From: Alphaproteobacteria bacterium | GTDB lineage: Bacteria; Pseudomonadota; Alphaproteobacteria; Caulobacterales; Hyphomonadaceae | Assembly (NCBI GenBank): GCA_016125405.1 | Contig: WGLW01000003.1 | Coordinates: 62,001-126,000 of the forward strand | Length of the DNA stretch: 64,000 nucleotides | Direction of reading: 5' to 3' | Shown here: one piece after another, positions 1 to 64,000 of the stretch | Layout: every line of letters begins with the position of its first letter | Numbering within the stretch: position 1 is the stretch's first letter | Position numbers and translations under genes: made by a program | The notes under the pieces: model-generated | What the model was told of the DNA's origin: nothing | What the model saw: only the letters and a program-made list of their open reading frames with translations | The model's database searches: none

Positions 1-330
1 GGTCACGCCTCCCTGAGCTGGATGCAGGGGCTTGTGCTTGCCGAGCTTGCGCCAGATCGCTCCGGCGCGATTCTCGCCCGCGCGCGCGCTTATGGCGAAA
101 GCCGCGTCGTTTGCGGCGTTCACAACTGGAGCGCTGTTGAAGGTGGTCGCACAAACGCGGCCGGCGTATTTGCGGCGCTGCAGGGGGCCACGGAGTTCCG
201 CGCTGACATGGAGAGGGCCAAAAAGGAACTTGATAAGGCGCGGGCCACGAGCGCCAGGCCGGATGCCGCCAGTTGCGCGGCCGAAGCCCGGCTGACGCGA
301 TCGCTGTTCTCCGAGCCGGAGGCGGAGTAG
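1..330 (+). CDS. Class A (PhoC-like) acid phosphatase, C-terminal part
   Basis: The reading frame is open from the first base, so the N-terminus and the first half of the phosphatase motif lie outside the window. The visible part starts with GHASLSW, the end of the PSGH motif of PAP2-type class A acid phosphatases, which are secreted periplasmic phosphomonoesterases that work through a phospho-histidine. About 30 residues later comes GESRVVCGVHNWSAVEGGR, which aligns with the SRxxxxxHxxxD motif. The nucleophilic His is present, but the following Asp position is Ala (codon at 133-135). The rest of the alignment with the PhoC tail (alpha-helical, Ala/Lys-rich) is good. The protein may therefore be impaired or altered in activity. 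The family call is secure; activity is uncertain. Confidence 0.8.
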   Translation, partial: GHASLSWMQGLVLAELAPDRSGAILARARAYGESRVVCGVHNWSAVEGGRTNAAGVFAALQGATEFRADMERAKKELDKARATSARPDAASCAAEARLTRSLFSEPEAE

Positions 331-561
331 CGCGGCGGGCTGGCCCCGCATGAGGCCCGTTGACGCCGTTGCGGCTGCAACGTAAAAGGCCCGCCCATGA
401 AATGTTCGTTTGGCAAGCGCTATTGGACGACCATTCTGCCCGTGGGGCGGATGGCTCGGATGCTTGCGAACGCAGGCTAGAGCCACCCAAAGCCCCGCCG
501 GCGGACCGGACGGGGCAGGCTGGCAAGCCCCCCGTCTCCGCCACCAGAAGGAGACGACGAC

Positions 562-1611
562 GTGACCCAGGTTAAGCAGGCCAACCGCGCAACCCCCGGC
601 AAATCCGCCGCCAGCAAGACGGTGGCCGTGGTCGGCGCGACAGGGGCCGTGGGCGGCGAGATGTTGCGCTGCCTGGAGCGCAGCGCCTTTCCGACCGGGA
701 CTGTGAGGGCATTCGCCTCCGAGCGCTCGGTGGGCAAGCGGCTGGCCTTCCGAAACGGCGAAATCGAACTTCAGGCCCTGACGCCCGCCGCCTTCGAAGG
801 CGTTGACGTAGCGCTGTTCGCATCCGAGTCCGACATCTCGAAGGAGTACGCGCCCATCGCCGTGAAGGCAGGCGCGGTCGCCATCGACAATTCGTCCGCC
901 TTCCGCATGGATCCGAAAGTGCCGCTCGTGGTGCCCGAGGTGAATGGCGACCAGGTGACGGCCGAGCAACGCATCTACGCCAACCCAAACTGTGTGGCGG
1001 CGATCATGGCGGTCGCGCTCTGGCCGCTGCATCGCGCAGGCAAGATCAAGCGGATCATCGCGGCGACCTACCAGTCGGCTTCCGGCGCCGGGGCTGCGGC
1101 CATGGAGGAGCTTGAGGTTTCGACCCGCGCCTACCTGAAGGGCGAGGCTTACGAGCCCAAAGTGCTGCCGCACCCCTACGCCTTCAACCTGTTCAACCAC
1201 AACACCACGATCGGCGCGGACGGCTACAATGGCGAGGAAACCAAGGTGATCGCCGAGATGCGCAAGATATTCGGCTTGCCGGACTTGCGCGTTGGCGTGA
1301 CGTGCGTGCGCGTGCCCGTGCTGCGGGCGCACTCGATGGCGATTACGGCCGAGTTCGCTGACAAGGTGTCGGTGGAGCAGGCCCGCGAAATTCTGTCGAA
1401 AGCCCCGGGCGTTCAGGTGGTCGATAACCGCGCGGCCAACCACTTCCCGATGCCGGTTGAGGTTTCGGGCAAGGATGATGTGCTGGTCGGCCGCATTCGC
1501 GAAGACCTGTCGGATCCCTCGGGCCACACGCTCGCCCTGTTCATTTGCGGCGACCAGCTTCTGAAAGGGGCGGCGCTCAACGCTGTCCAGATCGCCGAGC
1601 TGCTGCCATGA
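562..1611 (+). CDS. asd: Aspartate-semialdehyde dehydrogenase
   Basis: Converts L-4-aspartyl phosphate to aspartate semialdehyde with NADPH, the branch point to lysine/diaminopimelate, threonine and methionine. The 349-residue protein has a Rossmann nucleotide-binding start ([15 protein letters not shown], about residue 22 on), the catalytic Cys144 in NPNCVA, and the substrate-binding region YQSASGAG. The length matches the family, with about 20 extra N-terminal residues. Translation starts at GTG 562, preceded by GAAGGAG at 547-553 with good spacing. The downstream DAHP synthase could begin at an ATGA overlap with this stop, which suggests co-transcription. Homoserine dehydrogenase, the next enzyme towards threonine/methionine, lies 29 kb away at 30616. 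Confidence 0.96.
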
Positions 1612-1709
1612 ACGACAGCGAGCGGATCGACACGCGAATTGACGCGGGCTTCGGTGAGGACCTAGATCGCGCGGGCGGCCAGGCCGAGACGATCGGGAAC
1701 GAGGAAACG

Positions 1710-3086
1710 ATGCCGAAGGACGACACTCTCGCAACCTGGGCGCCGGCCTCGTGGCGGGATCGGCCCGCGCAGCATATTCCGCGCGACTATCCCGACCTGG
1801 AGAAGCTGGGCGCGGTCGAAAGCCAGCTCGCGACCTATCCGCCGCTGGTTTTTGCCGGTGAAGCCCGCACGCTCATGGCGCGGCTTGGCGAGGTTGCGCA
1901 GGGCAAGGCTTTCCTGTTGCAGGGCGGTGATTGCGCCGAGAGTTTCAAGGAATTCCACCCCAACAACATCCGCGACACATTCCGGTTGATGCTGCAGATG
2001 GCGGTGGCGCTCACCTTCGCGGGGCGCAAGCCTGTGGTGAAGGTCGGCCGCATCGCCGGGCAGTTCGCCAAGCCGCGCTCCTCGCCGACGGAAACCGTCG
2101 CCGGCGTCACCTTGCCGTCATACCGGGGCGACAACATCAACGGCATGGAATTCAGCGCCGAGGCGCGCACGCCGGATCCGCAACGCCTTATGCAGGCCTA
2201 CATGCAGTCGGCGGCCACGCTGAACCTGCTGCGCGCGTTTGCGCAGGGCGGCTACGCCTCGCTCGGCAACATCCACCGTTGGATGCTCGGCTTTGTGGAC
2301 CGGTCGCCGGCGGGCGAACGGTACAGGGCCCTTGCCTCACGCATCACCGACGCGATGGAGTTCATGGCGGCCTGCGGCATCACGCCGGAGTCTACGCCGG
2401 GCCTCAACTCCACCGATTTCTACACCAGCCACGAAGCCCTGCTTCTCGGTTACGAGCAGGCCATGACGCGCGAGGATTCAACTCGCCCGGGCGAGTTCTA
2501 TGACACCTCGGCGCACATGCTCTGGATCGGCGATCGCACGCGGCAGCTGGACCACGCGCATGTGGAATTCTGCCGCGGCATCCGCAATCCGATCGGCATG
2601 AAGTGCGGCCCGTCGCTGGAGCCGGACGACATGATGCGCCTGATCGATGCGCTGAACCCGCATGACACCCCTGGCCGTTTGACGCTGATCGCACGCTTTG
2701 GCGCAGACAAGGTGGCGGCGGGCCTGCCAAAACTCGTACGCCGCGTACAGAGCGAAGGACGCACCGTGGTGTGGTCGTCCGATCCGATGCACGGCAACAC
2801 GGAAAAGGCTGGCAACAGCGGTTACAAGACCCGGCCGTTCGAGCGCATCCTTGCCGAGGTTGGCCAATTCATCGATATCGTCGACGCCGAGGGTGCGCAT
2901 CCTGGCGGCGTGCACCTCGAAATGACCGGTCAGAACGTGACCGAGTGCACCGGTGGCGCCGAGAAGATCAGCGCGGCTGATCTGTCCGATCGCTACCACA
3001 CGCATTGCGACCCGCGGCTCAACAACGAACAGGCGCTTGAGCTGGCGTTCCTGATCGCTGAAAAGCTGGCGGGGGCGAAGACCTGA
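1710..3086 (+). CDS. aroG: Class II (plant-type) 3-deoxy-7-phosphoheptulonate synthase
   Basis: Condenses phosphoenolpyruvate with erythrose 4-phosphate in the first step of the shikimate pathway. The 458-residue protein is of the type II family (as in plants and Mycobacterium). The metal-site residues are visible: Cys75 in [10 protein letters not shown], His361 in DPMHGNT, Glu404 in HLEMTG and Asp434 in HCDPRLN. The KCGPSLEP phosphate-binding segment is also present. I chose ATG 1710 because the family normally begins just before the TWxPxSWR motif and GAGGA lies 5 bases upstream. An in-frame ATG at 1608 overlaps the asd stop as ATGA and would add 34 residues without similarity. The symbol is used loosely, since class II enzymes are named differently between species. 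Confidence 0.94.
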
Positions 3087-3114
3087 CGACAACACCCAAA
3101 AGGGGGACGCTGTG

Positions 3115-3588
3115 ATGAAACGTCATCTGTTTGCGATCGCTGCGGCCACCGCACTTGCCGCCTGCGCCACTGCGCCAAAACCGCCGACGACCGCCGAACT
3201 GCTCGTCGGAAAGTGGGAATGCGCTGGGAAGGTCGGCCCTGCGGACATGACCGAAGATGTGACCTACGCAACCGGCGGGACTTCGACGATGAAGTTGTCC
3301 GCGGCGATGCAGCAAGGCGCCATGAACGTGGCGCTGAGTGGTACTGGAGCGGGGACCTGGGCGCTCAACGAGGGCGACCAGCTCGAAGAGACAGTGACGG
3401 ACGTGAAAATCGACAGCGCATCGGTCAACGGCAAGGAAGTTGGAGTCGCCATGTTTCAGGGCCTGCTGGCCCAGGCGCTCGACAAGCCGACCACATCCTC
3501 GGTGGCCGTCACCAAGACCGACCTGACGCTGACGCAGACGGGCGTGGCGGAAGGCGCCAAACCCGTCGTACGGACCTGTAAGCGCTAG
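3115..3588 (+). CDS. Small uncharacterised lipoprotein
   Basis: A 157-residue exported protein of unknown function. It begins with a short Lys/Arg-His region and a hydrophobic stretch ending in the lipobox LAAC, so it is probably lipidated at Cys and held at a membrane facing the periplasm. The mature part contains GKWECAGKVG near the start and a C-terminal Cys four residues from the end region (VRTCKR). The predicted beta-rich, Thr-rich body resembles lipocalin-like or META-type lipoproteins, but I cannot assign a family. ATG 3115 is preferred over the overlapping GTG 3112 because AGGGGG at 3101-3106 is better spaced from it. It follows the DAHP synthase by 28 bases. Confidence 0.75.
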   Translation: MKRHLFAIAAATALAACATAPKPPTTAELLVGKWECAGKVGPADMTEDVTYATGGTSTMKLSAAMQQGAMNVALSGTGAGTWALNEGDQLEETVTDVKIDSASVNGKEVGVAMFQGLLAQALDKPTTSSVAVTKTDLTLTQTGVAEGAKPVVRTCKR

Positions 3589-3708
3589 GCTCGCCCTCGC
3601 TGGCCAAACCTGTCTCTTGCCTGTCATGCGGCTTGCAGGTTTGCCCGCCGCTACTCACTTGATCGCCCAGACATGCGCGCCGCAACAGGGTGCGCAACGG
3701 AGCGCCCG

Positions 3709-5094
3709 ATGACTGCCCCCGTCCGCCAGCCCGCCCGACTGCCGGCGTGGGCCCGGCCAAAAGATATTTTCGACCTGATCCGGCTCGCGCTGCCGGTGGC
3801 GATGTCGCGCGCCTCGTTCATGCTGATGCAGTTGACCGATTCCATCGTGCTCGCGCGTCACAGGCCGGGCGAATTGCCGTTCGTGCTCAATGGCTGGCTT
3901 CCGATCGGGGTGCTGTTCGGCTTCGGCATGGGGCTGATGCTGGGCGTGCAGGTGCTGACCGCCGAGTTGAACGGGGTGGGCAAGGGCAATGAAACGGGCC
4001 GGATCTTCCGCCGCGGCCTCGGGGTGGCGTTGGTATATGGCGCCGCTGCGACCGGCATCTGCTACCTGATCGCCCGGCCCCTGCTTGGGTTGGTCGGTTT
4101 CGACGGCCACCTGGCTGCGGCGACGACAGAGGTGACCAAGATATTCGCCGTCGGCGCCATCGCCCACATGGTGGGGCTGGCCTGTTCGTCCTATCTGGAG
4201 GCGCTGCGCAAGCCGAACATCGTGACAGCGATCTCGATGGCCGCCGTGGCCGTGAATCTCGTGATCGACCTGATCCTCGTGCCGAAATACGGCGCCACGG
4301 GCGTTGCGTGGGCCACCACCGGCTCGCGGTACTTCATGATGATCATTCTCATCGGCGCAGCTGCATGGCTGACGCCGGCTCTCAAGCCGGCGCCCAAGGG
4401 GCCCGCCGATGAGTTCAGGCGCCAGAATCTCGTGGGCATCGGCACCGGCATCGCCAACGTGGCGGAGTGGGGCTCGTTCAACCTGACCTTCGTGATTGCA
4501 ACGCTGGTGAGCATCGACGCCGGCACCGTCTATGGCCTGACGGTCCAGATGATGGGCGTGATCTTCATGGTCTATATCGGTCTCGGCACCGCAACGAGCG
4601 TGCGGGTCGCGGAACGGTTCGGCCGGCGGGATGCGGGCGGCGTGCAGGAGGCCTCGCGCCTGGGCGTAGCGGCCTCGCTGCTGTTCGGCGGATTCCTGGC
4701 GCTGGTGCTCTGGATTGTCCGCGATGCGGTTGCGGTGGCCTGGCTCAACGGAGAATCCCCGACATCGCCGGGCGCGCATCTCGTGCCCGTTCTGTCAGCC
4801 ATGCTGGCGGCGGCGGCGTTTGTGACGATTTTTGACGGACTGCAGGGCGTGGGGTCGATGGCGCTTCGGGCGCAGGGTGCCGTGTGGCTGGCCACGGGTA
4901 TCCACATAGGGTCCTACGTCGCCGTCATGCTTCCGCTGTGCTGGTGGCTGGCCCTGCACGAGGGCTACGGCGTCTGGGGCGTCTTCACCGGGATTGCGCT
5001 GGCTTCGCTGCTGGCCGGGCTGGGGCAGGTGCTGGCGCTGGAATGGAAAGCGGCGCGCGGCGTCCGTATCGCCGGACATCCACGCGCCGCCTGA
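3709..5094 (+). CDS. MATE family multidrug/solute efflux transporter
   Basis: A 461-residue inner-membrane transporter with about twelve hydrophobic helices in two similar halves, as in NorM-type MATE exporters that use a Na+ or H+ gradient to export cationic compounds. The N-terminal helix with LALPVAMSRAS and LTDSIVLAR, and the GMGLMLGVQ segment, match the MATE pattern. The second half begins near RRQNLVGIGTG. ATG 3709 is chosen over ATG 3673 because ACGGAG lies 7 bases upstream and the preceding 12 codons look non-conserved. No regulator is adjacent, so the substrate cannot be inferred. Confidence 0.9.
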   Translation: MTAPVRQPARLPAWARPKDIFDLIRLALPVAMSRASFMLMQLTDSIVLARHRPGELPFVLNGWLPIGVLFGFGMGLMLGVQVLTAELNGVGKGNETGRIFRRGLGVALVYGAAATGICYLIARPLLGLVGFDGHLAAATTEVTKIFAVGAIAHMVGLACSSYLEALRKPNIVTAISMAAVAVNLVIDLILVPKYGATGVAWATTGSRYFMMIILIGAAAWLTPALKPAPKGPADEFRRQNLVGIGTGIANVAEWGSFNLTFVIATLVSIDAGTVYGLTVQMMGVIFMVYIGLGTATSVRVAERFGRRDAGGVQEASRLGVAASLLFGGFLALVLWIVRDAVAVAWLNGESPTSPGAHLVPVLSAMLAAAAFVTIFDGLQGVGSMALRAQGAVWLATGIHIGSYVAVMLPLCWWLALHEGYGVWGVFTGIALASLLAGLGQVLALEWKAARGVRIAGHPRAA

Positions 5095-5096
5095 TT

Positions 5097-5125
5097 GGCC
5101 CGGATGCGAGCCGGGCCGTTGTTCT
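5097..5125 (+). terminator. Probable intrinsic terminator after the MATE gene
   Basis: A 7-bp GC stem, GGCCCGG (5097-5103) paired with CCGGGCC (5111-5117), with a 7-base loop and followed by the T-rich GTTGTTCT. It overlaps nothing and sits three bases after the MATE stop, between two converging genes. Confidence 0.55.
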
Positions 5126-5144
5126 CCAAGTCCGATGCCTGAAG

Positions 5145-5411
5145 CTAGAGGTCCTTCAGCGCGGAAGCAGGTTTGAAGGCCGCCGAGGTGCGCTGGGGAA
5201 TGCTGATCGTCATGCCGGTCGAGGGATTGCGTCCCTCGCGGGCGGCGCGCGTCTTGGCCACGAAGGTTCCGAAGCCGGCGACAGCGACCTGTTCGCCGCG
5301 TTTCAGGCTCGCCGCGATCGTGTCGAAAAGCGTGTCGACGAGGCGGCTGGCTTCCGTCTGTTTCATGCCGGTCGAGTCAGCGACCGACTTGATGAGTTCG
5401 GACTTGTTCAT
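5145..5411 (-). CDS. hup: HU family nucleoid DNA-binding protein
   Basis: An 88-residue histone-like protein that bends DNA as a dimer. It has the family start MNKSELI, the dimerisation helices, GFGTF, and the DNA-binding arm with REGRNPSTG followed by the C-terminal FKPASALKDL. Length is typical of HU (about 90 residues). A strong ribosome-binding site (GAAGGAGG) lies directly upstream on the minus strand. It is transcribed alone, converging with the MATE gene. IHF subunits are longer in this class, so HU is preferred. Confidence 0.95.
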   Translation of the reverse strand: MNKSELIKSVADSTGMKQTEASRLVDTLFDTIAASLKRGEQVAVAGFGTFVAKTRAAREGRNPSTGMTISIPQRTSAAFKPASALKDL

Positions 5412-5530
5412 GGACTCCCTCCTTCAGGGGCCGTCGCCGCTAGGGCGACGTGGAAAGAATTCGCCGCCAAACCGGGGCGACCGCCGGATGACGCAGCGCT
5501 TCCGACGATTCGACAAGCCCGAAAACAGCG

Positions 5531-5552
5531 AAAAAGCCCGAAAACACGGGCT
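5531..5552 (-). terminator. Intrinsic terminator overlapping the stop of the DUF429-like gene
   Basis: Read on the minus strand, AGCCCG (5552-5547), a 6-base loop and CGGGCT (5540-5535) form a stem followed by a run of five T (5535-5531). The stem includes the first two bases of the stop codon of the gene ending at 5551. Confidence 0.7.
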
Positions 5553-6456
5553 ATATCCCCAGAATCCACCCCTCTTCCCCCGCGACACTCGCCTTCTGGG
5601 AGTCTGAAAGCCCCGTGCCGCCAGCAAATAGTCCGGCCAGCTTTCCGTTCGCGTCAAGTTCAGCGAGACCCTCTGCGACGGCCCTGACCTGCGCCTCGTC
5701 GGGCGATTCCGCAGCCTCGGGACGGGCAGGGTTGATGCCCTGATGGACCTCGGCAACGACGATGCGCGTGTCCGCCAGGCCGTCCTCGGTGAGCGGCGCC
5801 AGCGGGATTTCAAAGGGCCACAGCTTCAGCCCGGGGACTTTCTGGCGCACCCGCTCGATCGCGGGCAGGCCGGTCATCGTCTGGCCGCCCACAGCGCCGG
5901 CGTAGGCGATCTTCCACACCGGCTGGGGCCGCGCTTTCTTCGTGTCCAGCGCGCGCTGTTCCGTCAGGCGAAATTCCGGAACGTCGCCGGGCCCATGCTC
6001 GCGCGATTTCTTGATGGACAGGGTGGTGAGCTCGTCCTTTTTCGAGCAGCCCCAGAACGGAAAGGGGCCGTTCGAGATGAGCCGGTTCATCCGCGCCGCC
6101 AGGGCGAAGCGGTTGTTGGAGTTGTCCGGCTTTTCCTTCATTTCCTTCAGCAGGAAGTCGCGCATGGTTCGCCAGGCTGGCGCCCCGAGCTTGAGCGCGT
6201 CCGCCGTGCCCGCCGGGAATCCCATCGGAAAGTCCACGCCCACCAGAACGCGATCGCCGCGTTTCAGGCAGCGCGCCAGCAGGTCTTCGAGTTCGGCCTG
6301 CGCCTTGAAACGGGTCGGCGGGTTGGCGGCCTTGAAGGTGAGCTTCATGCGCGCATCCGGCGTCAGCGCGCCGATCCAGATGGAATCCGCGCCGGTCGAC
6401 GGCTTGGAGGCGGCGCTCCAGTCCACGATCACGTAGCTATCGAACAGGCGCGCCAT
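5551..6456 (-). CDS. DUF429-like protein with RNase H-type fold
   Basis: A 301-residue protein of unknown function. The start, YVIVDWSAASKP, followed by SIWIG and later VLVGVDFPMGFP, follows the pattern of DUF429-related proteins: acidic residues at the end of the first and fourth beta strands, suggesting an RNase H/actin-like nuclease fold. Relatives are often mis-annotated as cobalamin-biosynthesis or molybdenum-cofactor proteins because they are fused to or lie near such genes; no such genes are near here. ATG 6456 is chosen because GGAGG sits 9 bases upstream; an in-frame ATG 21 bases earlier has no such site. A more typical DUF429 protein is encoded at 63234. The function is not known. 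Confidence 0.7.
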   Translation of the reverse strand: MARLFDSYVIVDWSAASKPSTGADSIWIGALTPDARMKLTFKAANPPTRFKAQAELEDLLARCLKRGDRVLVGVDFPMGFPAGTADALKLGAPAWRTMRDFLLKEMKEKPDNSNNRFALAARMNRLISNGPFPFWGCSKKDELTTLSIKKSREHGPGDVPEFRLTEQRALDTKKARPQPVWKIAYAGAVGGQTMTGLPAIERVRQKVPGLKLWPFEIPLAPLTEDGLADTRIVVAEVHQGINPARPEAAESPDEAQVRAVAEGLAELDANGKLAGLFAGGTGLSDSQKASVAGEEGWILGI

Positions 6457-6560
6457 GAGGCGAGGCCTCCAATCCATTCATCGGTCCGCACCGGGCGGAC
6501 CAGGCACTGTACATTGAAGTTTGCGCGCCGCGGACAAGCGGCAACGGACGCTCGGCGGCG

Positions 6561-7583
6561 TCAGGCCAGTTTTACAAGCATCTTGCCTGTATTGCCGCCC
6601 GAGAACAGGGCCAGGAAGGCGTCGGGCGCCTTTTCGATCCCGTTCATCACCGTTTCCTCGTAACGGATCTTGCCGGCGGCCATCCACTCGGACATGTCCT
6701 TCACGAAGGCGGGTTGCATATCGTAGTGGTCCGAAACGAGGAAGCCCCAGATTTTCAGCCGTTTGCCGATGATCATCGCCATGTTGTGCGGTCCCGGCGG
6801 CGGTTTGGTCGCGTTGTAGATCGATATCATGCCGCAGATCGGCATACGGGCGTTGATGTTCGCGCAGTCGATGGCGGCCGTGAGATGGTCGCCGCCGACA
6901 TTGTCGAAATAGACGTCGACACCTTTCGGGGCCGCGGCGCGCAGGGCGGCGGAGAGGCCTGCGCCCGGACCGGCCGCCTTGTAATCGACGACGGCGTCCG
7001 CCCCCAGCGATTTGACGAAGTCGCATTTTTCCTTGCCGCCGGCGGAGCCGACGACGTAACAGCCCTTGATCTTCGCAATCTGGACGACCAGCGAGCCCAC
7101 GGCGCCCGCGGCGCCCGAGACAAAGACGGTTTCACCGGGTTTCGGCTCGCCCAGCTTGAGCAGGCCGGCATAGGCCGTGAGCCCCGGCATGCCGGCAACG
7201 CCCAGGAACGCTTCGGGCGGAAGCGGCAGGTTCGGCAACTTGCTGACGCCTGCCGCCTTGGGCTCCGCGGTGAACGCCTCGCGCCAGCCGGCGAAGGACG
7301 AAACCAGATCGCCGACCTTGTAGGCCGGGTCGCGGGAAGCGAGCACCTTGCCCACCGCGCCGCCACCCATGACCTCCCCCAGCTCGAAGGGCGGGGAGTA
7401 GCTGCGGACATCGTTCATCCGGCCCCGCATGTAGGGGTCGACGGTCATCCAGAGGTTCTGCACCTGGATCTGGCCTTCGCCGGGCTCGGGGGCCTCGACA
7501 GTGGCCATCTCGAAGTTCTGGTGTGTCGGTTCGCCAACAGGGCGCGATTTCAGGCGCCATTCACGGGATGTTACAGATGGCAA
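6561..7583 (-). CDS. Zinc-independent NADP-dependent oxidoreductase (MDR superfamily, CurA-like)
   Basis: A 340-residue medium-chain reductase of the CurA/leukotriene B4 12-hydroxydehydrogenase type, which reduces alpha,beta-unsaturated ketones or aldehydes with NADPH. Visible are the N-terminal REWRLKSRPVGEPT, the substrate-domain DPYMRGRM motif, the cofactor signature GAAGAVGSLVVQIAK (about residue 150) and YFDNVGG. Zinc-binding residues are absent, as expected. The family start matches a TTG codon at 7583, preceded by AAGGGAGG with 6-base spacing; no ATG or GTG exists nearby, and longer starts would run into the divergent neighbour's promoter region. Stand-alone and divergent from the Gfo/Idh/MocA gene. 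Confidence 0.9.
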   Translation of the reverse strand: MPSVTSREWRLKSRPVGEPTHQNFEMATVEAPEPGEGQIQVQNLWMTVDPYMRGRMNDVRSYSPPFELGEVMGGGAVGKVLASRDPAYKVGDLVSSFAGWREAFTAEPKAAGVSKLPNLPLPPEAFLGVAGMPGLTAYAGLLKLGEPKPGETVFVSGAAGAVGSLVVQIAKIKGCYVVGSAGGKEKCDFVKSLGADAVVDYKAAGPGAGLSAALRAAAPKGVDVYFDNVGGDHLTAAIDCANINARMPICGMISIYNATKPPPGPHNMAMIIGKRLKIWGFLVSDHYDMQPAFVKDMSEWMAAGKIRYEETVMNGIEKAPDAFLALFSGGNTGKMLVKLA

Positions 7584-7770
7584 CGAGGGCCTCCCTTGTT
7601 CCGGTTTCCTGTCATATCGCCCGTATATGCTGGATATTCCAGTCTTTCGCGGGACTGACCGCGGGGCAGGCTTGTAAAATCCGGTAACCTTCTTTGATGG
7701 CCGGTCCAATTGCGACTCTCCGGGCATCGGTTATCTGCTGCTGACACGACGGGGCGTGTCGGAGGTCAGT

Positions 7771-8751
7771 TTGGTACAGCGTATTAACGGCATGGCCCGC
7801 GTGGCCAAGGCGAAGCCCGCCTGGACTGGCGACAAGGTCAAGGTTGGTATTGTCGGCGCCGGGGTCTTCGGCGGCTACCACGCCCAGAAATTCTCCTCCT
7901 CGAAATATGCCGAGTTTGTCGGCGTGACCGATGCGTCCGCGCGTGCGGCGGACGCCCTGGTCGCCAAGGTTGGCCGCGGCGAGGTGTTCGCCTCGCTCGA
8001 AGCGATGGCCGGCGCGGTGGACGCGATCGTTATTGCGACACCGGCTTCCACCCACGCCAATCTGGCGCGTCAGGCGCTCGCCGCCGGCAAGCATGTGCTG
8101 GTCGAAAAGCCGCTCGCGCTTCGCGGCGCCGAGGCGCGCGATCTCGCGAAGCTGGCGCTGGAGCGCAATCTCGTTCTTCAGGTCGGCCATCAGGAACGTC
8201 TGGTGTTCGACGCCATGGGCCTCTTCTCGACGCCCGAACGGCCGACCCGCATCGAAGCCGTCCGCATGGGGCCGCGCGCCCCGGATGGCCGCTGCGAAGA
8301 CGTCAGCGTCGTGTTCGACCTGATGATCCACGACCTCGACCTCGCGGCTGAACTGTTTGGCGGCGAGGCGCACACGGCGACGGCATACGGCCGCAGCACG
8401 CACACGCGCTTCCTCGACGAAGCGTCTGCGGAGCTGGTGTTCGCCAACGGCGTCGCCAAGCTGACAGCTTCCCGCTGCGCGCCGACCCGCACTCGCATGA
8501 TGAAGGTTGAGTATCCCTCGGGCCGGGTCGAGATCGACCTGATCACCCGGGACGTCATCAACACCACCGATTTCGACATTCGCGCCGATGTTTCGGCGAC
8601 GCTGCCTGATCCGCTGGGCGCGGCCGACGAGGCCTTCCTTGCGGCGATCCAGGGACGCGATGTTTCGCCGGTGACCGGCGGCGTGGGCGCCCGCGCGGCG
8701 GCTCTTGCCGAACTGGTCGAGACCGGCGCCTTTGTGGCGGCGGCGGCCTGA
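7771..8751 (+). CDS. Gfo/Idh/MocA family oxidoreductase
   Basis: A 326-residue NAD(P)-dependent sugar or inositol-type dehydrogenase. The Rossmann motif [13 protein letters not shown], the [10 protein letters not shown] segment, and EKPLAL carrying the conserved catalytic-site Lys are all visible. [10 protein letters not shown], around residue 185, supplies the His/Asp pair typical of the family; the C-terminal half is the alpha/beta dimer domain. The start is uncertain: TTG 7771 has GGAGG 5 bases upstream, GTG 7756 lies five codons earlier, and ATG 7792 has no visible ribosome-binding site. The substrate is unknown; homologues with this length are sometimes linked to surface-polysaccharide synthesis, but no such genes are here. 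Confidence 0.88.
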
Positions 8752-8877
8752 AGCCGCGCGACTTTCCGGCATCGCCACTGTTTCCTCGCGCCGATGCGGG
8801 CTGACCGCCTGTATTGCTAGCGGCGGCCTTGCGGCCCATGCTGCCCGATATAACGAGACGGGCACGAGGAAACGCCC

Positions 8878-9864
8878 ATGGACAAACCCCTTGCCGGGCC
8901 GCTTTTCGCGCGCAGGTCATTGCTGCTCGCCGGCCTTGGCGCGGCGGTGAGCGCGCCGGCCTTTGCGCAGGCGACCGGCACGCGTGTGGGGACGAATCCC
9001 GAAGCCGGCCAATCCGTCTCGCTGGATTCCTGGGTCGACGCCTATGGTCGGCCGACCGCCAAGGTGATGCTGAACGGGGCGGGGCCATTCGACTTTCTGG
9101 TCGATACCGGCGCCAACACCACGGTGATGACCATGCGCCGGGCGTTGCAGATCGGCGCGACGCTTGACGGCGTCGCGACCGTCAACGGCACCACCGGCGC
9201 AGCGCAGATGCCGGTCACGACCATCGAGCATCTCGCAACCGGAGCGGTGAACGCCTCGAACCTGCGCGTCGCCGTCATCGAGGACAAGGCGCTGCAGCGG
9301 CAGGACGGGATTCTCGGCGCGGACGTCTTCGCCGGCATGCGGCTCAGTTTCGATATCCAGCATCGCCGCGTGCTGGTGGAAACCTCGCAGCGCCGGCGTA
9401 TCTTTGGCGGCCGCTACAGCATGTCCAGCAACCTGCATGTGCGGAACAAACGGCTCGCCGAGATCGACGGGTTCATTGGCCGCATTCGCGTGCGGATGAT
9501 GCTCGATACGGGGGCCGACAACTGCATCATCAACCCGGCGCTCGACGCCGAACTGGCGAAGGCGTTTCCCAGGATCAAGCGGGTGGAGCGGGCGACCGTC
9601 GTGGGCGTGACCGGCCAGATCCTGGTGGGGCAGTATGTCGGGCTGCCCGACATCCGGTTCGGCAACGTAACCCTGCGCGACGCCGGCGGCGTGGTGTCCG
9701 ATGCGCCGATCTTCCAGCTGTGGGACCTGAGGGATACGCCGGCGATGATTGTCGGGGTCAACGTGCTGTCGCGTCTGGCCGGGTTCTCGATCGATTATGG
9801 CGCGCAGACGTTCGAGGCGACGCCGCTGGCGTTGCTGGCGGGGCAGCGGATAGAGCTGGGCTGA
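8878..9864 (+). CDS. Exported protein with two retropepsin-like aspartyl protease domains
   Basis: A 328-residue secreted protein. The N-terminus has twin arginines followed by a hydrophobic stretch and AFAQA cleavage site, which fits a Tat or Sec signal peptide. The mature part contains two aspartyl protease-like repeats: FLVDTGANTTVM near residue 77 and MMLDTGADNCII near residue 208, each followed by a hydrophobic-GADVF or GVNVL turn that matches the second conserved Gly motif of clan AA peptidases. Two DTG loops in one chain could form an internal pseudo-dimer. It is probably periplasmic, with an unknown substrate. ATG 8878 follows GAGGAAACGCCC. Confidence 0.85.
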   Translation: MDKPLAGPLFARRSLLLAGLGAAVSAPAFAQATGTRVGTNPEAGQSVSLDSWVDAYGRPTAKVMLNGAGPFDFLVDTGANTTVMTMRRALQIGATLDGVATVNGTTGAAQMPVTTIEHLATGAVNASNLRVAVIEDKALQRQDGILGADVFAGMRLSFDIQHRRVLVETSQRRRIFGGRYSMSSNLHVRNKRLAEIDGFIGRIRVRMMLDTGADNCIINPALDAELAKAFPRIKRVERATVVGVTGQILVGQYVGLPDIRFGNVTLRDAGGVVSDAPIFQLWDLRDTPAMIVGVNVLSRLAGFSIDYGAQTFEATPLALLAGQRIELG

Positions 9865-9946
9865 GCTTGGCCGCGCTTGCCAAGCGGGCCCGGATCGGTA
9901 CACCCAAGCGCCCTGACCCCAACCTTCAGAACTGGCCTTCCCCGCG

Positions 9947-11311
9947 ATGACCGCACAGCCGCCCAAAGTCCGTTTCGCGCCGTCGCCGACGGGCAAGCTG
10001 CATGTCGGCAATGTCCGCACCTGCCTGCTCAACTGGCTGTTCGCCAAGGGGCAGGGCGGGATCTTCGTGCTGCGCATCGACGACACGGACCTTGAGCGCT
10101 CGACCAAGGCCAATGAGGACCAGATCCGCGAGGACCTGACCTGGCTGGGTCTCGAATGGGACGAGACGTTCAAGCAGTCCGAGCGGTTCGCCCGCTATGC
10201 CGAGGCGGCCGAGGGTCTGAAAAAGGCCGGGCTGCTTTATCCCGCGTATGAGACGGCGGACGAACTGGAGCGCCGGCGGAAGATCGCGCTCTCCCGGGGC
10301 AAGCCGCCGGTCTACGACCGCGCGGCGCTGGCGTTGAGCGAGGCCGAGCGCAAGGCGCTGGAGGCGGAGGGCCGCAAGCCGCACTGGCGCTTCAAGCTCT
10401 CCGGCGGAGCGGTGACCTGGAACGATCTTGTGCGCGGCCCGCAGTCGATCGACACGTCGTCGGTTTCCGATCCGGTGCTCATCCGCGAGGACGGTTCTTT
10501 CCTCTACACGCTGCCCTCCGTGGTGGACGACGTGGATTCGAAGATCACGCACATCGTCCGCGGCGAGGACCATGTGACCAACTCGGGCGCGCAGATCGAG
10601 ATCTTCCGCGCTCTGGGCGGACCGGTGCCCGAGATGGCGCACACGCCGCTGCTGATCGGCGCCGACGGGCAAGGTCTGTCGAAACGGCTGGGGTCGCTGT
10701 CGGTGGAGCAGTTGCGCGAAGACGGCGTCGAACCGCTGGCGATCTGTTCGCTGCTGGCCAAGCTGGGCACGTCGGACGCCGTCGAGGCGCGCGAGAGCCT
10801 GATGCAACTGGCTTCGGAGTTTGCCTTCTCGAAGATCGGCCGGGCGCCGGCGCGGTTCGACGAGCAGGAACTGGGTCACCTGAATGCGCACATCGTTCAT
10901 GCGATGGACTTCGACACCGTGAAGCCGCGGCTGGCGAAGCTGGCCTATGGCGAGAACGCGACATCCGAGTTCTGGGATGTGGTGCGCGGCAACCTGACGA
11001 CGGTTTCGGACGCGCAGGTGTGGCTGATGGTGGTCTATGGCGGCGGGCTGGAAGGTCCGGAGCTGACGCCGGAGGATCAGGCGTTCATCGGCCAGGCGGC
11101 GGCGGTGTTTCCCGAGGGCGAGGTCGGGCCCACGACCTGGCACGACTGGACCGAGGCGGTGAAAGCCGCGACCGGACGGAAGGGCAAACAGCTTTACGCG
11201 CCGCTGCGCCGAGTGCTCACCGACCAGGAGCGCGGGCCCGAGATGGACAAGATGCTGATGCTGATCGGCGCGAAGAAGGCCCGCGACCGGCTGGTCGAGG
11301 CGGCGCCATAG
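9947..11311 (+). CDS. gltX: Glutamate--tRNA ligase
   Basis: A 454-residue class I aminoacyl-tRNA synthetase. The HIGH-like signature is HVGN at residues 19-22 within APSPTGKLHVGN, and the KMSKR-like loop is GLSKRLGS at about residues 243-250. The helical anticodon-binding domain fills the C-terminal 170 residues. Many alphaproteobacteria carry two GltX copies, one of which may be specialised; this one is of the shorter class (about 450 residues). Because the window also holds gatC and gatA, tRNA-Gln is presumably charged through Glu-tRNA(Gln), which requires a GltX that accepts tRNA-Gln. Which copy this is cannot be decided here. Confidence 0.95.
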   Translation: MTAQPPKVRFAPSPTGKLHVGNVRTCLLNWLFAKGQGGIFVLRIDDTDLERSTKANEDQIREDLTWLGLEWDETFKQSERFARYAEAAEGLKKAGLLYPAYETADELERRRKIALSRGKPPVYDRAALALSEAERKALEAEGRKPHWRFKLSGGAVTWNDLVRGPQSIDTSSVSDPVLIREDGSFLYTLPSVVDDVDSKITHIVRGEDHVTNSGAQIEIFRALGGPVPEMAHTPLLIGADGQGLSKRLGSLSVEQLREDGVEPLAICSLLAKLGTSDAVEARESLMQLASEFAFSKIGRAPARFDEQELGHLNAHIVHAMDFDTVKPRLAKLAYGENATSEFWDVVRGNLTTVSDAQVWLMVVYGGGLEGPELTPEDQAFIGQAAAVFPEGEVGPTTWHDWTEAVKAATGRKGKQLYAPLRRVLTDQERGPEMDKMLMLIGAKKARDRLVEAAP

Positions 11312-11338
11312 GGCGGCTGCACTGAGGAGGGGGCGAGG

Positions 11339-11743
11339 ATGAAGCTGGCCGATCGTGTTCTCTCCGGTCTGCTGATCCTCGGCGCTGTCGTGACGGCGTT
11401 TTACTGGTGGAGCTATTTCACCGGCGGCGATGTCATGGTGGTGCACGACCGCTGGTACACCGCCTTTGAATCGAGCTTCCCGGCCGCTGACGGCTGGCTG
11501 GCGGCGTGCATGCTGGCGGCGGGCGCCGGACTGTGGAGCGGACAGCGCTGGGCGGCGCGGGCGGGGCTGCTGGCGGGTTCGGCGCTGATCTACCTGGCGG
11601 CGATGGATATCACCTTCAATGTCGAGAACGGCCTTTATTCGCTGGCGGCGGGCAATGACGCGATGAAGTTCGAGATCTTCATCAACGCTGCGTCGGCGTT
11701 GCTGGGCGTCTGGACGATCCTGGCTTGCTGGAAACGCGCCTGA
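11339..11743 (+). CDS. Small membrane protein, about four helices
   Basis: A 134-residue protein of unknown function with about four hydrophobic segments: residues 7-25, 50-70, 75-95 and 112-130. The loop between the first two has HDRWYTAFESSFPAADGW, which places Trp, Asp and Phe at a membrane surface. It starts 27 bases after gltX and has a strong ribosome-binding site (GAGGAGGGGG), so it may be co-transcribed with gltX. I do not recognise a named family. Confidence 0.7.
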   Translation: MKLADRVLSGLLILGAVVTAFYWWSYFTGGDVMVVHDRWYTAFESSFPAADGWLAACMLAAGAGLWSGQRWAARAGLLAGSALIYLAAMDITFNVENGLYSLAAGNDAMKFEIFINAASALLGVWTILACWKRA

Positions 11744-11770
11744 GAGAAGGCTGCCTCAGGGTCGTCTTGT

Positions 11771-12220
11771 TCAAGGTCGTCTGGGGCGCTGGTTGGCCGA
11801 GATCGACTTGATGATCGTGACGCCCTTGCCGGACTTTGGCAGCGGCGGGTCGGCGCGGGCGATGGCGGCGTCGATGAGGGCGGAGACGGCGGGCTCGTCG
11901 AGGTCAGCAGCGCTTTTCAGGACGATGTGGCGGACTTTCGAACCGCTTCCCTTGAGCCGCTTTTCGGGATCCGGCAGGTGCGGGCCGCCGAAGAAGAACA
12001 GGCTGGTCCATCGCGGATAGAGCGCCACCGAGAGGATGACGCCCGCCTGTTTTTCGCCGACGCAGAAGCCGATCGCGAGGGCGTTGTAGTTGTCGTAGAC
12101 GATCCGGTTTGCGGCGGGCAGGCGCCTGGCCAGTTTCTTCAAAACGGTGCGGGCGACGGCGGCCACTTCCGGCGTGAAGCGGGCGATGAAGGTTTCGAGC
12201 TGATCGTCAGCTGCGGCCAT
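11771..12220 (-). CDS. DUF1801 (YdhG-like) domain protein
   Basis: A 149-residue cytosolic protein. The pattern IVYDNYNALAIGF, followed by VALYPRWTSLFFFGG, LPDPEKRLKGSG and KVRHIVL, is that of DUF1801/YdhG proteins, a small alpha+beta fold distantly related to frataxin-like YdhG. The Lys-Gly-Ser-Gly and hydrophobic-Phe-Phe-Phe-Gly motifs are the best conserved parts. The biochemical function is unknown. It converges with the small membrane protein gene; no terminator hairpin is visible between them. Confidence 0.85.
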   Translation of the reverse strand: MAAADDQLETFIARFTPEVAAVARTVLKKLARRLPAANRIVYDNYNALAIGFCVGEKQAGVILSVALYPRWTSLFFFGGPHLPDPEKRLKGSGSKVRHIVLKSAADLDEPAVSALIDAAIARADPPLPKSGKGVTIIKSISANQRPRRP

Positions 12221-12300
12221 GCGTGGAGGCTAGCACATACGGCGGCGCCTCCGGCATGGGGTCCATGCGGAGCGCAAAAAAATGTGGGCTGCGCGCGAGA

Positions 12301-12657
12301 CTAGTCTGGCGCCAGCGGATCAGGCGTGCGCCATCGGGCCATCGCGATCGGCGAGGCAGGCGCGGCGTCTTCCCGCGCAGGGGCGGGATGACGGATCAGA
12401 GACGCGCGGATGCGCGGCGAGCAATTCGGGCCGTTTGTAGCGGCCGTGTTTTTCTCCAGGGAGTCGCAGTCCTGTGCGGGCAGCCGCTCCGGCGTCACGT
12501 CCGTGTGGCATTCACGGGGAAGACGGGTGAGCGGCATCCGGACAATCGTCGCGAGCGCCGACGCCAGCATCGCAATCAAACGCAGCAGCGCGCCCTGCCA
12601 GAGCTGGGTCGGCGCAGGGTTTCCAGGCCAGTGTGCGGTTGAGTGTGCCGACGTCAT
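12301..12657 (-). CDS. Possible small protein of unknown function
   Basis: A 118-codon open frame in the otherwise empty 12221-12844 interval. Third-codon positions are mostly G or C, although less strongly than in confirmed genes, and there is a plausible hydrophobic helix (ALLRLIAMLASALATIV). The remainder is Pro/Arg/Cys-rich (LPRECHTDVTPERLPAQDCD). No clear ribosome-binding site precedes ATG 12657, and the opposite strand is also open for 105 codons (12410-12724). It may be a genuine orphan gene, or the conserved-looking block may be something other than coding. The call is tentative. Confidence 0.35.
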   Translation of the reverse strand: MTSAHSTAHWPGNPAPTQLWQGALLRLIAMLASALATIVRMPLTRLPRECHTDVTPERLPAQDCDSLEKNTAATNGPNCSPRIRASLIRHPAPAREDAAPASPIAMARWRTPDPLAPD

Positions 12658-12794
12658 GGGCGCCAGTATCCAGGCGGCCGGCGGGTGGGGGATCGTTTTG
12701 CCGAAGATTTTTCCAGCCGCTTGAGTTCATGGGCGGTTTTTCCGGTCAGGTGGGGGATAGCGGCGGTCGCCGCCCGGACCCTTTGGCCGCTGGG

Positions 12795-12820
12795 GGAACC
12801 CGCCGGGCGGTCCGTGTGTT
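12795..12820 (+). promoter_or_regulatory. Probable EcfG-type general stress promoter
   Basis: GGAAC (12795-12799), a 17-base spacer and TGTT (12817-12820), one mismatch from the alphaproteobacterial EcfG consensus GGAAC-N16/17-CGTT. It sits 25 bases before a YqjD/ElaB-like gene, a class often under general-stress control. The spacing equals that of the perfect site at 41199. Confidence 0.55.
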
Positions 12821-12844
12821 TATGCACTACGGGAGACTCAAATC

Positions 12845-13210
12845 ATGACCAGACCATCAGTGCGCCGGGTGACCGGCGAAGCGAACACGGCGGTGAAGGC
12901 CGCCATTCACAAGGCGAGCGACCGGGCGGAGCGCCTGTCTGACAAGGTTCACAAGGCGGCCGACCGCGCCATCGACAAGGCGGAAAGCGCCGCGATCGAT
13001 CTCGCCGACGAGGCAAGGGACGGCGCGCGGCATGTTGCGCGCGATGTTGCGCATACGGCATCGGATGCGGCCAAGGATATCCGCGTGCGTGGCCGGAAGG
13101 CGAGGCGCTATGCGATGCGCGAGGTGACAGAGCATCCGCTCTCGACGCTGGCCATTGCGGCGGGCGCCGGCGCGGTGGTCAGCCTGCTGTTGTTGCGTCC
13201 GCGCGACTAG
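12845..13210 (+). CDS. YqjD/ElaB-like (DUF883 type) membrane-anchored protein
   Basis: A 121-residue protein with a long, highly charged Ala/Lys/Asp-rich amphipathic helix (residues about 8-92) full of KAxDRA and DEARD repeats, followed by EHPLSTLAIAAGAGAVVSLLLLRPRD, a C-terminal membrane anchor with a Gly/Ala-rich core and terminal Arg. This is the architecture of YqjD/ElaB proteins, which tether to the inner membrane in stationary phase and can bind ribosomes in E. coli. ATG 12845 follows GGGAG. An EcfG-like promoter lies directly upstream, in line with stress induction. The name rests on architecture, not on detailed alignment. Confidence 0.75.
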   Translation: MTRPSVRRVTGEANTAVKAAIHKASDRAERLSDKVHKAADRAIDKAESAAIDLADEARDGARHVARDVAHTASDAAKDIRVRGRKARRYAMREVTEHPLSTLAIAAGAGAVVSLLLLRPRD

Positions 13211-13218
13211 GCCGGGCT

Positions 13219-14850
13219 TCAGGCGGCTTCGCGGCTCGTCATTGAAAGCGCCAGCGCTTCGGCGACCTTGATCCCGTCGACGGCCGCCGAGAGGATACCT
13301 CCGGCGTAGCCTGCGCCTTCGCCCGCGGGATAAAGGCCCTTCACGTTCAGGCTCTGGAAGTCCCTGCCGCGCGTCATGCGGACGGGCGAGGACGTGCGGG
13401 TTTCAACACCAGTCATCACGGCGTCGTCCATCGAGAAGCCGGGTATCTGGCGGCCAAAGGCGGGCAGGGCTTCGCGCATGGCCGCAACCGCATAGTCCGG
13501 CAGGCAGAAGCTGAGGTCCGTCGGGTGAACGCCGGGCTTGTACGAAGGGACGACGCTGCCGAGGCTATCGCTGGGCCGGGCGGCGAGAAAGTCGCGGACG
13601 GTCTGGCCGGGCGCCCGCCAGGTTTCGCCGCCGGCCTTGTAGGCCTGTTCCTCCCAGTGACGCTGGAAGGCGACGCCGGCCAGCGGGTTGCTCGCGGCCT
13701 CGCCCGGGAAGTCGGATGGCGCAACGCCGACGACGATGCCCGCGTTGGCGTTGCGCTCGCGGCGAGAATACTGGCTCATGCCGTTGGTGACGAGGCGGCC
13801 CGGCTCCGAGGCAGCCGCCACCACCGTGCCCCCCGGACACATGCAGAAGGAATAGACAGAACGTCCGTTCGAGGCGTGGTGCGCCAGCTTGTAGTCGGCG
13901 GCGCCGAGGATGGGATGGCCCGCCGATTTTCCAAACCGGGCGGCGTCGATGATCGACTGCGGATGTTCGATGCGAACGCCGATGGAGAAGGGCTTCGGCT
14001 CGAAATAGACGCCGCGATTGTGCAGCATCTCGAACGTGTCGCGGGCCGAATGACCGAGCGCCATGACGACACGGTCCGCCGCGATCGTTTCGCCGTCAGC
14101 GAGGGTGACGCCGGCGATGCGGCGCTCGCCGCCAGTGGTTTCGATGTGAACGTCCGTCACCTGGCTCTGGAAGCGGATTTCTCCGCCCAGCGCCTCGATC
14201 TTCGCGCGCATCCGCTCGATCATCGAGACGAGGCGGAAGGTGCCGATGTGGGGTTTGGAGACGTAGAGGATTTCTTCCGGCGCGCCGGCGGCGGCGAATT
14301 CGGTCAGCACTTTCCGGCCGAGATGGTTGGGGTCCTTGATCTGGCTGTAGAGCTTGCCGTCCGAAAAAGTGCCAGCGCCGCCTTCGCCGAACTGGGCGTT
14401 TGAGGCGGGGTCGAGCACGCCCTGGCGCCAGAAGCGGAAGGTGTCGACGGTGCGCTCGCGGACGATCTTGCCGCGTTCGAGGATGATCGGCCGGAAGCCC
14501 ATCTCGGCGAGGATCAGTCCGGCGAAGAGCCCGCAGGGGCCCATGCCGACGACCAGCGGGCGCGTCGCCCCCTCCGGCGCGCGGGCGACGAATTTGTACC
14601 GGGTGTCCGGCGCGGGCGTGATGTGGCGGTCCTTCGCGAGGCGCTTGAGCACGGCGGCCTCACCTTCGACCTCGGCGTCGATGGTGTAGATCAGCTGGAT
14701 CGCGGAGGTCTTGCGGGCGTCATACGCGCGCTTGAAGACCGCGAAATCGCGGAGGTCCGGCTGGCTGAGGGCGAGGCGCTTCAGGACCGCCTGACGCAGC
14801 GCCGGCTCGGGATGGTCGAGCGGCAGTTTCAGCTCGTGAATACGGATCAT
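13219..14850 (-). CDS. FAD-dependent oxidoreductase (COG2509-like)
   Basis: A 543-residue flavoprotein. A family-specific N-terminal domain (residues 1-90) precedes the FAD-binding dinucleotide motif VVGMGPCGLFAGLILAEMG (about residues 99-117) and LERGKIVRERT. GGAGTFSDGKL and the C-terminal GLYPAGEGAGYAGGILSAAVDG close the FAD site. This matches the large uncharacterised dehydrogenase family COG2509, related to HI0933/GidA-type flavoproteins, with no known substrate. Transcribed alone from the divergent region shared with the gene at 15028. The family call is firm; the function is unknown. Confidence 0.9.
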   Translation of the reverse strand: MIRIHELKLPLDHPEPALRQAVLKRLALSQPDLRDFAVFKRAYDARKTSAIQLIYTIDAEVEGEAAVLKRLAKDRHITPAPDTRYKFVARAPEGATRPLVVGMGPCGLFAGLILAEMGFRPIILERGKIVRERTVDTFRFWRQGVLDPASNAQFGEGGAGTFSDGKLYSQIKDPNHLGRKVLTEFAAAGAPEEILYVSKPHIGTFRLVSMIERMRAKIEALGGEIRFQSQVTDVHIETTGGERRIAGVTLADGETIAADRVVMALGHSARDTFEMLHNRGVYFEPKPFSIGVRIEHPQSIIDAARFGKSAGHPILGAADYKLAHHASNGRSVYSFCMCPGGTVVAAASEPGRLVTNGMSQYSRRERNANAGIVVGVAPSDFPGEAASNPLAGVAFQRHWEEQAYKAGGETWRAPGQTVRDFLAARPSDSLGSVVPSYKPGVHPTDLSFCLPDYAVAAMREALPAFGRQIPGFSMDDAVMTGVETRTSSPVRMTRGRDFQSLNVKGLYPAGEGAGYAGGILSAAVDGIKVAEALALSMTSREAA

Positions 14851-15027
14851 CGGCCAGATTCCATGGGGACGGCGCCACGCCGTCAGACCATCGGGGCCGG
14901 GTTATAGGGCATACCCCGGCTTTGGGAAAAGACGGGGCGTGCTGCAGAAATCCGGTATTCCCCGTCTGCGGCATCGTGCTATCCAGCGGCCCTCGCTTGG
15001 ACGGCGAATCTTTTTTGGGAGGAGAGA

Positions 15028-15471
15028 ATGAAAGCGATGACCCGCGCGGCGACGTTCGCGCTAGCGCTGACGGCCGTGGCCGGACTGGGCGCCCTGCAGC
15101 CGGCTTACGCTGCACGCACGGCCGAGATCGTCAACGTCGAGAACGAGAAGCTGCCGGTCGCCACGACGGCGGCCAAGGTCGAACAGGCCGTGCTTCAATC
15201 GCTCTCCAACCGTGGCTGGACGATCCTGAACCGCGCCCCCGGCAAGGTGGATGCGCAGTACGCCCGCCGGGACTTTTCGGCGACCATCACCGTGACGTGG
15301 ACCGCCTCGGCGTTCAGCGTGATGTACAAGGACAGCACGGGCCTCAGCTATGACGAGGGCAAGCACAAGATCCACACCAACTACAACCGCTGGGTCGAGA
15401 ACCTGCGCACAGATGTGATCCGCATGGTGACAAACGACGCCAACGGCGTGCCCCCGCCCCAGCCGCAATAG
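15028..15471 (+). CDS. Exported hypothetical protein
   Basis: A 147-residue protein with a Sec signal peptide ending near PAYAA (residue about 29). The mature part, starting RTAEIVNVENEKLP and containing SLSNRGWTILNRAPGKVDAQYARRDFSATI, then NYNRWVENL, matches a family of small periplasmic proteins or lipoproteins in which a helix followed by strands carries a conserved RGW and a YNRWV(x)NL motif. No function is known. A GGAGGAGAG ribosome-binding site directly precedes ATG 15028. A strong terminator follows. Confidence 0.8.
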   Translation: MKAMTRAATFALALTAVAGLGALQPAYAARTAEIVNVENEKLPVATTAAKVEQAVLQSLSNRGWTILNRAPGKVDAQYARRDFSATITVTWTASAFSVMYKDSTGLSYDEGKHKIHTNYNRWVENLRTDVIRMVTNDANGVPPPQPQ

Positions 15472-15512
15472 GCGGACGGCGGCTGCCGCGCTTCACGCGG
15501 ACCCTGAACGAG

Positions 15513-15554
15513 GAACGGCCGGACCATGGTGGCATGGTCCGGCCGTTCTGTTTT
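15513..15554 (+). terminator. Strong intrinsic terminator
   Basis: A perfect 16-bp stem (15513-15528 with 15533-15548), a 4-base GTGG loop and TGTTTT afterwards, between two converging genes. It ends the transcript of the exported protein at 15028. Confidence 0.9.
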
Positions 15555-15582
15555 CGCGGGCGGGTGTTGTGTTCCGCCGCCC

Positions 15583-17766
15583 TTAGTTGGCGGCGGCCGC
15601 CGCCTCCTGCGCCGCCTTCTCGTCGTTGGCGCGCTTGATGACGTAGGCCATGATGTTATCCGCGTCGCCATCGCGCAGGATGGCCTTGAACGACGGCATG
15701 CCCTGGGCGGCGCGTTCGCCGTCCACGACCTTCTTGAACATCGCCGCATCACGCAGCAGGCCGCTGTAGCGCAGGTCGGGCGCGGTGGCGCCTGCGGCCG
15801 GCACGGCGTTGCGGCCATGGCAGACGGCGCAGTTCTGGCCGTAGGCCTGTTCGCCGCCGGCCACGGTTTCGTTGTTGGCCGTCAGCAGCGGCGGGTTGAT
15901 CTTCGCCGCGGTCGGCACGCTGAGGCCGGCGGGCATGGCCGTCGGCAGGCTCGCGGTTCCGCCGGACGCGAAGACCAGGATGCGGCTGTTGTTGGCCGAG
16001 ACGGCGCTGGTGCGCTTCTGGCCGGGCGGCAGGCCGCGCGCGCCGACCAGGATCGCGATCTGCTGCTTGCCGTCGGCTTCGAAGGTCGCCGGGGCGGCGA
16101 CGACGCGGGCGCCGGTGGGCGCGGACCACAGGCGCTCGCCCGTGGTGGCGTTGTAGGCGACGAACTCGCCCTTGTGGTTGCCTGAGAAGATCAGGTTGCC
16201 CGCGGTCGCGAGCAGGCCGGAGGCGCCGTATTCCTCGTTGGGAATGCGGAAGGCTTCCTTACCCTTCACCGGGTCCCAGGCGAGGATGTAGCTGGTGATG
16301 TTGCCCTGCTTGGGCGCGCCGGGCTGCTTGAAGAGGCTGGCGCCGGCGGTGAAGTCCATCCCCGTGTTCCAGCCGTTCGGATTGTACTTGAAATCCTTCT
16401 GGGCGCCGTAGGCTGCGCTGGAGATGGTGATCGGGATGTACACGTAGCCGGTGAGCGGGCTGTAGGCCATCGGATGCCAGTTGTGCATGCCGAGCGCCGC
16501 CGGGATGATGATGGCGGGCTTGCCGGATTCCGAGTAGCGGGCCTTGGGGTTTTCAACCGGGCGGCCGGTCTTGAGGTCGATGTGGTCGGCCCAGTTGGTT
16601 TCCGGGACGTACTTGTCGGCCGAGAGCAGTTTCCCGGTCTTGGCGTCGAGGATGTAGAAGAAGCCCTGTTTCGGCGCCTGCATCACGACGTGGCGCATCT
16701 GGCCGTCACGCCATTTGAGATCGGCGAGCATGATCGGGTTGGTGTTGTCGTAGTCCCACTCGTCGCCGGGCGTTTCCTGATAGTGCCACTTGTACTCGCC
16801 CGTGTCGGCGTCGAGCGCGACGATCGAGGAGACATAGAGGTTGTCGCCGCCGCCGGGACTGCGGATTTCCTGCGCCCAGGAGAGGCCGTTGCCGGTGCCG
16901 AAATAGACCATGTTGGTCTTGGGATCGTAGACGAACGTGTCCCACACCGTGCCGCCGCCGCCGAGCTGCCAGTACTTGTCGCCATTCCACGTCTTGGCGG
17001 CGCGCTCCATCGCCTTGTTCTCGAACCCTTTCGAGGGATCGCCGGGCACGGTGTACCATTTCCAGTCGAGCTTGCCGGTCTCCGCGTCGTAGGCGGAGAC
17101 ATAGCCGCGAACGTCGTATTCGGCGCCGGCGTTGCCGATGAAGACCTTGCCGTTGGCGATGCGCGGAACGGCGGTGATGGTGTAGTGGCTGTCCTGCGGC
17201 ACGGTCCAGGTCGACCAGACTTCCTTGCCGGTCTTGCCGTCGAGCGCGATCAGGCGGCCGTCGAGTGCGCCGAGATAGATCTTGCCGTGCCAGGCGGCGA
17301 CGCCGCGGTTGACCACGTCACAGCACGCATCGGCGCCTTTCTTCTCGCGGTCGACCTTGGGGTCGTATTCCCAGAGCAGCTTGCCGGTGTGGACGTCGTA
17401 GGCCTTCACGAGGCTCCAGGCTGTCGTGAGGTACATCACGCCGTCGACGATGACGGGCGTCGATTCCTGGCCGCGTTCGGTGTCGATGTCGGCGTACCAG
17501 GAGAGGCCGAGATTGATGGAGCCGATGTTCTTGTCGTCGATCTGCTTCAGCGGGCTGAAGCGCTGTTCGTTGTAGTCCCGGCCGGCGGCGAGCCACGAGC
17601 CGGGCTCCTTGTCGGCGTTGAGCAGGCGCTGCTGGTCGACGGCGGCGGCGCCCATCTCATGTTTCATGGGGGCGGCGGCCTCGGCCGTCTTAACTGGCGC
17701 CTCGGTGTGGCAGCTGGCCAACAATGCCGGAGCGGCTACAGCCAGCGCCATCAGATACCTACGCAT
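15583..17766 (-). CDS. PQQ-dependent quinohemoprotein alcohol dehydrogenase
   Basis: A 727-residue periplasmic enzyme that oxidises alcohols or aldehydes and passes electrons to its own heme. It has a lipobox-like signal peptide (LLASC, Cys19), an eight-bladed PQQ domain with the vicinal disulfide Cys148-Cys149 that caps PQQ, and tryptophan-docking repeats (AxDxxTGKxxW). The catalytic Asp338 lies in GDEWDYDNTNP. The C-terminal cytochrome c domain has CAVCHG (Cys646, Cys649, His650) and the distal GMPSF Met. Position 340, two residues after the catalytic Asp, is Asp, whereas calcium-dependent quinohemoproteins usually have Thr, Ser or Ala; Asp there is associated with lanthanide use. The Ala/Asn-rich tail is short. 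No PQQ synthesis genes are in the window. Confidence 0.94.
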   Translation of the reverse strand: MRRYLMALAVAAPALLASCHTEAPVKTAEAAAPMKHEMGAAAVDQQRLLNADKEPGSWLAAGRDYNEQRFSPLKQIDDKNIGSINLGLSWYADIDTERGQESTPVIVDGVMYLTTAWSLVKAYDVHTGKLLWEYDPKVDREKKGADACCDVVNRGVAAWHGKIYLGALDGRLIALDGKTGKEVWSTWTVPQDSHYTITAVPRIANGKVFIGNAGAEYDVRGYVSAYDAETGKLDWKWYTVPGDPSKGFENKAMERAAKTWNGDKYWQLGGGGTVWDTFVYDPKTNMVYFGTGNGLSWAQEIRSPGGGDNLYVSSIVALDADTGEYKWHYQETPGDEWDYDNTNPIMLADLKWRDGQMRHVVMQAPKQGFFYILDAKTGKLLSADKYVPETNWADHIDLKTGRPVENPKARYSESGKPAIIIPAALGMHNWHPMAYSPLTGYVYIPITISSAAYGAQKDFKYNPNGWNTGMDFTAGASLFKQPGAPKQGNITSYILAWDPVKGKEAFRIPNEEYGASGLLATAGNLIFSGNHKGEFVAYNATTGERLWSAPTGARVVAAPATFEADGKQQIAILVGARGLPPGQKRTSAVSANNSRILVFASGGTASLPTAMPAGLSVPTAAKINPPLLTANNETVAGGEQAYGQNCAVCHGRNAVPAAGATAPDLRYSGLLRDAAMFKKVVDGERAAQGMPSFKAILRDGDADNIMAYVIKRANDEKAAQEAAAAAN

Positions 17767-17936
17767 GCGCGTCTTCCTCCCGCCGGCCGTGCTGGCCTGT
17801 TCTTTTGTGCGAGGCGACGCCGTTTCTGTCTGAAACCGTCGCCCCCCGGTTCGGCGGGCAACCTAAAAGGCGCAGGCCCGGGGGGCAATACGCCCGGACT
17901 GACGCGATTTCGTGAGCGAAGGGGCCGAAAAAGCCC

Positions 17937-18497
17937 CTAGTCCATCACCATGGCGCGCTGCACCAGGGCGTCGAGCGCCTCCTCGGGCGAGCGCGATTCG
18001 GCGATCAGGTCGCGGAAGCTGGCCGGGGCGAAATTGTCCTCGATCACATGGTCGATCAGGTCAAAGAAGGGCGCCCAGTAGCCGTTCTCCGACAGGAAGG
18101 CCATCGGCTTGCGGTGCAGCGACAGCTTGGCCCAGGAGAGGGTCTCGATCGCCTCCTCCAGCGTGCCGATGCCGCCGGGGAGGACGATAAACGCGTCGGC
18201 CTCGTCAAAGAGGATCTGCTTGCGCTCGTGCATGGTGTCGACGAAGCGGTGCTCGACCGCGCCGAACGTGCCCTCGATGTGCTGAAGGAATTTCGGCATC
18301 ACGCCGAGCACCTTGCCGCCGGCCTCGTGGGCCGAACTGGCCACCTGGCCCATCAGGCCGACATTGCCGCCGCCATAGACCAGACGCCATTTGCGGGCTG
18401 CGATCGCCTTGCCCAGCCGGCGGGCGAGATCGAGATAGGAGGCGTCAACCGTGTTGGACGATCCGCAATAGACGGTGACCGACTGGATTCCGGGCAT
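17937..18497 (-). CDS. LOG family / TIGR00730 Rossmann-fold protein
   Basis: A 186-residue protein of the LONELY GUY family, which hydrolyses nucleoside 5'-monophosphates (cytokinin riboside monophosphates in plants, possibly AMP in bacteria) to base plus ribose 5-phosphate. The motifs VYCGSS, LVYGGGNVGLMG and LPGGIGTLEE (the PGGxGTxxE catalytic/phosphate site) are all present. ATG 18497 is chosen because AAAGGAGG lies 4 bases upstream; a longer open frame to 18593 has no ribosome-binding site and lacks similarity. A short GC hairpin without a T run overlaps the stop. Confidence 0.93.
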   Translation of the reverse strand: MPGIQSVTVYCGSSNTVDASYLDLARRLGKAIAARKWRLVYGGGNVGLMGQVASSAHEAGGKVLGVMPKFLQHIEGTFGAVEHRFVDTMHERKQILFDEADAFIVLPGGIGTLEEAIETLSWAKLSLHRKPMAFLSENGYWAPFFDLIDHVIEDNFAPASFRDLIAESRSPEEALDALVQRAMVMD

Positions 18498-18645
18498 GTC
18501 GCCTCCTTTGTGAGCCTTATTAGATGCGTTGCTTCGGGGCGGACGGAAAGGCCGGGGGCTGCTGGCGGCCGTTCCGCCCAAAGTGATCCACAAGGCAATG
18601 GAAACTCTGGCGTTTCGCCGATGGCGGACCTAAATACCCCCGCAC

Positions 18646-20499
18646 ATGGCCATGCACCCCCATTCCCGCTCCGCCGACGTTGACGCCATCGAGAGCGGGG
18701 ACGCCGGCCTCGGCGTCTCGCTCTACCGGATCGGCAAGACGCTGGGGCGGAAGGAACTGGCCAAGTGGCGGCCGGTCATGGCGCTGGCCCTGGCGATCAC
18801 GCTGGGGTCCAAGGTCTTCGCCGTTTTCGCGCCGGTTTTCTTCGGCGACGCCATCAACAAACTGAGCGCGCCCAACGCCGTGATGGCGTCGGTTGTCCTG
18901 TTGCTGACCTGGTGGACGCTCGCGCGCATTCTTTCGACCAACCTGCCTTACGCCCGCGATGCGATGTTCGCCGCCGTGAGCCAGGACGCCCAGCGGCTGA
19001 TCGCGGTGGAGGCTTACGGCCACGCCCAGAGCCTGTCGCTGCAGTTCCACCAGACGCGGCGGACCGGGGCGCTGAACCGCGTGATCGACCGGGGCGTGGC
19101 GGCGCTGGACTACCTGATCCGGTTTCTCGGCTTCAACATCGGCCCGACGCTGATCGAGCTGGCCATGGCGTCCGTCGTGCTGGCGACGCGCTATAGCTGG
19201 CTGTCGGCGCTGACGGCCGTGGCCGTGGTGGCGATCTATGCGACGCTCACGGGCCTCCTCACCAACTGGCGGGTGAAGCAGCGGCGAAAGCTCAACGCGG
19301 CCGACACCGAACTGCGCGCCATGGCCGTGGACTCGCTCACCAATTTCGAGACGGTGAAGGCCTTCGCCGCCGAGGAGCGCGAAACCATGCGCTATGACGC
19401 GACGATGCGCGTCTACAACCGGCACATGATTGATGTGATGCGCTCGCTGGCGCTGCTCAACTCGGTGCAGGACATCATCATGGCGCTGGGGCTGACGGCC
19501 GTGGCCGGGATCACCGCCATGTCGGTGGCGGGCGGCTATGCGCAGGCGGGCGACATCGCCGCCGTGGTGCTGATCATGGGGAACCTCTACCGGCCGCTGT
19601 CGATCCTCGGCTTCGCCTTCCGCGAGATCAAGCAAGGCGCCATCGACCTCGAGAAGCTCTACGGCCTGATGGGCATGAAGCAGGAAGTGGCCGACGCGCC
19701 GGACGCGACGCCGCTCGATGCGCGGGGCGGGGAGGTGCGGTTCGAGGACGTGTCGTTCGCGCATGACGCGCGCGCCGCCGGGCTGGAGCATGTGTCGTTC
19801 AGCGTGCCGGCAGGCAAGAAGATCGCCATCGTCGGGCCGTCGGGCTCGGGCAAGTCGACGCTGCTGAAACTGCTGTTCCGCTTTTACGACGTGCAGGGCG
19901 GCAAGGTGGTGGTGGACGGCCAGGACGTGCGCGACGTGAAGCAGGCGAGCCTGCGCGATGCGATCGGTCTGGTGCCGCAGGAAGTGGTGCTGTTCAACAC
20001 CTCGCTCAAGGAAAACCTGACCTACGGCAAGCCCGACGCAACCGACGCGGAAGTCCGCTCGGCGGCGGAGCGGGCGCGGCTGCTGGAGTTCATCGACAAA
20101 CTGCCCAAGGGCTGGGACACGCGCGTGGGCGAGCGGGGCGTGAAGCTGTCGGGCGGGGAGCGCCAACGCGTCGGCATTGCGCGGGCGATACTGAAAGACC
20201 CGGAGATCCTTGTGCTGGACGAGGCGACGTCGGCGCTGGATTCAGCAACGGAACAGGAAGTTCAGGGTGCGCTGGACGAGGCCGCGCGCGGGCGCACGAC
20301 GCTGATGGTGGCGCACCGTCTGTCGACCGTGGCGGGCGCCGACGAGATTATCGTGCTGCAGGAAGGCCGTATCGTGGAGCGCGGGGCGCACCAGGATCTG
20401 CTGATGCAGGGCGGGCTTTATGCTGACCTCTGGAGCCGTCAGGCCCGCACGCGCGAGGACGCGGAGGAAGCAGGCCAGCCCGAGAGTGAGGTGGCCTAG
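18646..20499 (+). CDS. Atm1/ABCB7-type ABC exporter (permease-ATPase fusion)
   Basis: A 617-residue half transporter that works as a homodimer. The N-terminal 340 residues hold about six membrane helices, with GALNRVIDRG and FLGFNIGPTLIELAMAS, hallmark segments of the Atm1/HMT1 family that exports glutathione-linked metal or sulfur compounds. The C-terminal ATPase has Walker A GPSGSGKST (about residue 397), the signature LSGGERQR (about 502), Walker B ILVLDEATSALD and the H-loop VAHRLST. A hydrophilic tail ends the protein. In alphaproteobacteria Atm1 confers resistance to heavy metals; glutathione peroxidases lie 800 bases downstream. The substrate is inferred from family. Confidence 0.93.
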   Translation: MAMHPHSRSADVDAIESGDAGLGVSLYRIGKTLGRKELAKWRPVMALALAITLGSKVFAVFAPVFFGDAINKLSAPNAVMASVVLLLTWWTLARILSTNLPYARDAMFAAVSQDAQRLIAVEAYGHAQSLSLQFHQTRRTGALNRVIDRGVAALDYLIRFLGFNIGPTLIELAMASVVLATRYSWLSALTAVAVVAIYATLTGLLTNWRVKQRRKLNAADTELRAMAVDSLTNFETVKAFAAEERETMRYDATMRVYNRHMIDVMRSLALLNSVQDIIMALGLTAVAGITAMSVAGGYAQAGDIAAVVLIMGNLYRPLSILGFAFREIKQGAIDLEKLYGLMGMKQEVADAPDATPLDARGGEVRFEDVSFAHDARAAGLEHVSFSVPAGKKIAIVGPSGSGKSTLLKLLFRFYDVQGGKVVVDGQDVRDVKQASLRDAIGLVPQEVVLFNTSLKENLTYGKPDATDAEVRSAAERARLLEFIDKLPKGWDTRVGERGVKLSGGERQRVGIARAILKDPEILVLDEATSALDSATEQEVQGALDEAARGRTTLMVAHRLSTVAGADEIIVLQEGRIVERGAHQDLLMQGGLYADLWSRQARTREDAEEAGQPESEVA

Positions 20500-20601
20500 T
20501 CACGCCAGAGATTTTTCCATCAGCATGTCGGATTCCAGACGCTATGCTCGTCCTTGGGGAAAGGACCGCAACGGGCGGCTCGAACGTCATAAGGTGATGC
20601 G

Positions 20602-21246
20602 ATGCGCAAACTCGTATTGAAGATGTCGATGTCGCTCGACGGTTTTGTCGCCGGTCCGAAGGGCGAACTGGACCGGCTTTTCCACCATTCGGATCAAGAA
20701 GCGATTGCATGGACTGTGGCGGCGATATCGGATGCCAGTCTGCACATCATGGGGTCAAAAACATTCCGCGACATGGTCGCCTGGTGGCCCTATGCCGACG
20801 ACGCGTTTACGCCACCGATGAACACCATTCCCAAAGCGGTCTTCACGAAGCACGGCGCAGCCAGCATCAAGACGGCGGCGAGCACTCAGGCGCTCAAGGA
20901 CGCCAAGGCGTTTCGGGAGAAGGAAGGCGGCCAGGCGAAGCCGGCCGATCCCGTGGTGCTCAAGGGCTGGGCTGACGCCTATGTCGCGGAGGGGCCGCTC
21001 GTCGATGAGATCGGAGAGTTGAAGGCGATCGACGGCAAGCCGATCGTCGCCCACGGCGGCGCCGGCTTCGCGCGGAGCCTGATCGCGGCTGGCGTGGTGG
21101 ATGAGTTCAAGCTGCTCGTCCATCCGGTAGCGCTGGGTCGCGGCCTGACGATCTTCTCGGACATGTCCACGCCCATGTCCCTGCAACTGGTCAGTGCAAC
21201 GCCCTTTCCCGGCGGAGCCATAGGGCGGATTTATCGAACGGTGTAG
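20602..21246 (+). CDS. RibD C-terminal/DHFR-like family reductase
   Basis: A 214-residue protein with the dihydrofolate reductase-like fold of the RibD C-terminal family. LKMSMSLDGFVAGPKG at the N-terminus, LHIMGSKTFRDM around residue 50 and the IVAHGGAGFARSLIAAGVVDEFKLLVHPVALGRG stretch (about residues 149-183) with its Gly-rich NADPH loop are typical. These stand-alone proteins are usually annotated as dihydrofolate reductase family proteins but have no proven substrate. An insertion rich in Lys/Ala (residues about 92-120) is longer than in compact members. A separate transcription unit after the ABC exporter. Confidence 0.88.
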   Translation: MRKLVLKMSMSLDGFVAGPKGELDRLFHHSDQEAIAWTVAAISDASLHIMGSKTFRDMVAWWPYADDAFTPPMNTIPKAVFTKHGAASIKTAASTQALKDAKAFREKEGGQAKPADPVVLKGWADAYVAEGPLVDEIGELKAIDGKPIVAHGGAGFARSLIAAGVVDEFKLLVHPVALGRGLTIFSDMSTPMSLQLVSATPFPGGAIGRIYRTV

Positions 21247-21309
21247 AGATGCTTTTCCGGGCAGGCCGAGGGTGTAGGGTGCGCTGGAAACCTCGCGAAG
21301 GAACACCCC

Positions 21310-21786
21310 ATGACAACCGCCCACGATTTTTCCTTCACCTCGATCGACGGCAAGCCGATGCCCTTGTCGCAGTTCAGGGGTCATCCGGTTCTGGTGGTGA
21401 ATGTCGCCTCGAAGTGCGGGTTGACGCCGCAGTATGAGGGGCTGGTGAAGCTCTATCACGACCACAAGGACGAAGGGCTGGTGGTGCTGGGCGTGCCGTC
21501 GAACCAGTTCATGGGGCAGGAGCCGGGCACGAACGAGGAGATCGCCACGTTCTGCTCGACCACCTTCGGCGTCGATTTTCCGATGACCGAGAAGGTGGAT
21601 GTGAAAGGCGAGGGCGCGCATCCCTTCTATCTCTGGATGAAAGAGCAACTGGGCCAGCCGGCCGAGCCGGTGTGGAATTTCCACAAGCTGCTGGTCGGCA
21701 AGGACGGCAAGGCCATCCGCGCTTTCGATCCGCGCACCGAGCCGCTGGCGCCGGATGTCGTCCGGGCGGTTGAAGGGGCGCTCTAG
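21310..21786 (+). CDS. Glutathione peroxidase, first of a tandem pair
   Basis: A 158-residue thiol peroxidase of the GPx/BtuE fold that reduces hydroperoxides with glutathione or thioredoxin. The peroxidatic Cys36 is in VNVASKCGLT, the Gln in SNQFMGQEPG and the Trp in WNFHKLLV. The second conserved Cys lies in IATFCSTTFG. A cysteine replaces selenocysteine, as usual in bacteria. ATG 21310 is preceded by GAAGGA. The stop codon is followed without a gap by the GTG of a homologous gene, indicating a two-gene transcript. Confidence 0.95.
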   Translation: MTTAHDFSFTSIDGKPMPLSQFRGHPVLVVNVASKCGLTPQYEGLVKLYHDHKDEGLVVLGVPSNQFMGQEPGTNEEIATFCSTTFGVDFPMTEKVDVKGEGAHPFYLWMKEQLGQPAEPVWNFHKLLVGKDGKAIRAFDPRTEPLAPDVVRAVEGAL

Positions 21787-22263
21787 GTGACCACGGCTTA
21801 CGACTTCGACTTTACCGCCATCGACGGTTCGCCGCTGCCGCTGAAGAAGTTTGCCGGCGAGGCGCTGCTGGTGGTGAACGTCGCCTCGAAGTGCGGATAC
21901 ACGCCGCAGTATACGGGCCTGCAGAAACTGTACTCCGACTATCACCCGCGCGGCTTCGAGGTGATCGGCGTGCCGTGCAACCAGTTCCTCTGGCAGGAGC
22001 CGGCGAAGGAAACCGAGATCGCCGCGTTCTGCGCCGTGCAGTATTCGGTGACGTTTCCGATGACCGAGAAGGAGCGCGTGAAGGGCGGCAAGGCGCATCC
22101 GTTCTACAAGTGGATGCGCGAGCAGCTTGGCCGCGCGGCCCATCCGGCGTGGAACTTCCACAAGCTGCTGATCGGCAAGCAGGGCCAGCCGCTGGCGGCG
22201 TTCCCCTCGCGCGTCGAACCGCTGGACCCGAAGCTGACAGCGGCGATCGAGGCTGCGCTCTAG
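21787..22263 (+). CDS. Glutathione peroxidase, second of a tandem pair
   Basis: A 158-residue paralogue of the preceding gene, equal in length and aligned without gaps. It keeps Cys36 (VNVASKCGYT), Gln (CNQF) and Trp (WNFHKLLI). It differs in having a Cys before NQF and Trp in place of the Gly in the xGQEP turn (FLWQEPAKE), which could alter thiol partner or substrate. Translation begins at GTG 21787, immediately after the TAG of the first copy, with GAAGGGG inside the upstream gene, so the two are coupled. Its stop overlaps by three bases with the stop of the convergent DUF2842 gene. Confidence 0.94.
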   Translation: MTTAYDFDFTAIDGSPLPLKKFAGEALLVVNVASKCGYTPQYTGLQKLYSDYHPRGFEVIGVPCNQFLWQEPAKETEIAAFCAVQYSVTFPMTEKERVKGGKAHPFYKWMREQLGRAAHPAWNFHKLLIGKQGQPLAAFPSRVEPLDPKLTAAIEAAL

Positions 22264-22484
22264 ACGTCCGGGCTTTCGCTGGGTTCGTCGCGGGCGTGCA
22301 TCCACTTCAGCAGCGGCTTGAGCGGCAGGACCCAGGCGAGGCCAGCGATGGGGAAGTAGATCAGCTTCACCCACCAGGGCGTCTTCGCCAGCATGTCGCC
22401 TATGACGGCCGCGACATAGACATAGGCCAGCACCCAGACGACGAGGGTGAGGGAGCCGATGATTTTCCGGACGCGGGGCGGCAT
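22260..22484 (-). CDS. DUF2842 small membrane protein
   Basis: A 74-residue protein restricted mainly to alphaproteobacteria. It starts MPPRVRKIIGSLTLVVWVLAYVY, has a second hydrophobic segment (LIYFPIAGLAWVLPLKPLLKWM) and ends in a charged tail; two membrane helices are likely. The function is unknown. ATG 22484 is chosen from family length and a GGAG 5 bases upstream; longer in-frame codons up to 22730 cover the divergent ctaA promoter region and are implausible. It shares three bases with the convergent glutathione peroxidase stop. Confidence 0.9.
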   Translation of the reverse strand: MPPRVRKIIGSLTLVVWVLAYVYVAAVIGDMLAKTPWWVKLIYFPIAGLAWVLPLKPLLKWMHARDEPSESPDV

Positions 22485-22624
22485 GATGCTCCGGGCATAG
22501 CCCCGGACATTCGAGCATGGCAACGCGGTATTGCGGCGCTGGGGCCGGGTGCGGGGCGGCAGCGGCACAATAACGCGCCGGGGATGGTCGCCGGGAAGGA
22601 GCGGGAGGGGTAGAAGCTCTGGCC

Positions 22625-23725
22625 ATGGGACCCACCTACGCCAGCGTTCCGGGCCGACCGATGATCCCCGCAAAGGGCGCGGGCCTCTTGCGCGCCTGGC
22701 TGCTGGTGGTTGCGGCCATGGTTTACGCAATGATCCTTGTCGGCGGCGCGACGCGGCTGACGGACAGCGGGCTCTCGATCACAGAATGGAAGCCGCTGCT
22801 GGGCGCCTTCCCGCCAATGAACGCGGCCGACTGGAACAGTGCGTTCGCCGAATACCGGTCGATGACCGCGCAGTATCACCAGCTGAACCCGCATATGACC
22901 CTGGCCGGCTTCCAGGGCATCTACTGGTGGGAGTGGAGCCATCGCGAGCTGGGGCGCTCCATCGGCATCGTTTTCGCCCTGCCGCTGCTCGTCTTCTGGC
23001 TGACCGGACGGACCACGAAAAAGCTGCTGCCGCACCTGCTGATCCTGTTCGCGCTGGGCGGTCTGCAGGGGCTGGTGGGGTGGTGGATGGTGTCGTCCGG
23101 CGTCGAGACCAGCCTGACGTCTGTCGCGCCCTACCGGCTGATGACCCATTTCGGGCTGGCTCTGCTGATCATCTCCTATTCGTTCTGGCTGTGGCTGGAG
23201 CTGGGTGCGGGGCGCCGGCCGGTCTCCCGGCAGGCCTCGGGCTGGGCGCTGGCGCTGCTGGTGGTCGCCGGGCTGCAGATGATGCTTGGGGCGCTGGTCG
23301 CCGGGCTGGACGCGGGCCGGACCTACACCGACTGGCCGCTGATGGCGGGACGGATCGTGCCGGAAGCGATCTGGGGCCTCACCCCCTGGTGGCGGAATTT
23401 CATTGAAAACGACGCGACCACCCAGTTCCTGCACCGGATGAACGCCTACCTATTGCTGGGGCTGGGGATCTGGTCCGCCTGGCGGTTCCGCTGGGAAAAC
23501 CTCGGGGGATTCGGGCTTCTGGCGGGTCTGGCGACGGCTCAGGCGACGCTGGGCATTGTCACCCTGCTCAATGCTGCCCCGCTGGACCTGTCTCTGGCCC
23601 ACCAGGCCCTTGGGGCCGCGGTTTTGCTGGCCGCCGTGCGCCTGTGCTGGGCCACGCGGACCACGGTCAATCGGCCGCTGGAGACCCCGGCCGCCGATGT
23701 TGACAAAGCGGCTGCCCCCTTGTAG
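22625..23725 (+). CDS. ctaA: Heme A synthase (COX15/CtaA)
   Basis: A 366-residue inner-membrane enzyme that oxidises the C8 methyl of heme O to give heme A for the aa3-type cytochrome oxidase. About eight transmembrane helices; the first carries [20 protein letters not shown], the family signature. [28 protein letters not shown] and LAHQALGA contain the conserved histidines that bind the two hemes. Start ATG 22625 is used; ATG 22661 is another possibility that would remove 12 residues. It implies an aa3 oxidase elsewhere in the genome. Confidence 0.95.
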
Positions 23726-23784
23726 CTGCACGCCTTCGTTTTCAGACTTTTCCTCTGACTAGAGAAAGGCTCCGCGAGGGAGCG

Positions 23785-24252
23785 ATGACAACCTATTCCG
23801 TGAAAACGGCTGACGCCGAGACCAAGTGGGTGCTGATCGACGCCGAGGGCGTTGTGGTCGGCCGTCTGGCCTCGTATGTCGCCCGCCGCCTGCGCGGCAA
23901 ACACCGCGCCGACTACACGCCGCACGTCGACCAGGGCGATCACATCGTCATCATCAATGCCGGCAAGGCGCTGATGACCGGTCGCAAGATGACCAACAAG
24001 CTCTATCACCGCCACACGGGCCACCCGGGCGGGATCAAGACCACGACGCCGCAGAAGATCATGGACGGGAAATTCCCGGAGCGCGTGATCGAGATGGCCG
24101 TGCTGCGCATGATGCCGCGCGAAAGCCCGCTGTCGCGCAAGCAATACGCCAAGCTTCGCGTCTATCCGGGCGCCGAGCATCCGCATGCGGCCCAGAACCC
24201 AGAAGTCGTCGACTTCAAGTCGATGAATGAAAAGAACGCGAGAGCCGCCTGA
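23785..24252 (+). CDS. rplM: 50S ribosomal protein L13
   Basis: A 155-residue ribosomal protein with [17 protein letters not shown], the DHIVIINA segment and [11 protein letters not shown], then [18 protein letters not shown]. An alphaproteobacterial C-terminal extension (about residues 143-155) is present. Its TGA overlaps the ATG of rpsI by one base, the standard L13-S9 operon arrangement. Confidence 0.98.
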
Positions 24253-24734
24253 TGCCCGAAGCCGTGGACAGCCTGGAAGACATCAAGTCGCTCGGCGGCC
24301 AGACCGCACCCGCCTCGGCGCCGACCGGCGTGCAGAAGCTGGACAAGCAGGGCCGCGCCTACGCGACCGGCCGCCGCAAGACCGCCACCGCCCGCGTGTG
24401 GCTGAAGCGCGGCACCGGCAAGATCACCATCAACGGCAAGGACCAGACGGTGTATTTCGCCCGTCCGGTGCTGCGCATGATGATCCGCCAGCCGCTTGAG
24501 CTGGCCAAGCGCGAAACCGAATATGACGTGGTCGCCACAGTGGCCGGGTCGGGTCTCTCGGGTCAGGCGGGCGCAGTGCGTCACGGCATCGCCCAGGCGC
24601 TGGTCAATTTCGAGCCCGAGCAACGCCCGGTGATGAAGCCGGCGAAGTTCCTCACGCGCGACCCGCGCGCCGTCGAACGGAAGAAATACGGCCGCGCGAA
24701 AGCCCGACGTTCGTTCCAGTTCTCGAAGCGCTAG
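24252..24734 (+). CDS. rpsI: 30S ribosomal protein S9
   Basis: A 160-residue ribosomal protein. A 35-residue acidic/Ala-rich N-terminal extension common in alphaproteobacteria precedes [16 protein letters not shown]. The C-terminus has [24 protein letters not shown], whose terminal Arg reaches the decoding site. Co-transcribed with rplM; an intrinsic terminator follows. Confidence 0.98.
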
Positions 24735-24759
24735 GACGCATCGTATCTTTGTGTTCTGG

Positions 24760-24796
24760 AAGGGCGCTTCGGGAAACCGGAGCGCCCTTTCTCTTT
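24760..24796 (+). terminator. Intrinsic terminator of the rplM-rpsI operon
   Basis: A 13-bp stem (24760-24772 with 24777-24789, one G-T pair), a GAAA tetraloop and the T-rich tail TCTCTTT. Located between rpsI and argC. Confidence 0.88.
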
Positions 24797-24824
24797 GTCG
24801 AATGCCCGCGCGGGATCAGCTTTC

Positions 24825-25805
24825 ATGTCCACCCCCACAGTCTTTATCGATGGCGAGGCCGGTACGACGGGCCTGCAGATCCGGCAGCGGCTGGAGCGCA
24901 GGCGCGACCTGAAGCTGCTGACGATCGATCCGGACCGGCGCAAGGAGGCTGGCGCCCGCGCCGAGCTGTTGAACCATGCCGACGCAGTGATCCTCTGCCT
25001 GCCGGACGACGCGGCGCGCGAGGCGGTGGACATGATCACCAATCCGAAGGTGAAGGTGATCGACGCCTCGACGGCTCATCGCGTGGCGCCGGGCTGGGCC
25101 TATGGCTTTCCTGAACTGGCGGACGGTCACCGCGCCCTGATCCGGACCTCGAAGCGCATCGCCAATCCGGGCTGCTATCCGACAGGGTTCATCGCGCTGG
25201 TCGCGCCGCTGGTGCGGGCCGGGATCGTGCCGCCGGACTATCCGGTGACGGTGAACGCCGTGTCGGGTTTCACGGGCGGCGGCAAGGGTCTGATCGAGGA
25301 GTTCACGGCGCATCAGTCCGAAGCGACAAGCGACGCCATCCGGATCTATGGCCTGCAGCTGGCGCACAAGCATGTGCCGGAAATGACGCGGTATGCCGGG
25401 CTTGCCCACGCGCCGGTGTTCGCCCCATCGGTGGGCCGCTATGCGCAGGGCATGATCGTCGAGGTTCCGCTGCAGCTCTGGGCGTTGCCCGGTTCGCCCA
25501 CGACGGCGCAGCTTCGCGAGGCGCTGGCGGCGGCCTATGAGGGCGAGCGCTTTGTGTCGGTGGCTAACGAGGCGGAGACGGTAGCGCTTCAGAAATCGCG
25601 GGCCGGCGCAGCGGGCTATGTCGCCGACCTCGATCCTGAAGCGCTGAACGGGACCAACGACCTCCGGCTGTTTGTCTTCGGCAATGATGCAGCGGGGCAG
25701 GTGCGGCTGGTGGCGCTACTGGACAATCTCGGCAAGGGCGCCTCGGGTGCGGCAGTGCAGAACCTCAACCTGGCGCTCGGGCTGGACGAGGCGGCGGGGC
25801 TTTAG
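24825..25805 (+). CDS. argC: N-acetyl-gamma-glutamyl-phosphate reductase
   Basis: The third enzyme of arginine synthesis, reducing N-acetylglutamyl phosphate to the semialdehyde with NADPH. The 326-residue protein starts FIDGEAGTTGLQIRQRL, a nucleotide-binding motif typical of the shorter (type 2) ArgC class. Catalytic Cys lies in ANPGCYPTGF; SGFTGGGKGLIE and HKHVPEM supply the active-site His. ATG 24825 is chosen because the codons before it belong to the rpsI terminator region. The rplM-rpsI-argC order is common in alphaproteobacteria. Confidence 0.95.
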   Translation: MSTPTVFIDGEAGTTGLQIRQRLERRRDLKLLTIDPDRRKEAGARAELLNHADAVILCLPDDAAREAVDMITNPKVKVIDASTAHRVAPGWAYGFPELADGHRALIRTSKRIANPGCYPTGFIALVAPLVRAGIVPPDYPVTVNAVSGFTGGGKGLIEEFTAHQSEATSDAIRIYGLQLAHKHVPEMTRYAGLAHAPVFAPSVGRYAQGMIVEVPLQLWALPGSPTTAQLREALAAAYEGERFVSVANEAETVALQKSRAGAAGYVADLDPEALNGTNDLRLFVFGNDAAGQVRLVALLDNLGKGASGAAVQNLNLALGLDEAAGL

Positions 25806-25831
25806 ACCAGGGTTCGAGGCGGTCAGCGCTC

Positions 25832-26725
25832 TCAATGCGCGGGCAGAGCCTGCAGCCAGTCGATCACGAGCGCCTCCAGCATGATGCGCCGGTCGGACCA
25901 GGAATGGTCCGTCGGCACGTAAGCCGTTTGCAGTGACTTTGCTCCGGCGGCCTTGAGCTGCTCGATCAGCTGTTCCGAGGCCGATTTCACGAAGTCATTG
26001 CCATATAGCACCAGCAGGCGCCGGTCCTTCAGGGCCGGGACCTGTTTCGACAGGGCCCAGTCGTCGGCATGGGCGGTCACCTCGTCGGCCATGCTTTCCG
26101 GGGTCACGCCCGCAAGCGTTTCCATGTTGTCCCGCATGGTGGCGACCATGGCCGCGCGAGGCAGCTTGCCGATGCCGCCGACATCGCCTTCCGAAATCGA
26201 CACGGCGCCAAGCAGCTTCGGGTCGGCTGCGATTGTTTCCAGCGTCACCCAGCCGCCCATGGAGTGCCCGCCGATGGCGATGCGCTTCGGGTCTATGCCC
26301 AGCTTCTCGGCGTTGGCCGGGTCCCGCATGAAGGCGAGCGTGTTTCGGGCATCTTCGAGATTCTGTGCAAACCGGAAATCGCCCGGACTGCCCCACGAGC
26401 CGCGATAGTTGATCGTCACTACGGTCCAGCCTGCGCGGCGGATGGCTTGCGCGAGGTCGAGATTCTTCTCGTTGCCCGGCAGGCCGTGGAACAGCAGAAA
26501 GGTCGGGTGCGGCCCCCTGCCGGCGGCGACCATGACGATGCCGTTGATATTCACCCCGCCCGAAGGCACGTGGATCACTTCGAACCGCGCGGGATATTTG
26601 GCATCGACCGGTGGATCGGCCGTCACAGCCCTGGGGATCACGGGATACGGCAAGTCTGGCGTTTGTCCGATGGCGGGGAAGGCAAGGATGGCAAACAGGC
26701 CGGCGAGCGCATACCTGACGATCAT
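25832..26725 (-). CDS. Exported alpha/beta hydrolase
   Basis: A 297-residue secreted esterase- or peptidase-like protein. A signal peptide (MIVRYALAGLFAILAFPAIGQT) is followed by an alpha/beta hydrolase domain with LFHGLPGNEKN (oxyanion region) and the nucleophile elbow IGGHSMGGW (Ser about residue 154). The late TDHSWSDRR carries the probable catalytic His; the Asp is likely in LYGNDF. It lies 144 bases downstream of phaC on the same strand, so it could be co-transcribed, and an extracellular depolymerase or oligomer hydrolase role is conceivable but not shown. ATG 26725 is used; an in-frame TTG 18 bases upstream is less likely. Confidence 0.85.
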   Translation of the reverse strand: MIVRYALAGLFAILAFPAIGQTPDLPYPVIPRAVTADPPVDAKYPARFEVIHVPSGGVNINGIVMVAAGRGPHPTFLLFHGLPGNEKNLDLAQAIRRAGWTVVTINYRGSWGSPGDFRFAQNLEDARNTLAFMRDPANAEKLGIDPKRIAIGGHSMGGWVTLETIAADPKLLGAVSISEGDVGGIGKLPRAAMVATMRDNMETLAGVTPESMADEVTAHADDWALSKQVPALKDRRLLVLYGNDFVKSASEQLIEQLKAAGAKSLQTAYVPTDHSWSDRRIMLEALVIDWLQALPAH

Positions 26726-26869
26726 GGCTGATCCCGAGAGCAACGGCCGCTAATTGCGGCCCGAAGCTGCAGCCTAACGCCGAATACATCCACCGCGAAG
26801 ACCCTGTAAAAGCGATGCCCGACGTCCGGGCCATCGCGGCCAGGCAGTCGGTGCTTCCTGCGGTCCAGC

Positions 26870-28711
26870 CTAGTTGGCGCGCTTCGCCGCGATGCTCTCC
26901 AGCGTTTCGCGGACATAGTCGCCCGGCGCCGGCGTTGCGCCTTCGATGGGCTCCGGCGGAGCGACATCCTCGCCAGAGCGGGCCCTGAGCCAGTCGGCCC
27001 AGAGCGGCCACCACGAGCCGGCATGCTCGGTTGCAGCGGCCATCCACGCATCGGACGTCGGCGGATGATCCTCGCCGGTCCAGTAGCGGTACTTGTTGGC
27101 CGAGGGCGGGTTCACCACGCCGGCGATGTGGCCGGAATCGGCCAGAATGAAATCGATCTTGCCGCCGAACACGTGCGTTCCCTTGTAGACCGACGGAAAC
27201 GGCGAGATGTGGTCCTTGCGGGCCGCGTGGATGAAGGCCGGGATCTTGATGATCGAGAGGTCGACCGGTTCCCCTTCGATCAGGAAGCGCCCCTTGGCGA
27301 GCGCGTTGTCGATATAGAGGCGGCGCAGACTGGCGAGGTGCAGGGGGCCGGGCAGGTTGGTCTGGTCGCTGTTCCAGTAGAGCAGGTCGAACGGTTTGGG
27401 GGCCTCGCCGAGCAGGTAGCGCTCCTCGACATAGCGCCAGATCAGGTCTTCAGGACGCAGCAGGTTGAAGGCATCGCGCATCGCCTCGCCGGGCATGACG
27501 CCACCATGCTCGTCGATCAGGTGCGCGATGCCGTCGACCGAGGTGTCGTCGATGAAAATGCCGAGATCGCCCGGCTCGGAAAAATCTGTCTGCGCCGCCA
27601 GCAGCGAGATCGAGGCGAGGCGCTTGGCGCGGCTGCCGCGCCCTTTCTGGGTTGCGATGCGCGCCGCCATGATCGAGAGCAGGGCGCCGCCGACGCAATA
27701 GCCCGCTGCATTGACTGGCGCCTTGTGGGCTGCGTGCACCCAGTCGAGGGCGGCAAGGCCGCCTTCGCGCAGATAGTCGTCCCAGTCATAGTCGCACGTT
27801 TCATCGTCCGCCGAGCGCCATGACACCATGTAGACGGTGAAGCCCTGGTCGCGCAGCCAGGCGACGAACGAATTCTGCGGCGTGAGGTCGAGCACGTAAT
27901 ACTTGTTGATCCACGGCGGGAAGATGAGGACCGGGTTGGCCTTCACCGTTTCGGTGGTCGGGAAATAGCGGATCAGTTCGATCAGGGAATTCTTCAGCAC
28001 CACCTCTCCGGGCGTCACGGCGAGGTTGCGTCCCGGTGCGAAGGCGGAGGCGTCCGATTGCGTGACGGCGAGGCGGCCGCCGCTGGCGTCGAAATCGGCC
28101 TGGAGGTTGGCGAAGCCCCGCTTCACGGATTGGCCGTCCGAGTCGAACAGCGACTTCAGCGCACGCGGGTTGGCGGTGAGCAGGTTGGACGGCGCCATGG
28201 CCGCGGTGGCCTGTCTTATGAAGAACGCGGCGCGGCGGCGTTCGATCTCGCTGAGCCCCGGCGCGTTCCAGGCGAGGTTCTCGGTCCAGTCGGAGGTGGC
28301 GAGAAAGGCGCGGCGGACGAAGTCGAAGAACGGGTTTTCCCGCCAGGCCTCGTCGGCGAAGCGCGGATCGGCGTCGGCCTCGGGCGAGGCGGCGCCGGAG
28401 GACATCTGCTGCAACATGTCCGACTGGCGGCCGAACAGGTCGAGCTGGGCGTCGGAAAAGGCCTCCGGCTCGCGCGCATAGGCCTCAGCGATGCTCTTGA
28501 AGGCGGCGGAAGCGGCTTCAAGCTCCAGCTTGCGCGGTGCGCCGGCGCCGGCGAGGCGCGTGATGTCGGAGAGTTCCCGGCTGAGATCAGCGATGCGCTG
28601 GCCCAGACGCTCGAAGCTGGGCGTTTCGGTCGCACTGTCGCCGCCGCCTGCGCGGTCTGCGGAGCCGGCTTCGCCGCCGGATTTCGGAGGTTTTTCCCCC
28701 TGGTTGCTCAT
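26870..28711 (-). CDS. phaC: Class I polyhydroxyalkanoate synthase
   Basis: A 613-residue enzyme that polymerises (R)-3-hydroxyacyl-CoA into storage polyester on granules. A variable, Gly/Ala/Ser-rich N-terminal region of about 100 residues precedes the alpha/beta hydrolase core. The lipase-like box is GYCVGG with catalytic Cys339; the catalytic Asp and His are in HAARKDHISP and LADSGHIAGVVNPP. PWINKYYVLDL and WRSADDETCDYDWDDY are typical of class I enzymes. The size fits class I, which functions without PhaE or PhaR. No phaA or phaB is in the window. Confidence 0.96.
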   Translation of the reverse strand: MSNQGEKPPKSGGEAGSADRAGGGDSATETPSFERLGQRIADLSRELSDITRLAGAGAPRKLELEAASAAFKSIAEAYAREPEAFSDAQLDLFGRQSDMLQQMSSGAASPEADADPRFADEAWRENPFFDFVRRAFLATSDWTENLAWNAPGLSEIERRRAAFFIRQATAAMAPSNLLTANPRALKSLFDSDGQSVKRGFANLQADFDASGGRLAVTQSDASAFAPGRNLAVTPGEVVLKNSLIELIRYFPTTETVKANPVLIFPPWINKYYVLDLTPQNSFVAWLRDQGFTVYMVSWRSADDETCDYDWDDYLREGGLAALDWVHAAHKAPVNAAGYCVGGALLSIMAARIATQKGRGSRAKRLASISLLAAQTDFSEPGDLGIFIDDTSVDGIAHLIDEHGGVMPGEAMRDAFNLLRPEDLIWRYVEERYLLGEAPKPFDLLYWNSDQTNLPGPLHLASLRRLYIDNALAKGRFLIEGEPVDLSIIKIPAFIHAARKDHISPFPSVYKGTHVFGGKIDFILADSGHIAGVVNPPSANKYRYWTGEDHPPTSDAWMAAATEHAGSWWPLWADWLRARSGEDVAPPEPIEGATPAPGDYVRETLESIAAKRAN

Positions 28712-28851
28712 GGCGTTCGATGGCTCCCTGGGTGGCGGCGTCTGAACAAGGCGCTCGCCAAACCCGGCGACACTGACTAGTTACAGTCAGAGCCAAGCGC
28801 AACCGCGGGTCCGAACCGGTCCGCAGGCGCGCCACAGGCCGGAGACCGATG

Positions 28852-29244
28852 ATGAACCGCCGGAAAGGCGCAAACAACGGGCTAGCGGCAAAAGCCGTGC
28901 TTGCGACCGGGGTGTCGGCCGCAATCGCGATGCTGTCCGGTTGTGCAGACCTGATGACGCGTTCGGCTGTGGCGCCGGCCTGGTTCCAGTCCAAGGCGGT
29001 GGAAGTGAAGGGCGAAGGCTATCCCGACCTCCACAAGATTCCGGTGACCCGCAAACCGTCCGCCGACAAGGCGGCGTGGGACGCCGAGGGCGCCCAGCTG
29101 AAAAGCCAGGCCAAGGCGATCGACGCCGCCACCGAAACTGAAGCGAACGCGCCGGACGCGGACGCCATACGAGCTAGCGCGGCGCAATTGCGCGCACAGG
29201 CGGAAGAGGGTTCGGCGGCGCCGGACGGCGGCACAAAGCCTTAA
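28852..29244 (+). CDS. Hypothetical lipoprotein
   Basis: A 130-residue protein with a positively charged start, a hydrophobic stretch and the lipobox LSGC near residue 32, so it is probably a lipoprotein. The rest is Ala/Asp/Glu/Lys-rich with a likely helical tail, and includes GEGYPDLHKIPVTRKP, a short segment seen in small alphaproteobacterial lipoproteins of unknown role. ATG 28852 is preferred to the adjacent ATG 28849 because GGAG at 28841-28844 is better spaced. It is divergent from phaC. Confidence 0.75.
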   Translation: MNRRKGANNGLAAKAVLATGVSAAIAMLSGCADLMTRSAVAPAWFQSKAVEVKGEGYPDLHKIPVTRKPSADKAAWDAEGAQLKSQAKAIDAATETEANAPDADAIRASAAQLRAQAEEGSAAPDGGTKP

Positions 29245-29374
29245 ACGCGCCCCTTTTCCGGGTAAAATTCGCCTCCACTGGTCGGTGTTTTTCCGGCTAT
29301 ACAGAATCCTTTACCTTGCCCGGCCAGGCTTGGATTTGGCAGACCGGCGGGGTCCAAAAACTCAGGTGACCAAC

Positions 29375-30619
29375 ATGCGGTTGGAATTCCACAAGATCCG
29401 GCGTTTGCCGCCCTACGTGTTCGAGCAGGTGAACATCAAGAAGGCGGCGCTGCGCGCGGCCGGGGCCGACGTGATCGACCTCGGCATGGGCAACCCTGAC
29501 CTGCCGCCGGCGAAGCATATCATCGAGAAGCTTTGCGAGACGGCGCGCAAGCCGGACGTGCACGGCTATTCCGCCTCGCGCGGCATACCGGGGCTGCGCC
29601 GGGCGTTGTGCGCCTATTACGACCGGCGTTTCGGCGTGAAGCTGGATGCGAACCGGGAAGCGATCGTCACGCTGGGTTCGAAAGAGGGCTTCGCCAACCT
29701 TGCGCAGGCGATCGCGGCCCCGGGCGATGTGATCCTCGCGCCCAACCCGTCCTATCCGCTGCATTCGTTCGGCTTCATCATGGCCGGCGCCACGATCCGC
29801 AGCGTGCAGGCCCATTCACCGGAGGAGTATCTCTCCGGCCTGTCGCGTGCGATCAAGCATTCGGTGCCGGCGCCGACCGCGATGGTGCTGTGCTATCCGG
29901 CCAACCCCACTGCGCAGGTGGTCGACCTCGACTTCTACAAGGAGGCGGTAGCCTTCGCGAAGAAGCACGAGCTGTGGATCCTCTCGGACCTCGCCTACAC
30001 CGAAATCTATTTCGAGGAGCCGCCGCCCTCGATCCTTCAGGTCGACGGCGCGAAGGACATCGCGGTGGAATGCACCACCATGTCCAAGACCTATTCGATG
30101 GCCGGCTGGCGTGTCGGATTTGCGGCCGGCAACGAGCGTCTGATTGGCGCGCTCGCGCGGGTGAAGTCGTACCTCGACTATGGCGCCTTCACGCCGGTGC
30201 AGGTTGCGGCGACGGCGGCGCTCAACGGGCCGCAGGATTGCGTTGACGAGGCGCGCGAAATCTACCGGTCGCGGCGCGATGCGCTGGTCGACAGTTTTGG
30301 CCGGGCGGGTTGGGAGATTCCGGTGCCGAAGGCCTCGATGTTCGCCTGGGCGCCGATCCCGGAAAAATTCCGCGAGGCCGGCTCGCTGGAGTTTTCGCTG
30401 AAGCTGATCGAGGAGGCGCACGTCGCCGTGGCGCCGGGCGCGGGCTTTGGCGAGCATGGCGATGGGCATGTTCGCCTGGCATTGGTGGAAAACGAGCAAC
30501 GCATCCGTCAGGCGGCGCGCAATGTGCGACGGTTTCTTGAGGCGCATGGCGTCAAGACGCCCAAGGAGGCTAAGCCAGCCAAGGCTGAAGCGCGGTCCGC
30601 GAAGAGCGCCGCGGAATGA
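29375..30619 (+). CDS. PLP-dependent aminotransferase, class I/II (AlaC-like)
   Basis: A 414-residue fold-type I aminotransferase. RLPPYVFEQVNIKK at the N-terminus, DLGMGNPDLPP, YSASRGIPGLR and the PLP-lysine motif TTMSKTYSMAGWRVGF (Lys about residue 244) match the alanine/LL-diaminopimelate aminotransferase-like subgroup (AlaC). Lys/Ala-rich residues extend the C-terminus. ATG 29375, with AGGTGA upstream, is chosen over a 30-codon longer frame. Its TGA overlaps the ATG of hom (ATGA), and the alaC-hom-glpX-recJ order is conserved in alphaproteobacteria. The amino acid made cannot be fixed from sequence. Confidence 0.92.
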   Translation: MRLEFHKIRRLPPYVFEQVNIKKAALRAAGADVIDLGMGNPDLPPAKHIIEKLCETARKPDVHGYSASRGIPGLRRALCAYYDRRFGVKLDANREAIVTLGSKEGFANLAQAIAAPGDVILAPNPSYPLHSFGFIMAGATIRSVQAHSPEEYLSGLSRAIKHSVPAPTAMVLCYPANPTAQVVDLDFYKEAVAFAKKHELWILSDLAYTEIYFEEPPPSILQVDGAKDIAVECTTMSKTYSMAGWRVGFAAGNERLIGALARVKSYLDYGAFTPVQVAATAALNGPQDCVDEAREIYRSRRDALVDSFGRAGWEIPVPKASMFAWAPIPEKFREAGSLEFSLKLIEEAHVAVAPGAGFGEHGDGHVRLALVENEQRIRQAARNVRRFLEAHGVKTPKEAKPAKAEARSAKSAAE

Positions 30620-31935
30620 GCCAGGCAAAATCCAGGAAAACGCTCCGGCTGGGGATCGCCGGGCTCGGTACCGTAGGTGCGGGGCTGGTGAAGCTGATCG
30701 AACGGCAGGCCGAATTGCGCCTGCCGGGGCGGCTCGTCGTTTCGGCGGTTTCGGCGCGTTCGAAAAAGCGCGACCGGGGCGTCGACATCTCCAAGTTCCG
30801 CTGGGTGGATGATCCCGTCGAACTTGCAACGGCGGATGACGTCGATGTGGTGGTCGAACTGGTCGGCGGCTCGGATGGTCCGGCGAAACTGACGGTCGAG
30901 GCGGCGTTGAAGGCGGGCAAGGCGGTCGTGACGGCCAACAAGGCGCTGATCGCCGAGCACGGTATCGAGATGGCGGAGTTGGCCGAGCGCCACAACGCCC
31001 ACCTCTTGTTCGAGGCGGCAGTGGGCGGGGCGATCCCGATCGTTCGGGCGCTGCGCAACTCGCTGTCGGGCATGTTCGTCAACCGCGTGAGCGGCATTCT
31101 CAACGGCACCTGCAACTATATCCTGTCGGAGATGCTGCGGACGGGCGCCGCCTACGAGACCGTGCTCGCCGAGGCGCAGCGGCTGGGATACGCCGAGGCC
31201 GATCCCTATCTGGACGTCTCCGGCATGGACGCGGCGCACAAGGTGCTGATCCTCGCCTCCATCGCCTTCGGCGCCCGGCCGGATTTCGGCGAGGTGAATG
31301 TCGAGGGCGTCGCCGAGATCGAGGCGATGGACATCACTCTGGCCAACAAGTTCGACTACCGCATCAAGCTGGTGGCCGAAGCGTTTCGTGCGCCCAACGG
31401 CAAGGAAGGCGGCGGCGTGAAGTGCCGCGTGGCGCCGGCTCTGGTGCGCCACGACCATCCGCTGGCACAGATCAATGGCCCGCTCAACGCCGTGGTGGTT
31501 GAGGGTGAACCTGTCGGCCGGTTGACCTTCACTGGACCGGGGGCGGGCGCGGGACCGACCGCTGCGGCGGTGATGGGCGACCTGTCGCGCCTGTTTGAAG
31601 GCGTGGCTATGCCGCCTCTGGGCATGCCCTCGGGCGATCTCAAGCCGATCATCGCGCAGCAGGAGGCGAGCCTCGACCAGGGCTGCTTCTTCATCGGCGC
31701 GCGGCTGGCCGACCGGTCCGGCGTGTTTGCGGCGCTGACGGAGGCGCTTGCCGAGGCCGGCGTTTCAATCGACAAGCTGATCCAGGATTCGGCCGGCGAT
31801 ACCGGCGCGGCGCCGGTTGCGATCATGACCCACCCTTGTCCGCGAGCCTCGGTGGAGAAGGCGCTGGCGCAGGTGGCGGAGATGGAAATCACCGTGGATG
31901 CGCCGCGGCTGATCCGGATTGAAACGCGAAGCTAG
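30616..31935 (+). CDS. hom: Homoserine dehydrogenase
   Basis: Reduces aspartate semialdehyde to homoserine with NAD(P)H, committing carbon to threonine, methionine and isoleucine. The 439-residue monofunctional enzyme has GIAGLGTVGAGLV at the N-terminus, VVTANKALIA, the substrate motif AAVGGAIPIV, GILNGTCNYIL and the catalytic Lys/Asp in YLDVSGMDAAHK. A C-terminal ACT domain (about residues 350-430, starting GCFFIGARLADRSG) suggests feedback control by threonine. Translationally coupled to the upstream aminotransferase through ATGA. Confidence 0.97.
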   Translation: MSQAKSRKTLRLGIAGLGTVGAGLVKLIERQAELRLPGRLVVSAVSARSKKRDRGVDISKFRWVDDPVELATADDVDVVVELVGGSDGPAKLTVEAALKAGKAVVTANKALIAEHGIEMAELAERHNAHLLFEAAVGGAIPIVRALRNSLSGMFVNRVSGILNGTCNYILSEMLRTGAAYETVLAEAQRLGYAEADPYLDVSGMDAAHKVLILASIAFGARPDFGEVNVEGVAEIEAMDITLANKFDYRIKLVAEAFRAPNGKEGGGVKCRVAPALVRHDHPLAQINGPLNAVVVEGEPVGRLTFTGPGAGAGPTAAAVMGDLSRLFEGVAMPPLGMPSGDLKPIIAQQEASLDQGCFFIGARLADRSGVFAALTEALAEAGVSIDKLIQDSAGDTGAAPVAIMTHPCPRASVEKALAQVAEMEITVDAPRLIRIETRS

Positions 31936-32047
31936 CCCGGCTGCATCTACACCCCTTCCGGGCGAAAACGCGTCGTCATTCGGATCGGGCGGGCATGAAT
32001 CTGCGCGTATCCCGGATTTTTGGGCAGAGCCTTCCTTGCAAATTTTC

Positions 32048-32087
32048 TATCGCGGTGGCGATAGTGCCCGCAAAAATCTGCGGGAGG
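32048..32087 (+). promoter_or_regulatory. Two hairpins in the leader of the peptide transporter gene
   Basis: CTATCG/CGATAG (32048-32053 with 32059-32064) is followed by CCCGCA/TGCGGG (32067-32072 with 32079-32084). The second stem takes up the first three G of the GGGAGG ribosome-binding site (32082-32087), five bases before ATG 32092, so it could affect initiation. This is a structural observation only. Confidence 0.4.
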
Positions 32088-32091
32088 CTCC

Positions 32092-33534
32092 ATGACAACG
32101 GCGGAATCAGCGGGCGGAGAAGCCGAAGGGCTGCCTCCGACCGAAAAGCAGATGCTCGGCCAGCCGGTCGGGCTCTGGTATCTGGTCTTCGCTGAAGCGT
32201 GGGAGCGGTTTTCCTACTACGGCATGCAGGCGCTGCTGGCGCTCTATCTGTCCAAATACCTCCTGCTGCCCGGCCATATTGAGCATGTGCTCGGCTTCGG
32301 CGTGTTCAAGGGCGCGCTGGAAGGCATGTACGGCCCGCTCGCAACGCCGCTGGCGATCGGGGGCGCACTGGCGGGCGTCTACTCTGCGGTCGTGTATCTG
32401 ACGCCGATCGCGGGCGGCTTCATCGCAGACCGGTTTCTGGGGCGCACTGTCACCGTAACGATTGGCGCCCTTCTGATGGTGCTTGGTCATTTCCTGATGG
32501 CGTTTGAGGCGTCGTTCGTCTTCGCCATCCTTTGCCTGTTCGCGGGTATCGGCTGTTTCAAAGGCAACATCGCGAGCCAGGTGGGCGAACTCTACGGGCC
32601 CAACGACCCGCGACGGGGTTCAGCCTATCAGACCTTCCTGCTCGGGGTTCAGATAGCCGTCATCATTGCGCCGCTTGTTTGCGGGTTCCTTGCGGAAGAA
32701 ATCGCCTGGCACTGGGGTTTCGGTGCAGCCGGCATCGGCATGACGATCGCGCTCGTGGTTTATCTTTCCGGCCGCAAGTATCTTCCCCCGGACCGGATGC
32801 GTGTCGCTTCTGGCGAGAAGAAGGGCGCGGCGCCGCTGACGGCGCGCGACTGGAAAACCATCGGCGTTCTGATCCTTCTCCTGCCTCTTCTGGCGCTGAC
32901 CGCGCTGGGCAACCAGGAAATTTTCGCCGCGTATCTGCTTTGGGGCGACCAGCATTTCCAGCTCACCTTCTTCGGCTTCAAGATTCCAACGAGCTCGCTG
33001 GTCTCGCTCGACGCCTTCATCTCGACCTTCACGATGGCCGGCGTGCTGATGTTCTGGCGCTGGTACGGAACGAAGTGGAAAGAGCCGGACGAGATATTCA
33101 AGGTGGTCATCGGCGCGCTCATCTCCTGCGCGGCGCCGCTGATGCTGGCCTTCGCAAGCGCACAGGCTGCGATTACGGGTGAGCGCGTGTCGCTCGCCTG
33201 GGGCTTCGGGTTTCACATCATCAACGATGTCGGCTTCGCCATGGTTTTCCCGATCGGTCTGGCGCTGTTCTCGCGGGTATCGCCCAAGGGCATCACTGGC
33301 GTTGTCATTGGGGTGTATTATTTGCACCTGTTCCTCTGTGGCCTGGCGACCGGCAAGCTGGCCAGCATGCTTGGCACGATGAGCGGCTTCTCGTTCTGGC
33401 TGATGCACGCGGCCCTGATCGCTGGCGGCGGGTTGGCGATGCTGGTCTTCGCCTTTGTCTTCCGAGGGATTCTTGCGCCGACCGACGCCGTCGAGGGCGA
33501 ATCGGGGGAGCCACAGGCCGCGCCGGCGGGCTAG
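32092..33534 (+). CDS. POT family proton-dependent oligopeptide transporter
   Basis: A 480-residue inner-membrane symporter for di- and tripeptides. The family signature FAEAWERFSYYGMQALLALYL in the first helix includes the ExxERFxYYG proton-coupling motif. TPIAGGFIADRFLGR is the second family motif, and GIGCFKGNIASQVGELY the third. About 12-14 hydrophobic helices. The gene is a single unit between hom and glpX, interrupting the otherwise conserved hom-glpX order. The leader contains two hairpins. Confidence 0.94.
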   Translation: MTTAESAGGEAEGLPPTEKQMLGQPVGLWYLVFAEAWERFSYYGMQALLALYLSKYLLLPGHIEHVLGFGVFKGALEGMYGPLATPLAIGGALAGVYSAVVYLTPIAGGFIADRFLGRTVTVTIGALLMVLGHFLMAFEASFVFAILCLFAGIGCFKGNIASQVGELYGPNDPRRGSAYQTFLLGVQIAVIIAPLVCGFLAEEIAWHWGFGAAGIGMTIALVVYLSGRKYLPPDRMRVASGEKKGAAPLTARDWKTIGVLILLLPLLALTALGNQEIFAAYLLWGDQHFQLTFFGFKIPTSSLVSLDAFISTFTMAGVLMFWRWYGTKWKEPDEIFKVVIGALISCAAPLMLAFASAQAAITGERVSLAWGFGFHIINDVGFAMVFPIGLALFSRVSPKGITGVVIGVYYLHLFLCGLATGKLASMLGTMSGFSFWLMHAALIAGGGLAMLVFAFVFRGILAPTDAVEGESGEPQAAPAG

Positions 33535-33641
33535 GCGCGGTGGACGTTCGCTTCCAGCTCCGTGATCGGCGGGGCCAGCCATAGGGGCTTGGGGCGGATC
33601 GCGGGGGCGCGTATGCCTGAGCCGGGGATTCGTCCGCCCTG

Positions 33642-34625
33642 ATGCAACCTTCAGGTCCGCTCATGCTGTCATCATCCGTCCTTACCTCCACGCTGGCGTT
33701 CGCCATGCTGGCGGCGACCGAGCGGGCTGCGGCGGCGGCAGGCGAAACGGTGGGCCGGGGCGACGAGCAGGCGGCGGACGCCGCCGCTTTCGGCGCGATG
33801 CATGCGGCGCTGTCCGGGATCGCCATGGCCGGCCGCGTGGTGATCGGATCGAACAATCGCGAAGGCTCACACCTCCTGAAAGTCGGCGACATTCTGGGGC
33901 GCGGCGAGGCGCCCGAGGTGGATCTGGCGCTTGATCCGCTGGAAGGCACCACGCTGACGGTGAAGGCGAAGGAAAACGCGCTCTCGGTGCTGGCCGTGGC
34001 GCCGCGGGGCGGACTGATGCATGTGCCCGACATCTACATGGAGAAGCTGGCGGTAGGGCCGGGCTTTGCGCGCGATGTGGTCGATCTCGATGCGCCGGCG
34101 GGCGAGAATGCGTTGCGGCTGGCGGATGCAAAAGGCGTCAACGTGCGCGAGATCACGGTTTGCGTGCTTGACCGGCCGCGCCACGAAAAGATCATCGCCG
34201 ACCTTCGCAAGGTCGGCGCCCGCGTGAACCTGATTGGCGACGGCGATGTGGCGGGCGTGATCTACACGGCAAAGCCGGAAACCGGCGTCGACATGTATCT
34301 CGGACAGGGCGGGGCGCCCGAAGGCGTGCTGGCGGCGGCGGCGCTGAAATGCGTCGGCGGGCAGATGCAGGCGCGGCTCGCCTTCCGGTCCGACGCGGAG
34401 CGGGCGCGGGCGGAGGCGTCCGGAATGAAGGACATCAACCGCCGCTATCATCTCGACGACCTGGTGAGCGGAGAAGCGATCTTTGTCGCCACCGGCGTCA
34501 CCAAGGGCGGGCTGCTGGACGGCGTGCGCCGGAGCAATGGGGTGGTTCACACGCACTCGTTGCTTATGTCGTCGTTCAACGGCGTCTCGCGGACCATCCG
34601 CTCGACGACGCCGGTGAAGGACTGA
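33642..34625 (+). CDS. glpX: GlpX-type class II fructose-1,6-bisphosphatase, altered active-site motif
   Basis: A 327-residue protein of the class II FBPase family, which hydrolyses fructose 1,6-bisphosphate (and sedoheptulose 1,7-bisphosphate in some species). ERAAAAAGETVGRGDEQAAD, LDPLEGTTLT and GGAPEGVLAAAALKCVGGQMQARL are conserved. The segment that is normally GEGE-DEAPM is here GSNNREGSH (residues 69-77, 33846-33872), which removes the metal-binding Glu of the motif. The remaining frame is intact and codon use is normal, so this is not a frameshift. It follows the hom neighbourhood and precedes recJ as in relatives. ATG 33642 is used; ATG 33663 is an alternative. Confidence 0.9.
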   Translation: MQPSGPLMLSSSVLTSTLAFAMLAATERAAAAAGETVGRGDEQAADAAAFGAMHAALSGIAMAGRVVIGSNNREGSHLLKVGDILGRGEAPEVDLALDPLEGTTLTVKAKENALSVLAVAPRGGLMHVPDIYMEKLAVGPGFARDVVDLDAPAGENALRLADAKGVNVREITVCVLDRPRHEKIIADLRKVGARVNLIGDGDVAGVIYTAKPETGVDMYLGQGGAPEGVLAAAALKCVGGQMQARLAFRSDAERARAEASGMKDINRRYHLDDLVSGEAIFVATGVTKGGLLDGVRRSNGVVHTHSLLMSSFNGVSRTIRSTTPVKD

Positions 34626-34639
34626 AGCCGGGTGCGCTC

Positions 34640-36430
34640 ATGAGCGAGCCTCGGGCCTTTCTGGGTGTCGAAAATTCCTTCTCGGGCCGCGTGTGGCGCG
34701 CACGTGCGGTGGACGACCAACTGGCGGCGGATCATTCGCGGCGGCTCGGCGCGCACGATCTGGTGGGGCGCCTGCTGGCCGGACGCGGCGTGCAGCTCGA
34801 TGAAGCCGAGCTGTTCCTTAATCCCACGCTGAAGGACCTGTTTCCCGATCCTTCGACCTTCACCGACATGGATGTTGCTGCGGGCGTGATCCTGGACGCC
34901 ATCGTATCGGGCAAGCCGACGGCCGTTTTCGCGGACTATGACGTCGACGGCGGAACCTCCTCGGCGATCCTCGCGCGCTATTTCCGCGCCTGGGGACGGG
35001 ACCTGATCCTCTACGTGCCCGACCGGCTGACCGAAGGCTTCGGGCCCACGCCGGGGGCTTTCCGAACACTCAAGGCCAATGGCGCCGAGCTGGTGGTGAC
35101 GGTCGACTGCGGGGCGGCGGCGATCGAGGCGCTGAAGACTGCCAACGAGATCGGCCTCGACGTTGTGGTGATGGACCATCACCTCATGCACGACGACCGC
35201 ACGCCGAAAATCCGCGCGCTGGTGAACCCCAACCAGCCGGGCGACCGGTCGGGTTGCGGGCATCTTGCGGCGGCCGGCGTGGTGTTCGTGCTGGTGGTGG
35301 CGCTGAACCGTCTGGCGCGACAGCGGGGCGTGGCGCCGCCGGGCGGCTTGCCGGATCCGATGGCGTGGCTCGATCTCGCGGCGTTGGGCACGCTCTGCGA
35401 CATGGCGCCGTTGAAAGGGATCAACCGCGCTTTTGTTTCGCGCGGGCTGAAAGTGCTCGAGCGGATGGACAATGCCGGCCTGACCGCGCTGGCCCAGATC
35501 GCCAACATCGAGGCGCCGAAAAGCGTCTATCACGCGACATTCGTGCTGGGGCCCCGCCTGAACGCCGGCGGGCGGATCGGCGATCCGTGGATCGCAGCAA
35601 AGCTGCTGGCGACGGACGATCGCGCCGAAGCAATCCGTCTCGCCGAACAGCTGCAGATACTGAATGCCGCAAGGAAGGACGTGGAGGCCGACATCCTGGC
35701 CGAGGCGACGAAACAGGCCGAAGCGCGGTTGGCCCTGAAGCCGGACGCGGGCGTGATCGTGGCGGGCGGCGAGGGATGGCATCCGGGCGTGATCGGCATC
35801 GTGGCCGGGCGACTGAAGGAGAAGTTCCACCGGCCGGCGGTGGTGATCGGCTGGGGCGAGGGACTGGGTCCGGTCGCGCGGGGCTCGGGCCGGTCAGTCG
35901 CCGGCGTCAACCTCGGCGACCTGATTTCGACGGCGGCGAAGGAGGGGTTGATCCTGACCGGCGGCGGGCACGCGATGGCGGCCGGGCTGAGCCTCGATCC
36001 TGCTCAGCTTCCGGCCTTCCGCGAGTGGATGGAGGCGAACACGGAAGGCGCCGAGGCCGAACTGGCGGAGGCCCGGGTGCTGGAGATCGACGGCGCGTTG
36101 GGGCCGGGGGCGGCGAATGCGGAACTGCTGGACCTGGTCGAGCGGATCGGGCCGTTCGGCTCAGGGGCGCCCGAGCCCCTGTTCGCGGCGCCCAATGTGC
36201 GCCCGCAACATGCCCGGCGCGTGGGCGAAAACCATGTAGCGTTTGAAATGGTGGGCGAGGACGGCGCGAAACTCCGCGCCATCGCTTTCCGCATCGCGGA
36301 TGCGCCCGAGGGAGAGGCGATCTTCCGGGGCGAGCCGATCCATGTCGCAGGCCGTCTGCGGGCGGACACCTGGCGGGGCAAGGGGGCGGTGCAGCTTGAA
36401 GTGGTGGACGTGGCGCGGATCAACGCCTGA
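34640..36430 (+). CDS. recJ: Single-stranded-DNA-specific exonuclease RecJ
   Basis: A 596-residue 5'-3' exonuclease used in recombination and mismatch repair. The DHH-domain motifs are present: FADYDVDGGTSSA (about residue 100), VTVDCGAAA, VMDHHLMHD, and the DHHA1 GGGHAMAAGLSL around residue 440. The OB-like C-terminal domain follows. The true start is ATG 34640, 15 bases after the glpX stop; the frame is open much further upstream inside glpX but without similarity. Confidence 0.96.
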   Translation: MSEPRAFLGVENSFSGRVWRARAVDDQLAADHSRRLGAHDLVGRLLAGRGVQLDEAELFLNPTLKDLFPDPSTFTDMDVAAGVILDAIVSGKPTAVFADYDVDGGTSSAILARYFRAWGRDLILYVPDRLTEGFGPTPGAFRTLKANGAELVVTVDCGAAAIEALKTANEIGLDVVVMDHHLMHDDRTPKIRALVNPNQPGDRSGCGHLAAAGVVFVLVVALNRLARQRGVAPPGGLPDPMAWLDLAALGTLCDMAPLKGINRAFVSRGLKVLERMDNAGLTALAQIANIEAPKSVYHATFVLGPRLNAGGRIGDPWIAAKLLATDDRAEAIRLAEQLQILNAARKDVEADILAEATKQAEARLALKPDAGVIVAGGEGWHPGVIGIVAGRLKEKFHRPAVVIGWGEGLGPVARGSGRSVAGVNLGDLISTAAKEGLILTGGGHAMAAGLSLDPAQLPAFREWMEANTEGAEAELAEARVLEIDGALGPGAANAELLDLVERIGPFGSGAPEPLFAAPNVRPQHARRVGENHVAFEMVGEDGAKLRAIAFRIADAPEGEAIFRGEPIHVAGRLRADTWRGKGAVQLEVVDVARINA

Positions 36431-36455
36431 GGCGCTGTTTCCGGCGATATCCGCG

Positions 36456-36530
36456 TGGCAGTCCCTAGGGGAGTCGAACCCCTCTTTTCAGGTTGAAAAC
36501 CTGACGTCCTAACCGATAGACGAAGGGACC
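36456..36530 (-). tRNA. tRNA-Glu (anticodon TTC)
   Basis: On the minus strand a full cloverleaf: 7-bp acceptor GGTCCCT/AGGGACT, anticodon stem TCAGG/CCTGA with loop TTTTCAA (anticodon TTC), T-arm AGGGG-TTCGACT-CCCCT, discriminator G and encoded CCA at 36456-36458. Confidence 0.97.
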
Positions 36531-36600
36531 ATCCGGCGGAGCGCGCGGTATAACGGTATGCGGGTGGGCTCGCAAGAGAGGTCTCGGGGGCGCGGCGAAA

Positions 36601-36660
36601 GCGCCGCAATCGGGCGCCGGCGGCCCTGATCTCCCGATCGGAAGGCGCCCGATTTGGCGC
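36601..36660. repeat. Long inverted repeat upstream of the cold-shock gene
   Basis: A perfect 11-bp inverted repeat (36608-36618 with 36644-36654) extended by a 5-bp outer stem (36601-36605 with 36656-36660) around a 25-base loop. It sits in the 268-base gap between tRNA-Glu and the cold-shock gene. A smaller hairpin TGCCC-AAC-GGGCA follows at 36691-36703. There is no T run, so a terminator is unlikely; the role is unknown. Confidence 0.5.
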
Positions 36661-36798
36661 CGCAGCAACTTTCTCCAGGCAGCCTTGTTATGCCCAACGG
36701 GCACAGGTTAATGATAAAGTGGATAATGCGACGGGGCTCTATGTTCCGCGTCGGATGTGTCATGCTACAGTTACAGGCGCTGGGGAGCCCTAACGTGG

Positions 36799-37344
36799 AT
36801 GCAATCACGACAAACGACATCGCCCGCCACTGAAGAAGAAACTGTCGTCCGGATGGAGGGACGGGTTAAGTGGTTCGACCCCGCTAAAGGGTACGGTTTT
36901 GTTGTGCCTGACGAGCAATCGCAGGAGCAATTGACCAGCGCCGGCGGCGGCGAGATCAGACGGGACGTTCTGCTCCACATATCGGTCATGCGGAAATTCG
37001 GCTGCGACACGGCGCCCGAGGCCGCACGAATCGTGTGCACCGTCGCGCGGCGGGATCGCGGCTATCAGGTCCACGAAATCCTTGAGCTTTCCGCCAATGA
37101 AAATGACGACTCCCCGGAACCCGAAGGGCCGATGGAGACGGTGCAGGTCAAGTGGTTCAACCGCACCAAGGGCTATGGCTTCGTGCAACGGGGGGACGAT
37201 CCCGAGGACATTTTCATCCACATGGTGGTGATCCGGAAGGCAGGGATCGAGGACCTCTCGCCGGGACAGCAGCTTCAGGCCGCGGTCGGCAAGGGCACGA
37301 AGGGCCGCCACATTGTCGCGATCAAGACACCCGCGGCCGGCTGA
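36799..37344 (+). CDS. Two-domain cold-shock protein
   Basis: A 181-residue protein with two cold-shock domains, each binding single-stranded RNA or DNA. The first has GRVKWFDPAKGYGFVVPDE and DVLLHISVMR, the second VQVKWFNRTKGYGFVQRG and DIFIHMVVIRK, the RNP1 and RNP2 motifs. The linker is acidic (NENDDSPEPEG). Double cold-shock proteins are typical of alphaproteobacteria. ATG 36799 is preferred, with ATG 36853 directly before the first domain as the alternative. The structured DNA upstream may belong to its 5' leader. Confidence 0.93.
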   Translation: MQSRQTTSPATEEETVVRMEGRVKWFDPAKGYGFVVPDEQSQEQLTSAGGGEIRRDVLLHISVMRKFGCDTAPEAARIVCTVARRDRGYQVHEILELSANENDDSPEPEGPMETVQVKWFNRTKGYGFVQRGDDPEDIFIHMVVIRKAGIEDLSPGQQLQAAVGKGTKGRHIVAIKTPAAG

Positions 37345-37409
37345 GCCGGGTGGTCGGGCGCGGCTTTGACCCTCTTGGCGGGCGGACTGTGGCGCCCTAT
37401 CCCAACGCC

Positions 37410-37958
37410 ATGAAAAACGACATCAAACACCTTCTGGTTTCGGCGTCCGTGGCGCTGGCGGCTCTTGCCGCCGGGCCTCTCCTTGTGGCCGCCGCCTGCG
37501 CCCAGGCGCCCACGGCAGCCGAACTCGCTGCGGGCGATCCCAAGCCGCAACCGCCGGGGCCAACGTCGCCGCTCACCATCGTCAGTGGCGACAAGACCCA
37601 CACCTTCCAGGTTGAGGTGGCCGATACGCCCGAGAAGTCGGAGCTGGGCCTGATGTACCGGAAGGAAATGGCCAAGGATCACGGCATGATCTTCGACTTC
37701 GGCGAACCGAAGGAAACCACGATGTGGATGAAGAACACGTTCATCCCGCTGGACATGGTGTTCTTCGATTCCGAAGGGAAAGTGATGACTGTGGTGGAGG
37801 GCGCCCGCCCGCACTCGCTGCGCCTGATCGATCCGGGAATGCCGGTGAAGGGCGTGATCGAGCTGAACGCCGGCGTCGCCAAGGAAGACGGGATCAAGCC
37901 GGGCGACATGATCCACCACAAGATCTTCAAGAACGCACCTTCTGCACATGGCGGCTGA
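37410..37958 (+). CDS. DUF192 exported protein
   Basis: A 182-residue protein with a signal peptide ending near AACAQA, a Pro-rich linker and a DUF192 domain: FQVEVADTPEKSELGLMYRKEMAKDHGMIFDF, TTMWMKNTFIPLDMVFF, PVKGVIELNAG and IKPGDMIHH. DUF192 proteins are small beta-rich periplasmic proteins of unknown function. It overlaps by 11 bases with the following thioesterase gene, which indicates co-transcription. Confidence 0.93.
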   Translation: MKNDIKHLLVSASVALAALAAGPLLVAAACAQAPTAAELAAGDPKPQPPGPTSPLTIVSGDKTHTFQVEVADTPEKSELGLMYRKEMAKDHGMIFDFGEPKETTMWMKNTFIPLDMVFFDSEGKVMTVVEGARPHSLRLIDPGMPVKGVIELNAGVAKEDGIKPGDMIHHKIFKNAPSAHGG

Positions 37959-38358
37959 TCCGCCGCCTGGCTACGAATTCAGGCCCCGGGCGCCCTACAT
38001 AAATCATGTGGGGCCGATCTGGCAGTGGACTGAAAACGAGCCCGGAACCATGCGGCTCGCCCTGCGGGTCGCCGATGTTCACTCGAACACCATGGGCTAC
38101 ATGCATGGCGGCATGATCGCGACGATGGTCGACAGCGCCATGGCGCGGGCGATGCACGCCGTGCTGGGGCGGCGCGCGCTGACGCTGAAGATGGGTCTGG
38201 AGTATCTCGACGCGGTGAAGGTGGGCGAGCTGCTTGAGGTTCATGGCCGACTGGTGGCGGCAGACGAGCAGGTCGCGCAGACCGAGGCGCTGGTTAAGGT
38301 GGGCGAGAGCCTCCGGGCCCGGGGAACCGGCCTTTTCCGGCTGCTGCGGAAGAGGTAG
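37948..38358 (+). CDS. PaaI-like hotdog thioesterase
   Basis: A 136-residue hotdog-fold acyl-CoA thioesterase. The signature YMHGGMIATMVDSAMARAM (about residues 51-69) holds the catalytic Asp, and the order of strands GLEYLDAVKVGELLEV then VAQTEALVKVGE matches the PaaI/YbgC-like group. The substrate is not predictable. It begins inside the 3' end of the DUF192 gene (11-base overlap) and ends 56 bases before tRNA-Pro. Confidence 0.93.
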   Translation: MAADPPPGYEFRPRAPYINHVGPIWQWTENEPGTMRLALRVADVHSNTMGYMHGGMIATMVDSAMARAMHAVLGRRALTLKMGLEYLDAVKVGELLEVHGRLVAADEQVAQTEALVKVGESLRARGTGLFRLLRKR

Positions 38359-38414
38359 CCGACCCGACTTCCGTTTGCCGCGAGGGCGGGCTATCACCCT
38401 CGCGATCCGTGAAA

Positions 38415-38491
38415 CGGGGTGTGGCGCAGTCTGGTAGCGCATCTGCTTTGGGAGCAGAGGGTCGTTGGTTCGAATCCAGCCACCCCGACCA
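38415..38491 (+). tRNA. tRNA-Pro (anticodon TGG)
   Basis: A 77-base cloverleaf starting CGGGGTG, anticodon stem TCTGC/GCAGA with loop TTTGGGA (anticodon TGG), T-arm with GGTTCGAATCC, acceptor CACCCCG, discriminator A and encoded CCA at 38489-38491. Confidence 0.97.
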
Positions 38492-38508
38492 CGGACAAAG
38501 GGGATGTC

Positions 38509-39222
38509 ATGTCCGGCGAACGGCCCGTGGTGCTGCTGGCGGCTCATGGCGAGCGTGGCGGCGCCGGAAACAACGCCCGGCTGGCGGCGCTGGTCGCGGG
38601 CGTGGGCGAGCTGCTTCCTGAGGCCGATGTCGGCTCGGTGCTGGTGTCAGCCGAGGGCGTCGTCGCGCGAACGCTGGCGGCCTGCGCGAACAGGCCCGTG
38701 GTTTGCCTGCCAATCCTGTTTTCAGACGGATATTTCTATAAAACCGGGCTCAGGCCGCATTTCCCTGACGCGACCACGTCGCGGCGGATGCTGGCGCCGC
38801 CCCTGGCGCTCTGGCCGGGGTTTGCGCCTTTCCTTGCCGACAACCTCGCCCTGCGGCTGATTGCCCAGAGCGCCGATCCGCGCGTCCTGCTGGTCGCGCA
38901 CGGCTCGAAGACGACGGGGCGGCCTGCCGAGTGCGCCCGTCGGGTTGCGGCGCAACTGCAGGCCCGGTACGGCCGGATCGAGACCGGGTTTCTGGAGGAG
39001 GCCCCGTTCGCCGGCGACATCATCGCGCGGATCGAGCCGCCCTATGCGACCGTGGGGCTGTTTTTCGGGGCCGGCCTGCACGGGGCCGAGGATTTCGACG
39101 TGCTGGTATCGACCGCGCCGGCGGTTCCGGTCGCCGCCTTTACGGTCGGCGATCTTCCCGGATTGTCGGGTCTTGTGGCGCGGCGGGCCGGGGAGATGCT
39201 GGCCGGGGCGCCCGCTGGTTGA
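38509..39222 (+). CDS. CbiX-like two-domain chelatase family protein
   Basis: A 237-residue protein built from two similar halves, each beginning with a beta strand and a His: LLAAHGERGGAG near residue 10 and LLVAHGSKTTGRP near residue 127. This is the architecture of the CbiX/SirB class II chelatases, which insert cobalt, iron or nickel into sirohydrochlorin-type tetrapyrroles. No cobalamin or siroheme genes are nearby, so the substrate is open. ATG 38509 has AAAGGGGA upstream and follows tRNA-Pro by 17 bases; read-through from the tRNA promoter is possible. The longer frame through the tRNA is discarded. Confidence 0.85.
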   Translation: MSGERPVVLLAAHGERGGAGNNARLAALVAGVGELLPEADVGSVLVSAEGVVARTLAACANRPVVCLPILFSDGYFYKTGLRPHFPDATTSRRMLAPPLALWPGFAPFLADNLALRLIAQSADPRVLLVAHGSKTTGRPAECARRVAAQLQARYGRIETGFLEEAPFAGDIIARIEPPYATVGLFFGAGLHGAEDFDVLVSTAPAVPVAAFTVGDLPGLSGLVARRAGEMLAGAPAG

Positions 39223-39273
39223 ATCTTCACGAAATTGCGGGCATCTGTCCCAGCGCCCGGTGACTCGGGCTTC

Positions 39274-39313
39274 AGAGCAACCCGCGTCCAAACAGACGCG
39301 GATAAGTTGCTCT
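39274..39313. repeat. Perfect nested hairpin upstream of the complex I accessory gene
   Basis: AGAGCAAC (39274-39281) pairs with GTTGCTCT (39306-39313), and inside it CCGCGTC (39282-39288) with GACGCGG (39295-39301) around a CAAACA loop: a 15-bp stem with a 4-base bulge. It is followed by AAAACGGGACCGTTTT (39344-39359 region), a near-palindrome. The block resembles intergenic repeat units of alphaproteobacteria but no second copy is in this window. Confidence 0.5.
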
Positions 39314-39390
39314 GGCACTTTGGAATCGATCGGCTTGTCCGCTTAAAAACGGGACCGTTTTGAAGCGGGCCGATCTACGGAGGTTCGGCC

Positions 39391-39696
39391 ATGGCCGCGC
39401 GCATCTATCGCCCTTCGCCCAACGCCATGCAGTCGGGGCGGGCGAACACCAAGGAATGGATGCTGGAGTTTGACGGCTCGGCGGCGCGCAGCGTCGATCC
39501 GCTGATGGGCTGGACCAGTTCCAGCGACACGAATTCGCAGGTGCGGATGTATTTCGACACCCGCGAGGAGGCGATCGAGTTCGCCCAGCGCCACGGCATC
39601 GAGTTCCAGGTCCGCGAAGCGCGCATCCCGAAGCCGATCATCAAGTCCTACGCCGACAATTTTTCCTATACGCGCAAGAAGCCCTGGACCCACTGA
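39391..39696 (+). CDS. NADH dehydrogenase complex I accessory subunit, NDUFS4-like
   Basis: A 101-residue protein of the ETC complex I subunit (18-kDa/NDUFS4) family, an accessory subunit shared by alphaproteobacteria and mitochondria that stabilises the NADH-oxidising arm. It has ARIYRPSPNAMQSGRANTKEWMLEF, PLMGWTSSSDTNSQVRMYF and the C-terminal YADNFSYTRKKPWTH, all highly conserved in the family. ATG 39391 is preceded by GGAGG. Confidence 0.95.
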   Translation: MAARIYRPSPNAMQSGRANTKEWMLEFDGSAARSVDPLMGWTSSSDTNSQVRMYFDTREEAIEFAQRHGIEFQVREARIPKPIIKSYADNFSYTRKKPWTH

Positions 39697-39703
39697 GGCC
39701 CGG

Positions 39704-40078
39704 CTAGTCGGCTATTCCCAGCTTTTCGGCGAAATCGCCGTAGTCGATGGTGATTTCCTCGCCCGGCGCGATGTCGCGCACGGCCGTGAAATCGATCGTT
39801 CTGGCCGGGCCGTTCACCACGAACGTGGCGTTGCAGCGGCGGTGGTGATTGATGAACGAAATCGGGCTCATCGCCAGTCCGGTCTTCTGGCAGGCGGGGT
39901 CGTCCGCGCAATCCTCGATGTGGAACACGTAGTTGGACGCCAGCGTGCCCGAGAGCGCGGTGGACTGGTCGCAGTCAAAGACCAGCAAATGGGCGGTGTG
40001 GAACAGTTCGCCCCGTCGGATGAACTCGGTTGAAAACACGCCGCGGCCATGAATGGCCGACGATCTGACTTCAATCAT
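39704..40078 (-). CDS. SET domain protein
   Basis: A 124-residue protein consisting of a SET lysine-methyltransferase domain. IHGRGVFSTEFIRRGELF at the N-terminus, SPISFINHHRRCNATF (the NHxxxxN-like AdoMet site) and EEITIDYGDF at the C-terminus are visible. A Cys-rich insertion lies in the middle (ECADDPACQK-like). Bacterial SET proteins of this size are sporadic and have unknown targets. ATG 40078 is used; a TTG 21 bases upstream is an alternative. Divergent from tRNA-Arg and convergent with the complex I accessory gene. Confidence 0.85.
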   Translation of the reverse strand: MIEVRSSAIHGRGVFSTEFIRRGELFHTAHLLVFDCDQSTALSGTLASNYVFHIEDCADDPACQKTGLAMSPISFINHHRRCNATFVVNGPARTIDFTAVRDIAPGEEITIDYGDFAEKLGIAD

Positions 40079-40258
40079 GGACGCGCACGACAGCCGCAAC
40101 TGACGAACCCAAGCCCCGGAGTTGACGGGGTGCTACACAGCATCGGCCCTGCCGCAGCGCAAGGGCCAATTGCACCTCGAAGGCGTCAATCCTGTTCATG
40201 ATCTGGCGCTGCCCGCCGAAGACGCATAAGACGCGCGGAAGCCGAGCGGCCTGGCGCC

Positions 40259-40335
40259 GATCCCGTAGCTCAACTGGATAGAGCATCCGCCTTCTAAGCG
40301 GACGGCTGCAGGTTCAAGTCCTGCCGGGATCGCCA
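40259..40335 (+). tRNA. tRNA-Arg (anticodon TCT)
   Basis: A 77-base cloverleaf with acceptor GATCCCG/CGGGATC, anticodon stem TCCGC/GCGGA with loop CTTCTAA (anticodon TCT), T-arm with GGTTCAAGTCC, discriminator G and CCA encoded at 40333-40335. Confidence 0.97.
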
Positions 40336-40476
40336 GCCGCCGGGCACGGCTTGCGCATCCGCCGCGATGCAACTTTCCAACCTGTCATGCGTTAACTCTG
40401 AGCCCGCAGGCGCGAGCGCCGCGGAGGGTTTCGGCACATCACGGCCCCGCATGGCGAGGGCCAAGGAGAGGAAGAA

Positions 40477-41112
40477 ATGGCCAACTCCGACAAGCCCCAT
40501 CCGTCATCCAACGGTTCGCCTTCCGAACGGCGGCGTGGAGGCGAGGGCAGCATACCCCTCGAGCAGGATTTCAATCCGTTCGACGCACGCAATTACGATA
40601 GCGGCGGCTTCGGCTTCGGCGGATCGAGTGGTTCAGCCGGCGGTTTTGGCGTGGGCGGCAACGGACCGCAAACCGGCGCCTATGGCTCGCAGGCGAATTA
40701 CGGTCAGGGCGCCGAGGCGGGCGGCCCGGATAGCTGGCTCGACGACCAGCGCGATACAGAGCACTGGGAAGTGCACCATGACTGGCGCGACGCCCTGCCG
40801 CATAATTTCCGCGGCTGGGGTCCGATGGCCCCCGACTATAGCGCGCCGCCGGTCCCGCCGCGGCGGGTGCGGGTGGTAAGGCGTCCGCCGCCGCATCCGG
40901 CGGATACCCACTACATGGCCTGGCGCGAGCAGCAGATGAGGAAGCTGGATGAGGAGTACCTCGCCTGGCGGTCTGAACGGCAAGCGCGTTTCAATGAGGA
41001 CTTCGAGGACTGGCGGCGCAAGCGCGCGGCCGGATCGGGGCATGACGCTGAATCTCTCAAGGCGGCGTCGGCTCCGTCCTCACAGGGCGAGGCCAAGACC
41101 GACAAGCATTGA
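40477..41112 (+). CDS. Gly-rich protein with charged C-terminal helix
   Basis: A 211-residue protein of unknown function, probably largely disordered. Residues 30-80 are Gly/Ser-rich (GFGFGGSSGSAGGFG), a His/Asp/Trp-rich part follows, and a Pro/Arg-rich stretch (PPRRVRVVRRPPP) leads to a charged helix YMAWREQQMRKLDEEYLAWRSERQARF ending in DWRRKR. The YxxWRxxQ(I/M)xxLDxxYxxWRxERQxxF pattern is found at the C-terminus of several alphaproteobacterial stress-associated proteins. AAGGAGAGGAAGAA precedes the ATG. A terminator follows, then an EcfG-promoted hemerythrin gene. Confidence 0.75.
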   Translation: MANSDKPHPSSNGSPSERRRGGEGSIPLEQDFNPFDARNYDSGGFGFGGSSGSAGGFGVGGNGPQTGAYGSQANYGQGAEAGGPDSWLDDQRDTEHWEVHHDWRDALPHNFRGWGPMAPDYSAPPVPPRRVRVVRRPPPHPADTHYMAWREQQMRKLDEEYLAWRSERQARFNEDFEDWRRKRAAGSGHDAESLKAASAPSSQGEAKTDKH

Positions 41113-41138
41113 AGAGAGCTCTCTGGGAACTTGAGGAA

Positions 41139-41172
41139 CCGGCGGCGCCTTCATGGGCCGCCGGATTTTTTT
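41139..41172 (+). terminator. Intrinsic terminator
   Basis: CCGGCGGC (41139-41146) pairs with GCCGCCGG (41157-41164), followed by ATTTTTTT. It separates the Gly-rich protein gene from the hemerythrin promoter. Confidence 0.85.
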
Positions 41173-41198
41173 GGCGCTCTGGACCGGAGCGTGATCGG

Positions 41199-41224
41199 GG
41201 AACTCGGCCACGCGCGGCGGCGTT
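41199..41224 (+). promoter_or_regulatory. EcfG general stress promoter, perfect consensus
   Basis: GGAAC (41199-41203), 17 bases, CGTT (41221-41224): an exact match to the EcfG (SigT-type) consensus of alphaproteobacteria, 45 bases before the hemerythrin ATG. Spacing is the same as at 12795. Confidence 0.75.
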
Positions 41225-41268
41225 GTCATGAAGGAGGGAGTTCCGCTTTTCAGACGAAGGACACGGCC

Positions 41269-41736
41269 ATGGATGCGATCACCTTGCTGCGCGACGATCA
41301 CAAGACGCTGAGAAAGCTGACGAGCGATCTGGCCGACACGACCGAGCGTGCGGTTGAAACCCGCAAAAAGCTGCTCGACCGGATCGAAGCCTTCCTGAAG
41401 GCGCATACGACGATCGAGGAAGAGCTTTTTTATCCTGCCTATATTGCCGCGTCGGACGGCGACATCGAGGCAAAGCGGCAGGTGGCCGAAGGCGTCGAGG
41501 AGCATCGCGCGGCGGACCGCAAGGTTATTCCCGACCTGCGCAAGAATGACCCCTCGACCGTGCAATGGTCCGGAGATGCGAAAGTTCTCAAGGATTACGT
41601 GTTTCACCATCTTGGCGAAGAGGAGGAAGAAATCTTCCCAAAGATGCGCGAGCTGATGAAGCCCGCCGAGTTGAAGAAGCTGGGCGAGGCGATGCTGGCG
41701 CGCAAGGAGGAGCTCCTGGCGCAGGAGAGGGCGTAG
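41269..41736 (+). CDS. Hemerythrin-like domain protein
   Basis: A 155-residue four-helix bundle protein that would bind a di-iron centre and O2 or NO, or store iron. The His/Glu ligand pattern is present: LLRDDHKTLRK (His11), AHTTIEEELFYPAY (His and two Glu), EEHRAADR and KDYVFHHLGEEEEEIFP. It is cytosolic, with no signal peptide. ATG 41269 has GAAGGA 7 bases upstream; the frame is open back to 41131 but covers the promoter. The perfect EcfG promoter upstream marks it as a probable general-stress gene. It is followed by about 550 bases before prkA. Confidence 0.9.
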   Translation: MDAITLLRDDHKTLRKLTSDLADTTERAVETRKKLLDRIEAFLKAHTTIEEELFYPAYIAASDGDIEAKRQVAEGVEEHRAADRKVIPDLRKNDPSTVQWSGDAKVLKDYVFHHLGEEEEEIFPKMRELMKPAELKKLGEAMLARKEELLAQERA

Positions 41737-42285
41737 CCCGGCGGCGTGAAGATGAACGGCGCGCAGGGCGAGAGAGCCTTGTGTGTGGCTGGCTTTTCGC
41801 CGGATTGAGCAAAGTATGCCCCAGTGGTTCGCCATCGGTGTGCGAGCCCGCCGGGCATTCGCGCGTGCGGCGAGGCCGGCTGCTGCAAGTGCACAGCGTT
41901 GAGGCTTGACGCCATCGCGAGCGCCTCCAGACTTCTCAAGCCATGTGCAAAGTGTGTGGCGGAAGCATCACGGACTGCGACCGATCGCGCAAGGTTTGCC
42001 CAAATGACGATGACGGGTGGAGAAAGGCCCGCGATTCTTATACTGTCTTGATTCATGCGTCGGGGAAGTTTGAGAGCAGTCGCCCTCTTCCAATTGTCGC
42101 TCTAGCGCCGACATTTGTAAGAGAGTTCCTCATCGCACCACCTGGGTTGAGCGCCTTGCCGCGCTTCTACCGTGGCCAGCCGCTTCTCCTGATCGAAGGA
42201 GGTGCAGACGACGGGACACAGCGAGGCGCTCGAACTGCGAGCCGACGCAGTGAGCCGGACGAGCCTCTTTGACCAGGGAGCCATG
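41737..42285. other. Unassigned 549-base interval before prkA
   Basis: No gene is supported here. GC content appears lower than in flanking genes around 42000-42130. A 110-codon frame starting with a Cys-rich segment (41943-42272) has codon use unlike the neighbours. AAGGAGG at 42196-42202 is a good ribosome-binding sequence with no suitable start codon behind it apart from an overlapping GTG. The interval presumably contains the prkA promoter and leader. Confidence 0.5.
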
Positions 42286-44226
42286 ATGTCGCGCGATCTC
42301 TTCGACAGCTACGCCAAGGCCTTCGAATCCCGTCGCGAGACGGTGATGACGGTGGCCGAATACCTTGAAGGCTGCCGTGACGATCCATTGATGTACGCCG
42401 GCCCGCACGAGCGGCTGCTCGCCGCCATCGGCGAACCCGAGATGGTGGACACGGCCAAGGATCCGAGACTGGGCCGGATATTTTCCAACCGGACCATGCG
42501 GCTCTATCCGGCCTTCTCCGAATTCTACGGCATGGAGGAAACGATCGAACGGATCGTCGCCTTCTTCCGGCAGGGCGCGCAGGGTCTCGAGGAGAGAAAG
42601 CAGATCCTCTACCTGCTGGGGCCGGTGGGCGGCGGCAAGTCGTCCCTGGCCGAGCGCATCAAGGCGCTGATGGAAGACCAGCCGATTTATGTGTTGAAGG
42701 CGGGCAACGATCTTTCGCCCGTGTTCGAGAGCCCGCTGGCGTTGTTCGATCCAGACACGCAGGGCGAACAGATCCTGAAGGACTACAACATCCCCAGGCG
42801 GCGGCTCACAGGGTTGATGAGCCCGTGGGCGCTGAAGCGGCTGGACGAGTTTGGCGGCGACATCACCAAGTTCCGCGTCGCCAAGGTGAAGCCCTCGCGG
42901 CTGCGCCAGATCGCCATCGCCAAGACCGAGCCGGGCGACGAGAACAACCAGGACGTTTCTTCGCTGGTCGGCAAGATCGATATCCGCAAGCTGGAGATGC
43001 ACTCGCAGAACGATCCGGACGCCTATTCCTATTCGGGCGGCCTCAATCGCGCGAACCAGGGCGTTCTCGAATTCGTCGAGATGTTCAAGGCGCCGATCAA
43101 GATGCTGCACCCGCTGCTGACCGCGACGCAGGAAGGCAACTATGTTGGCTCGGAGAATATCGGGGCGATCCCGTTCACCGGCATCGTGATGGCGCACTCC
43201 AACGAGAGCGAATGGCGCCAGTTCAAGAACAACAAGACCAACGAGGCCTTCATCGACCGGATCTACGTGATCAAGGTGCCGTATTGCCTGCGGGTGACGG
43301 AAGAAACCCAGATCTACGAGAAGCTGGTGGCGTCGTCCGAACTGGCCAAGGCGCCCTGTGCGCCCTCGACGCTGGGCATGATGGCGCGGTTCTCTGTTCT
43401 GTCGCGCCTCAAGCCGCACGAGAACTCGAACCTCTACGCCAAAATGCGGGTCTATGACGGAGAAAGCCTCAAGGAGGTCGATCCCAAGGCGCGCACGCTG
43501 CAGGAGTATCGCGATGCGGCGGGTGTGGACGAGGGGATGGAAGGGATTTCGACCCGCTTCGCCTTCAAGGCGCTTTCGGCGACGTTCAACCACGACACCG
43601 AAGAAGTCGCCGCCGATCCGGTTCACCTGATGTATGTGCTGGAGCAGGCGATCAAGCGGGAGCAGTTCCCGGAGGATGTCGAGGGCCAGTATCTGGAGTT
43701 CATCAAGGCCGAACTGGCGCCGCGCTATGCGGAGTTCATCGGCCACGAAATCCAGAAGGCCTATCTCGAAAGCTATCACGACTACGGGCAGAACCTGTTC
43801 GACCGCTATGTCGACTATGCCGATGCATGGATCGAGGATCAGGACTTCAAGGATCCCGATACCGGCCAGATGCTCGATCGCGAGCTGCTGAACCAGGAGC
43901 TGTCGAAGATCGAGAAGGCGGCCGGCATCGCCAACCCGAAAGACTTCCGGAACGAGGTGGTGAAATTCACGCTGCGGGCCCGCGCCAACAACAAGGGCAA
44001 GAACCCGTCGTGGACCAGCTACGAAAAAATCCGCGAAGTCATCGAACGGCGGATGTTCAGCCAGGTCGAGGATCTGCTGCCGGTGATCTCGTTCGGCTCC
44101 AAGAAGGACTCGGAGAGCGAGAAGAAGCACGACGAATTCGTGATGCGGATGATGGAGCGGGGCTACACCGAGCGGCAGGTTCGCCGCCTGGTGGAATGGT
44201 ATATGAGGGTGAAACAGTCCAGCTAG
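42286..44226 (+). CDS. prkA: PrkA (YeaG) family serine protein kinase
   Basis: A 646-residue AAA+-type protein kinase induced in stationary phase and stress in enterobacteria and in sporulating Bacillus. DLFDSYAKAFESRRETVMTVAEYLEGCRDDP marks the N-terminus; the P-loop GPVGGGKSS is near residues 111-119. Family motifs include FSNRTMRLYPAFSEFYGME and GLMSPWALKRL, with a C-terminal kinase-like domain. ATG 42286 (with GGGAG 5 bases upstream) is chosen from family length; ATG 42283 is adjacent, and an upstream GTG at 42202 would add 28 unrelated residues. It leads the cluster prkA-yeaH-spoVR. Confidence 0.95.
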   Translation: MSRDLFDSYAKAFESRRETVMTVAEYLEGCRDDPLMYAGPHERLLAAIGEPEMVDTAKDPRLGRIFSNRTMRLYPAFSEFYGMEETIERIVAFFRQGAQGLEERKQILYLLGPVGGGKSSLAERIKALMEDQPIYVLKAGNDLSPVFESPLALFDPDTQGEQILKDYNIPRRRLTGLMSPWALKRLDEFGGDITKFRVAKVKPSRLRQIAIAKTEPGDENNQDVSSLVGKIDIRKLEMHSQNDPDAYSYSGGLNRANQGVLEFVEMFKAPIKMLHPLLTATQEGNYVGSENIGAIPFTGIVMAHSNESEWRQFKNNKTNEAFIDRIYVIKVPYCLRVTEETQIYEKLVASSELAKAPCAPSTLGMMARFSVLSRLKPHENSNLYAKMRVYDGESLKEVDPKARTLQEYRDAAGVDEGMEGISTRFAFKALSATFNHDTEEVAADPVHLMYVLEQAIKREQFPEDVEGQYLEFIKAELAPRYAEFIGHEIQKAYLESYHDYGQNLFDRYVDYADAWIEDQDFKDPDTGQMLDRELLNQELSKIEKAAGIANPKDFRNEVVKFTLRARANNKGKNPSWTSYEKIREVIERRMFSQVEDLLPVISFGSKKDSESEKKHDEFVMRMMERGYTERQVRRLVEWYMRVKQSS

Positions 44227-44242
44227 CCGCAACCAGGGCGAC

Positions 44243-45535
44243 ATGAATATCATCGACCGCCGACGGGACCCGGGAGGCAAGTCGCTGGCGAACCGCCAGC
44301 GATTCATCCGGCGCGCCCGTGCGCTGGTGAAGCGCGCCGTGCGGGACGCTTCGGCCAAACGCTCGCTCAAGGATGCCGGCAAGGGCGGCGACATCATCGT
44401 TCCATCCGACGGCGTACACGAACCGGTGCTGCGGCGTTCGGGGCGTGGCGGCAAACGCGAGTACGTGCTGCCAGGCAACAAGAAGTATATCGACGGCGAT
44501 CGTATTCCGCGTCCGGAAGAAGAAGGTGGCGGTGGCGGGCCGAGCGCGGACGGAGAGGGCGAGGACGATTTCCGCTTCGCCCTGTCTGACGAGGAATTCC
44601 TCGATCTTTTCCTCGAAGACCTGGAGCTGCCGGACCTTGCCAAGCGCGAGGTGCTGGGCATCGACGAACTGGAGCCGCGGCGCGCCGGCTACAAGTCGAG
44701 CGGGCCGCCGGCGGCGCTTTCGGTATCGCGCACGATCCGCAACAGCCTCTCGCGGCGCATCGCGTTGAAGCGGCCCAAGCCGGAGGAAATAGCTGCAGTC
44801 GAAGAGAAGATCGCTGCGCTTGAGGCGGCCGGCGACGAGGGCGACGAACTGGCCGCGGCGCGGGCCGAGCTGGAGCGGATGCAGCGGCGGTTGCGTCTGG
44901 TGCCGTTCATCGATCCGCTCGACGTGCGTTTCCGGCGTTTCGAACAGGTTCCCCGGCCGACCGCGCGGGCGGTGATGTTCTGCCTGATGGATGTGTCGGG
45001 CTCGATGGACGAGCACATGAAGGACCTCGCGAAGCGGTTCTACAGCTTGCTCTACCTGTTCCTTGGCCGGCGCTACAAACGCGTGGACGTTGTCTTCATC
45101 CGGCATACGCATGAGGCGAAGGAAGTGGACGAGGATACGTTCTTCCACAGCCGCGAGTCCGGCGGCACAGTGGTCTCAACGGCGCTGGAGGAAATGGCCC
45201 GCATCGTTCACGACCGCTATCCGGCGAACCAGTGGAACATCTATGCGGCGCAGGCGTCCGACGGCGACAACCTGCCGATGGACAACTCCAACACGGTTGC
45301 GCTTCTGCGGGAGGTGATCCTTCCGATGTGCCAGTACTATGCCTATCTTGAAGTTGGGCACGACGGCGACGAGCCGGGGCATTCCGGCGAACCAACGTCG
45401 CTGTGGCGTGCGTATGAAATGCTGATCGGCGGCGACGCGCCCATGGCGATGCGCAAGGTGGGTCACCGCCGCGACATCTATCCGGTGTTTCGCGAACTGT
45501 TCCAGAGGCGGGACGCCGTGGCGGAGGCGGGCTAG
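44243..45535 (+). CDS. YeaH/YhbH family (DUF444) protein
   Basis: A 430-residue protein of the family always found next to PrkA and SpoVR. The N-terminus is basic (IDRRRDPGGKSLANRQRFIRRAR) and a Gly/Asp/Glu-rich linker follows. A von Willebrand A-type domain follows with the metal-ion site DVSGSMDEHMKD (Asp about residue 250) and the later SGGTVVST. Role: probably a partner of the kinase in a phospho-stress pathway; the exact function is unknown. It lies 16 bases after prkA and 3 bases before spoVR, so one operon. Confidence 0.94.
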   Translation: MNIIDRRRDPGGKSLANRQRFIRRARALVKRAVRDASAKRSLKDAGKGGDIIVPSDGVHEPVLRRSGRGGKREYVLPGNKKYIDGDRIPRPEEEGGGGGPSADGEGEDDFRFALSDEEFLDLFLEDLELPDLAKREVLGIDELEPRRAGYKSSGPPAALSVSRTIRNSLSRRIALKRPKPEEIAAVEEKIAALEAAGDEGDELAAARAELERMQRRLRLVPFIDPLDVRFRRFEQVPRPTARAVMFCLMDVSGSMDEHMKDLAKRFYSLLYLFLGRRYKRVDVVFIRHTHEAKEVDEDTFFHSRESGGTVVSTALEEMARIVHDRYPANQWNIYAAQASDGDNLPMDNSNTVALLREVILPMCQYYAYLEVGHDGDEPGHSGEPTSLWRAYEMLIGGDAPMAMRKVGHRRDIYPVFRELFQRRDAVAEAG

Positions 45536-45538
45536 CCC

Positions 45539-47137
45539 ATGTCGGAACCCACACGCACCGCGGCGCCGAGGAAGCCCAGGCCATCCACGGCGAAGGCGAA
45601 AGTCGCCCAGCCGCCATCGACCCTCCTTTATGAAGGCGCCGACTGGGATTTCGATATGCTGGGGCGGATCTTTGATTCCGTTCGTGACATCGGCGAACGC
45701 GAACTGGGGCTCGATACCTACCGCACCCAGATCGAGGTGATCACCTCGGAGCAGATGCTGGACGCCTATTCCTCCGTGGGCATGCCGCTTTTCTACAAGC
45801 ACTGGTCGTTCGGCAAGGACTTCGCGCGGAACGAGTCGCTCTACCGCAAGGGCTGGCAGGGTCTCGCCTATGAGATCGTGATCAATTCGGACCCGTGCAT
45901 CTGCTACATCATGGAGGAGAACTCCGCGACCATGCAGACGCTGGTGCTGAGCCATGCGGCCATGGGGCACAACCACTTCTTCAAGAACAACTACGTCTTC
46001 AAGCAGTGGACCGACGCGACGGGCATCAACGACTACCTGGCGTTCGCGAAGAACTACCTCGCCAAATGCGAAGAGCGGTACGGCATCGAGGCGGTCGAGC
46101 GCGTGATCGACGCCGCCCATGCGCTGCAGAGCCACGGCATCCACCGTTATCCCGGCAAGCGGACGATGGACCTGCGCACGGAAGAACGCCGCGAACAGGA
46201 ACGGCGCGCCCACGGCGAAGCGTTGTTCAATGATCTCTGGCGGACGGTGCCCGGCAAGGGCCGGAAGGCGGCGCGCAAGACGGAAGTGGACAGGCGGCGC
46301 GCGCTGCTGGGCCTGCCGGAAGAGAACATTCTCTATTTTCTTGAAAAGATGGCGCCGCGCATGGCCAGCTGGCAGCGCGAGGTGATCCGTATCGTCCGGC
46401 TGATCGCGCAGTATTTCTATCCGCAGCGCCAGACCAAGATGATGAACGAGGGCTGCGCCTGCTTCGTCCATCACCGCACGATGAGCCGCCTGCATGAAAC
46501 CGGCCAGATCAGCGACGGTTCGTTCCTTGAATTCCTTCATTCCCACACGAGCGTGGTGATGCAGCCGGATTTCGACGACCGGCGCTATTCAGGCATCAAC
46601 CCCTATGCGCTCGGCTTCGGCATGATGCAGGACATCGAGCGCATTGCCCTGACGCCCACCGATGAAGACCGCGCATGGTTTCCGGACTGGGCCGGCAATG
46701 GCGACGCCTACAGCACGCTCCGCGAAGTGTGGGCCAACTACCGGGACGAGAGCGTCATCTCGCAATTCCTGTCGCCCAACCTGATCCGCAAGATGGGCCT
46801 CTTCCATATTGTCGACGACAAGGAAGAGGACGAGATGGTCGTCGCCGCCATCCACAACGAGCGGGGATACCGGGACGTCCGGCGCGCGCTGGCGCGGCAA
46901 TACGATGTGGCGCGGCGCGATGCCGACATCCAGATCGTGGATGTGGACCTCGCCGGAGACCGGCGGCTTGAACTTCGGCACCACGTTCTTGACGGCGTTA
47001 CGCTGGAAGAAAAAGACGCCGACCGTGTTCTGCAGCACCTGGCGGACCTTTGGGGATATCAGGTGCGGCTGGTCGAAAGCGACGATCAGACGGTTTACGC
47101 CGAGCACAAGGCCGACCCCATGAAGCCGTTCGTCTAG
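45539..47137 (+). CDS. SpoVR family protein
   Basis: A 532-residue member of the SpoVR/YcgB family. In Bacillus SpoVR is needed for spore cortex formation; in Gram-negative bacteria the role is unclear but linked to PrkA/YeaH. Conserved stretches include FDMLGRIFDSVRDIG, MPLFYKHWSFGKDF, INSDPCICYIMEENS, HAAMGHNHFFKNNYVF and MMNEGCACFVHH. The His-rich and Glu-rich segments suggest a metal-dependent enzyme-like fold. An N-terminal Lys/Pro-rich tail of about 30 residues is extra. Third gene of the stress operon. Confidence 0.95.
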   Translation: MSEPTRTAAPRKPRPSTAKAKVAQPPSTLLYEGADWDFDMLGRIFDSVRDIGERELGLDTYRTQIEVITSEQMLDAYSSVGMPLFYKHWSFGKDFARNESLYRKGWQGLAYEIVINSDPCICYIMEENSATMQTLVLSHAAMGHNHFFKNNYVFKQWTDATGINDYLAFAKNYLAKCEERYGIEAVERVIDAAHALQSHGIHRYPGKRTMDLRTEERREQERRAHGEALFNDLWRTVPGKGRKAARKTEVDRRRALLGLPEENILYFLEKMAPRMASWQREVIRIVRLIAQYFYPQRQTKMMNEGCACFVHHRTMSRLHETGQISDGSFLEFLHSHTSVVMQPDFDDRRYSGINPYALGFGMMQDIERIALTPTDEDRAWFPDWAGNGDAYSTLREVWANYRDESVISQFLSPNLIRKMGLFHIVDDKEEDEMVVAAIHNERGYRDVRRALARQYDVARRDADIQIVDVDLAGDRRLELRHHVLDGVTLEEKDADRVLQHLADLWGYQVRLVESDDQTVYAEHKADPMKPFV

Positions 47138-47332
47138 AGGGCGAATCGGCGGCTGCTCTGGAGGTCTGGCGGCCGGCCTCGCGGCGATGTCGCGCACGCG
47201 CTTGTGACGCCCCGCCCGAATGTCCCTGCGTCCGAGACGCCTTTTCATCCAGTCAAACAACGGGGTAGTCTCTCCCAAAGGTCGGGCTTGCGGGTTGGCG
47301 AGCGCACAACGACCATCAGGGAGGAGGACGGG

Positions 47333-49840
47333 ATGGCCGCTCGCATAGCGCAGTGGGTTTTTGCGGCATTTCTGGTGCTGGTGGGAGGATATCTCGCCTG
47401 GCTCGGGGTCAAGCTTATCGGCATGGGCGGCAGCTACTATTACGCGCCGGTCGGCCTTGGCCTGATCGCGGTCGCGGTCCTGCTGGTTCTCCGCAATGTG
47501 TGGGGGCCGCGCCTTTACGCCGCCATTACCGCCATCACCGTTGTCTGGGCACTTTTTGAGTCCGGTCTCGATTTCATCGCCCTGCTGCCCCGGCTGGCGG
47601 CGTTCCTCGTTGTCGGCCTCTGGTTCCTTTCGCCCTGGTCACGCGCCGCGATGCGCAAGGATGACGGCGGACCCGAGCCGAGTTCCGGGCGCTGGGTCGG
47701 CGGCGCGATCGCGCTTGGCGCGCTGGCGCTCGTGGTCGCGTCGTTCCAAGGCTATCACGTCGAGCAGGGGACACAGAACGAGATCGCGGCAAATGTGCCG
47801 CCCGTCACAGACTGGCGCGCCTATGGCGGCACGACGCTGGCGACGCGGTTCGGCCAGATCGACCAGATCAACGAAAAGAACGTCAAGAACCTGAAGGAAG
47901 TCTGGCGTTATCGCACGGGCGTCGCCTACGACTTCAAGGATACGCCGCAGGAAGCCAACGGTCTCGTCTATGTCTGCACGGCCGGCAACACGCTGATCGC
48001 GCTGGACGGCGACACCGGTACCGAAAAATGGCGCTATGACACGAAGACGAAAGTGCCGGGCGCGCGCAACGGCGGCCTCGATGGCGCCTCTACTTTCGCG
48101 CGCACCTGCCGGGGTCTCGCCTATCATGAGGCGCCGGCCGGCTATACCGGCGACTGCCCCAAACGCATTCTCACCAACACGACGGATGCGCGCCTGATCG
48201 CGGTTGATGCGCTTACCGGCGCACCCTGCCGCGGCTTCGGGTTCGATGGAGCCGTGAACCTTGAATCGGGTCTGGGGCCGCACAATGCGGGCGAGTACAT
48301 GACGACATCGGCGCCGCTGGTCGCCGGCGACATCGTCGTGATGGGCGGATGGGTCACCGACAACCAGATGCTGGGCAACGTGTCCGGCGTCGTGCGCGCC
48401 TACAACGCCATGACCGGCGCATTCGTTTGGGCGTGGGACCTTGGCAATCCGGGCTATCACGGCCTGCCGGATGAAGGCGGCGAATACACGCGTGGAACGC
48501 CGAATGCGTGGACCAACATGAGCTACGATCCGCAGCTCAACATGATCTACGCGGCGACAGGCAACTCCTCGCCGGACTATTTCGACGGCGACCTGCGCAC
48601 GCAATATGCCGAGGACTATGCAAGCTCTGTCGTCGCCATCGATGCGGCGACGGGTTCGCCGAAATGGCATTTCCAGACAGTCCACCGCGACATCTGGGAC
48701 TATGACGTCCCTTCGCAGCCGGTTCTGGTGAACATCAAGCGCGATGGGCAGGACGTTCCAACCGTTGCGGTGCCAACGAAGCGCGGCGAAATCTTCCTGT
48801 TCGACCGCCGCGACGGTACGCCCATCTATCCGATCGAGGAGCGCCCTGTGCCGCAGGGCGGGGCGGAGGGCGAGCGCACAGCCCCGACCCAACCCTTCTC
48901 ACCGTTGCCGAACTTCCGGCCGGACCAGACCGAGGCGCGGATGTGGGGGCTCACGCCGCTCGACCAGCTCTACTGCCGGGTCCAGTACAAGAAGCTCCGC
49001 TACGAGGGCCACTTCACGCCGCCCATGCGTGGCGGTGGGGGCGGGGATACGGGCAAGCCGGCCTATGGCGGGTCGTTCCAGTATCCGGGCAACGCCGGCG
49101 GCTTCAACTGGGGTTCTGTTTCGGTGGACGCCGACAATGGTCTTCTGGTCGCCCGGCCGATGCTGATGGGCAACCGCATCGTCTTGCGCACGCAGGACGA
49201 GATCAAGGCTGACCGCGCAGCGGCGGCTGCGGCGCGGGAAAAACAGCCGGTCGACGAACATGCCGGCCCGGCGCCGACCCGTCGCGCCCCGGTCGTTCCA
49301 AGGCCATCGGATCCCAAATACGCGCCCGAACGGGTGAAGTATGTCGGCATGACCGCGCCGTTCATGTCGGAGTGGAAAATCCCGCTCCTCGGCATCGGCA
49401 CGCAGGTGCCTTGCTTCCAGCCGCCCTGGGGCGTGATCGCCGTGATCGACCTCAACACCAACAAGCTGCTGTGGGAGCATGCGACCGGCAGCATGAAGGA
49501 CTCGGGGCCGTTCGGCATCAAGACGGGGCTGCCGTTCGTGGTCGGTACGCCGGTTCAGGCCGGAACGATGACCACGCGCGGCGGGCTGATCTTCGATGGC
49601 GGGGCGATGGATTCCACCATCCGCGCCTTCGGCCTGCGTGACGGCAAGGTGAAGTGGCAGGCGCCCCTGCCGGGCAGCGCACATGCAACGCCGATGACCT
49701 ACCTCTCGCCGACCACGGGCAAGCAGTATGTGGTCATCACGGTGCCCAACCCGCCGTGGCAGTACCCGCGCTCTAGCGACGACAAGCCCTCGGATGACAA
49801 GGGCGGCTGGGTGATCGCCTACGCGCTGAAGGACAAATAG
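47333..49840 (+). CDS. gcd: Membrane-bound PQQ-dependent glucose/quinate/shikimate-type dehydrogenase
   Basis: An 835-residue quinoprotein that oxidises sugars or quinate/shikimate in the periplasm and passes electrons to ubiquinone. Five hydrophobic helices in the first 130 residues anchor it. The PQQ domain has the catalytic Asp in HRDIWDYDVPSQP, a TATGNSSPDYF segment and several blade repeats (AxDxxTGSPKW). The C-terminus has RGGLIFDGGAMDSTIRAFGLRDGK, the family signature. The exact substrate (glucose or quinate) is not clear. ATG 47333 follows GGGAGGAGGACGG. The second PQQ enzyme of the window. Confidence 0.92.
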   Translation: MAARIAQWVFAAFLVLVGGYLAWLGVKLIGMGGSYYYAPVGLGLIAVAVLLVLRNVWGPRLYAAITAITVVWALFESGLDFIALLPRLAAFLVVGLWFLSPWSRAAMRKDDGGPEPSSGRWVGGAIALGALALVVASFQGYHVEQGTQNEIAANVPPVTDWRAYGGTTLATRFGQIDQINEKNVKNLKEVWRYRTGVAYDFKDTPQEANGLVYVCTAGNTLIALDGDTGTEKWRYDTKTKVPGARNGGLDGASTFARTCRGLAYHEAPAGYTGDCPKRILTNTTDARLIAVDALTGAPCRGFGFDGAVNLESGLGPHNAGEYMTTSAPLVAGDIVVMGGWVTDNQMLGNVSGVVRAYNAMTGAFVWAWDLGNPGYHGLPDEGGEYTRGTPNAWTNMSYDPQLNMIYAATGNSSPDYFDGDLRTQYAEDYASSVVAIDAATGSPKWHFQTVHRDIWDYDVPSQPVLVNIKRDGQDVPTVAVPTKRGEIFLFDRRDGTPIYPIEERPVPQGGAEGERTAPTQPFSPLPNFRPDQTEARMWGLTPLDQLYCRVQYKKLRYEGHFTPPMRGGGGGDTGKPAYGGSFQYPGNAGGFNWGSVSVDADNGLLVARPMLMGNRIVLRTQDEIKADRAAAAAAREKQPVDEHAGPAPTRRAPVVPRPSDPKYAPERVKYVGMTAPFMSEWKIPLLGIGTQVPCFQPPWGVIAVIDLNTNKLLWEHATGSMKDSGPFGIKTGLPFVVGTPVQAGTMTTRGGLIFDGGAMDSTIRAFGLRDGKVKWQAPLPGSAHATPMTYLSPTTGKQYVVITVPNPPWQYPRSSDDKPSDDKGGWVIAYALKDK

Positions 49841-49863
49841 GTCCACAGGAGCGCCGTAAATCG

Positions 49864-49897
49864 AAAGGGCCCGGAAGCGATGCTTCCGGGCCCTTTT
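49864..49897. terminator. Bidirectional intrinsic terminator
   Basis: A 15-bp stem (49864-49878 with 49882-49896) and a GAT loop, A run on the left and T run on the right, so it can stop both the PQQ dehydrogenase transcript and the rpmG transcript. Confidence 0.9.
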
Positions 49898-49940
49898 GTC
49901 TCGAATGTCCGCCGCTGAGCGGCGGGATGGGGAGGCGATC

Positions 49941-50108
49941 CTACTTGATCTTGCCTTCCTTGAACTCGACGTGCTTGCGCGCGACCGGGTCGTATTTCTT
50001 CATCACCAGCTTTTCGGTCTGGGTGCGCGGGTTCTTCTTGGTCACGTAGAAGAAGCCGGTGTCCGCCGTCGAATTGAGACGGATCTTGATGGTGGTCGGT
50101 TTCGCCAT
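49941..50108 (-). CDS. rpmG: 50S ribosomal protein L33
   Basis: A 55-residue ribosomal protein on the minus strand: [20 protein letters not shown], then the C-terminal [19 protein letters not shown]. It lacks the zinc-binding Cys pairs, so it is of the zinc-independent (C-minus) type. ATG at 50106-50108, stop at 49941-49943. Its length keeps it below many gene-calling cut-offs. Confidence 0.97.
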
Positions 50109-50232
50109 GGCGGCTGGCCTTCGAAGTCAGTGTGAAAATTCGGAAGCGTGCTTGGACACGATGGGGCGGGATTAGTCAAGCCGGGGCCGGAAATTCCGCT
50201 GCAAACGACTGGAATTCCTGGGTTTTCAGGAC

Positions 50233-51015
50233 CTAGAGCCGCTCCCGGACATGCCCCGTCTGCGACCAGTAGAGGTAGAACGGGCGGACCGCGTCTTGTC
50301 CCAGAAGCCGCGTCTCGATCTCCGAAATGACGAAGCGGGTGACGTTGGGCAGGTCCAGTTCGGCGGCCTCCTTAAGCGTGAACCACCGCAGGTCGGCCAG
50401 TTCGTGCCCGTCGACCGGCTCGCGGTCGTCGATCAGGGCGTCACGCGCGTCGGCCATCAGGAAGCGTGCGTCAAAGCGCTTGTGCCGCATGGGCGGCGTG
50501 ATGGCGCGGCCGACGAAGGTGAACGGCTGGAGGCAGGGCGCAACACCCTGCGCATGATAGTCGGCCCACGACGCCGGGACCTCGCCCATGGGGTCGCTCG
50601 TCCGCCCGACGATGAGACCGGTTTCCTCGAACATCTCGCGGATAGCCGTCAGCGGAAAGGCGCGTGTCGGGCGCTGGGCGCCAACGCGGAGAGGTTCGTC
50701 CTGTTCGGGCCGCAGTTCGGTGAGCGAGCGGACCAGCACGTCTTCGTCGTCCACCCGGCCGCCAGGGAACACATACTTGTCGGGCATGAAGTCATGCCCG
50801 GCGCTGCGGCAACCCATCAGGATGCGCGGCTGGTCGTCGTCGAGGCGATAGAGGATCAGCGTGGCGGCGTCGCGCGGGACGGGCGGGGCGCCCTTTATGG
50901 CGGCGGCCTCGGCCCGGATCGCATCAGGTTCGCCCAGCGGATCGCGGCCGGCCGCAGCCTTCGCAGCCGCGACCTGGTCGGGATCGTCGTCCGGATCAAA
51001 GACGGGCCCCGTCAC
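50233..51015 (-). CDS. NUDIX hydrolase
   Basis: A 260-residue protein with a NUDIX domain (about residues 48-210). KYVFPGGRVDDED opens the NUDIX box and AIREMFEETGLIVG (REXXEE with the G) closes it, binding the divalent metal. An acidic, Ala-rich N-terminus precedes it. The substrate class (nucleoside diphosphate derivatives) is not determined; the size and arrangement resemble NUDIX proteins of the NUDT19 type. GTG 51015 is used because it overlaps rnr's TGA as GTGA, a coupled start. Confidence 0.88.
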   Translation of the reverse strand: MTGPVFDPDDDPDQVAAAKAAAGRDPLGEPDAIRAEAAAIKGAPPVPRDAATLILYRLDDDQPRILMGCRSAGHDFMPDKYVFPGGRVDDEDVLVRSLTELRPEQDEPLRVGAQRPTRAFPLTAIREMFEETGLIVGRTSDPMGEVPASWADYHAQGVAPCLQPFTFVGRAITPPMRHKRFDARFLMADARDALIDDREPVDGHELADLRWFTLKEAAELDLPNVTRFVISEIETRLLGQDAVRPFYLYWSQTGHVRERL

Positions 51016-53327
51016 CGTTTTTTCCCCTTCTTGTTCTTGCCGTAACTCGCCTGGCCTTTTGGCTTCTTGCGCGAGTGGCGGATGCCGGGCGGCCGGCCTC
51101 CGCCGTCGGCGGATCGCTTGTGCTTCGGCCCGCTGCGCGGACCATGCCGGTCGTCGCCGCGCGGCGTCTTCAGGTCCTTTCGCGCGGGCTTGGGCGGGGA
51201 AACAATCTCGAACAGAAGGCCTCCCGTCAACGGCGTCGCCTCCAGCAGCTTCACTTCGACAAGCTGGCCCATCTCGTAGCGCCGGCCCGTGCGCTGGCCA
51301 ACCAGCGCGCCGTGCGCCTCGTCATAGACCCAGTATTCGTCGCCCAGTCGGGCGGCGGGAGAGAAGCCGTCGGCGCCGTTCTCGCTGACCTTCACGAACA
51401 GGCCGGCGCGCGTCACGCCGGCGATGCGGCCTTCGAACCGTGCGCCGACGCGCTCGGCCATGAAGATGACCAGATAGCGATCCGTCGCCTCGCGCTCGGC
51501 GGCCATCGAGCGGCGCTCGGTCATCGTCACGTGCTCGGAATATTCTTCGAGCCGCACGATATCCTCGTCGGTCGCCCCATCGCTTCCGAGGTTCAGCGCG
51601 CGGATCAGCAGGCGATGGGTGATCAGGTCGGAATAGCGGCGGATTGGCGATGTGAAGTGCGCGTACTTCGCAAGGTTGAGCCCGAAGTGCCCGAGATTTT
51701 CATTCGCATATCGCGCCTGCGCCTGGCTGCGCAGCACCATTTCGTTGATCAGGTGCTCGTTCTCGGACCCACGCGCGTCCGCCAGCAGCCGGTTGAAGCG
51801 TCCGCCGGTCGCCTTCTCGCCCTTCGACCATTTGAGGCCCACCGTCGGCAGGAAGTTGGAGAGACCGACGATCTTCTCGTCCGATGGCTCCTCGTGAACG
51901 CGATAGACCTGCGGCAGGCGATGTTTCTCCAGCTCCTCGGCCGCGCAGACGTTCGCCTGGATCATGAACTCTTCGATCAGCTTGTGCGCATCGAAGCGGT
52001 CGCGCAGCGTGATCGAGGAAATCTTGCCATCCTCTCCGATGCGCACGCGGCGCTCCGGGAGGTCCAGCTCCAGCGGCTCGCGCGACTTTCGCGCCTTGTC
52101 GACGCAGGCCCACGCCGCCCACAGCGGCTTCAGCACGTTTTCGAGCAGCGGCTGCGTCTTGGCGTCCGGGGCGCCGTCGATCGCATCCTGTGCCTGGCGA
52201 TAGGAGAGCTTCGCGGCGGAGCGCATCTTGCCGCGTACGAGCCGGTGCGACCGCTTGCGGCCGTCAGCGTTGAAGAACATTTCGAACGCCATCGTCTCGC
52301 GCAGTTCGCCCTCGCGCAGCGAGCAGAGATCGGCGGACAGATGCTCCGGCAGCATCGGCGCGACGCGATCCGGGAAGTATGTGGAATTTCCGCGCCGATA
52401 GGCTTCGCGATCCAACGCTGTTCCCGGTCGCACATAGGCGGCGACATCGGCGATGGCGACGATCACCCGCCAGCCTTTCCCATCGGGTTCGGCGAAGACG
52501 GCGTCGTCATGGTCGCGCGCGTCCTCCGGATCGATGGTGATCAGCGGGATGCGGGTAAGGTCCTCGCGCTGGGCAGGCAGCGGCTTGACCTTCGCAGCTT
52601 CATCGAGAACGCCCTGTGGGAATTCATCCGGCACGCCATGGGTGTGCATCGCGATGAGGGAGGCCGAGCGCGGATCGTCGAAGCGGCCGATAACCTCCAG
52701 CACGCTCGCGCGTTTGGGGCCGTAGCCGCGGGATTGGCGCGGCGCAATCCGGACGATGTCTCCGTCCCTGGCCTCCCGCGCATCGTGTCGCTCCACGATG
52801 TAATCGAACTTGTCCTTGCGCGATGTCGGTTCGACGACGCCGCCATGCTTGTTTGCGCGATAAACGCCTACCACGGTGACATCCGGCGCGGCGTCGATCT
52901 TCTTGATGGCCTTGGCGCGCCAGACGCCGTCCGCGCCCTTGTCGACCCGGCAGAGTGCGCGTTCGCCAACGCCCAGCGCGATGTGCCGCGACTTTCCGGC
53001 GCCACCGGCGAAATGGATGTCAGGGCCGTAGGGGCCGTCCCGCCCAACCGCGCGGCCGATCAGGTCGCCGTCACTGTCGATGCGTTCGAACTTGACGATG
53101 CCTGTGGGCGGCGGGGCCTCGCTAGGGCTCCAGGCGCGCTTGGCCGTGCGGGTGAGGGCGCCTTCCCTTTCGAGTTCGGCCAGTATTTCGCGCAGCGCGA
53201 CCCGATCCCCGCCTGTCACATGCAGGCCGCGCGCGATATCGCGCTTGGTTCCGTGATCGGGATGCTTCTCGAGGTAGTCGAGCACCATCTCGCGCGTCGG
53301 CGACCCGCGGGGCGTGCGCTCCTTCAT
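51012..53327 (-). CDS. rnr: Ribonuclease R
   Basis: A 771-residue 3'-5' exoribonuclease for structured RNA. An N-terminal helix-turn-helix domain (RGSPTREMVLDYLEKHP) is followed by cold-shock domains, the RNB catalytic domain with the Asp cluster DPEDARDHDDAVF (about residues 270-285), RFNRLLADARG and HFTSPIRRYSDLITHR, and a C-terminal S1 domain (VGARFEGRIAGVTRAGLFVKV). A Lys/Arg-rich tail (about 60 residues) ends the protein. It overlaps topA upstream (ATGA) and the NUDIX gene downstream (GTGA). Confidence 0.96.
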   Translation of the reverse strand: MKERTPRGSPTREMVLDYLEKHPDHGTKRDIARGLHVTGGDRVALREILAELEREGALTRTAKRAWSPSEAPPPTGIVKFERIDSDGDLIGRAVGRDGPYGPDIHFAGGAGKSRHIALGVGERALCRVDKGADGVWRAKAIKKIDAAPDVTVVGVYRANKHGGVVEPTSRKDKFDYIVERHDAREARDGDIVRIAPRQSRGYGPKRASVLEVIGRFDDPRSASLIAMHTHGVPDEFPQGVLDEAAKVKPLPAQREDLTRIPLITIDPEDARDHDDAVFAEPDGKGWRVIVAIADVAAYVRPGTALDREAYRRGNSTYFPDRVAPMLPEHLSADLCSLREGELRETMAFEMFFNADGRKRSHRLVRGKMRSAAKLSYRQAQDAIDGAPDAKTQPLLENVLKPLWAAWACVDKARKSREPLELDLPERRVRIGEDGKISSITLRDRFDAHKLIEEFMIQANVCAAEELEKHRLPQVYRVHEEPSDEKIVGLSNFLPTVGLKWSKGEKATGGRFNRLLADARGSENEHLINEMVLRSQAQARYANENLGHFGLNLAKYAHFTSPIRRYSDLITHRLLIRALNLGSDGATDEDIVRLEEYSEHVTMTERRSMAAEREATDRYLVIFMAERVGARFEGRIAGVTRAGLFVKVSENGADGFSPAARLGDEYWVYDEAHGALVGQRTGRRYEMGQLVEVKLLEATPLTGGLLFEIVSPPKPARKDLKTPRGDDRHGPRSGPKHKRSADGGGRPPGIRHSRKKPKGQASYGKNKKGKKR

Positions 53328-56014
53328 CCCTCGTCCGCTGTGGCCTTCGCCTTTTTCGGTTTGGCGGTCTTGCCCTTGGCCGCCTTTGCGGCCGGCTTTT
53401 TCTCGCCTTTGGTTGCGTCCGCCTTTGCGGCGGCTTTCTTGGTCGTTGATTTCTTTTCTCCAGTTGTCTTCTTCGCGGCCGCTTTCTTCTTCCCACGGCC
53501 CTTCTTGGGCGGGGCGGCGGCTGCGCGGGCGTCGACCAGTTCTATGGCTTGTTCAAGCGTGATCGAAGCCGGATCGGCGCCTTTGGGAATATTGGCGTTG
53601 ACTGATCCGTGCTTCAGGTAGGGTCCGTAACGGCCCGAGTAAAGCCTGATCGGTTCGCCGTCGGGGTGCTGTCCCACCTCGCGCAGGGGCGGCGTCTGGC
53701 CCCGGCGCATGCCTCCGCCCGCCCGTTTCTGGGCGATCAGGTCCACCGCGCGGTTGAGACCCACCTCGAAAACATCGTTGGGATCCTGCAGGCTGGCGTA
53801 GGTTTTCAGGTGCTGCACGTAAGGTCCGAAGCGTCCGAAATTGGCGTAGATCGGTTCGCCGTCCTCCGGGTGCTTGCCGACTTTGCGGGGCAATTGCAGC
53901 AGTTTCAGCGCGCCTTCGAAATCGAGATCGGCGACCGACCAGTGCCTCGGGATTGATGAGCGCTTCGGTTTGTCTTCCTCGCCAAGCTGCACATAGGGCC
54001 CGAACCGGCCAGTCTTCAAAAGCACCTGCAGGCCGCTGTCAGGATCGACGCCCAGCACCTTTCCTTCCGGCGGAATACCGTTTCCATCATCCTTCTGGTC
54101 GGCGCCGAAGGGCCGCGTGTACTTGCACTCGGGATAGTTCGAACAGCCGATGAAGGCGCCGAACTTGCCGAGCTTCAGGCTGAGCTGGCCCTCTCCGCAA
54201 AGCGGGCACTGGCGCGGGTCGACGGAATGGCCCTGCTCATCGACCCGGGGCGGGAAGATATGCGGCTCCAGAACTTCGTTCAGCGCGTCGATCACATTGG
54301 TGATGCGCAGCTCGGCGACGTTTTCGATGGCGGCGTGGAATTCCTTCCAGAAGTCGCGCAGGAAATCCTTCCAGGCGAGCTTGCCGTCCGACACAAGGTC
54401 GAGCTTTTCCTCCAGCGCCGCCGTGAAATCGTATTCCACATAGCGCGCGAAGAACTTCTCCAGGAAGACGGTGACGACGCGGCCCTTGTCCTCCGGGATG
54501 AAGCGCTTCTGCTCGAGCCGCACATAGTCGCGGTCGATCAGCGTCGAGAGGGTCGAGGCGTAGGTCGACGGCCGGCCGATGCCGAGTTCTTCCAGCTTCT
54601 TCACCAGCGAGGCTTCCGAATAGCGCGGCGGCGGCTCGGTGAAATGCTGGCTGGATGCGGCATCGACGAGCTGTGGCGTGTCGCCTTCTTTCAGTGCGGG
54701 CAGGCGGCCGGAATCCTCGTCCGTGCTGTCGTCCTGGCCTTCCTGGTAAAGCGTGAGGAAGCCGTCGAATTTGATGACCTGGCCGGTGGCGCGCAGCACC
54801 GCACGGCCGTCGTTGGAGGGGATCTCCACCGTCGTCCGCTCGATCATGGCGGCTTCCATCTGGCTGGCGACCGCGCGCTTCCAGATCAGTTCGTAGAGCC
54901 GCTTCATGTCCGGCTCGAGATGCAGGTCCTCCGGGCGGCGGTCGAAGTCGGTGGGGCGCACCGCCTCGTGGGCCTCCTGCGCGTTCTTGGCTTTGGACGT
55001 GTAGCGGCGCGCGCCTTCAGGCAGGTATTCCTTGCCGTACATCCGCCCGATCGAAGACCGTGCGGCGGCATAGGCTTCTTCCGCCATCTGCACGCCGTCG
55101 GTCCGCATATAGGTAATCAGGCCGACATTCTCTCCACCGATGGAGACGCCTTCATAGAGTTTCTGCGCCGTCTGCATGGTCCGGCTGGCGGACATGCCGA
55201 GCTTGCGCGCGGCTTCCTGCTGCAGCGTCGAGGTCGTGAAGGGCGGCGGCGGATTGCGCCGGTGAGGCTTGGCTTCGACCGATGCGATGCGCCAGACGCC
55301 GGCCTTGACCGCGGCGAGGGCGGCGGCGGCGGCCTCTGCGTTGGGCAACGAGAATTTCTGCAGCTTCTCGCCGTCGAGTTCGGTCAGGCGCGCCTCGAAC
55401 TGGCCGCCGGGAACCGACATCTGCGCCTTGATCTGCCAGTATTCCTCGGACTTGAAGGTCTCGATCTCGAGTTCCCGGTCTGCGATCAGGCGCAACGCCA
55501 CGGACTGCACGCGGCCGGCGGATCGCGACCCGGGCAGCTTGCGCCACAGCACGGGCGAGAGGCTGAAGCCGACCAGGTAGTCCAGCGCCCGGCGGGCGAG
55601 ATAGGCGTCGACCAGCTGCTGGTCGATCTCGCGCGGATGGGCGATAGCGTCCGTCACCGCCTTCTTGGTGATGGCGTTGAAGGTGACGCGCTGGATGGTC
55701 TTGCCCTTCAGCACCTTGCGCGCCGTCAGCGCCTCCAGCACGTGCCAGGAGATCGCCTCGCCCTCGCGATCAGGGTCGGTGGCGAGGATCAGGCCGTCGG
55801 CGGATTTCACGGCGTCGGCGATATCCTTGACCCGTTTGGAGGACTTGGAATCCACCTCCCAGGACATCGCGAAATCCTCATCCGGCTTCACCGAACCGTC
55901 CTTGGATGGCAGGTCGCGAATGTGGCCGTAGCTCGCCATCACCTTGTATCCCGGGCCGAGATACTTGTTGATCGAGGCGACTTTTCCAGGCGATTCGACG
56001 ACGACGACCTGCAT
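53324..56014 (-). CDS. topA: DNA topoisomerase I
   Basis: An 896-residue type IA topoisomerase that relaxes negative supercoils. The Toprim start VVVESPGKVASINKYLG and the active-site Tyr302 in GLITYMRTDGVQ are present, as is LPGSRSAGRVQSVALRL. One C4 zinc finger (CPLCGEGQ... CSNYPECKY) and several C-terminal topoisomerase repeats (FGPYVQ) follow, ending in an 80-residue Lys/Ala-rich tail that probably binds DNA nonspecifically. It overlaps rnr by four bases. Confidence 0.97.
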   Translation of the reverse strand: MQVVVVESPGKVASINKYLGPGYKVMASYGHIRDLPSKDGSVKPDEDFAMSWEVDSKSSKRVKDIADAVKSADGLILATDPDREGEAISWHVLEALTARKVLKGKTIQRVTFNAITKKAVTDAIAHPREIDQQLVDAYLARRALDYLVGFSLSPVLWRKLPGSRSAGRVQSVALRLIADRELEIETFKSEEYWQIKAQMSVPGGQFEARLTELDGEKLQKFSLPNAEAAAAALAAVKAGVWRIASVEAKPHRRNPPPPFTTSTLQQEAARKLGMSASRTMQTAQKLYEGVSIGGENVGLITYMRTDGVQMAEEAYAAARSSIGRMYGKEYLPEGARRYTSKAKNAQEAHEAVRPTDFDRRPEDLHLEPDMKRLYELIWKRAVASQMEAAMIERTTVEIPSNDGRAVLRATGQVIKFDGFLTLYQEGQDDSTDEDSGRLPALKEGDTPQLVDAASSQHFTEPPPRYSEASLVKKLEELGIGRPSTYASTLSTLIDRDYVRLEQKRFIPEDKGRVVTVFLEKFFARYVEYDFTAALEEKLDLVSDGKLAWKDFLRDFWKEFHAAIENVAELRITNVIDALNEVLEPHIFPPRVDEQGHSVDPRQCPLCGEGQLSLKLGKFGAFIGCSNYPECKYTRPFGADQKDDGNGIPPEGKVLGVDPDSGLQVLLKTGRFGPYVQLGEEDKPKRSSIPRHWSVADLDFEGALKLLQLPRKVGKHPEDGEPIYANFGRFGPYVQHLKTYASLQDPNDVFEVGLNRAVDLIAQKRAGGGMRRGQTPPLREVGQHPDGEPIRLYSGRYGPYLKHGSVNANIPKGADPASITLEQAIELVDARAAAAPPKKGRGKKKAAAKKTTGEKKSTTKKAAAKADATKGEKKPAAKAAKGKTAKPKKAKATADEG

Positions 56015-56147
56015 GATTCCTCAAGGTTTTTCGGCTTTTGGGGAGGGTCTCGAATGGCCGGGAAGTTGGGCGCCTCCGTCTGGAATGTCAATTCAGTTGA
56101 ATATGACAGTCAGGACTCCCCCTACGGGGGGAGAAAATTTCAGGCGC

Positions 56148-57254
56148 CTAGACCGTCCGGCTGGCCAGCCCCCCGACATGGGTCACGGCCTCACCCGCCA
56201 GCTCCAGTTCCGCCAGCGCCGCGAGCACCAATCGGTGTGGCGCATCCACCGCGCGGGCGATCTCGTCCACACGTGTCGGCGTCGGACTGAGCGCTTCGCG
56301 GATCGCGCGGAGGAGGGCGGCGGGGGTCTCCGCCTCCTGCGCCTCGTAGCGTTCCGGCCCCGGTTCGTCGAACGACGGCGCCGACATGCCCTCCAGCGCC
56401 CGCAGCACGTCCCCGGCGTTTTCGATCAGGGCGGCGCCCTGCTTGATCAGCCGGTTGGCGCCTGCCGCGCGCGGGTCGAGCGGCGAGCCGGGCACGGCCA
56501 TCACCTCCCGTCCCTGTTCCAGAGCCATGCGCGCCGTGATCAGGCTGCCGGACCGCTCCGCCGCCTCAACCACCACGCAGGCGACGGAAAGACCTGAAAT
56601 GATCCGGTTACGCTTCGGGAAGTCCCGCGCCATCGCGACGTAGCCGACCGGCGCCTCGGAAAGGATCAGCCCCCGTTCGGCGATCTTGTCGTAGAGGCGC
56701 GCGTGTTCAGGCGGATAGACCTGGTCGATCCCGCCCGCCAGAACGGCCAGCGTGCCGGCATCCAGCGAGGCGGCGTGCGCCTCCCCGTCGACGCCGCGCG
56801 CCAGCCCGGAGACGATCAGGAACCCCGCCTGACCCAGATCCCGAGCCAAATCCCGCGCCATTCGGCGGCCGACGGCGGAGGCGTTGCGCGCCCCGACCAG
56901 CGCAATCGCGGGCCGTTGCAGGAGGCGCACATCGCCCTTGGCGGCCACCAGCGGCGGCGGTGGATCGATGGCGGCGAGTGCGGGCGAGAAGTCCGGTTCG
57001 CACGCTGCGATAAAGCGCGCTCCCGCTTTCGCGGCGGCTTCGATCTCCCGCTCGATGGCGGCGCGGGGCGGCGGCGAGAGAGACCGCGATCTGCTCGCGC
57101 TTTTCGCAAGTCCGGGCAATGCCTCGAGCGCGGCGCCGGCGTCGCCGCGAAAGCGCTCCAGCAGCTGGAAGAAGGTGATCGGGCCGACATTCGGCGTGCG
57201 GGACAGTCGCAGCCAGTCGAGACGCTCTCCCCCCGAAAGCGTTCGACGTTTCAT
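56148..57254 (-). CDS. dprA: DNA processing protein DprA (Smf)
   Basis: A 368-residue protein that loads RecA on incoming single-stranded DNA during transformation. The N-terminal SAM-like helical part is followed by the Rossmann core with IALVGARNASAVGRRMA, SGLARGVDGEAHAASLDAGTLAVLAGGID and FPKRNRIISGLS, all family hallmarks. A C-terminal winged helix (about residues 300-365) is present. ATG 57254 overlaps plsY's TGA as ATGA. Its presence does not prove competence. Confidence 0.95.
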   Translation of the reverse strand: MKRRTLSGGERLDWLRLSRTPNVGPITFFQLLERFRGDAGAALEALPGLAKSASRSRSLSPPPRAAIEREIEAAAKAGARFIAACEPDFSPALAAIDPPPPLVAAKGDVRLLQRPAIALVGARNASAVGRRMARDLARDLGQAGFLIVSGLARGVDGEAHAASLDAGTLAVLAGGIDQVYPPEHARLYDKIAERGLILSEAPVGYVAMARDFPKRNRIISGLSVACVVVEAAERSGSLITARMALEQGREVMAVPGSPLDPRAAGANRLIKQGAALIENAGDVLRALEGMSAPSFDEPGPERYEAQEAETPAALLRAIREALSPTPTRVDEIARAVDAPHRLVLAALAELELAGEAVTHVGGLASRTV

Positions 57255-57985
57255 CCAGGCGTCTCCGGCGGAGCGTCTTTCTTCGCGCCGATCTTCGGTT
57301 CCGTTCCATTGAGGAGGCGCGTGATGTTGGCGCGATGCCGCCAGAAGATCAGCACGGCGAGCGCGGCGGTGACGATCCACGTGTCGCTGTGCGGTCCGGA
57401 CATGTAGCCCGGAATGATCGCGGCGCTCCATTCGAACGCGTTCGGGTCGAAGGCATAGGCGAAAACCGGGCCCACCACGCAGGCCACCAGCGCGGCGAGG
57501 GAGGACATGCGGGCGAGAAAGGCGACGGCGAGCCATGTCGCGCCCCAGACGATCCCGACCGGCCATGCGGCGGCGAACAGCAGTCCGACGAACGTCGCCA
57601 CACCCTTGCCGCCCTTGAACTTCAGCCAGACCGGATAGCAGTGGCCGACAAACGCCATCGCGCCGGCGACAAGCCCGAGGCTGTGGCGCGAACCAAGCGT
57701 CAGCGCATGACCGTTCGAGCTGACGAGAAGTCCAGAAAGCCACCAGCAAAGCCAGTAGGCCAGGCCGGCCTTGCCTGCATCCAGAAGCAACGTGGCGAGC
57801 GCCAGGTCCTTGCGCCCGGTGCGCAGCACATTGGTGGCGCCGATATTGCCCGAACCGATGGCGCGGATGTCGCCCAGTCCGGCGAGCTTAGTGATGACCA
57901 GTCCGAACGGGATCGAACCCAGCAAATAGCCGGAAACGATCGACAGGGCCCAGATCGCCCCATCGGGAAGATGTGCTGCCGGCAT
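57251..57985 (-). CDS. plsY: Acyl-phosphate:glycerol-3-phosphate acyltransferase PlsY
   Basis: A 244-residue membrane enzyme with about six helices, making lysophosphatidate from acyl-phosphate. The three conserved loops are seen: GYLLGSIPFGLVI, GSGNIGATNVLR and KFKGGKGVATFVG. Length is about 40 residues more than the compact enzymes, mostly in the C-terminus. It overlaps dprA by four bases and lies eight bases after the pyrC homologue, so it is part of the pyrB-pyrC'-plsY-dprA transcript. Confidence 0.96.
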   Translation of the reverse strand: MPAAHLPDGAIWALSIVSGYLLGSIPFGLVITKLAGLGDIRAIGSGNIGATNVLRTGRKDLALATLLLDAGKAGLAYWLCWWLSGLLVSSNGHALTLGSRHSLGLVAGAMAFVGHCYPVWLKFKGGKGVATFVGLLFAAAWPVGIVWGATWLAVAFLARMSSLAALVACVVGPVFAYAFDPNAFEWSAAIIPGYMSGPHSDTWIVTAALAVLIFWRHRANITRLLNGTEPKIGAKKDAPPETPG

Positions 57986-57993
57986 TTCGCCCC

Positions 57994-59292
57994 CTATTTC
58001 CGCTCGAACACCGTGCGTCCGTCGACCCAGGTCTGCAAGACCCGGCCTTCGAGGCGGCGGCCGTCGAACGGTGAGTTCTTGGAGCGCGACAGCAGGAGGT
58101 CGCGGTCGCAGAGCCAGGGCGTGTCGGGATCGAAGAGCACAAGGTCAGCCGGCGCGCCCGTCTCGAGGCGGCCTTGCGGCAGGCCGAGCAGGCTGGCCGG
58201 GCCGCAGGTGACAGGCCGCAGCGCCTGCGCCAGCGAGATCTGCTCCTGCGCCACCAGCTTCAGCAGGGCGGGCAGCAGCGTTTCGAGGCCGATGGCGCCG
58301 AAGCTGGCGTCGGCGATGGGCAGGCGCTTGTCCTCGGGGGGCTGCGGATCGTGGGCGGAGACGACTGCGTCGATGGCGCCGCGCGCCAGGCCCTCGACCA
58401 GCGCCATGCGGTCGGCTTCGGTGCGGAAAGGCGGCTGCACCTTGCAGTAGGTGAGATAGTCGCCGACATCGATCTCGTTGAAGAACAGCGAATAGGCGGC
58501 GACCGAGCAGGCGACCTTGACGCCCTTGGCGCGCGCCCGTTCCACGGCCTCAAGCGAGCGCGCGGTCGAGATACAATCGACCAGCAGGCGTGCGCCGGTT
58601 GTCTCCGCCAGCATCAGGTCGCGTTCGAGCGCGATCCATTCGGCTTCCGGCGGCGCGCCGCGCAGGCCAAGGCGTGCAGCGAAGGCGCCGGCGGTCATCA
58701 CGGTCCCGCGCGACAAGGCGGCCGTATCCGGGCGCGAGGCGATCAGCGCGTCGAAACCCGAGGCGTATTGCATCGCCCGCCGCATCAGCCCGGCGTCTTC
58801 GACCGGGTGGTCGCCATTGGTGAAGAAGGCGGCGCCGGCTTCGGCGATAAGGCCAAGCTCGGCCATCTTTTTGCCCTCGAGGCCGACGGTCAGTCCTCCC
58901 GTGGGACGGATTTTCACCTTCGCCACGCCATCGGCGCGCCGCTTGATGAAGTCGACCAGCGCAACGCTGTCGATCACCGGATCTGTGTCGGGCATCACGA
59001 CAAAGGTGGTGACGCCGCCCGCAGCCGCGGCCTCGCCGGCGGTTGCAAGCGTTTCCTTGCTCTCGGCGCCAGGTTCGCCGGTCTTGACCCTGAGGTCGAT
59101 GAGGCCGGGCGCCAGCACCTTGCCGCCCGCATCGCGAACGAAGTTGACGCCATTGCGCCGCTCTGTCTCGCGGCTGATGTGCGGTCCGATATCGGTGATG
59201 ACGCCGTTCTCGAACACGACGCCGCCGGTCTCGTCGCGCCCGGATGCGGGGTCGATCAGGCGGGCGTTGAAAAGGATCGTGCGCTCGCTCAT
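57994..59292 (-). CDS. pyrC: Dihydroorotase homologue without metal-binding histidines
   Basis: A 432-residue amidohydrolase-fold protein next to pyrB. The position of the zinc-binding HxH motif is DLRVK (residues 66-70; 59083-59097), and the later active-site His-His and DHAPH segments read CKVQPPF and SAHDPQPP, so most catalytic ligands are gone. [21 protein letters not shown] and [14 protein letters not shown] preserve the fold. This is the pattern of the inactive PyrC' that forms a complex with aspartate transcarbamylase in several proteobacteria; another, active dihydroorotase would be needed elsewhere. ATG 59292 overlaps pyrB by four bases. Confidence 0.92.
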
Positions 59293-60251
59293 GCGTTCTT
59301 GCTCCCGATGTCGGGCGCATTCTTCGCCAGCGTCTCCAGCACCGCCATGCGGATGGCGACGCCCATCTCGACCTGTTCGGTGATCAGCGAGCGCGTCTTG
59401 TGGTCGGCGATGCCGCTTTCGATCTCGACGCCCCGGTTCATCGGGCCAGGATGCATCACGAAGGCCGTGGGCCTGGCGCAGGCCAGCTTTTCGGCGTCGA
59501 GGCCATAGAAATGGAAGAATTCGCGGGCCGAGGGCAGGTAGGCGCCGTCCATCCGCTCCTGCTGCAGCCGCAGCATCATCACAACGTCGCAGCCTTCGAG
59601 GCCCTTGCGCATGTCGGTGAACACGGTGGCCCCCCAACCCTCCGCGCCGGGCGGGGTGAGAGTTCTTGGAGCAATAAGCCGGACCTCCGCGCCCAGAATG
59701 TTCAGCAACGCCACATTCGAGCGGGCGACGCGGGAGTGCAGAATGTCGCCGCAGATCGCCACCCTGAGGCCGCCAATGTCGCCCACGCGGCGGCGAATGG
59801 TCAGCGCATCCAGCAGCGCCTGGGTCGGATGCTCGTGCGTGCCGTCGCCGGCGTTGACCACCGCGCAGTCCACTTTTCGCGAAAGCAGCTTAACGGCGCC
59901 GGACGACTGGTGGCGGATCACCAGCAGGTCGGGCCGCATGGCGTTCAGCGTCATGGCGGTGTCGATCAGCGTCTCGCCCTTCTTCAGAGACGAGGTCGCA
60001 ACCGACATGGTGACCACGTCCGCGCCAAGGCGGCGCCCCGCGATCTCGAAGGAAGATTGCGTGCGGGTCGAGTTCTCGAAGAACAGGTTCAGCAGCGTCT
60101 GGCCCGCAAGCACGTCGACATGTTTCGAGCGCTGCTGGTTCAGCTCGACGTAACGGTCGCCCAGATTCAGGAGTTGTTCGATGTCGAGCCGGTTCAGGCC
60201 CTCGATCCCCAGCAAATGCCGGTGGGGAAAGGCATAGGCGAAGTCCGCCAT
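59289..60251 (-). CDS. pyrB: Aspartate carbamoyltransferase catalytic chain
   Basis: A 320-residue enzyme that makes carbamoyl aspartate in pyrimidine synthesis. The carbamoyl phosphate motif [13 protein letters not shown] and SSLKKGETL, the [11 protein letters not shown] loop and the LRLQQERM segment are present. It starts the minus-strand operon. Because the adjacent PyrC homologue is degenerate, the pair probably forms the PyrB-PyrC' dodecamer. Confidence 0.97.
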
Positions 60252-60315
60252 GTCGGTGCACCCGTGATTTTGGGGGGCATAACCGAACGGGACGGACGGG
60301 GCAAGGCGGAAGGGG

Positions 60316-60774
60316 TTAATGCGGCTCGGCCAGCCGGTCGATGGCGCCCTGAAGGATCCAGGCGGCCGCCAGCTTGTCGACCAGTTCGTCCCGGCGGGCG
60401 CGGCTGGCGTCGGCTTCCAGAAGCACACGCTCGACCCCGGCGGTGGACAGGCGCTCGTCCCACAGGGCGACCGGAATATCGCGGCGCTCGATGATGCTCC
60501 GGGCCAGCGCTTGCGCATGTTGGGAACGGGGGCCCCTGCCGCCGTCCATGTTCACCGGATGGCCCATGACCAGTCCGACGCATTTCCTGTCATCAAAGAG
60601 GGCGAACAGCCGGTCCAGTGAAGGGGCCAGTTTCTTGCCGCGCGGGATGGTCTCGACCGGGCTGGCGATCAGCCGGTTTGTGTCGCAGGCGGCGACGCCA
60701 ATGGTCTTCGTCCCCGGATCGAGGCCCAGCAACGCCCCTTTTGGCGGCAGATCGGTCAGGGAAACCAGCGGCAT
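60316..60774 (-). CDS. ruvX: YqgF/RuvX family RNase H-like nuclease
   Basis: A 152-residue protein needed for 16S rRNA 5'-end maturation in E. coli and predicted to act as a Holliday junction resolvase. [17 protein letters not shown] supplies the first acidic residue, [13 protein letters not shown] the middle, [16 protein letters not shown] the second acidic motif, and [13 protein letters not shown] the final Asp. It is divergent from gatC, an order frequent in alphaproteobacteria. Confidence 0.95.
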
Positions 60775-60855
60775 GGGGGGTGTCTAGCCGCAACTGACTT
60801 GATGCGGAAGGCGAGGGCGTCTAGGGCAGGCGCTGCGTCCTGACAGGGGATTCAT

Positions 60856-61143
60856 GTGAGCGTCGACAAGAACACCGTTCGGAAAGTGGCCCGGCTGGCC
60901 CGTATCGCCGTTGCGGAAGACCGTCTGGACTCCATGGCGGGAGAGCTGAACGGGATTTTGTCGTGGATCGAACAGCTGAATGAAGTGGACGTCGAAGGCG
61001 TCGAAGCGATGACGACGCCTGTCGCCATGTCGTTGCCGATGCGCAAGGACGTCGTCACCGACGGCGGCATCCGCGACAAGGTCCTGGCGAACGCGCCGAA
61101 AACCGAAGACGGCTTCTTCGTCGTCCCGAAGGTCGTGGAGTAG
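60856..61143 (+). CDS. gatC: Asp/Glu-tRNA(Asn/Gln) amidotransferase subunit C
   Basis: A 95-residue subunit that stabilises GatA-Gat[44 protein letters not shown] is typical. Start GTG 60856, preceded by ACAGGGGA; the overlapping ATG at 60854 is followed by a stop. It is separated from gatA by a DUF2199 gene. The gatB gene is not in the window. Confidence 0.95.
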
Positions 61144-61149
61144 CGTACG

Positions 61150-61746
61150 ATGTCGACCGGCGAAGATGCATCGAACGATCCGCGGTGGCGGAAGTTCGTC
61201 GACGTTGGATTGAAGTGCTCTTGCGGCGAAACGCACGTCGGCCTCATTTCCCTGTCGATGCTCGTTCCCGCCGGTTGGCCCGGTTCGACGGACCCGGATT
61301 CGAACGAAAACCTGAACCTCGACGGAAATTTTCTTTCGACGGACTATTGCGTATGGGAGGGAAAATACTTCGCCATACGGATGTCGTTGCCGATGCGCAT
61401 ACAAGGTATCGAGTCGCCAGCGCTTCTGTTGTCGGTATGGGGCAGCGTGGACCGGACGAACTTCGACGCCTACGTGGCGGCGGTTCGCAACAACACGCTC
61501 AACGATCGGGCCCACGCGCCGGCGCGGCTTGTGAACCGGATTGCCGGTTTTCCCGACACGTTCGGATTGATGGGCGCCGCGATACAACAACCGGGCGAAC
61601 CGCCACTCCTGCTCGTTCTCAACGGCGCCGACAACAAGCCGAGCGACCATCCGCTCATTCATGAAGAACGCAACGGCATCACGCTTGACCGGTTGTTCGA
61701 CATCTACGCCGAGAACGGCCACGACATGCGTTCAAGTTTCACCTGA
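61150..61746 (+). CDS. DUF2199 protein inserted between gatC and gatA
   Basis: A 198-residue protein of unknown function. VGLKCSCGETHVGL near the N-terminus gives a C-x-C-G...H motif, GNFLSTDYCVWEGKYFAIRMSLPMRI and ALLLSVWGSVDRTNF follow, all features of DUF2199 proteins. The Cys/His pattern suggests a small zinc-ribbon-like site. It starts 6 bases after gatC and ends 12 bases before gatA, same strand, so it is translated from the gat transcript. Its codon use resembles the neighbours but AT-richer stretches (61310-61390) suggest it may be a later insertion. Confidence 0.85.
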   Translation: MSTGEDASNDPRWRKFVDVGLKCSCGETHVGLISLSMLVPAGWPGSTDPDSNENLNLDGNFLSTDYCVWEGKYFAIRMSLPMRIQGIESPALLLSVWGSVDRTNFDAYVAAVRNNTLNDRAHAPARLVNRIAGFPDTFGLMGAAIQQPGEPPLLLVLNGADNKPSDHPLIHEERNGITLDRLFDIYAENGHDMRSSFT

Positions 61747-61758
61747 CCGGCCAGCAAC

Positions 61759-63240
61759 ATGACCGACCTTATCAACCTCACACTTTCCGACGCCGTTGAC
61801 GGCCTCAAGGCGAAGCAGTTTTCGTCGAAGGAGATCACGCAGGCGTTCCTGACGGAGATCGACAGGTCGAACCCGCACCTCAACGCCTATGTGGTGGTGA
61901 CGGCGGACAAGGCGCTGGCCATGGCGGAAGCGGCCGACAAGAAGCTCGCAACCGGCAAATCGGTCGGAAAGCTCGAAGGCGCTCCCCTGGGGATCAAGGA
62001 CCTCTTCTGCACCGAGGGCGTACGCACCACGGCCTGCTCCAACATCCTCGGCGAGTTCACGCCACCCTATGAAAGCACCGTGACCCAGAACCTCTGGAAC
62101 GAGGGCGCGGTGATGCTGGGCAAGCTCAACATGGACGAGTTCGCCATGGGGAGTTCCAACGAAACCTCACGCTTCGGCCCCCCGTCCAACCCGTGGCGGC
62201 GCAAGGGGTCCAACGCCGCGCTGACGGCGGGTGGTTCGTCCGGCGGCTCGGCGACCGCCGTGGCGTCCGATCTTTGTCTGGCGGCGACGGCGTCGGATAC
62301 CGGCGGATCGATCCGCCAGCCCGCCGCCTTCGTGGGCGTCACCGGCATCAAGCCGACGTATGGCCGGGCCAGCCGGTACGGCATGGTCGCTTTCGCGTCG
62401 TCGCTCGATCAGGCTGGTCCGTTGGCCAAGACCGTGAAAGACGCAGCGCTGATGCTGGAAGTGATGTGCTCTGCCGACGACAGGGACTCCACCAGCCTGC
62501 ACCTGCCGGTTCCGCAGTGGACCAAATCGATCGGCAAGTCGGTCAAGGGCATGAAGATCGGCGTGCCGAAGGAATATCGCGTCGCCGGTATGCCCGACGA
62601 GATCGAGAAGCTGTGGTCGCAAGGGATCGCCTGGCTGAAGGCGGCTGGCGCCACCATCGTGGATGTGTCGCTGCCACACACGAAATATGCCCTGCCGGCA
62701 TACTACATCGTGGCTCCCGCGGAAGCTTCCTCCAACCTCGCGCGCTATGACGGCATGCGCTACGGCGCCCGCGTTTCGGGCGGTGGTTCGCTGACCGACA
62801 CATACGAACAGACGCGGGCGACCGGCTTCGGCGCTGAAGTACAGCGCCGCCTGCTGATCGGCACGTATGTGCTCTCGGCCGGGTATTACGACGCCTATTA
62901 CCTGCGGGCGCAGAAGGTGCGCACCCGCATCCTGCAGGACTTCGAGGCGGCGTTCGAAAAGGTCGACGCCCTGCTGACGCCGACGACGCCGTCGGCGGCG
63001 TTCGCCTATGGCGAAAAGTCCGGCGATCCGGTTGAAATGTACCTCAACGACATCTTCACCGTGACGGCCAACCTCGCGGGCTTGCCGGCGATCTCTGTGC
63101 CCGCCGCGGTGGATAGCCAGGGGCTTCCGCTCGGCCTGCAGGTTATCGGCAAGGCGTTGGATGAAGAGGCCTGTTTCAAGGTCGGCGCCGCGATCGAGGA
63201 CGCCGCCGGATTCAACGCCAGGCCGGAGCGTTGGTGGTAA
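61759..63240 (+). CDS. gatA: Asp/Glu-tRNA(Asn/Gln) amidotransferase subunit A
   Basis: A 493-residue amidase that releases ammonia from glutamine for transamidation of Glu-tRNA(Gln) (and Asp-tRNA(Asn)). The catalytic Ser-cisSer-Lys triad is visible: Lys80 in LGIKDLFC, Ser160 in [10 protein letters not shown] and nucleophile Ser184 in [10 protein letters not shown]. It is consistent with the indirect route to Gln-tRNA and the presence of gltX at 9947. Its last seven bases overlap the start of the following DUF429 gene. Confidence 0.97.
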
Positions 63241-63938
63241 CGCCCACGCTGATTGGCGTCGACGGCGCCAGGGCCGGCTGGATCAGCGCCTGGAAGGCGC
63301 CCCGAAGGGCGATACGCCTCAAGCTCTACACCGCCTTCGCCGATCTGGTGTGCGAGGCGCCGGATGGGTCGATCATCATGGTCGACATGCCGGTCGGCCT
63401 TTCCGAGGCAACTGAGGACGGCGGGCGCTCCTGCGAGCGGGCGTGCCGGGCGTTTCTAAGGGCCAAATCCTCGTCAGTGTTCTCGACGCCGTCCCGCGCG
63501 GCCCTTGAGGCTACCACACGAGAGAAAGCGGGCGCGATCGTCCGCAGGGATTTGCCGCATCGCACCGGCGTGACGCTCCAGTTGTGGAACATCCGCCAGA
63601 AAATCCTGGAGCTGGATGCCATTATCGGCGCCAACCATCGACCGGTCAGAATTCTCGAAACCCACCCCGAAGCGATATTCGCAACCCTGAACGGCGGCGA
63701 CGCGGTTCTGGCGAAAAAGAAATCGCTGGAGGGCAGGCGACTTCGGCTGTCGCTTCTGGCCGGGCAAGGTCTCGATATCGAGCCGCTTGTCGGTGCGCGT
63801 CCCAGGGGATGTGCAGCCGACGACGTGATCGATGCTTGCGCCTGCCTTTGGGCCGCGACACGCGTTTCAAGCGGGACGGCGACGGTCTTTGGTCGGGGCG
63901 TCGACGCCAGGGGGCGGGAAACCGGGATCACCGTCTGA
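63234..63938 (+). CDS. DUF429 protein
   Basis: A 234-residue protein. [15 protein letters not shown] at the start, [45 protein letters not shown] in the middle, [14 protein letters not shown] and a terminal [13 protein letters not shown] match DUF429, an RNase H-fold family of predicted nucleases of unknown function. The conserved acidic residues (Asp in GVDGA, Asp in VDMP, Glu in ETHPE, Asp in DDVIDA) are intact. GTG 63234, with GGAG upstream, overlaps gatA by seven bases, so translation is coupled. It would be expected to precede gatB or a further operon gene. Confidence 0.9.
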
Positions 63939-64000
63939 GCGATTGCCGCCACAATGCTGTCAGCACGCGTCCGCCAGCGTCCTTTCGGGCTCCATAAGCC

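Follow-up and report, generated by a model that had tools for sequence, protein, structure and literature searches.

Gain of a lanthanide-type Asp-x-Asp signature in a heme-fused quinohemoprotein alcohol dehydrogenase of Hyphomonadaceae

Which metal does a PQQ-dependent dehydrogenase use when the second aspartate of the lanthanide enzymes appears in a heme-fused quinohemoprotein? The question is raised by a gene at 15583..17766 (minus strand) of the window, the 64,000-nucleotide stretch of a Hyphomonadaceae genome analysed here, which encodes a type II quinohemoprotein alcohol dehydrogenase of 727 aa, a PQQ propeller joined to a cytochrome c, as assigned by homology, domain search and an AlphaFold model. 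The codons for Asp338-Tyr339-Asp340 lie at 16747-16755 on the minus strand, in the local sequence TPGDEWDYDNTNP. An earlier note on this DNA had reported Asp338 followed by Asp340 in a CxxCH-fused enzyme, and both the coordinates and the heme domain proved to be as it described. According to passages of a 2025 paper (PMC11996626), the biochemically confirmed lanthanide enzymes comprise the methanol dehydrogenases of the XoxF kind and, among ethanol dehydrogenases, ExaF and PedH of type 2b. In the open-access literature searched as titles, abstract starts and passages, no lanthanide-dependent quinohemoprotein was found; within PMC8969499 and PMC12639127, so covered, the searched word stood in the reference lists only. 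As judged from the sequence comparisons below, the most likely reading, with about an even chance of being right, is that the window enzyme is a lanthanide-preferring quinohemoprotein alcohol dehydrogenase in which Asp-x-Asp (D-x-D) was gained.

The family assignment was consistent across methods. The best solved relatives found by phmmer were 1kv9 (1.1e-199), 1yiq, 8gy2 and 1kb0, followed by PedH (6zcv, 2.1e-102). The window enzyme scored 611 bits against the NCBIfam methanol/ethanol PQQ family TIGR03075 (cut-off 480), matched the Pfam PQQ propeller PF01011 at 6.5e-71 and carried the C-terminal cytochrome c domain PF13442 at residues 635-709. It combines a methanol/ethanol-type PQQ propeller, a fused heme c domain that has both CxxCH and the Met ligand, and the PQQ-site residues C148, C149, E216, N293 and D338. 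All of these features are encoded on the minus strand. The adjacent cysteines C148-C149 (17320..17325) correspond by alignment to the vicinal disulfide of the PQQ site. Glu216 (17119..17121), preceded by Ala215 and not by Gly, and Asn293 (16888..16890), invariant in a 59-row alignment of the window and locus proteins, are metal ligands by homology; Asp338 (16753..16755) is by homology both catalytic base and metal ligand, and Asp340 (16747..16749, codon GAC) aligns with the lanthanide-type second Asp. Lys366 (16669..16671), the active-site Lys of the quinohemoprotein family, is invariant in an 8-row alignment. The heme c attachment site CAVCH (C646-H650, 15817..15831) retains the C646-x-x-C649-H650 pattern kept in heme-type relatives, and Met690 (15697..15699), nearly invariant in the 59-row alignment, is the probable second heme iron ligand. 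The N terminus reads as a signal peptide with a lipobox-like LLASC (Cys19; 17710..17766), a pattern present in 14 of the 21 rows scanned, which suggests a lipid-anchored protein, where type II enzymes are soluble in the periplasm. Past the stop codon, a perfect 16-bp inverted repeat with a 4-nt spacer (15513..15548, no strand assigned) is a probable terminator.

The AlphaFold model built from the 59-row alignment had a mean pLDDT of 87.4, with residues 331-340 at 91; with an 8-row alignment the mean was 62.8 and residues 333-342 fell below 50. Its best solved matches were tied: 1kv9 (Z 54.0, rmsd 2.3, 645 aligned), 1yiq (53.7) and 1kb0 (53.3). These three enzymes, ADH-IIB (1kv9), ADH-IIG (1yiq) and Comamonas QH-EDH (1kb0), are homologous to the window enzyme over the full length (Z 53.3-54.0, 642-654 residues aligned). 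They keep its order of domains and have its vicinal cysteines as well as its Glu, Asn, Asp and Lys. They differ in having D-x-T instead of D-x-D and Gln instead of N343, whereas the window enzyme has a remodelled loop and a lipobox-like N terminus. The type III membrane alcohol dehydrogenase subunit of acetic acid bacteria, 8gy2, is likewise a heme-fused large subunit (Z 51.2), but has D-x-T and belongs to a multi-subunit complex. Against PedH, the lanthanide-dependent ethanol dehydrogenase (6zcv, 6zcw), the model aligned with Z 47.7 and rmsd 2.0 over 523 residues (38% identical), covering the propeller only. PedH shares the propeller, D-x-D and an Asn three residues past the second Asp, but leaves the heme domain unmatched; its Glu ligand is preceded by Gly, and Pro occupies the Ser296 position. 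The XoxF structures 4mae, 6oc5, 6dam and 7o6z (Z 44.7-47.6) also share the fold and D-x-D, but match over the propeller only; 4mae, 6dam and 6oc5 have Gly at the Ala215 position and Thr at the Ser296 position.

All four solved quinohemoproteins, 1kv9, 1yiq, 8gy2 and 1kb0, read D-x-T, in keeping with the statement of the earlier note that CxxCH-fused enzymes normally carry Thr, while PedH reads D-x-D; in a separate alignment with the XoxF of the host genome, 4mae, 6oc5, 6dam and 7o6z read D-x-D and 1kb0 again D-x-T. The D-x-D of the window enzyme falls in register with that of PedH and XoxF. According to passages of PMC11845868, the extra Asp binds the metal in the crystal structures of both XoxF and PedH, and Gly before the Glu ligand (the XoxF Gly171 position) is a proposed helper for larger lanthanides. 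At the latter position, residue 215, all four members of the D-x-D clade defined below have Ala, as calcium-type references do, in contrast to the Gly of XoxF and PedH; in every one of 14 D-x-D quinohemoproteins collected this residue is Ala or Ser, and in L119 and L120 the Glu ligand itself is replaced by Asp. Gly also occurs before the Glu ligand in some D-x-T rows (L026, L035), so it is diagnostic neither way. The position of XoxF residue 259 is Ser296 in the window enzyme and Ser or Ala in the clade, and Pro in 17 sister rows and in PedH; Thr stands there in 4mae, 6dam and 6oc5, and since PedH has Pro, Thr is not universal.

The signature lies in a remodelled metal-site loop, residues 331-343 (ETPGDEWDYDNTN; 16738..16776, minus strand), marked by clade-specific replacements. 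Comparison of the four D-x-D with 17 D-x-T rows gave 15 positions fixed differently (the contig-truncated member being left out beyond residue 390), of which six, E331, D335, E336, D340, N341 and N343, fall within these 13 residues, or 1.8% of the protein. For two of the six, D340 and N343, the same residue occurs in PedH, in the host-genome XoxF and in three rows that are type 2b-like. Calcium references have D335 too, and calcium-type MxaF also has Asn at the position matching N343, which leaves D340 as the one replacement informative about the metal. The codon for residue 340 is GAC in the window gene and ACC or ACG (Thr) in the three D-x-T homologs compared, a difference of two to three base changes.

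The D-x-D clade comprises the window enzyme, a paralog on another contig of the same genome (C56), one protein of genome G104 (L010/L039) and one of genome G103 (L024, which ends at a contig edge before the heme domain), and so spans three genomes of one genus. The other three members are 70-78% identical to the window enzyme overall (the paralog 71%, the G104 protein 72-73%), and residues 328-344 are identical in all four. The dN/dS of the window gene (Nei-Gojobori) was 0.32 against L039 and 0.31 against the paralog. Given the identity of residues 328-344 at this overall divergence and a dN/dS of 0.31-0.32, the conservation of the Asp340 motif is, by these sequence measures, more than chance. 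A misread base or a lone variant was rejected as the source of Asp340, since the paralog carries this Asp too, as do proteins of two further genomes. Motif-covered homologs at 59-67% identity read DYTATQP or DYTAVQP, that is, D-x-T. A family search returned a match to the window protein in 100 of 105 genomes; among 21 relatives found in genome contigs, 11 bear the label Hyphomonadaceae or Hyphomonas, and two MAGs under the label Acidobacteria or Luteitalea contribute three.

Trees pointed to the direction of change. In a tree calculated without the motif columns, the D-x-D clade (SH-aLRT 100) was nested in a group of 10 rows (95) and in one of 13 rows (99), with D-x-T in all remaining members of both. 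Identical copies, L027-L034 (near-copies of L026), the fragments L057 and L058 and the remote PQQ proteins of the host were dropped beforehand. A second tree, from which L007, L036 and L084 were also dropped, returned the clade at 100 and the enclosing D-x-T groups at 97 and 99. In a larger heme-only tree of 60 rows the clade held at 99, with its placement within a 21-row group less firm. The window enzyme clusters with the quinohemoproteins, on the side of the tree opposite to PedH, the host-genome XoxF and the rows without heme. The locus agrees with this nesting. A LOG/lysine-decarboxylase-like gene (17937..18593, minus strand) upstream of the window gene and an ABC transporter gene (18646..20499, plus strand) served as syntenic markers; both stand beside the window gene, L010/L039, L024 and nine of 15 named D-x-T homolog loci (L040-L053, L056), the six loci without them including L040 and L044, where little upstream sequence is available. 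Their presence beside both D-x-D and D-x-T genes places the two states at one ancestral locus, and import of the gene together with its Asp is not supported, as these neighbours are common to both. The C56 paralog lies at another place, near an smpB gene. Nesting and locus together point to replacement of Thr340 by Asp within a D-x-T family, in the ancestor of a small clade of one Hyphomonadaceae genus.

To gauge how often this state occurs, we searched genomes for the exact DNA-encoded pattern T-P-[GDE]-[DE]-x-W-D-[YF]-D and for the same pattern with Thr at the last position. The Asp version was found in six of 398 genomes of the order (eight places, seven with CxxCH and the eighth cut by a contig end), and the Thr version in 143 of the 398. 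Overlapping draws at higher rank gave seven of 385 genomes for the class (eight places) and seven of 398 for the phylum (eight places, three of them lacking the heme motif and type 2b-like in look). Exact patterns miss variants such as the PAETW ortholog L013, so these genome counts are lower bounds. One further D-x-D heme-type protein, L073 of G104, was found among the fetched proteins and is remoter than the clade members. The 60-row heme-type tree held 41 D-x-T, 14 D-x-D, two D-x-N, two D-x-G and one A-x-T rows, shares that represent no frequency, as D-x-D rows were sought on purpose. Its 14 D-x-D quinohemoproteins form six groups, the window clade and five others, and need six parsimony changes, a number valid for this 60-row set only, the nearest D-x-T relatives of L119-L122 being outside the sample. 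For the first 10 of these proteins, a group named after a tree had been seen, the AU test rejected a single origin (p 2.6e-124); this test and the 60-row tree were run without heme-free rows. By these counts, D-x-D is rare in the heme-fused type yet recurrent: the earlier note was right to call it unusual, but the window enzyme is not a lone case.

The host genome (3.86 Mb, 99.99% complete) contains a XoxF of its own. It lies on contig C55, has 4mae as its best match (6.4e-165) and the motif DQWDYDGVNE, and its gene is followed by a cytochrome c gene and, farther along, by a COX1-type oxidase gene. A search of the other 14 genomes of the genus showed no XoxF, including in G103 and G104, the two other genomes with the D-x-D clade; the best match was a PQQ protein 33-39% identical, and the absence carries less weight for three genomes that are just 73-78% complete. 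The XoxF contig is not supported as foreign, given that its gltB is 81-84% identical to the copies in 10 of these 14 genomes. The GC content of the XoxF stretch is lower than that of the window (0.597 versus 0.655), so this stretch may be an acquired island. A lanmodulin-type EF-hand pattern had no match in the host genome, so the lanmodulin that the earlier note proposed to look for did not turn up by this pattern; within the 15 genomes of the genus the pattern occurred in two, at three places, in reading frames unlike lanmodulin. PqqE was absent at the curated cut-off from the host genome (61 versus 381 bits) and from all 105 family genomes. None of 14 standard control genomes but four of 12 further genomes exceeded the cut-off, showing that the test can detect PqqE. 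The host thus probably imports PQQ, and import by PqqU has been published (PMC12124388).

On the reading that we favor, the enzyme would be an alcohol dehydrogenase of the periplasm, probably held by a lipid anchor, with PQQ and heme c as cofactors; in the ancestor of its clade, Asp took the place of Thr340 while the remainder of the metal loop was remodelled. Asp340 would add a carboxylate ligand beside Glu216, Asn293, Asp338 and PQQ, and the site would preferentially hold a light trivalent lanthanide as Lewis acid. With Asp338 as the base, PQQ would receive the hydride, and the built-in heme c (C646/C649/H650, Met690) would hand the electrons on to a downstream acceptor. The comparisons above establish the gene, its motif, the predicted fold, the heme site, the nesting in D-x-T homologs, the common locus and the conserved loop. 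We infer that Asp340 binds the metal, that this metal is a lanthanide, that the substrate is an alcohol or aldehyde and that PQQ is imported. Several observations point this way: the D-x-D register shared with PedH and XoxF, with the PQQ-site and heme residues kept; the nesting of the clade in D-x-T homologs at the same locus, with its loop changes and a dN/dS of about 0.3; the metal-binding role of the extra Asp in the XoxF and PedH crystal structures; and the recurrent gain of D-x-D, together with a XoxF and its cytochrome c gene in the same genome. The interpretation given in the earlier note is upheld in part: the signature is supported by its register, its nesting and its genomic company, and lanthanide use is made less certain by Ala215, where XoxF and PedH have Gly. 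The missing XoxF matches in G103 and G104 and the missing lanmodulin-type match in the host also count against a lanthanide metal. More tentatively, and with somewhat less than an even chance, lanthanide use may have been regained several times within calcium-type quinohemoproteins by Thr to Asp replacement, the window protein and its paralog being one case, with PQQ and metal both imported.

Asp340 could instead serve a calcium enzyme as an additional or second-shell ligand or as a hydrogen-bond partner, leaving the metal unswitched, an alternative that we consider rather unlikely but substantial. Ala215 is the residue of calcium-type quinohemoproteins, and D-x-D is not confined to enzymes assigned to lanthanides. 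The m-GDH proteins, which share D-x-D with the window enzyme but are membrane-bound and belong to another family (TIGR03074), are described with Ca, Mg, Zn and Sr in passages of PMC11996626, whose authors predict facultative lanthanide use besides these metals; an m-GDH-like D-x-D gene lies in the same window, at 47204-49840. Passages of PMC9291206 report that one D-x-D XoxF1 seemed to contain Ca, but another XoxF1 structure, 7o6z, holds neodymium according to its title. The earlier note had named a close family of characterised calcium enzymes with the same Asp as a finding that would tell against it; enzymes that have D-x-D and for which calcium or another metal is reported do exist, in other branches. 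Within the methanol/ethanol type, the D-x-D enzymes that have been studied (PedH and XoxF) are lanthanide users in the sources covered, and the Thr to Asp change takes at least two base changes and was fixed along with other loop changes, both of which argue against an unswitched calcium site.

A site that combines a lanthanide-type Asp with a calcium-type Ala215 might also work with either Ca2+ or light lanthanides, a flexibility useful where lanthanide supply is unsure. Such promiscuity appears unlikely, yet it is an alternative to be taken seriously. It fits the occurrence of the clade without a XoxF match in G103 and G104 and the fact that the lanmodulin-type pattern yields no lanmodulin-like match in the genus, and passages of PMC10409515 report that calcium-type PedE, which lacks the Asp, kept 60-80% of its activity at 10 mM lanthanides. 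The pairing of PedH (Asp, lanthanide) with its calcium twin PedE (Ser), as given in passages of PMC5487730, suggests on the contrary that metal preference can be strict. The loop might finally have changed for reasons in which the metal is incidental, altering the substrate range or marking a lost dehydrogenase function, and the replacement of E331, D335, E336, N341 and N343 along with D340 would suit such a change. With the PQQ-site, disulfide and heme residues intact and a dN/dS of about 0.3, we find this very improbable.

If the lanthanide-preferring reading holds, the enzyme would represent a class that unites lanthanide, PQQ and heme in a single polypeptide, of use in electrodes and in studies of electron transfer. 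Passages of PMC11996626 report the lanthanide motif in most or all proteins of 14 of 17 ocean PQQ families, and passages of PMC8561711 call type 6a putatively lanthanide-containing. In one view cited in PMC10409515, as far as its passages go, lanthanide enzymes are ancestral and calcium enzymes perhaps derived; the trees obtained here suggest a residue change in the opposite direction inside the heme-fused family. The D-x-T partners L041 and L056, about 67% identical to the window enzyme and at the same locus, allow a direct test of the change in a natural pair.

The lanthanide-type D-x-D motif was also read outside the alcohol dehydrogenase type. A gene of the window resembling membrane glucose dehydrogenase (47204-49840, + strand), which scores 781 bits against TIGR03074, below the cut-off of 833, carries it as DIWDYD. 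Two further PQQ proteins from contigs C48 and C55 of the same genome (L070 and L071), closer to the glucose dehydrogenase model, contain both CxxCH and a D-x-D read as GLWDYD, and the combination of heme motif and D-x-D is therefore found beyond the alcohol dehydrogenase type too.

Among quinohemoprotein homologs, two from Sinimarinibacterium and Salinisphaerales (L054 and L055) lack the vicinal cysteines and read D-x-N, with Asn where others have Thr or Asp. In a homolog from another genome of the genus (L074, G103 contig C15), the catalytic Asp is replaced by Ala (WAYTATQ), and this protein is possibly inactive. Three D-x-T homologs with 60-63% identity (L045, L049 and L053) lie on contigs from MAGs labelled Acidobacteria or Luteitalea, reflecting either misbinned contigs or gene transfer.

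PQQ enzymes are frequent in the genome carrying the window and in the 105 family genomes searched. PqqE was above its curated cut-off in none of these 105 genomes and in four of 12 further genomes. Imported PQQ may be the cofactor source for the family.

Beyond the window, the genome encodes an XoxF-type methanol dehydrogenase on contig C55 (10646-12700; L069:4647-6701), for which no counterpart was found in the remaining 14 genomes of the genus. The gene lies in surroundings of lower GC and is followed downstream by a cytochrome c gene and, at some distance, by a COX1-type oxidase gene.

Each of the two D-x-D quinohemoprotein genes has a small ORF within a few kilobases (window 12301-12657, - strand; L063:10349-10786, + strand). 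The two ORFs are similar (50% over 82 aa, E 2e-22) and may represent a dispersed repeat.
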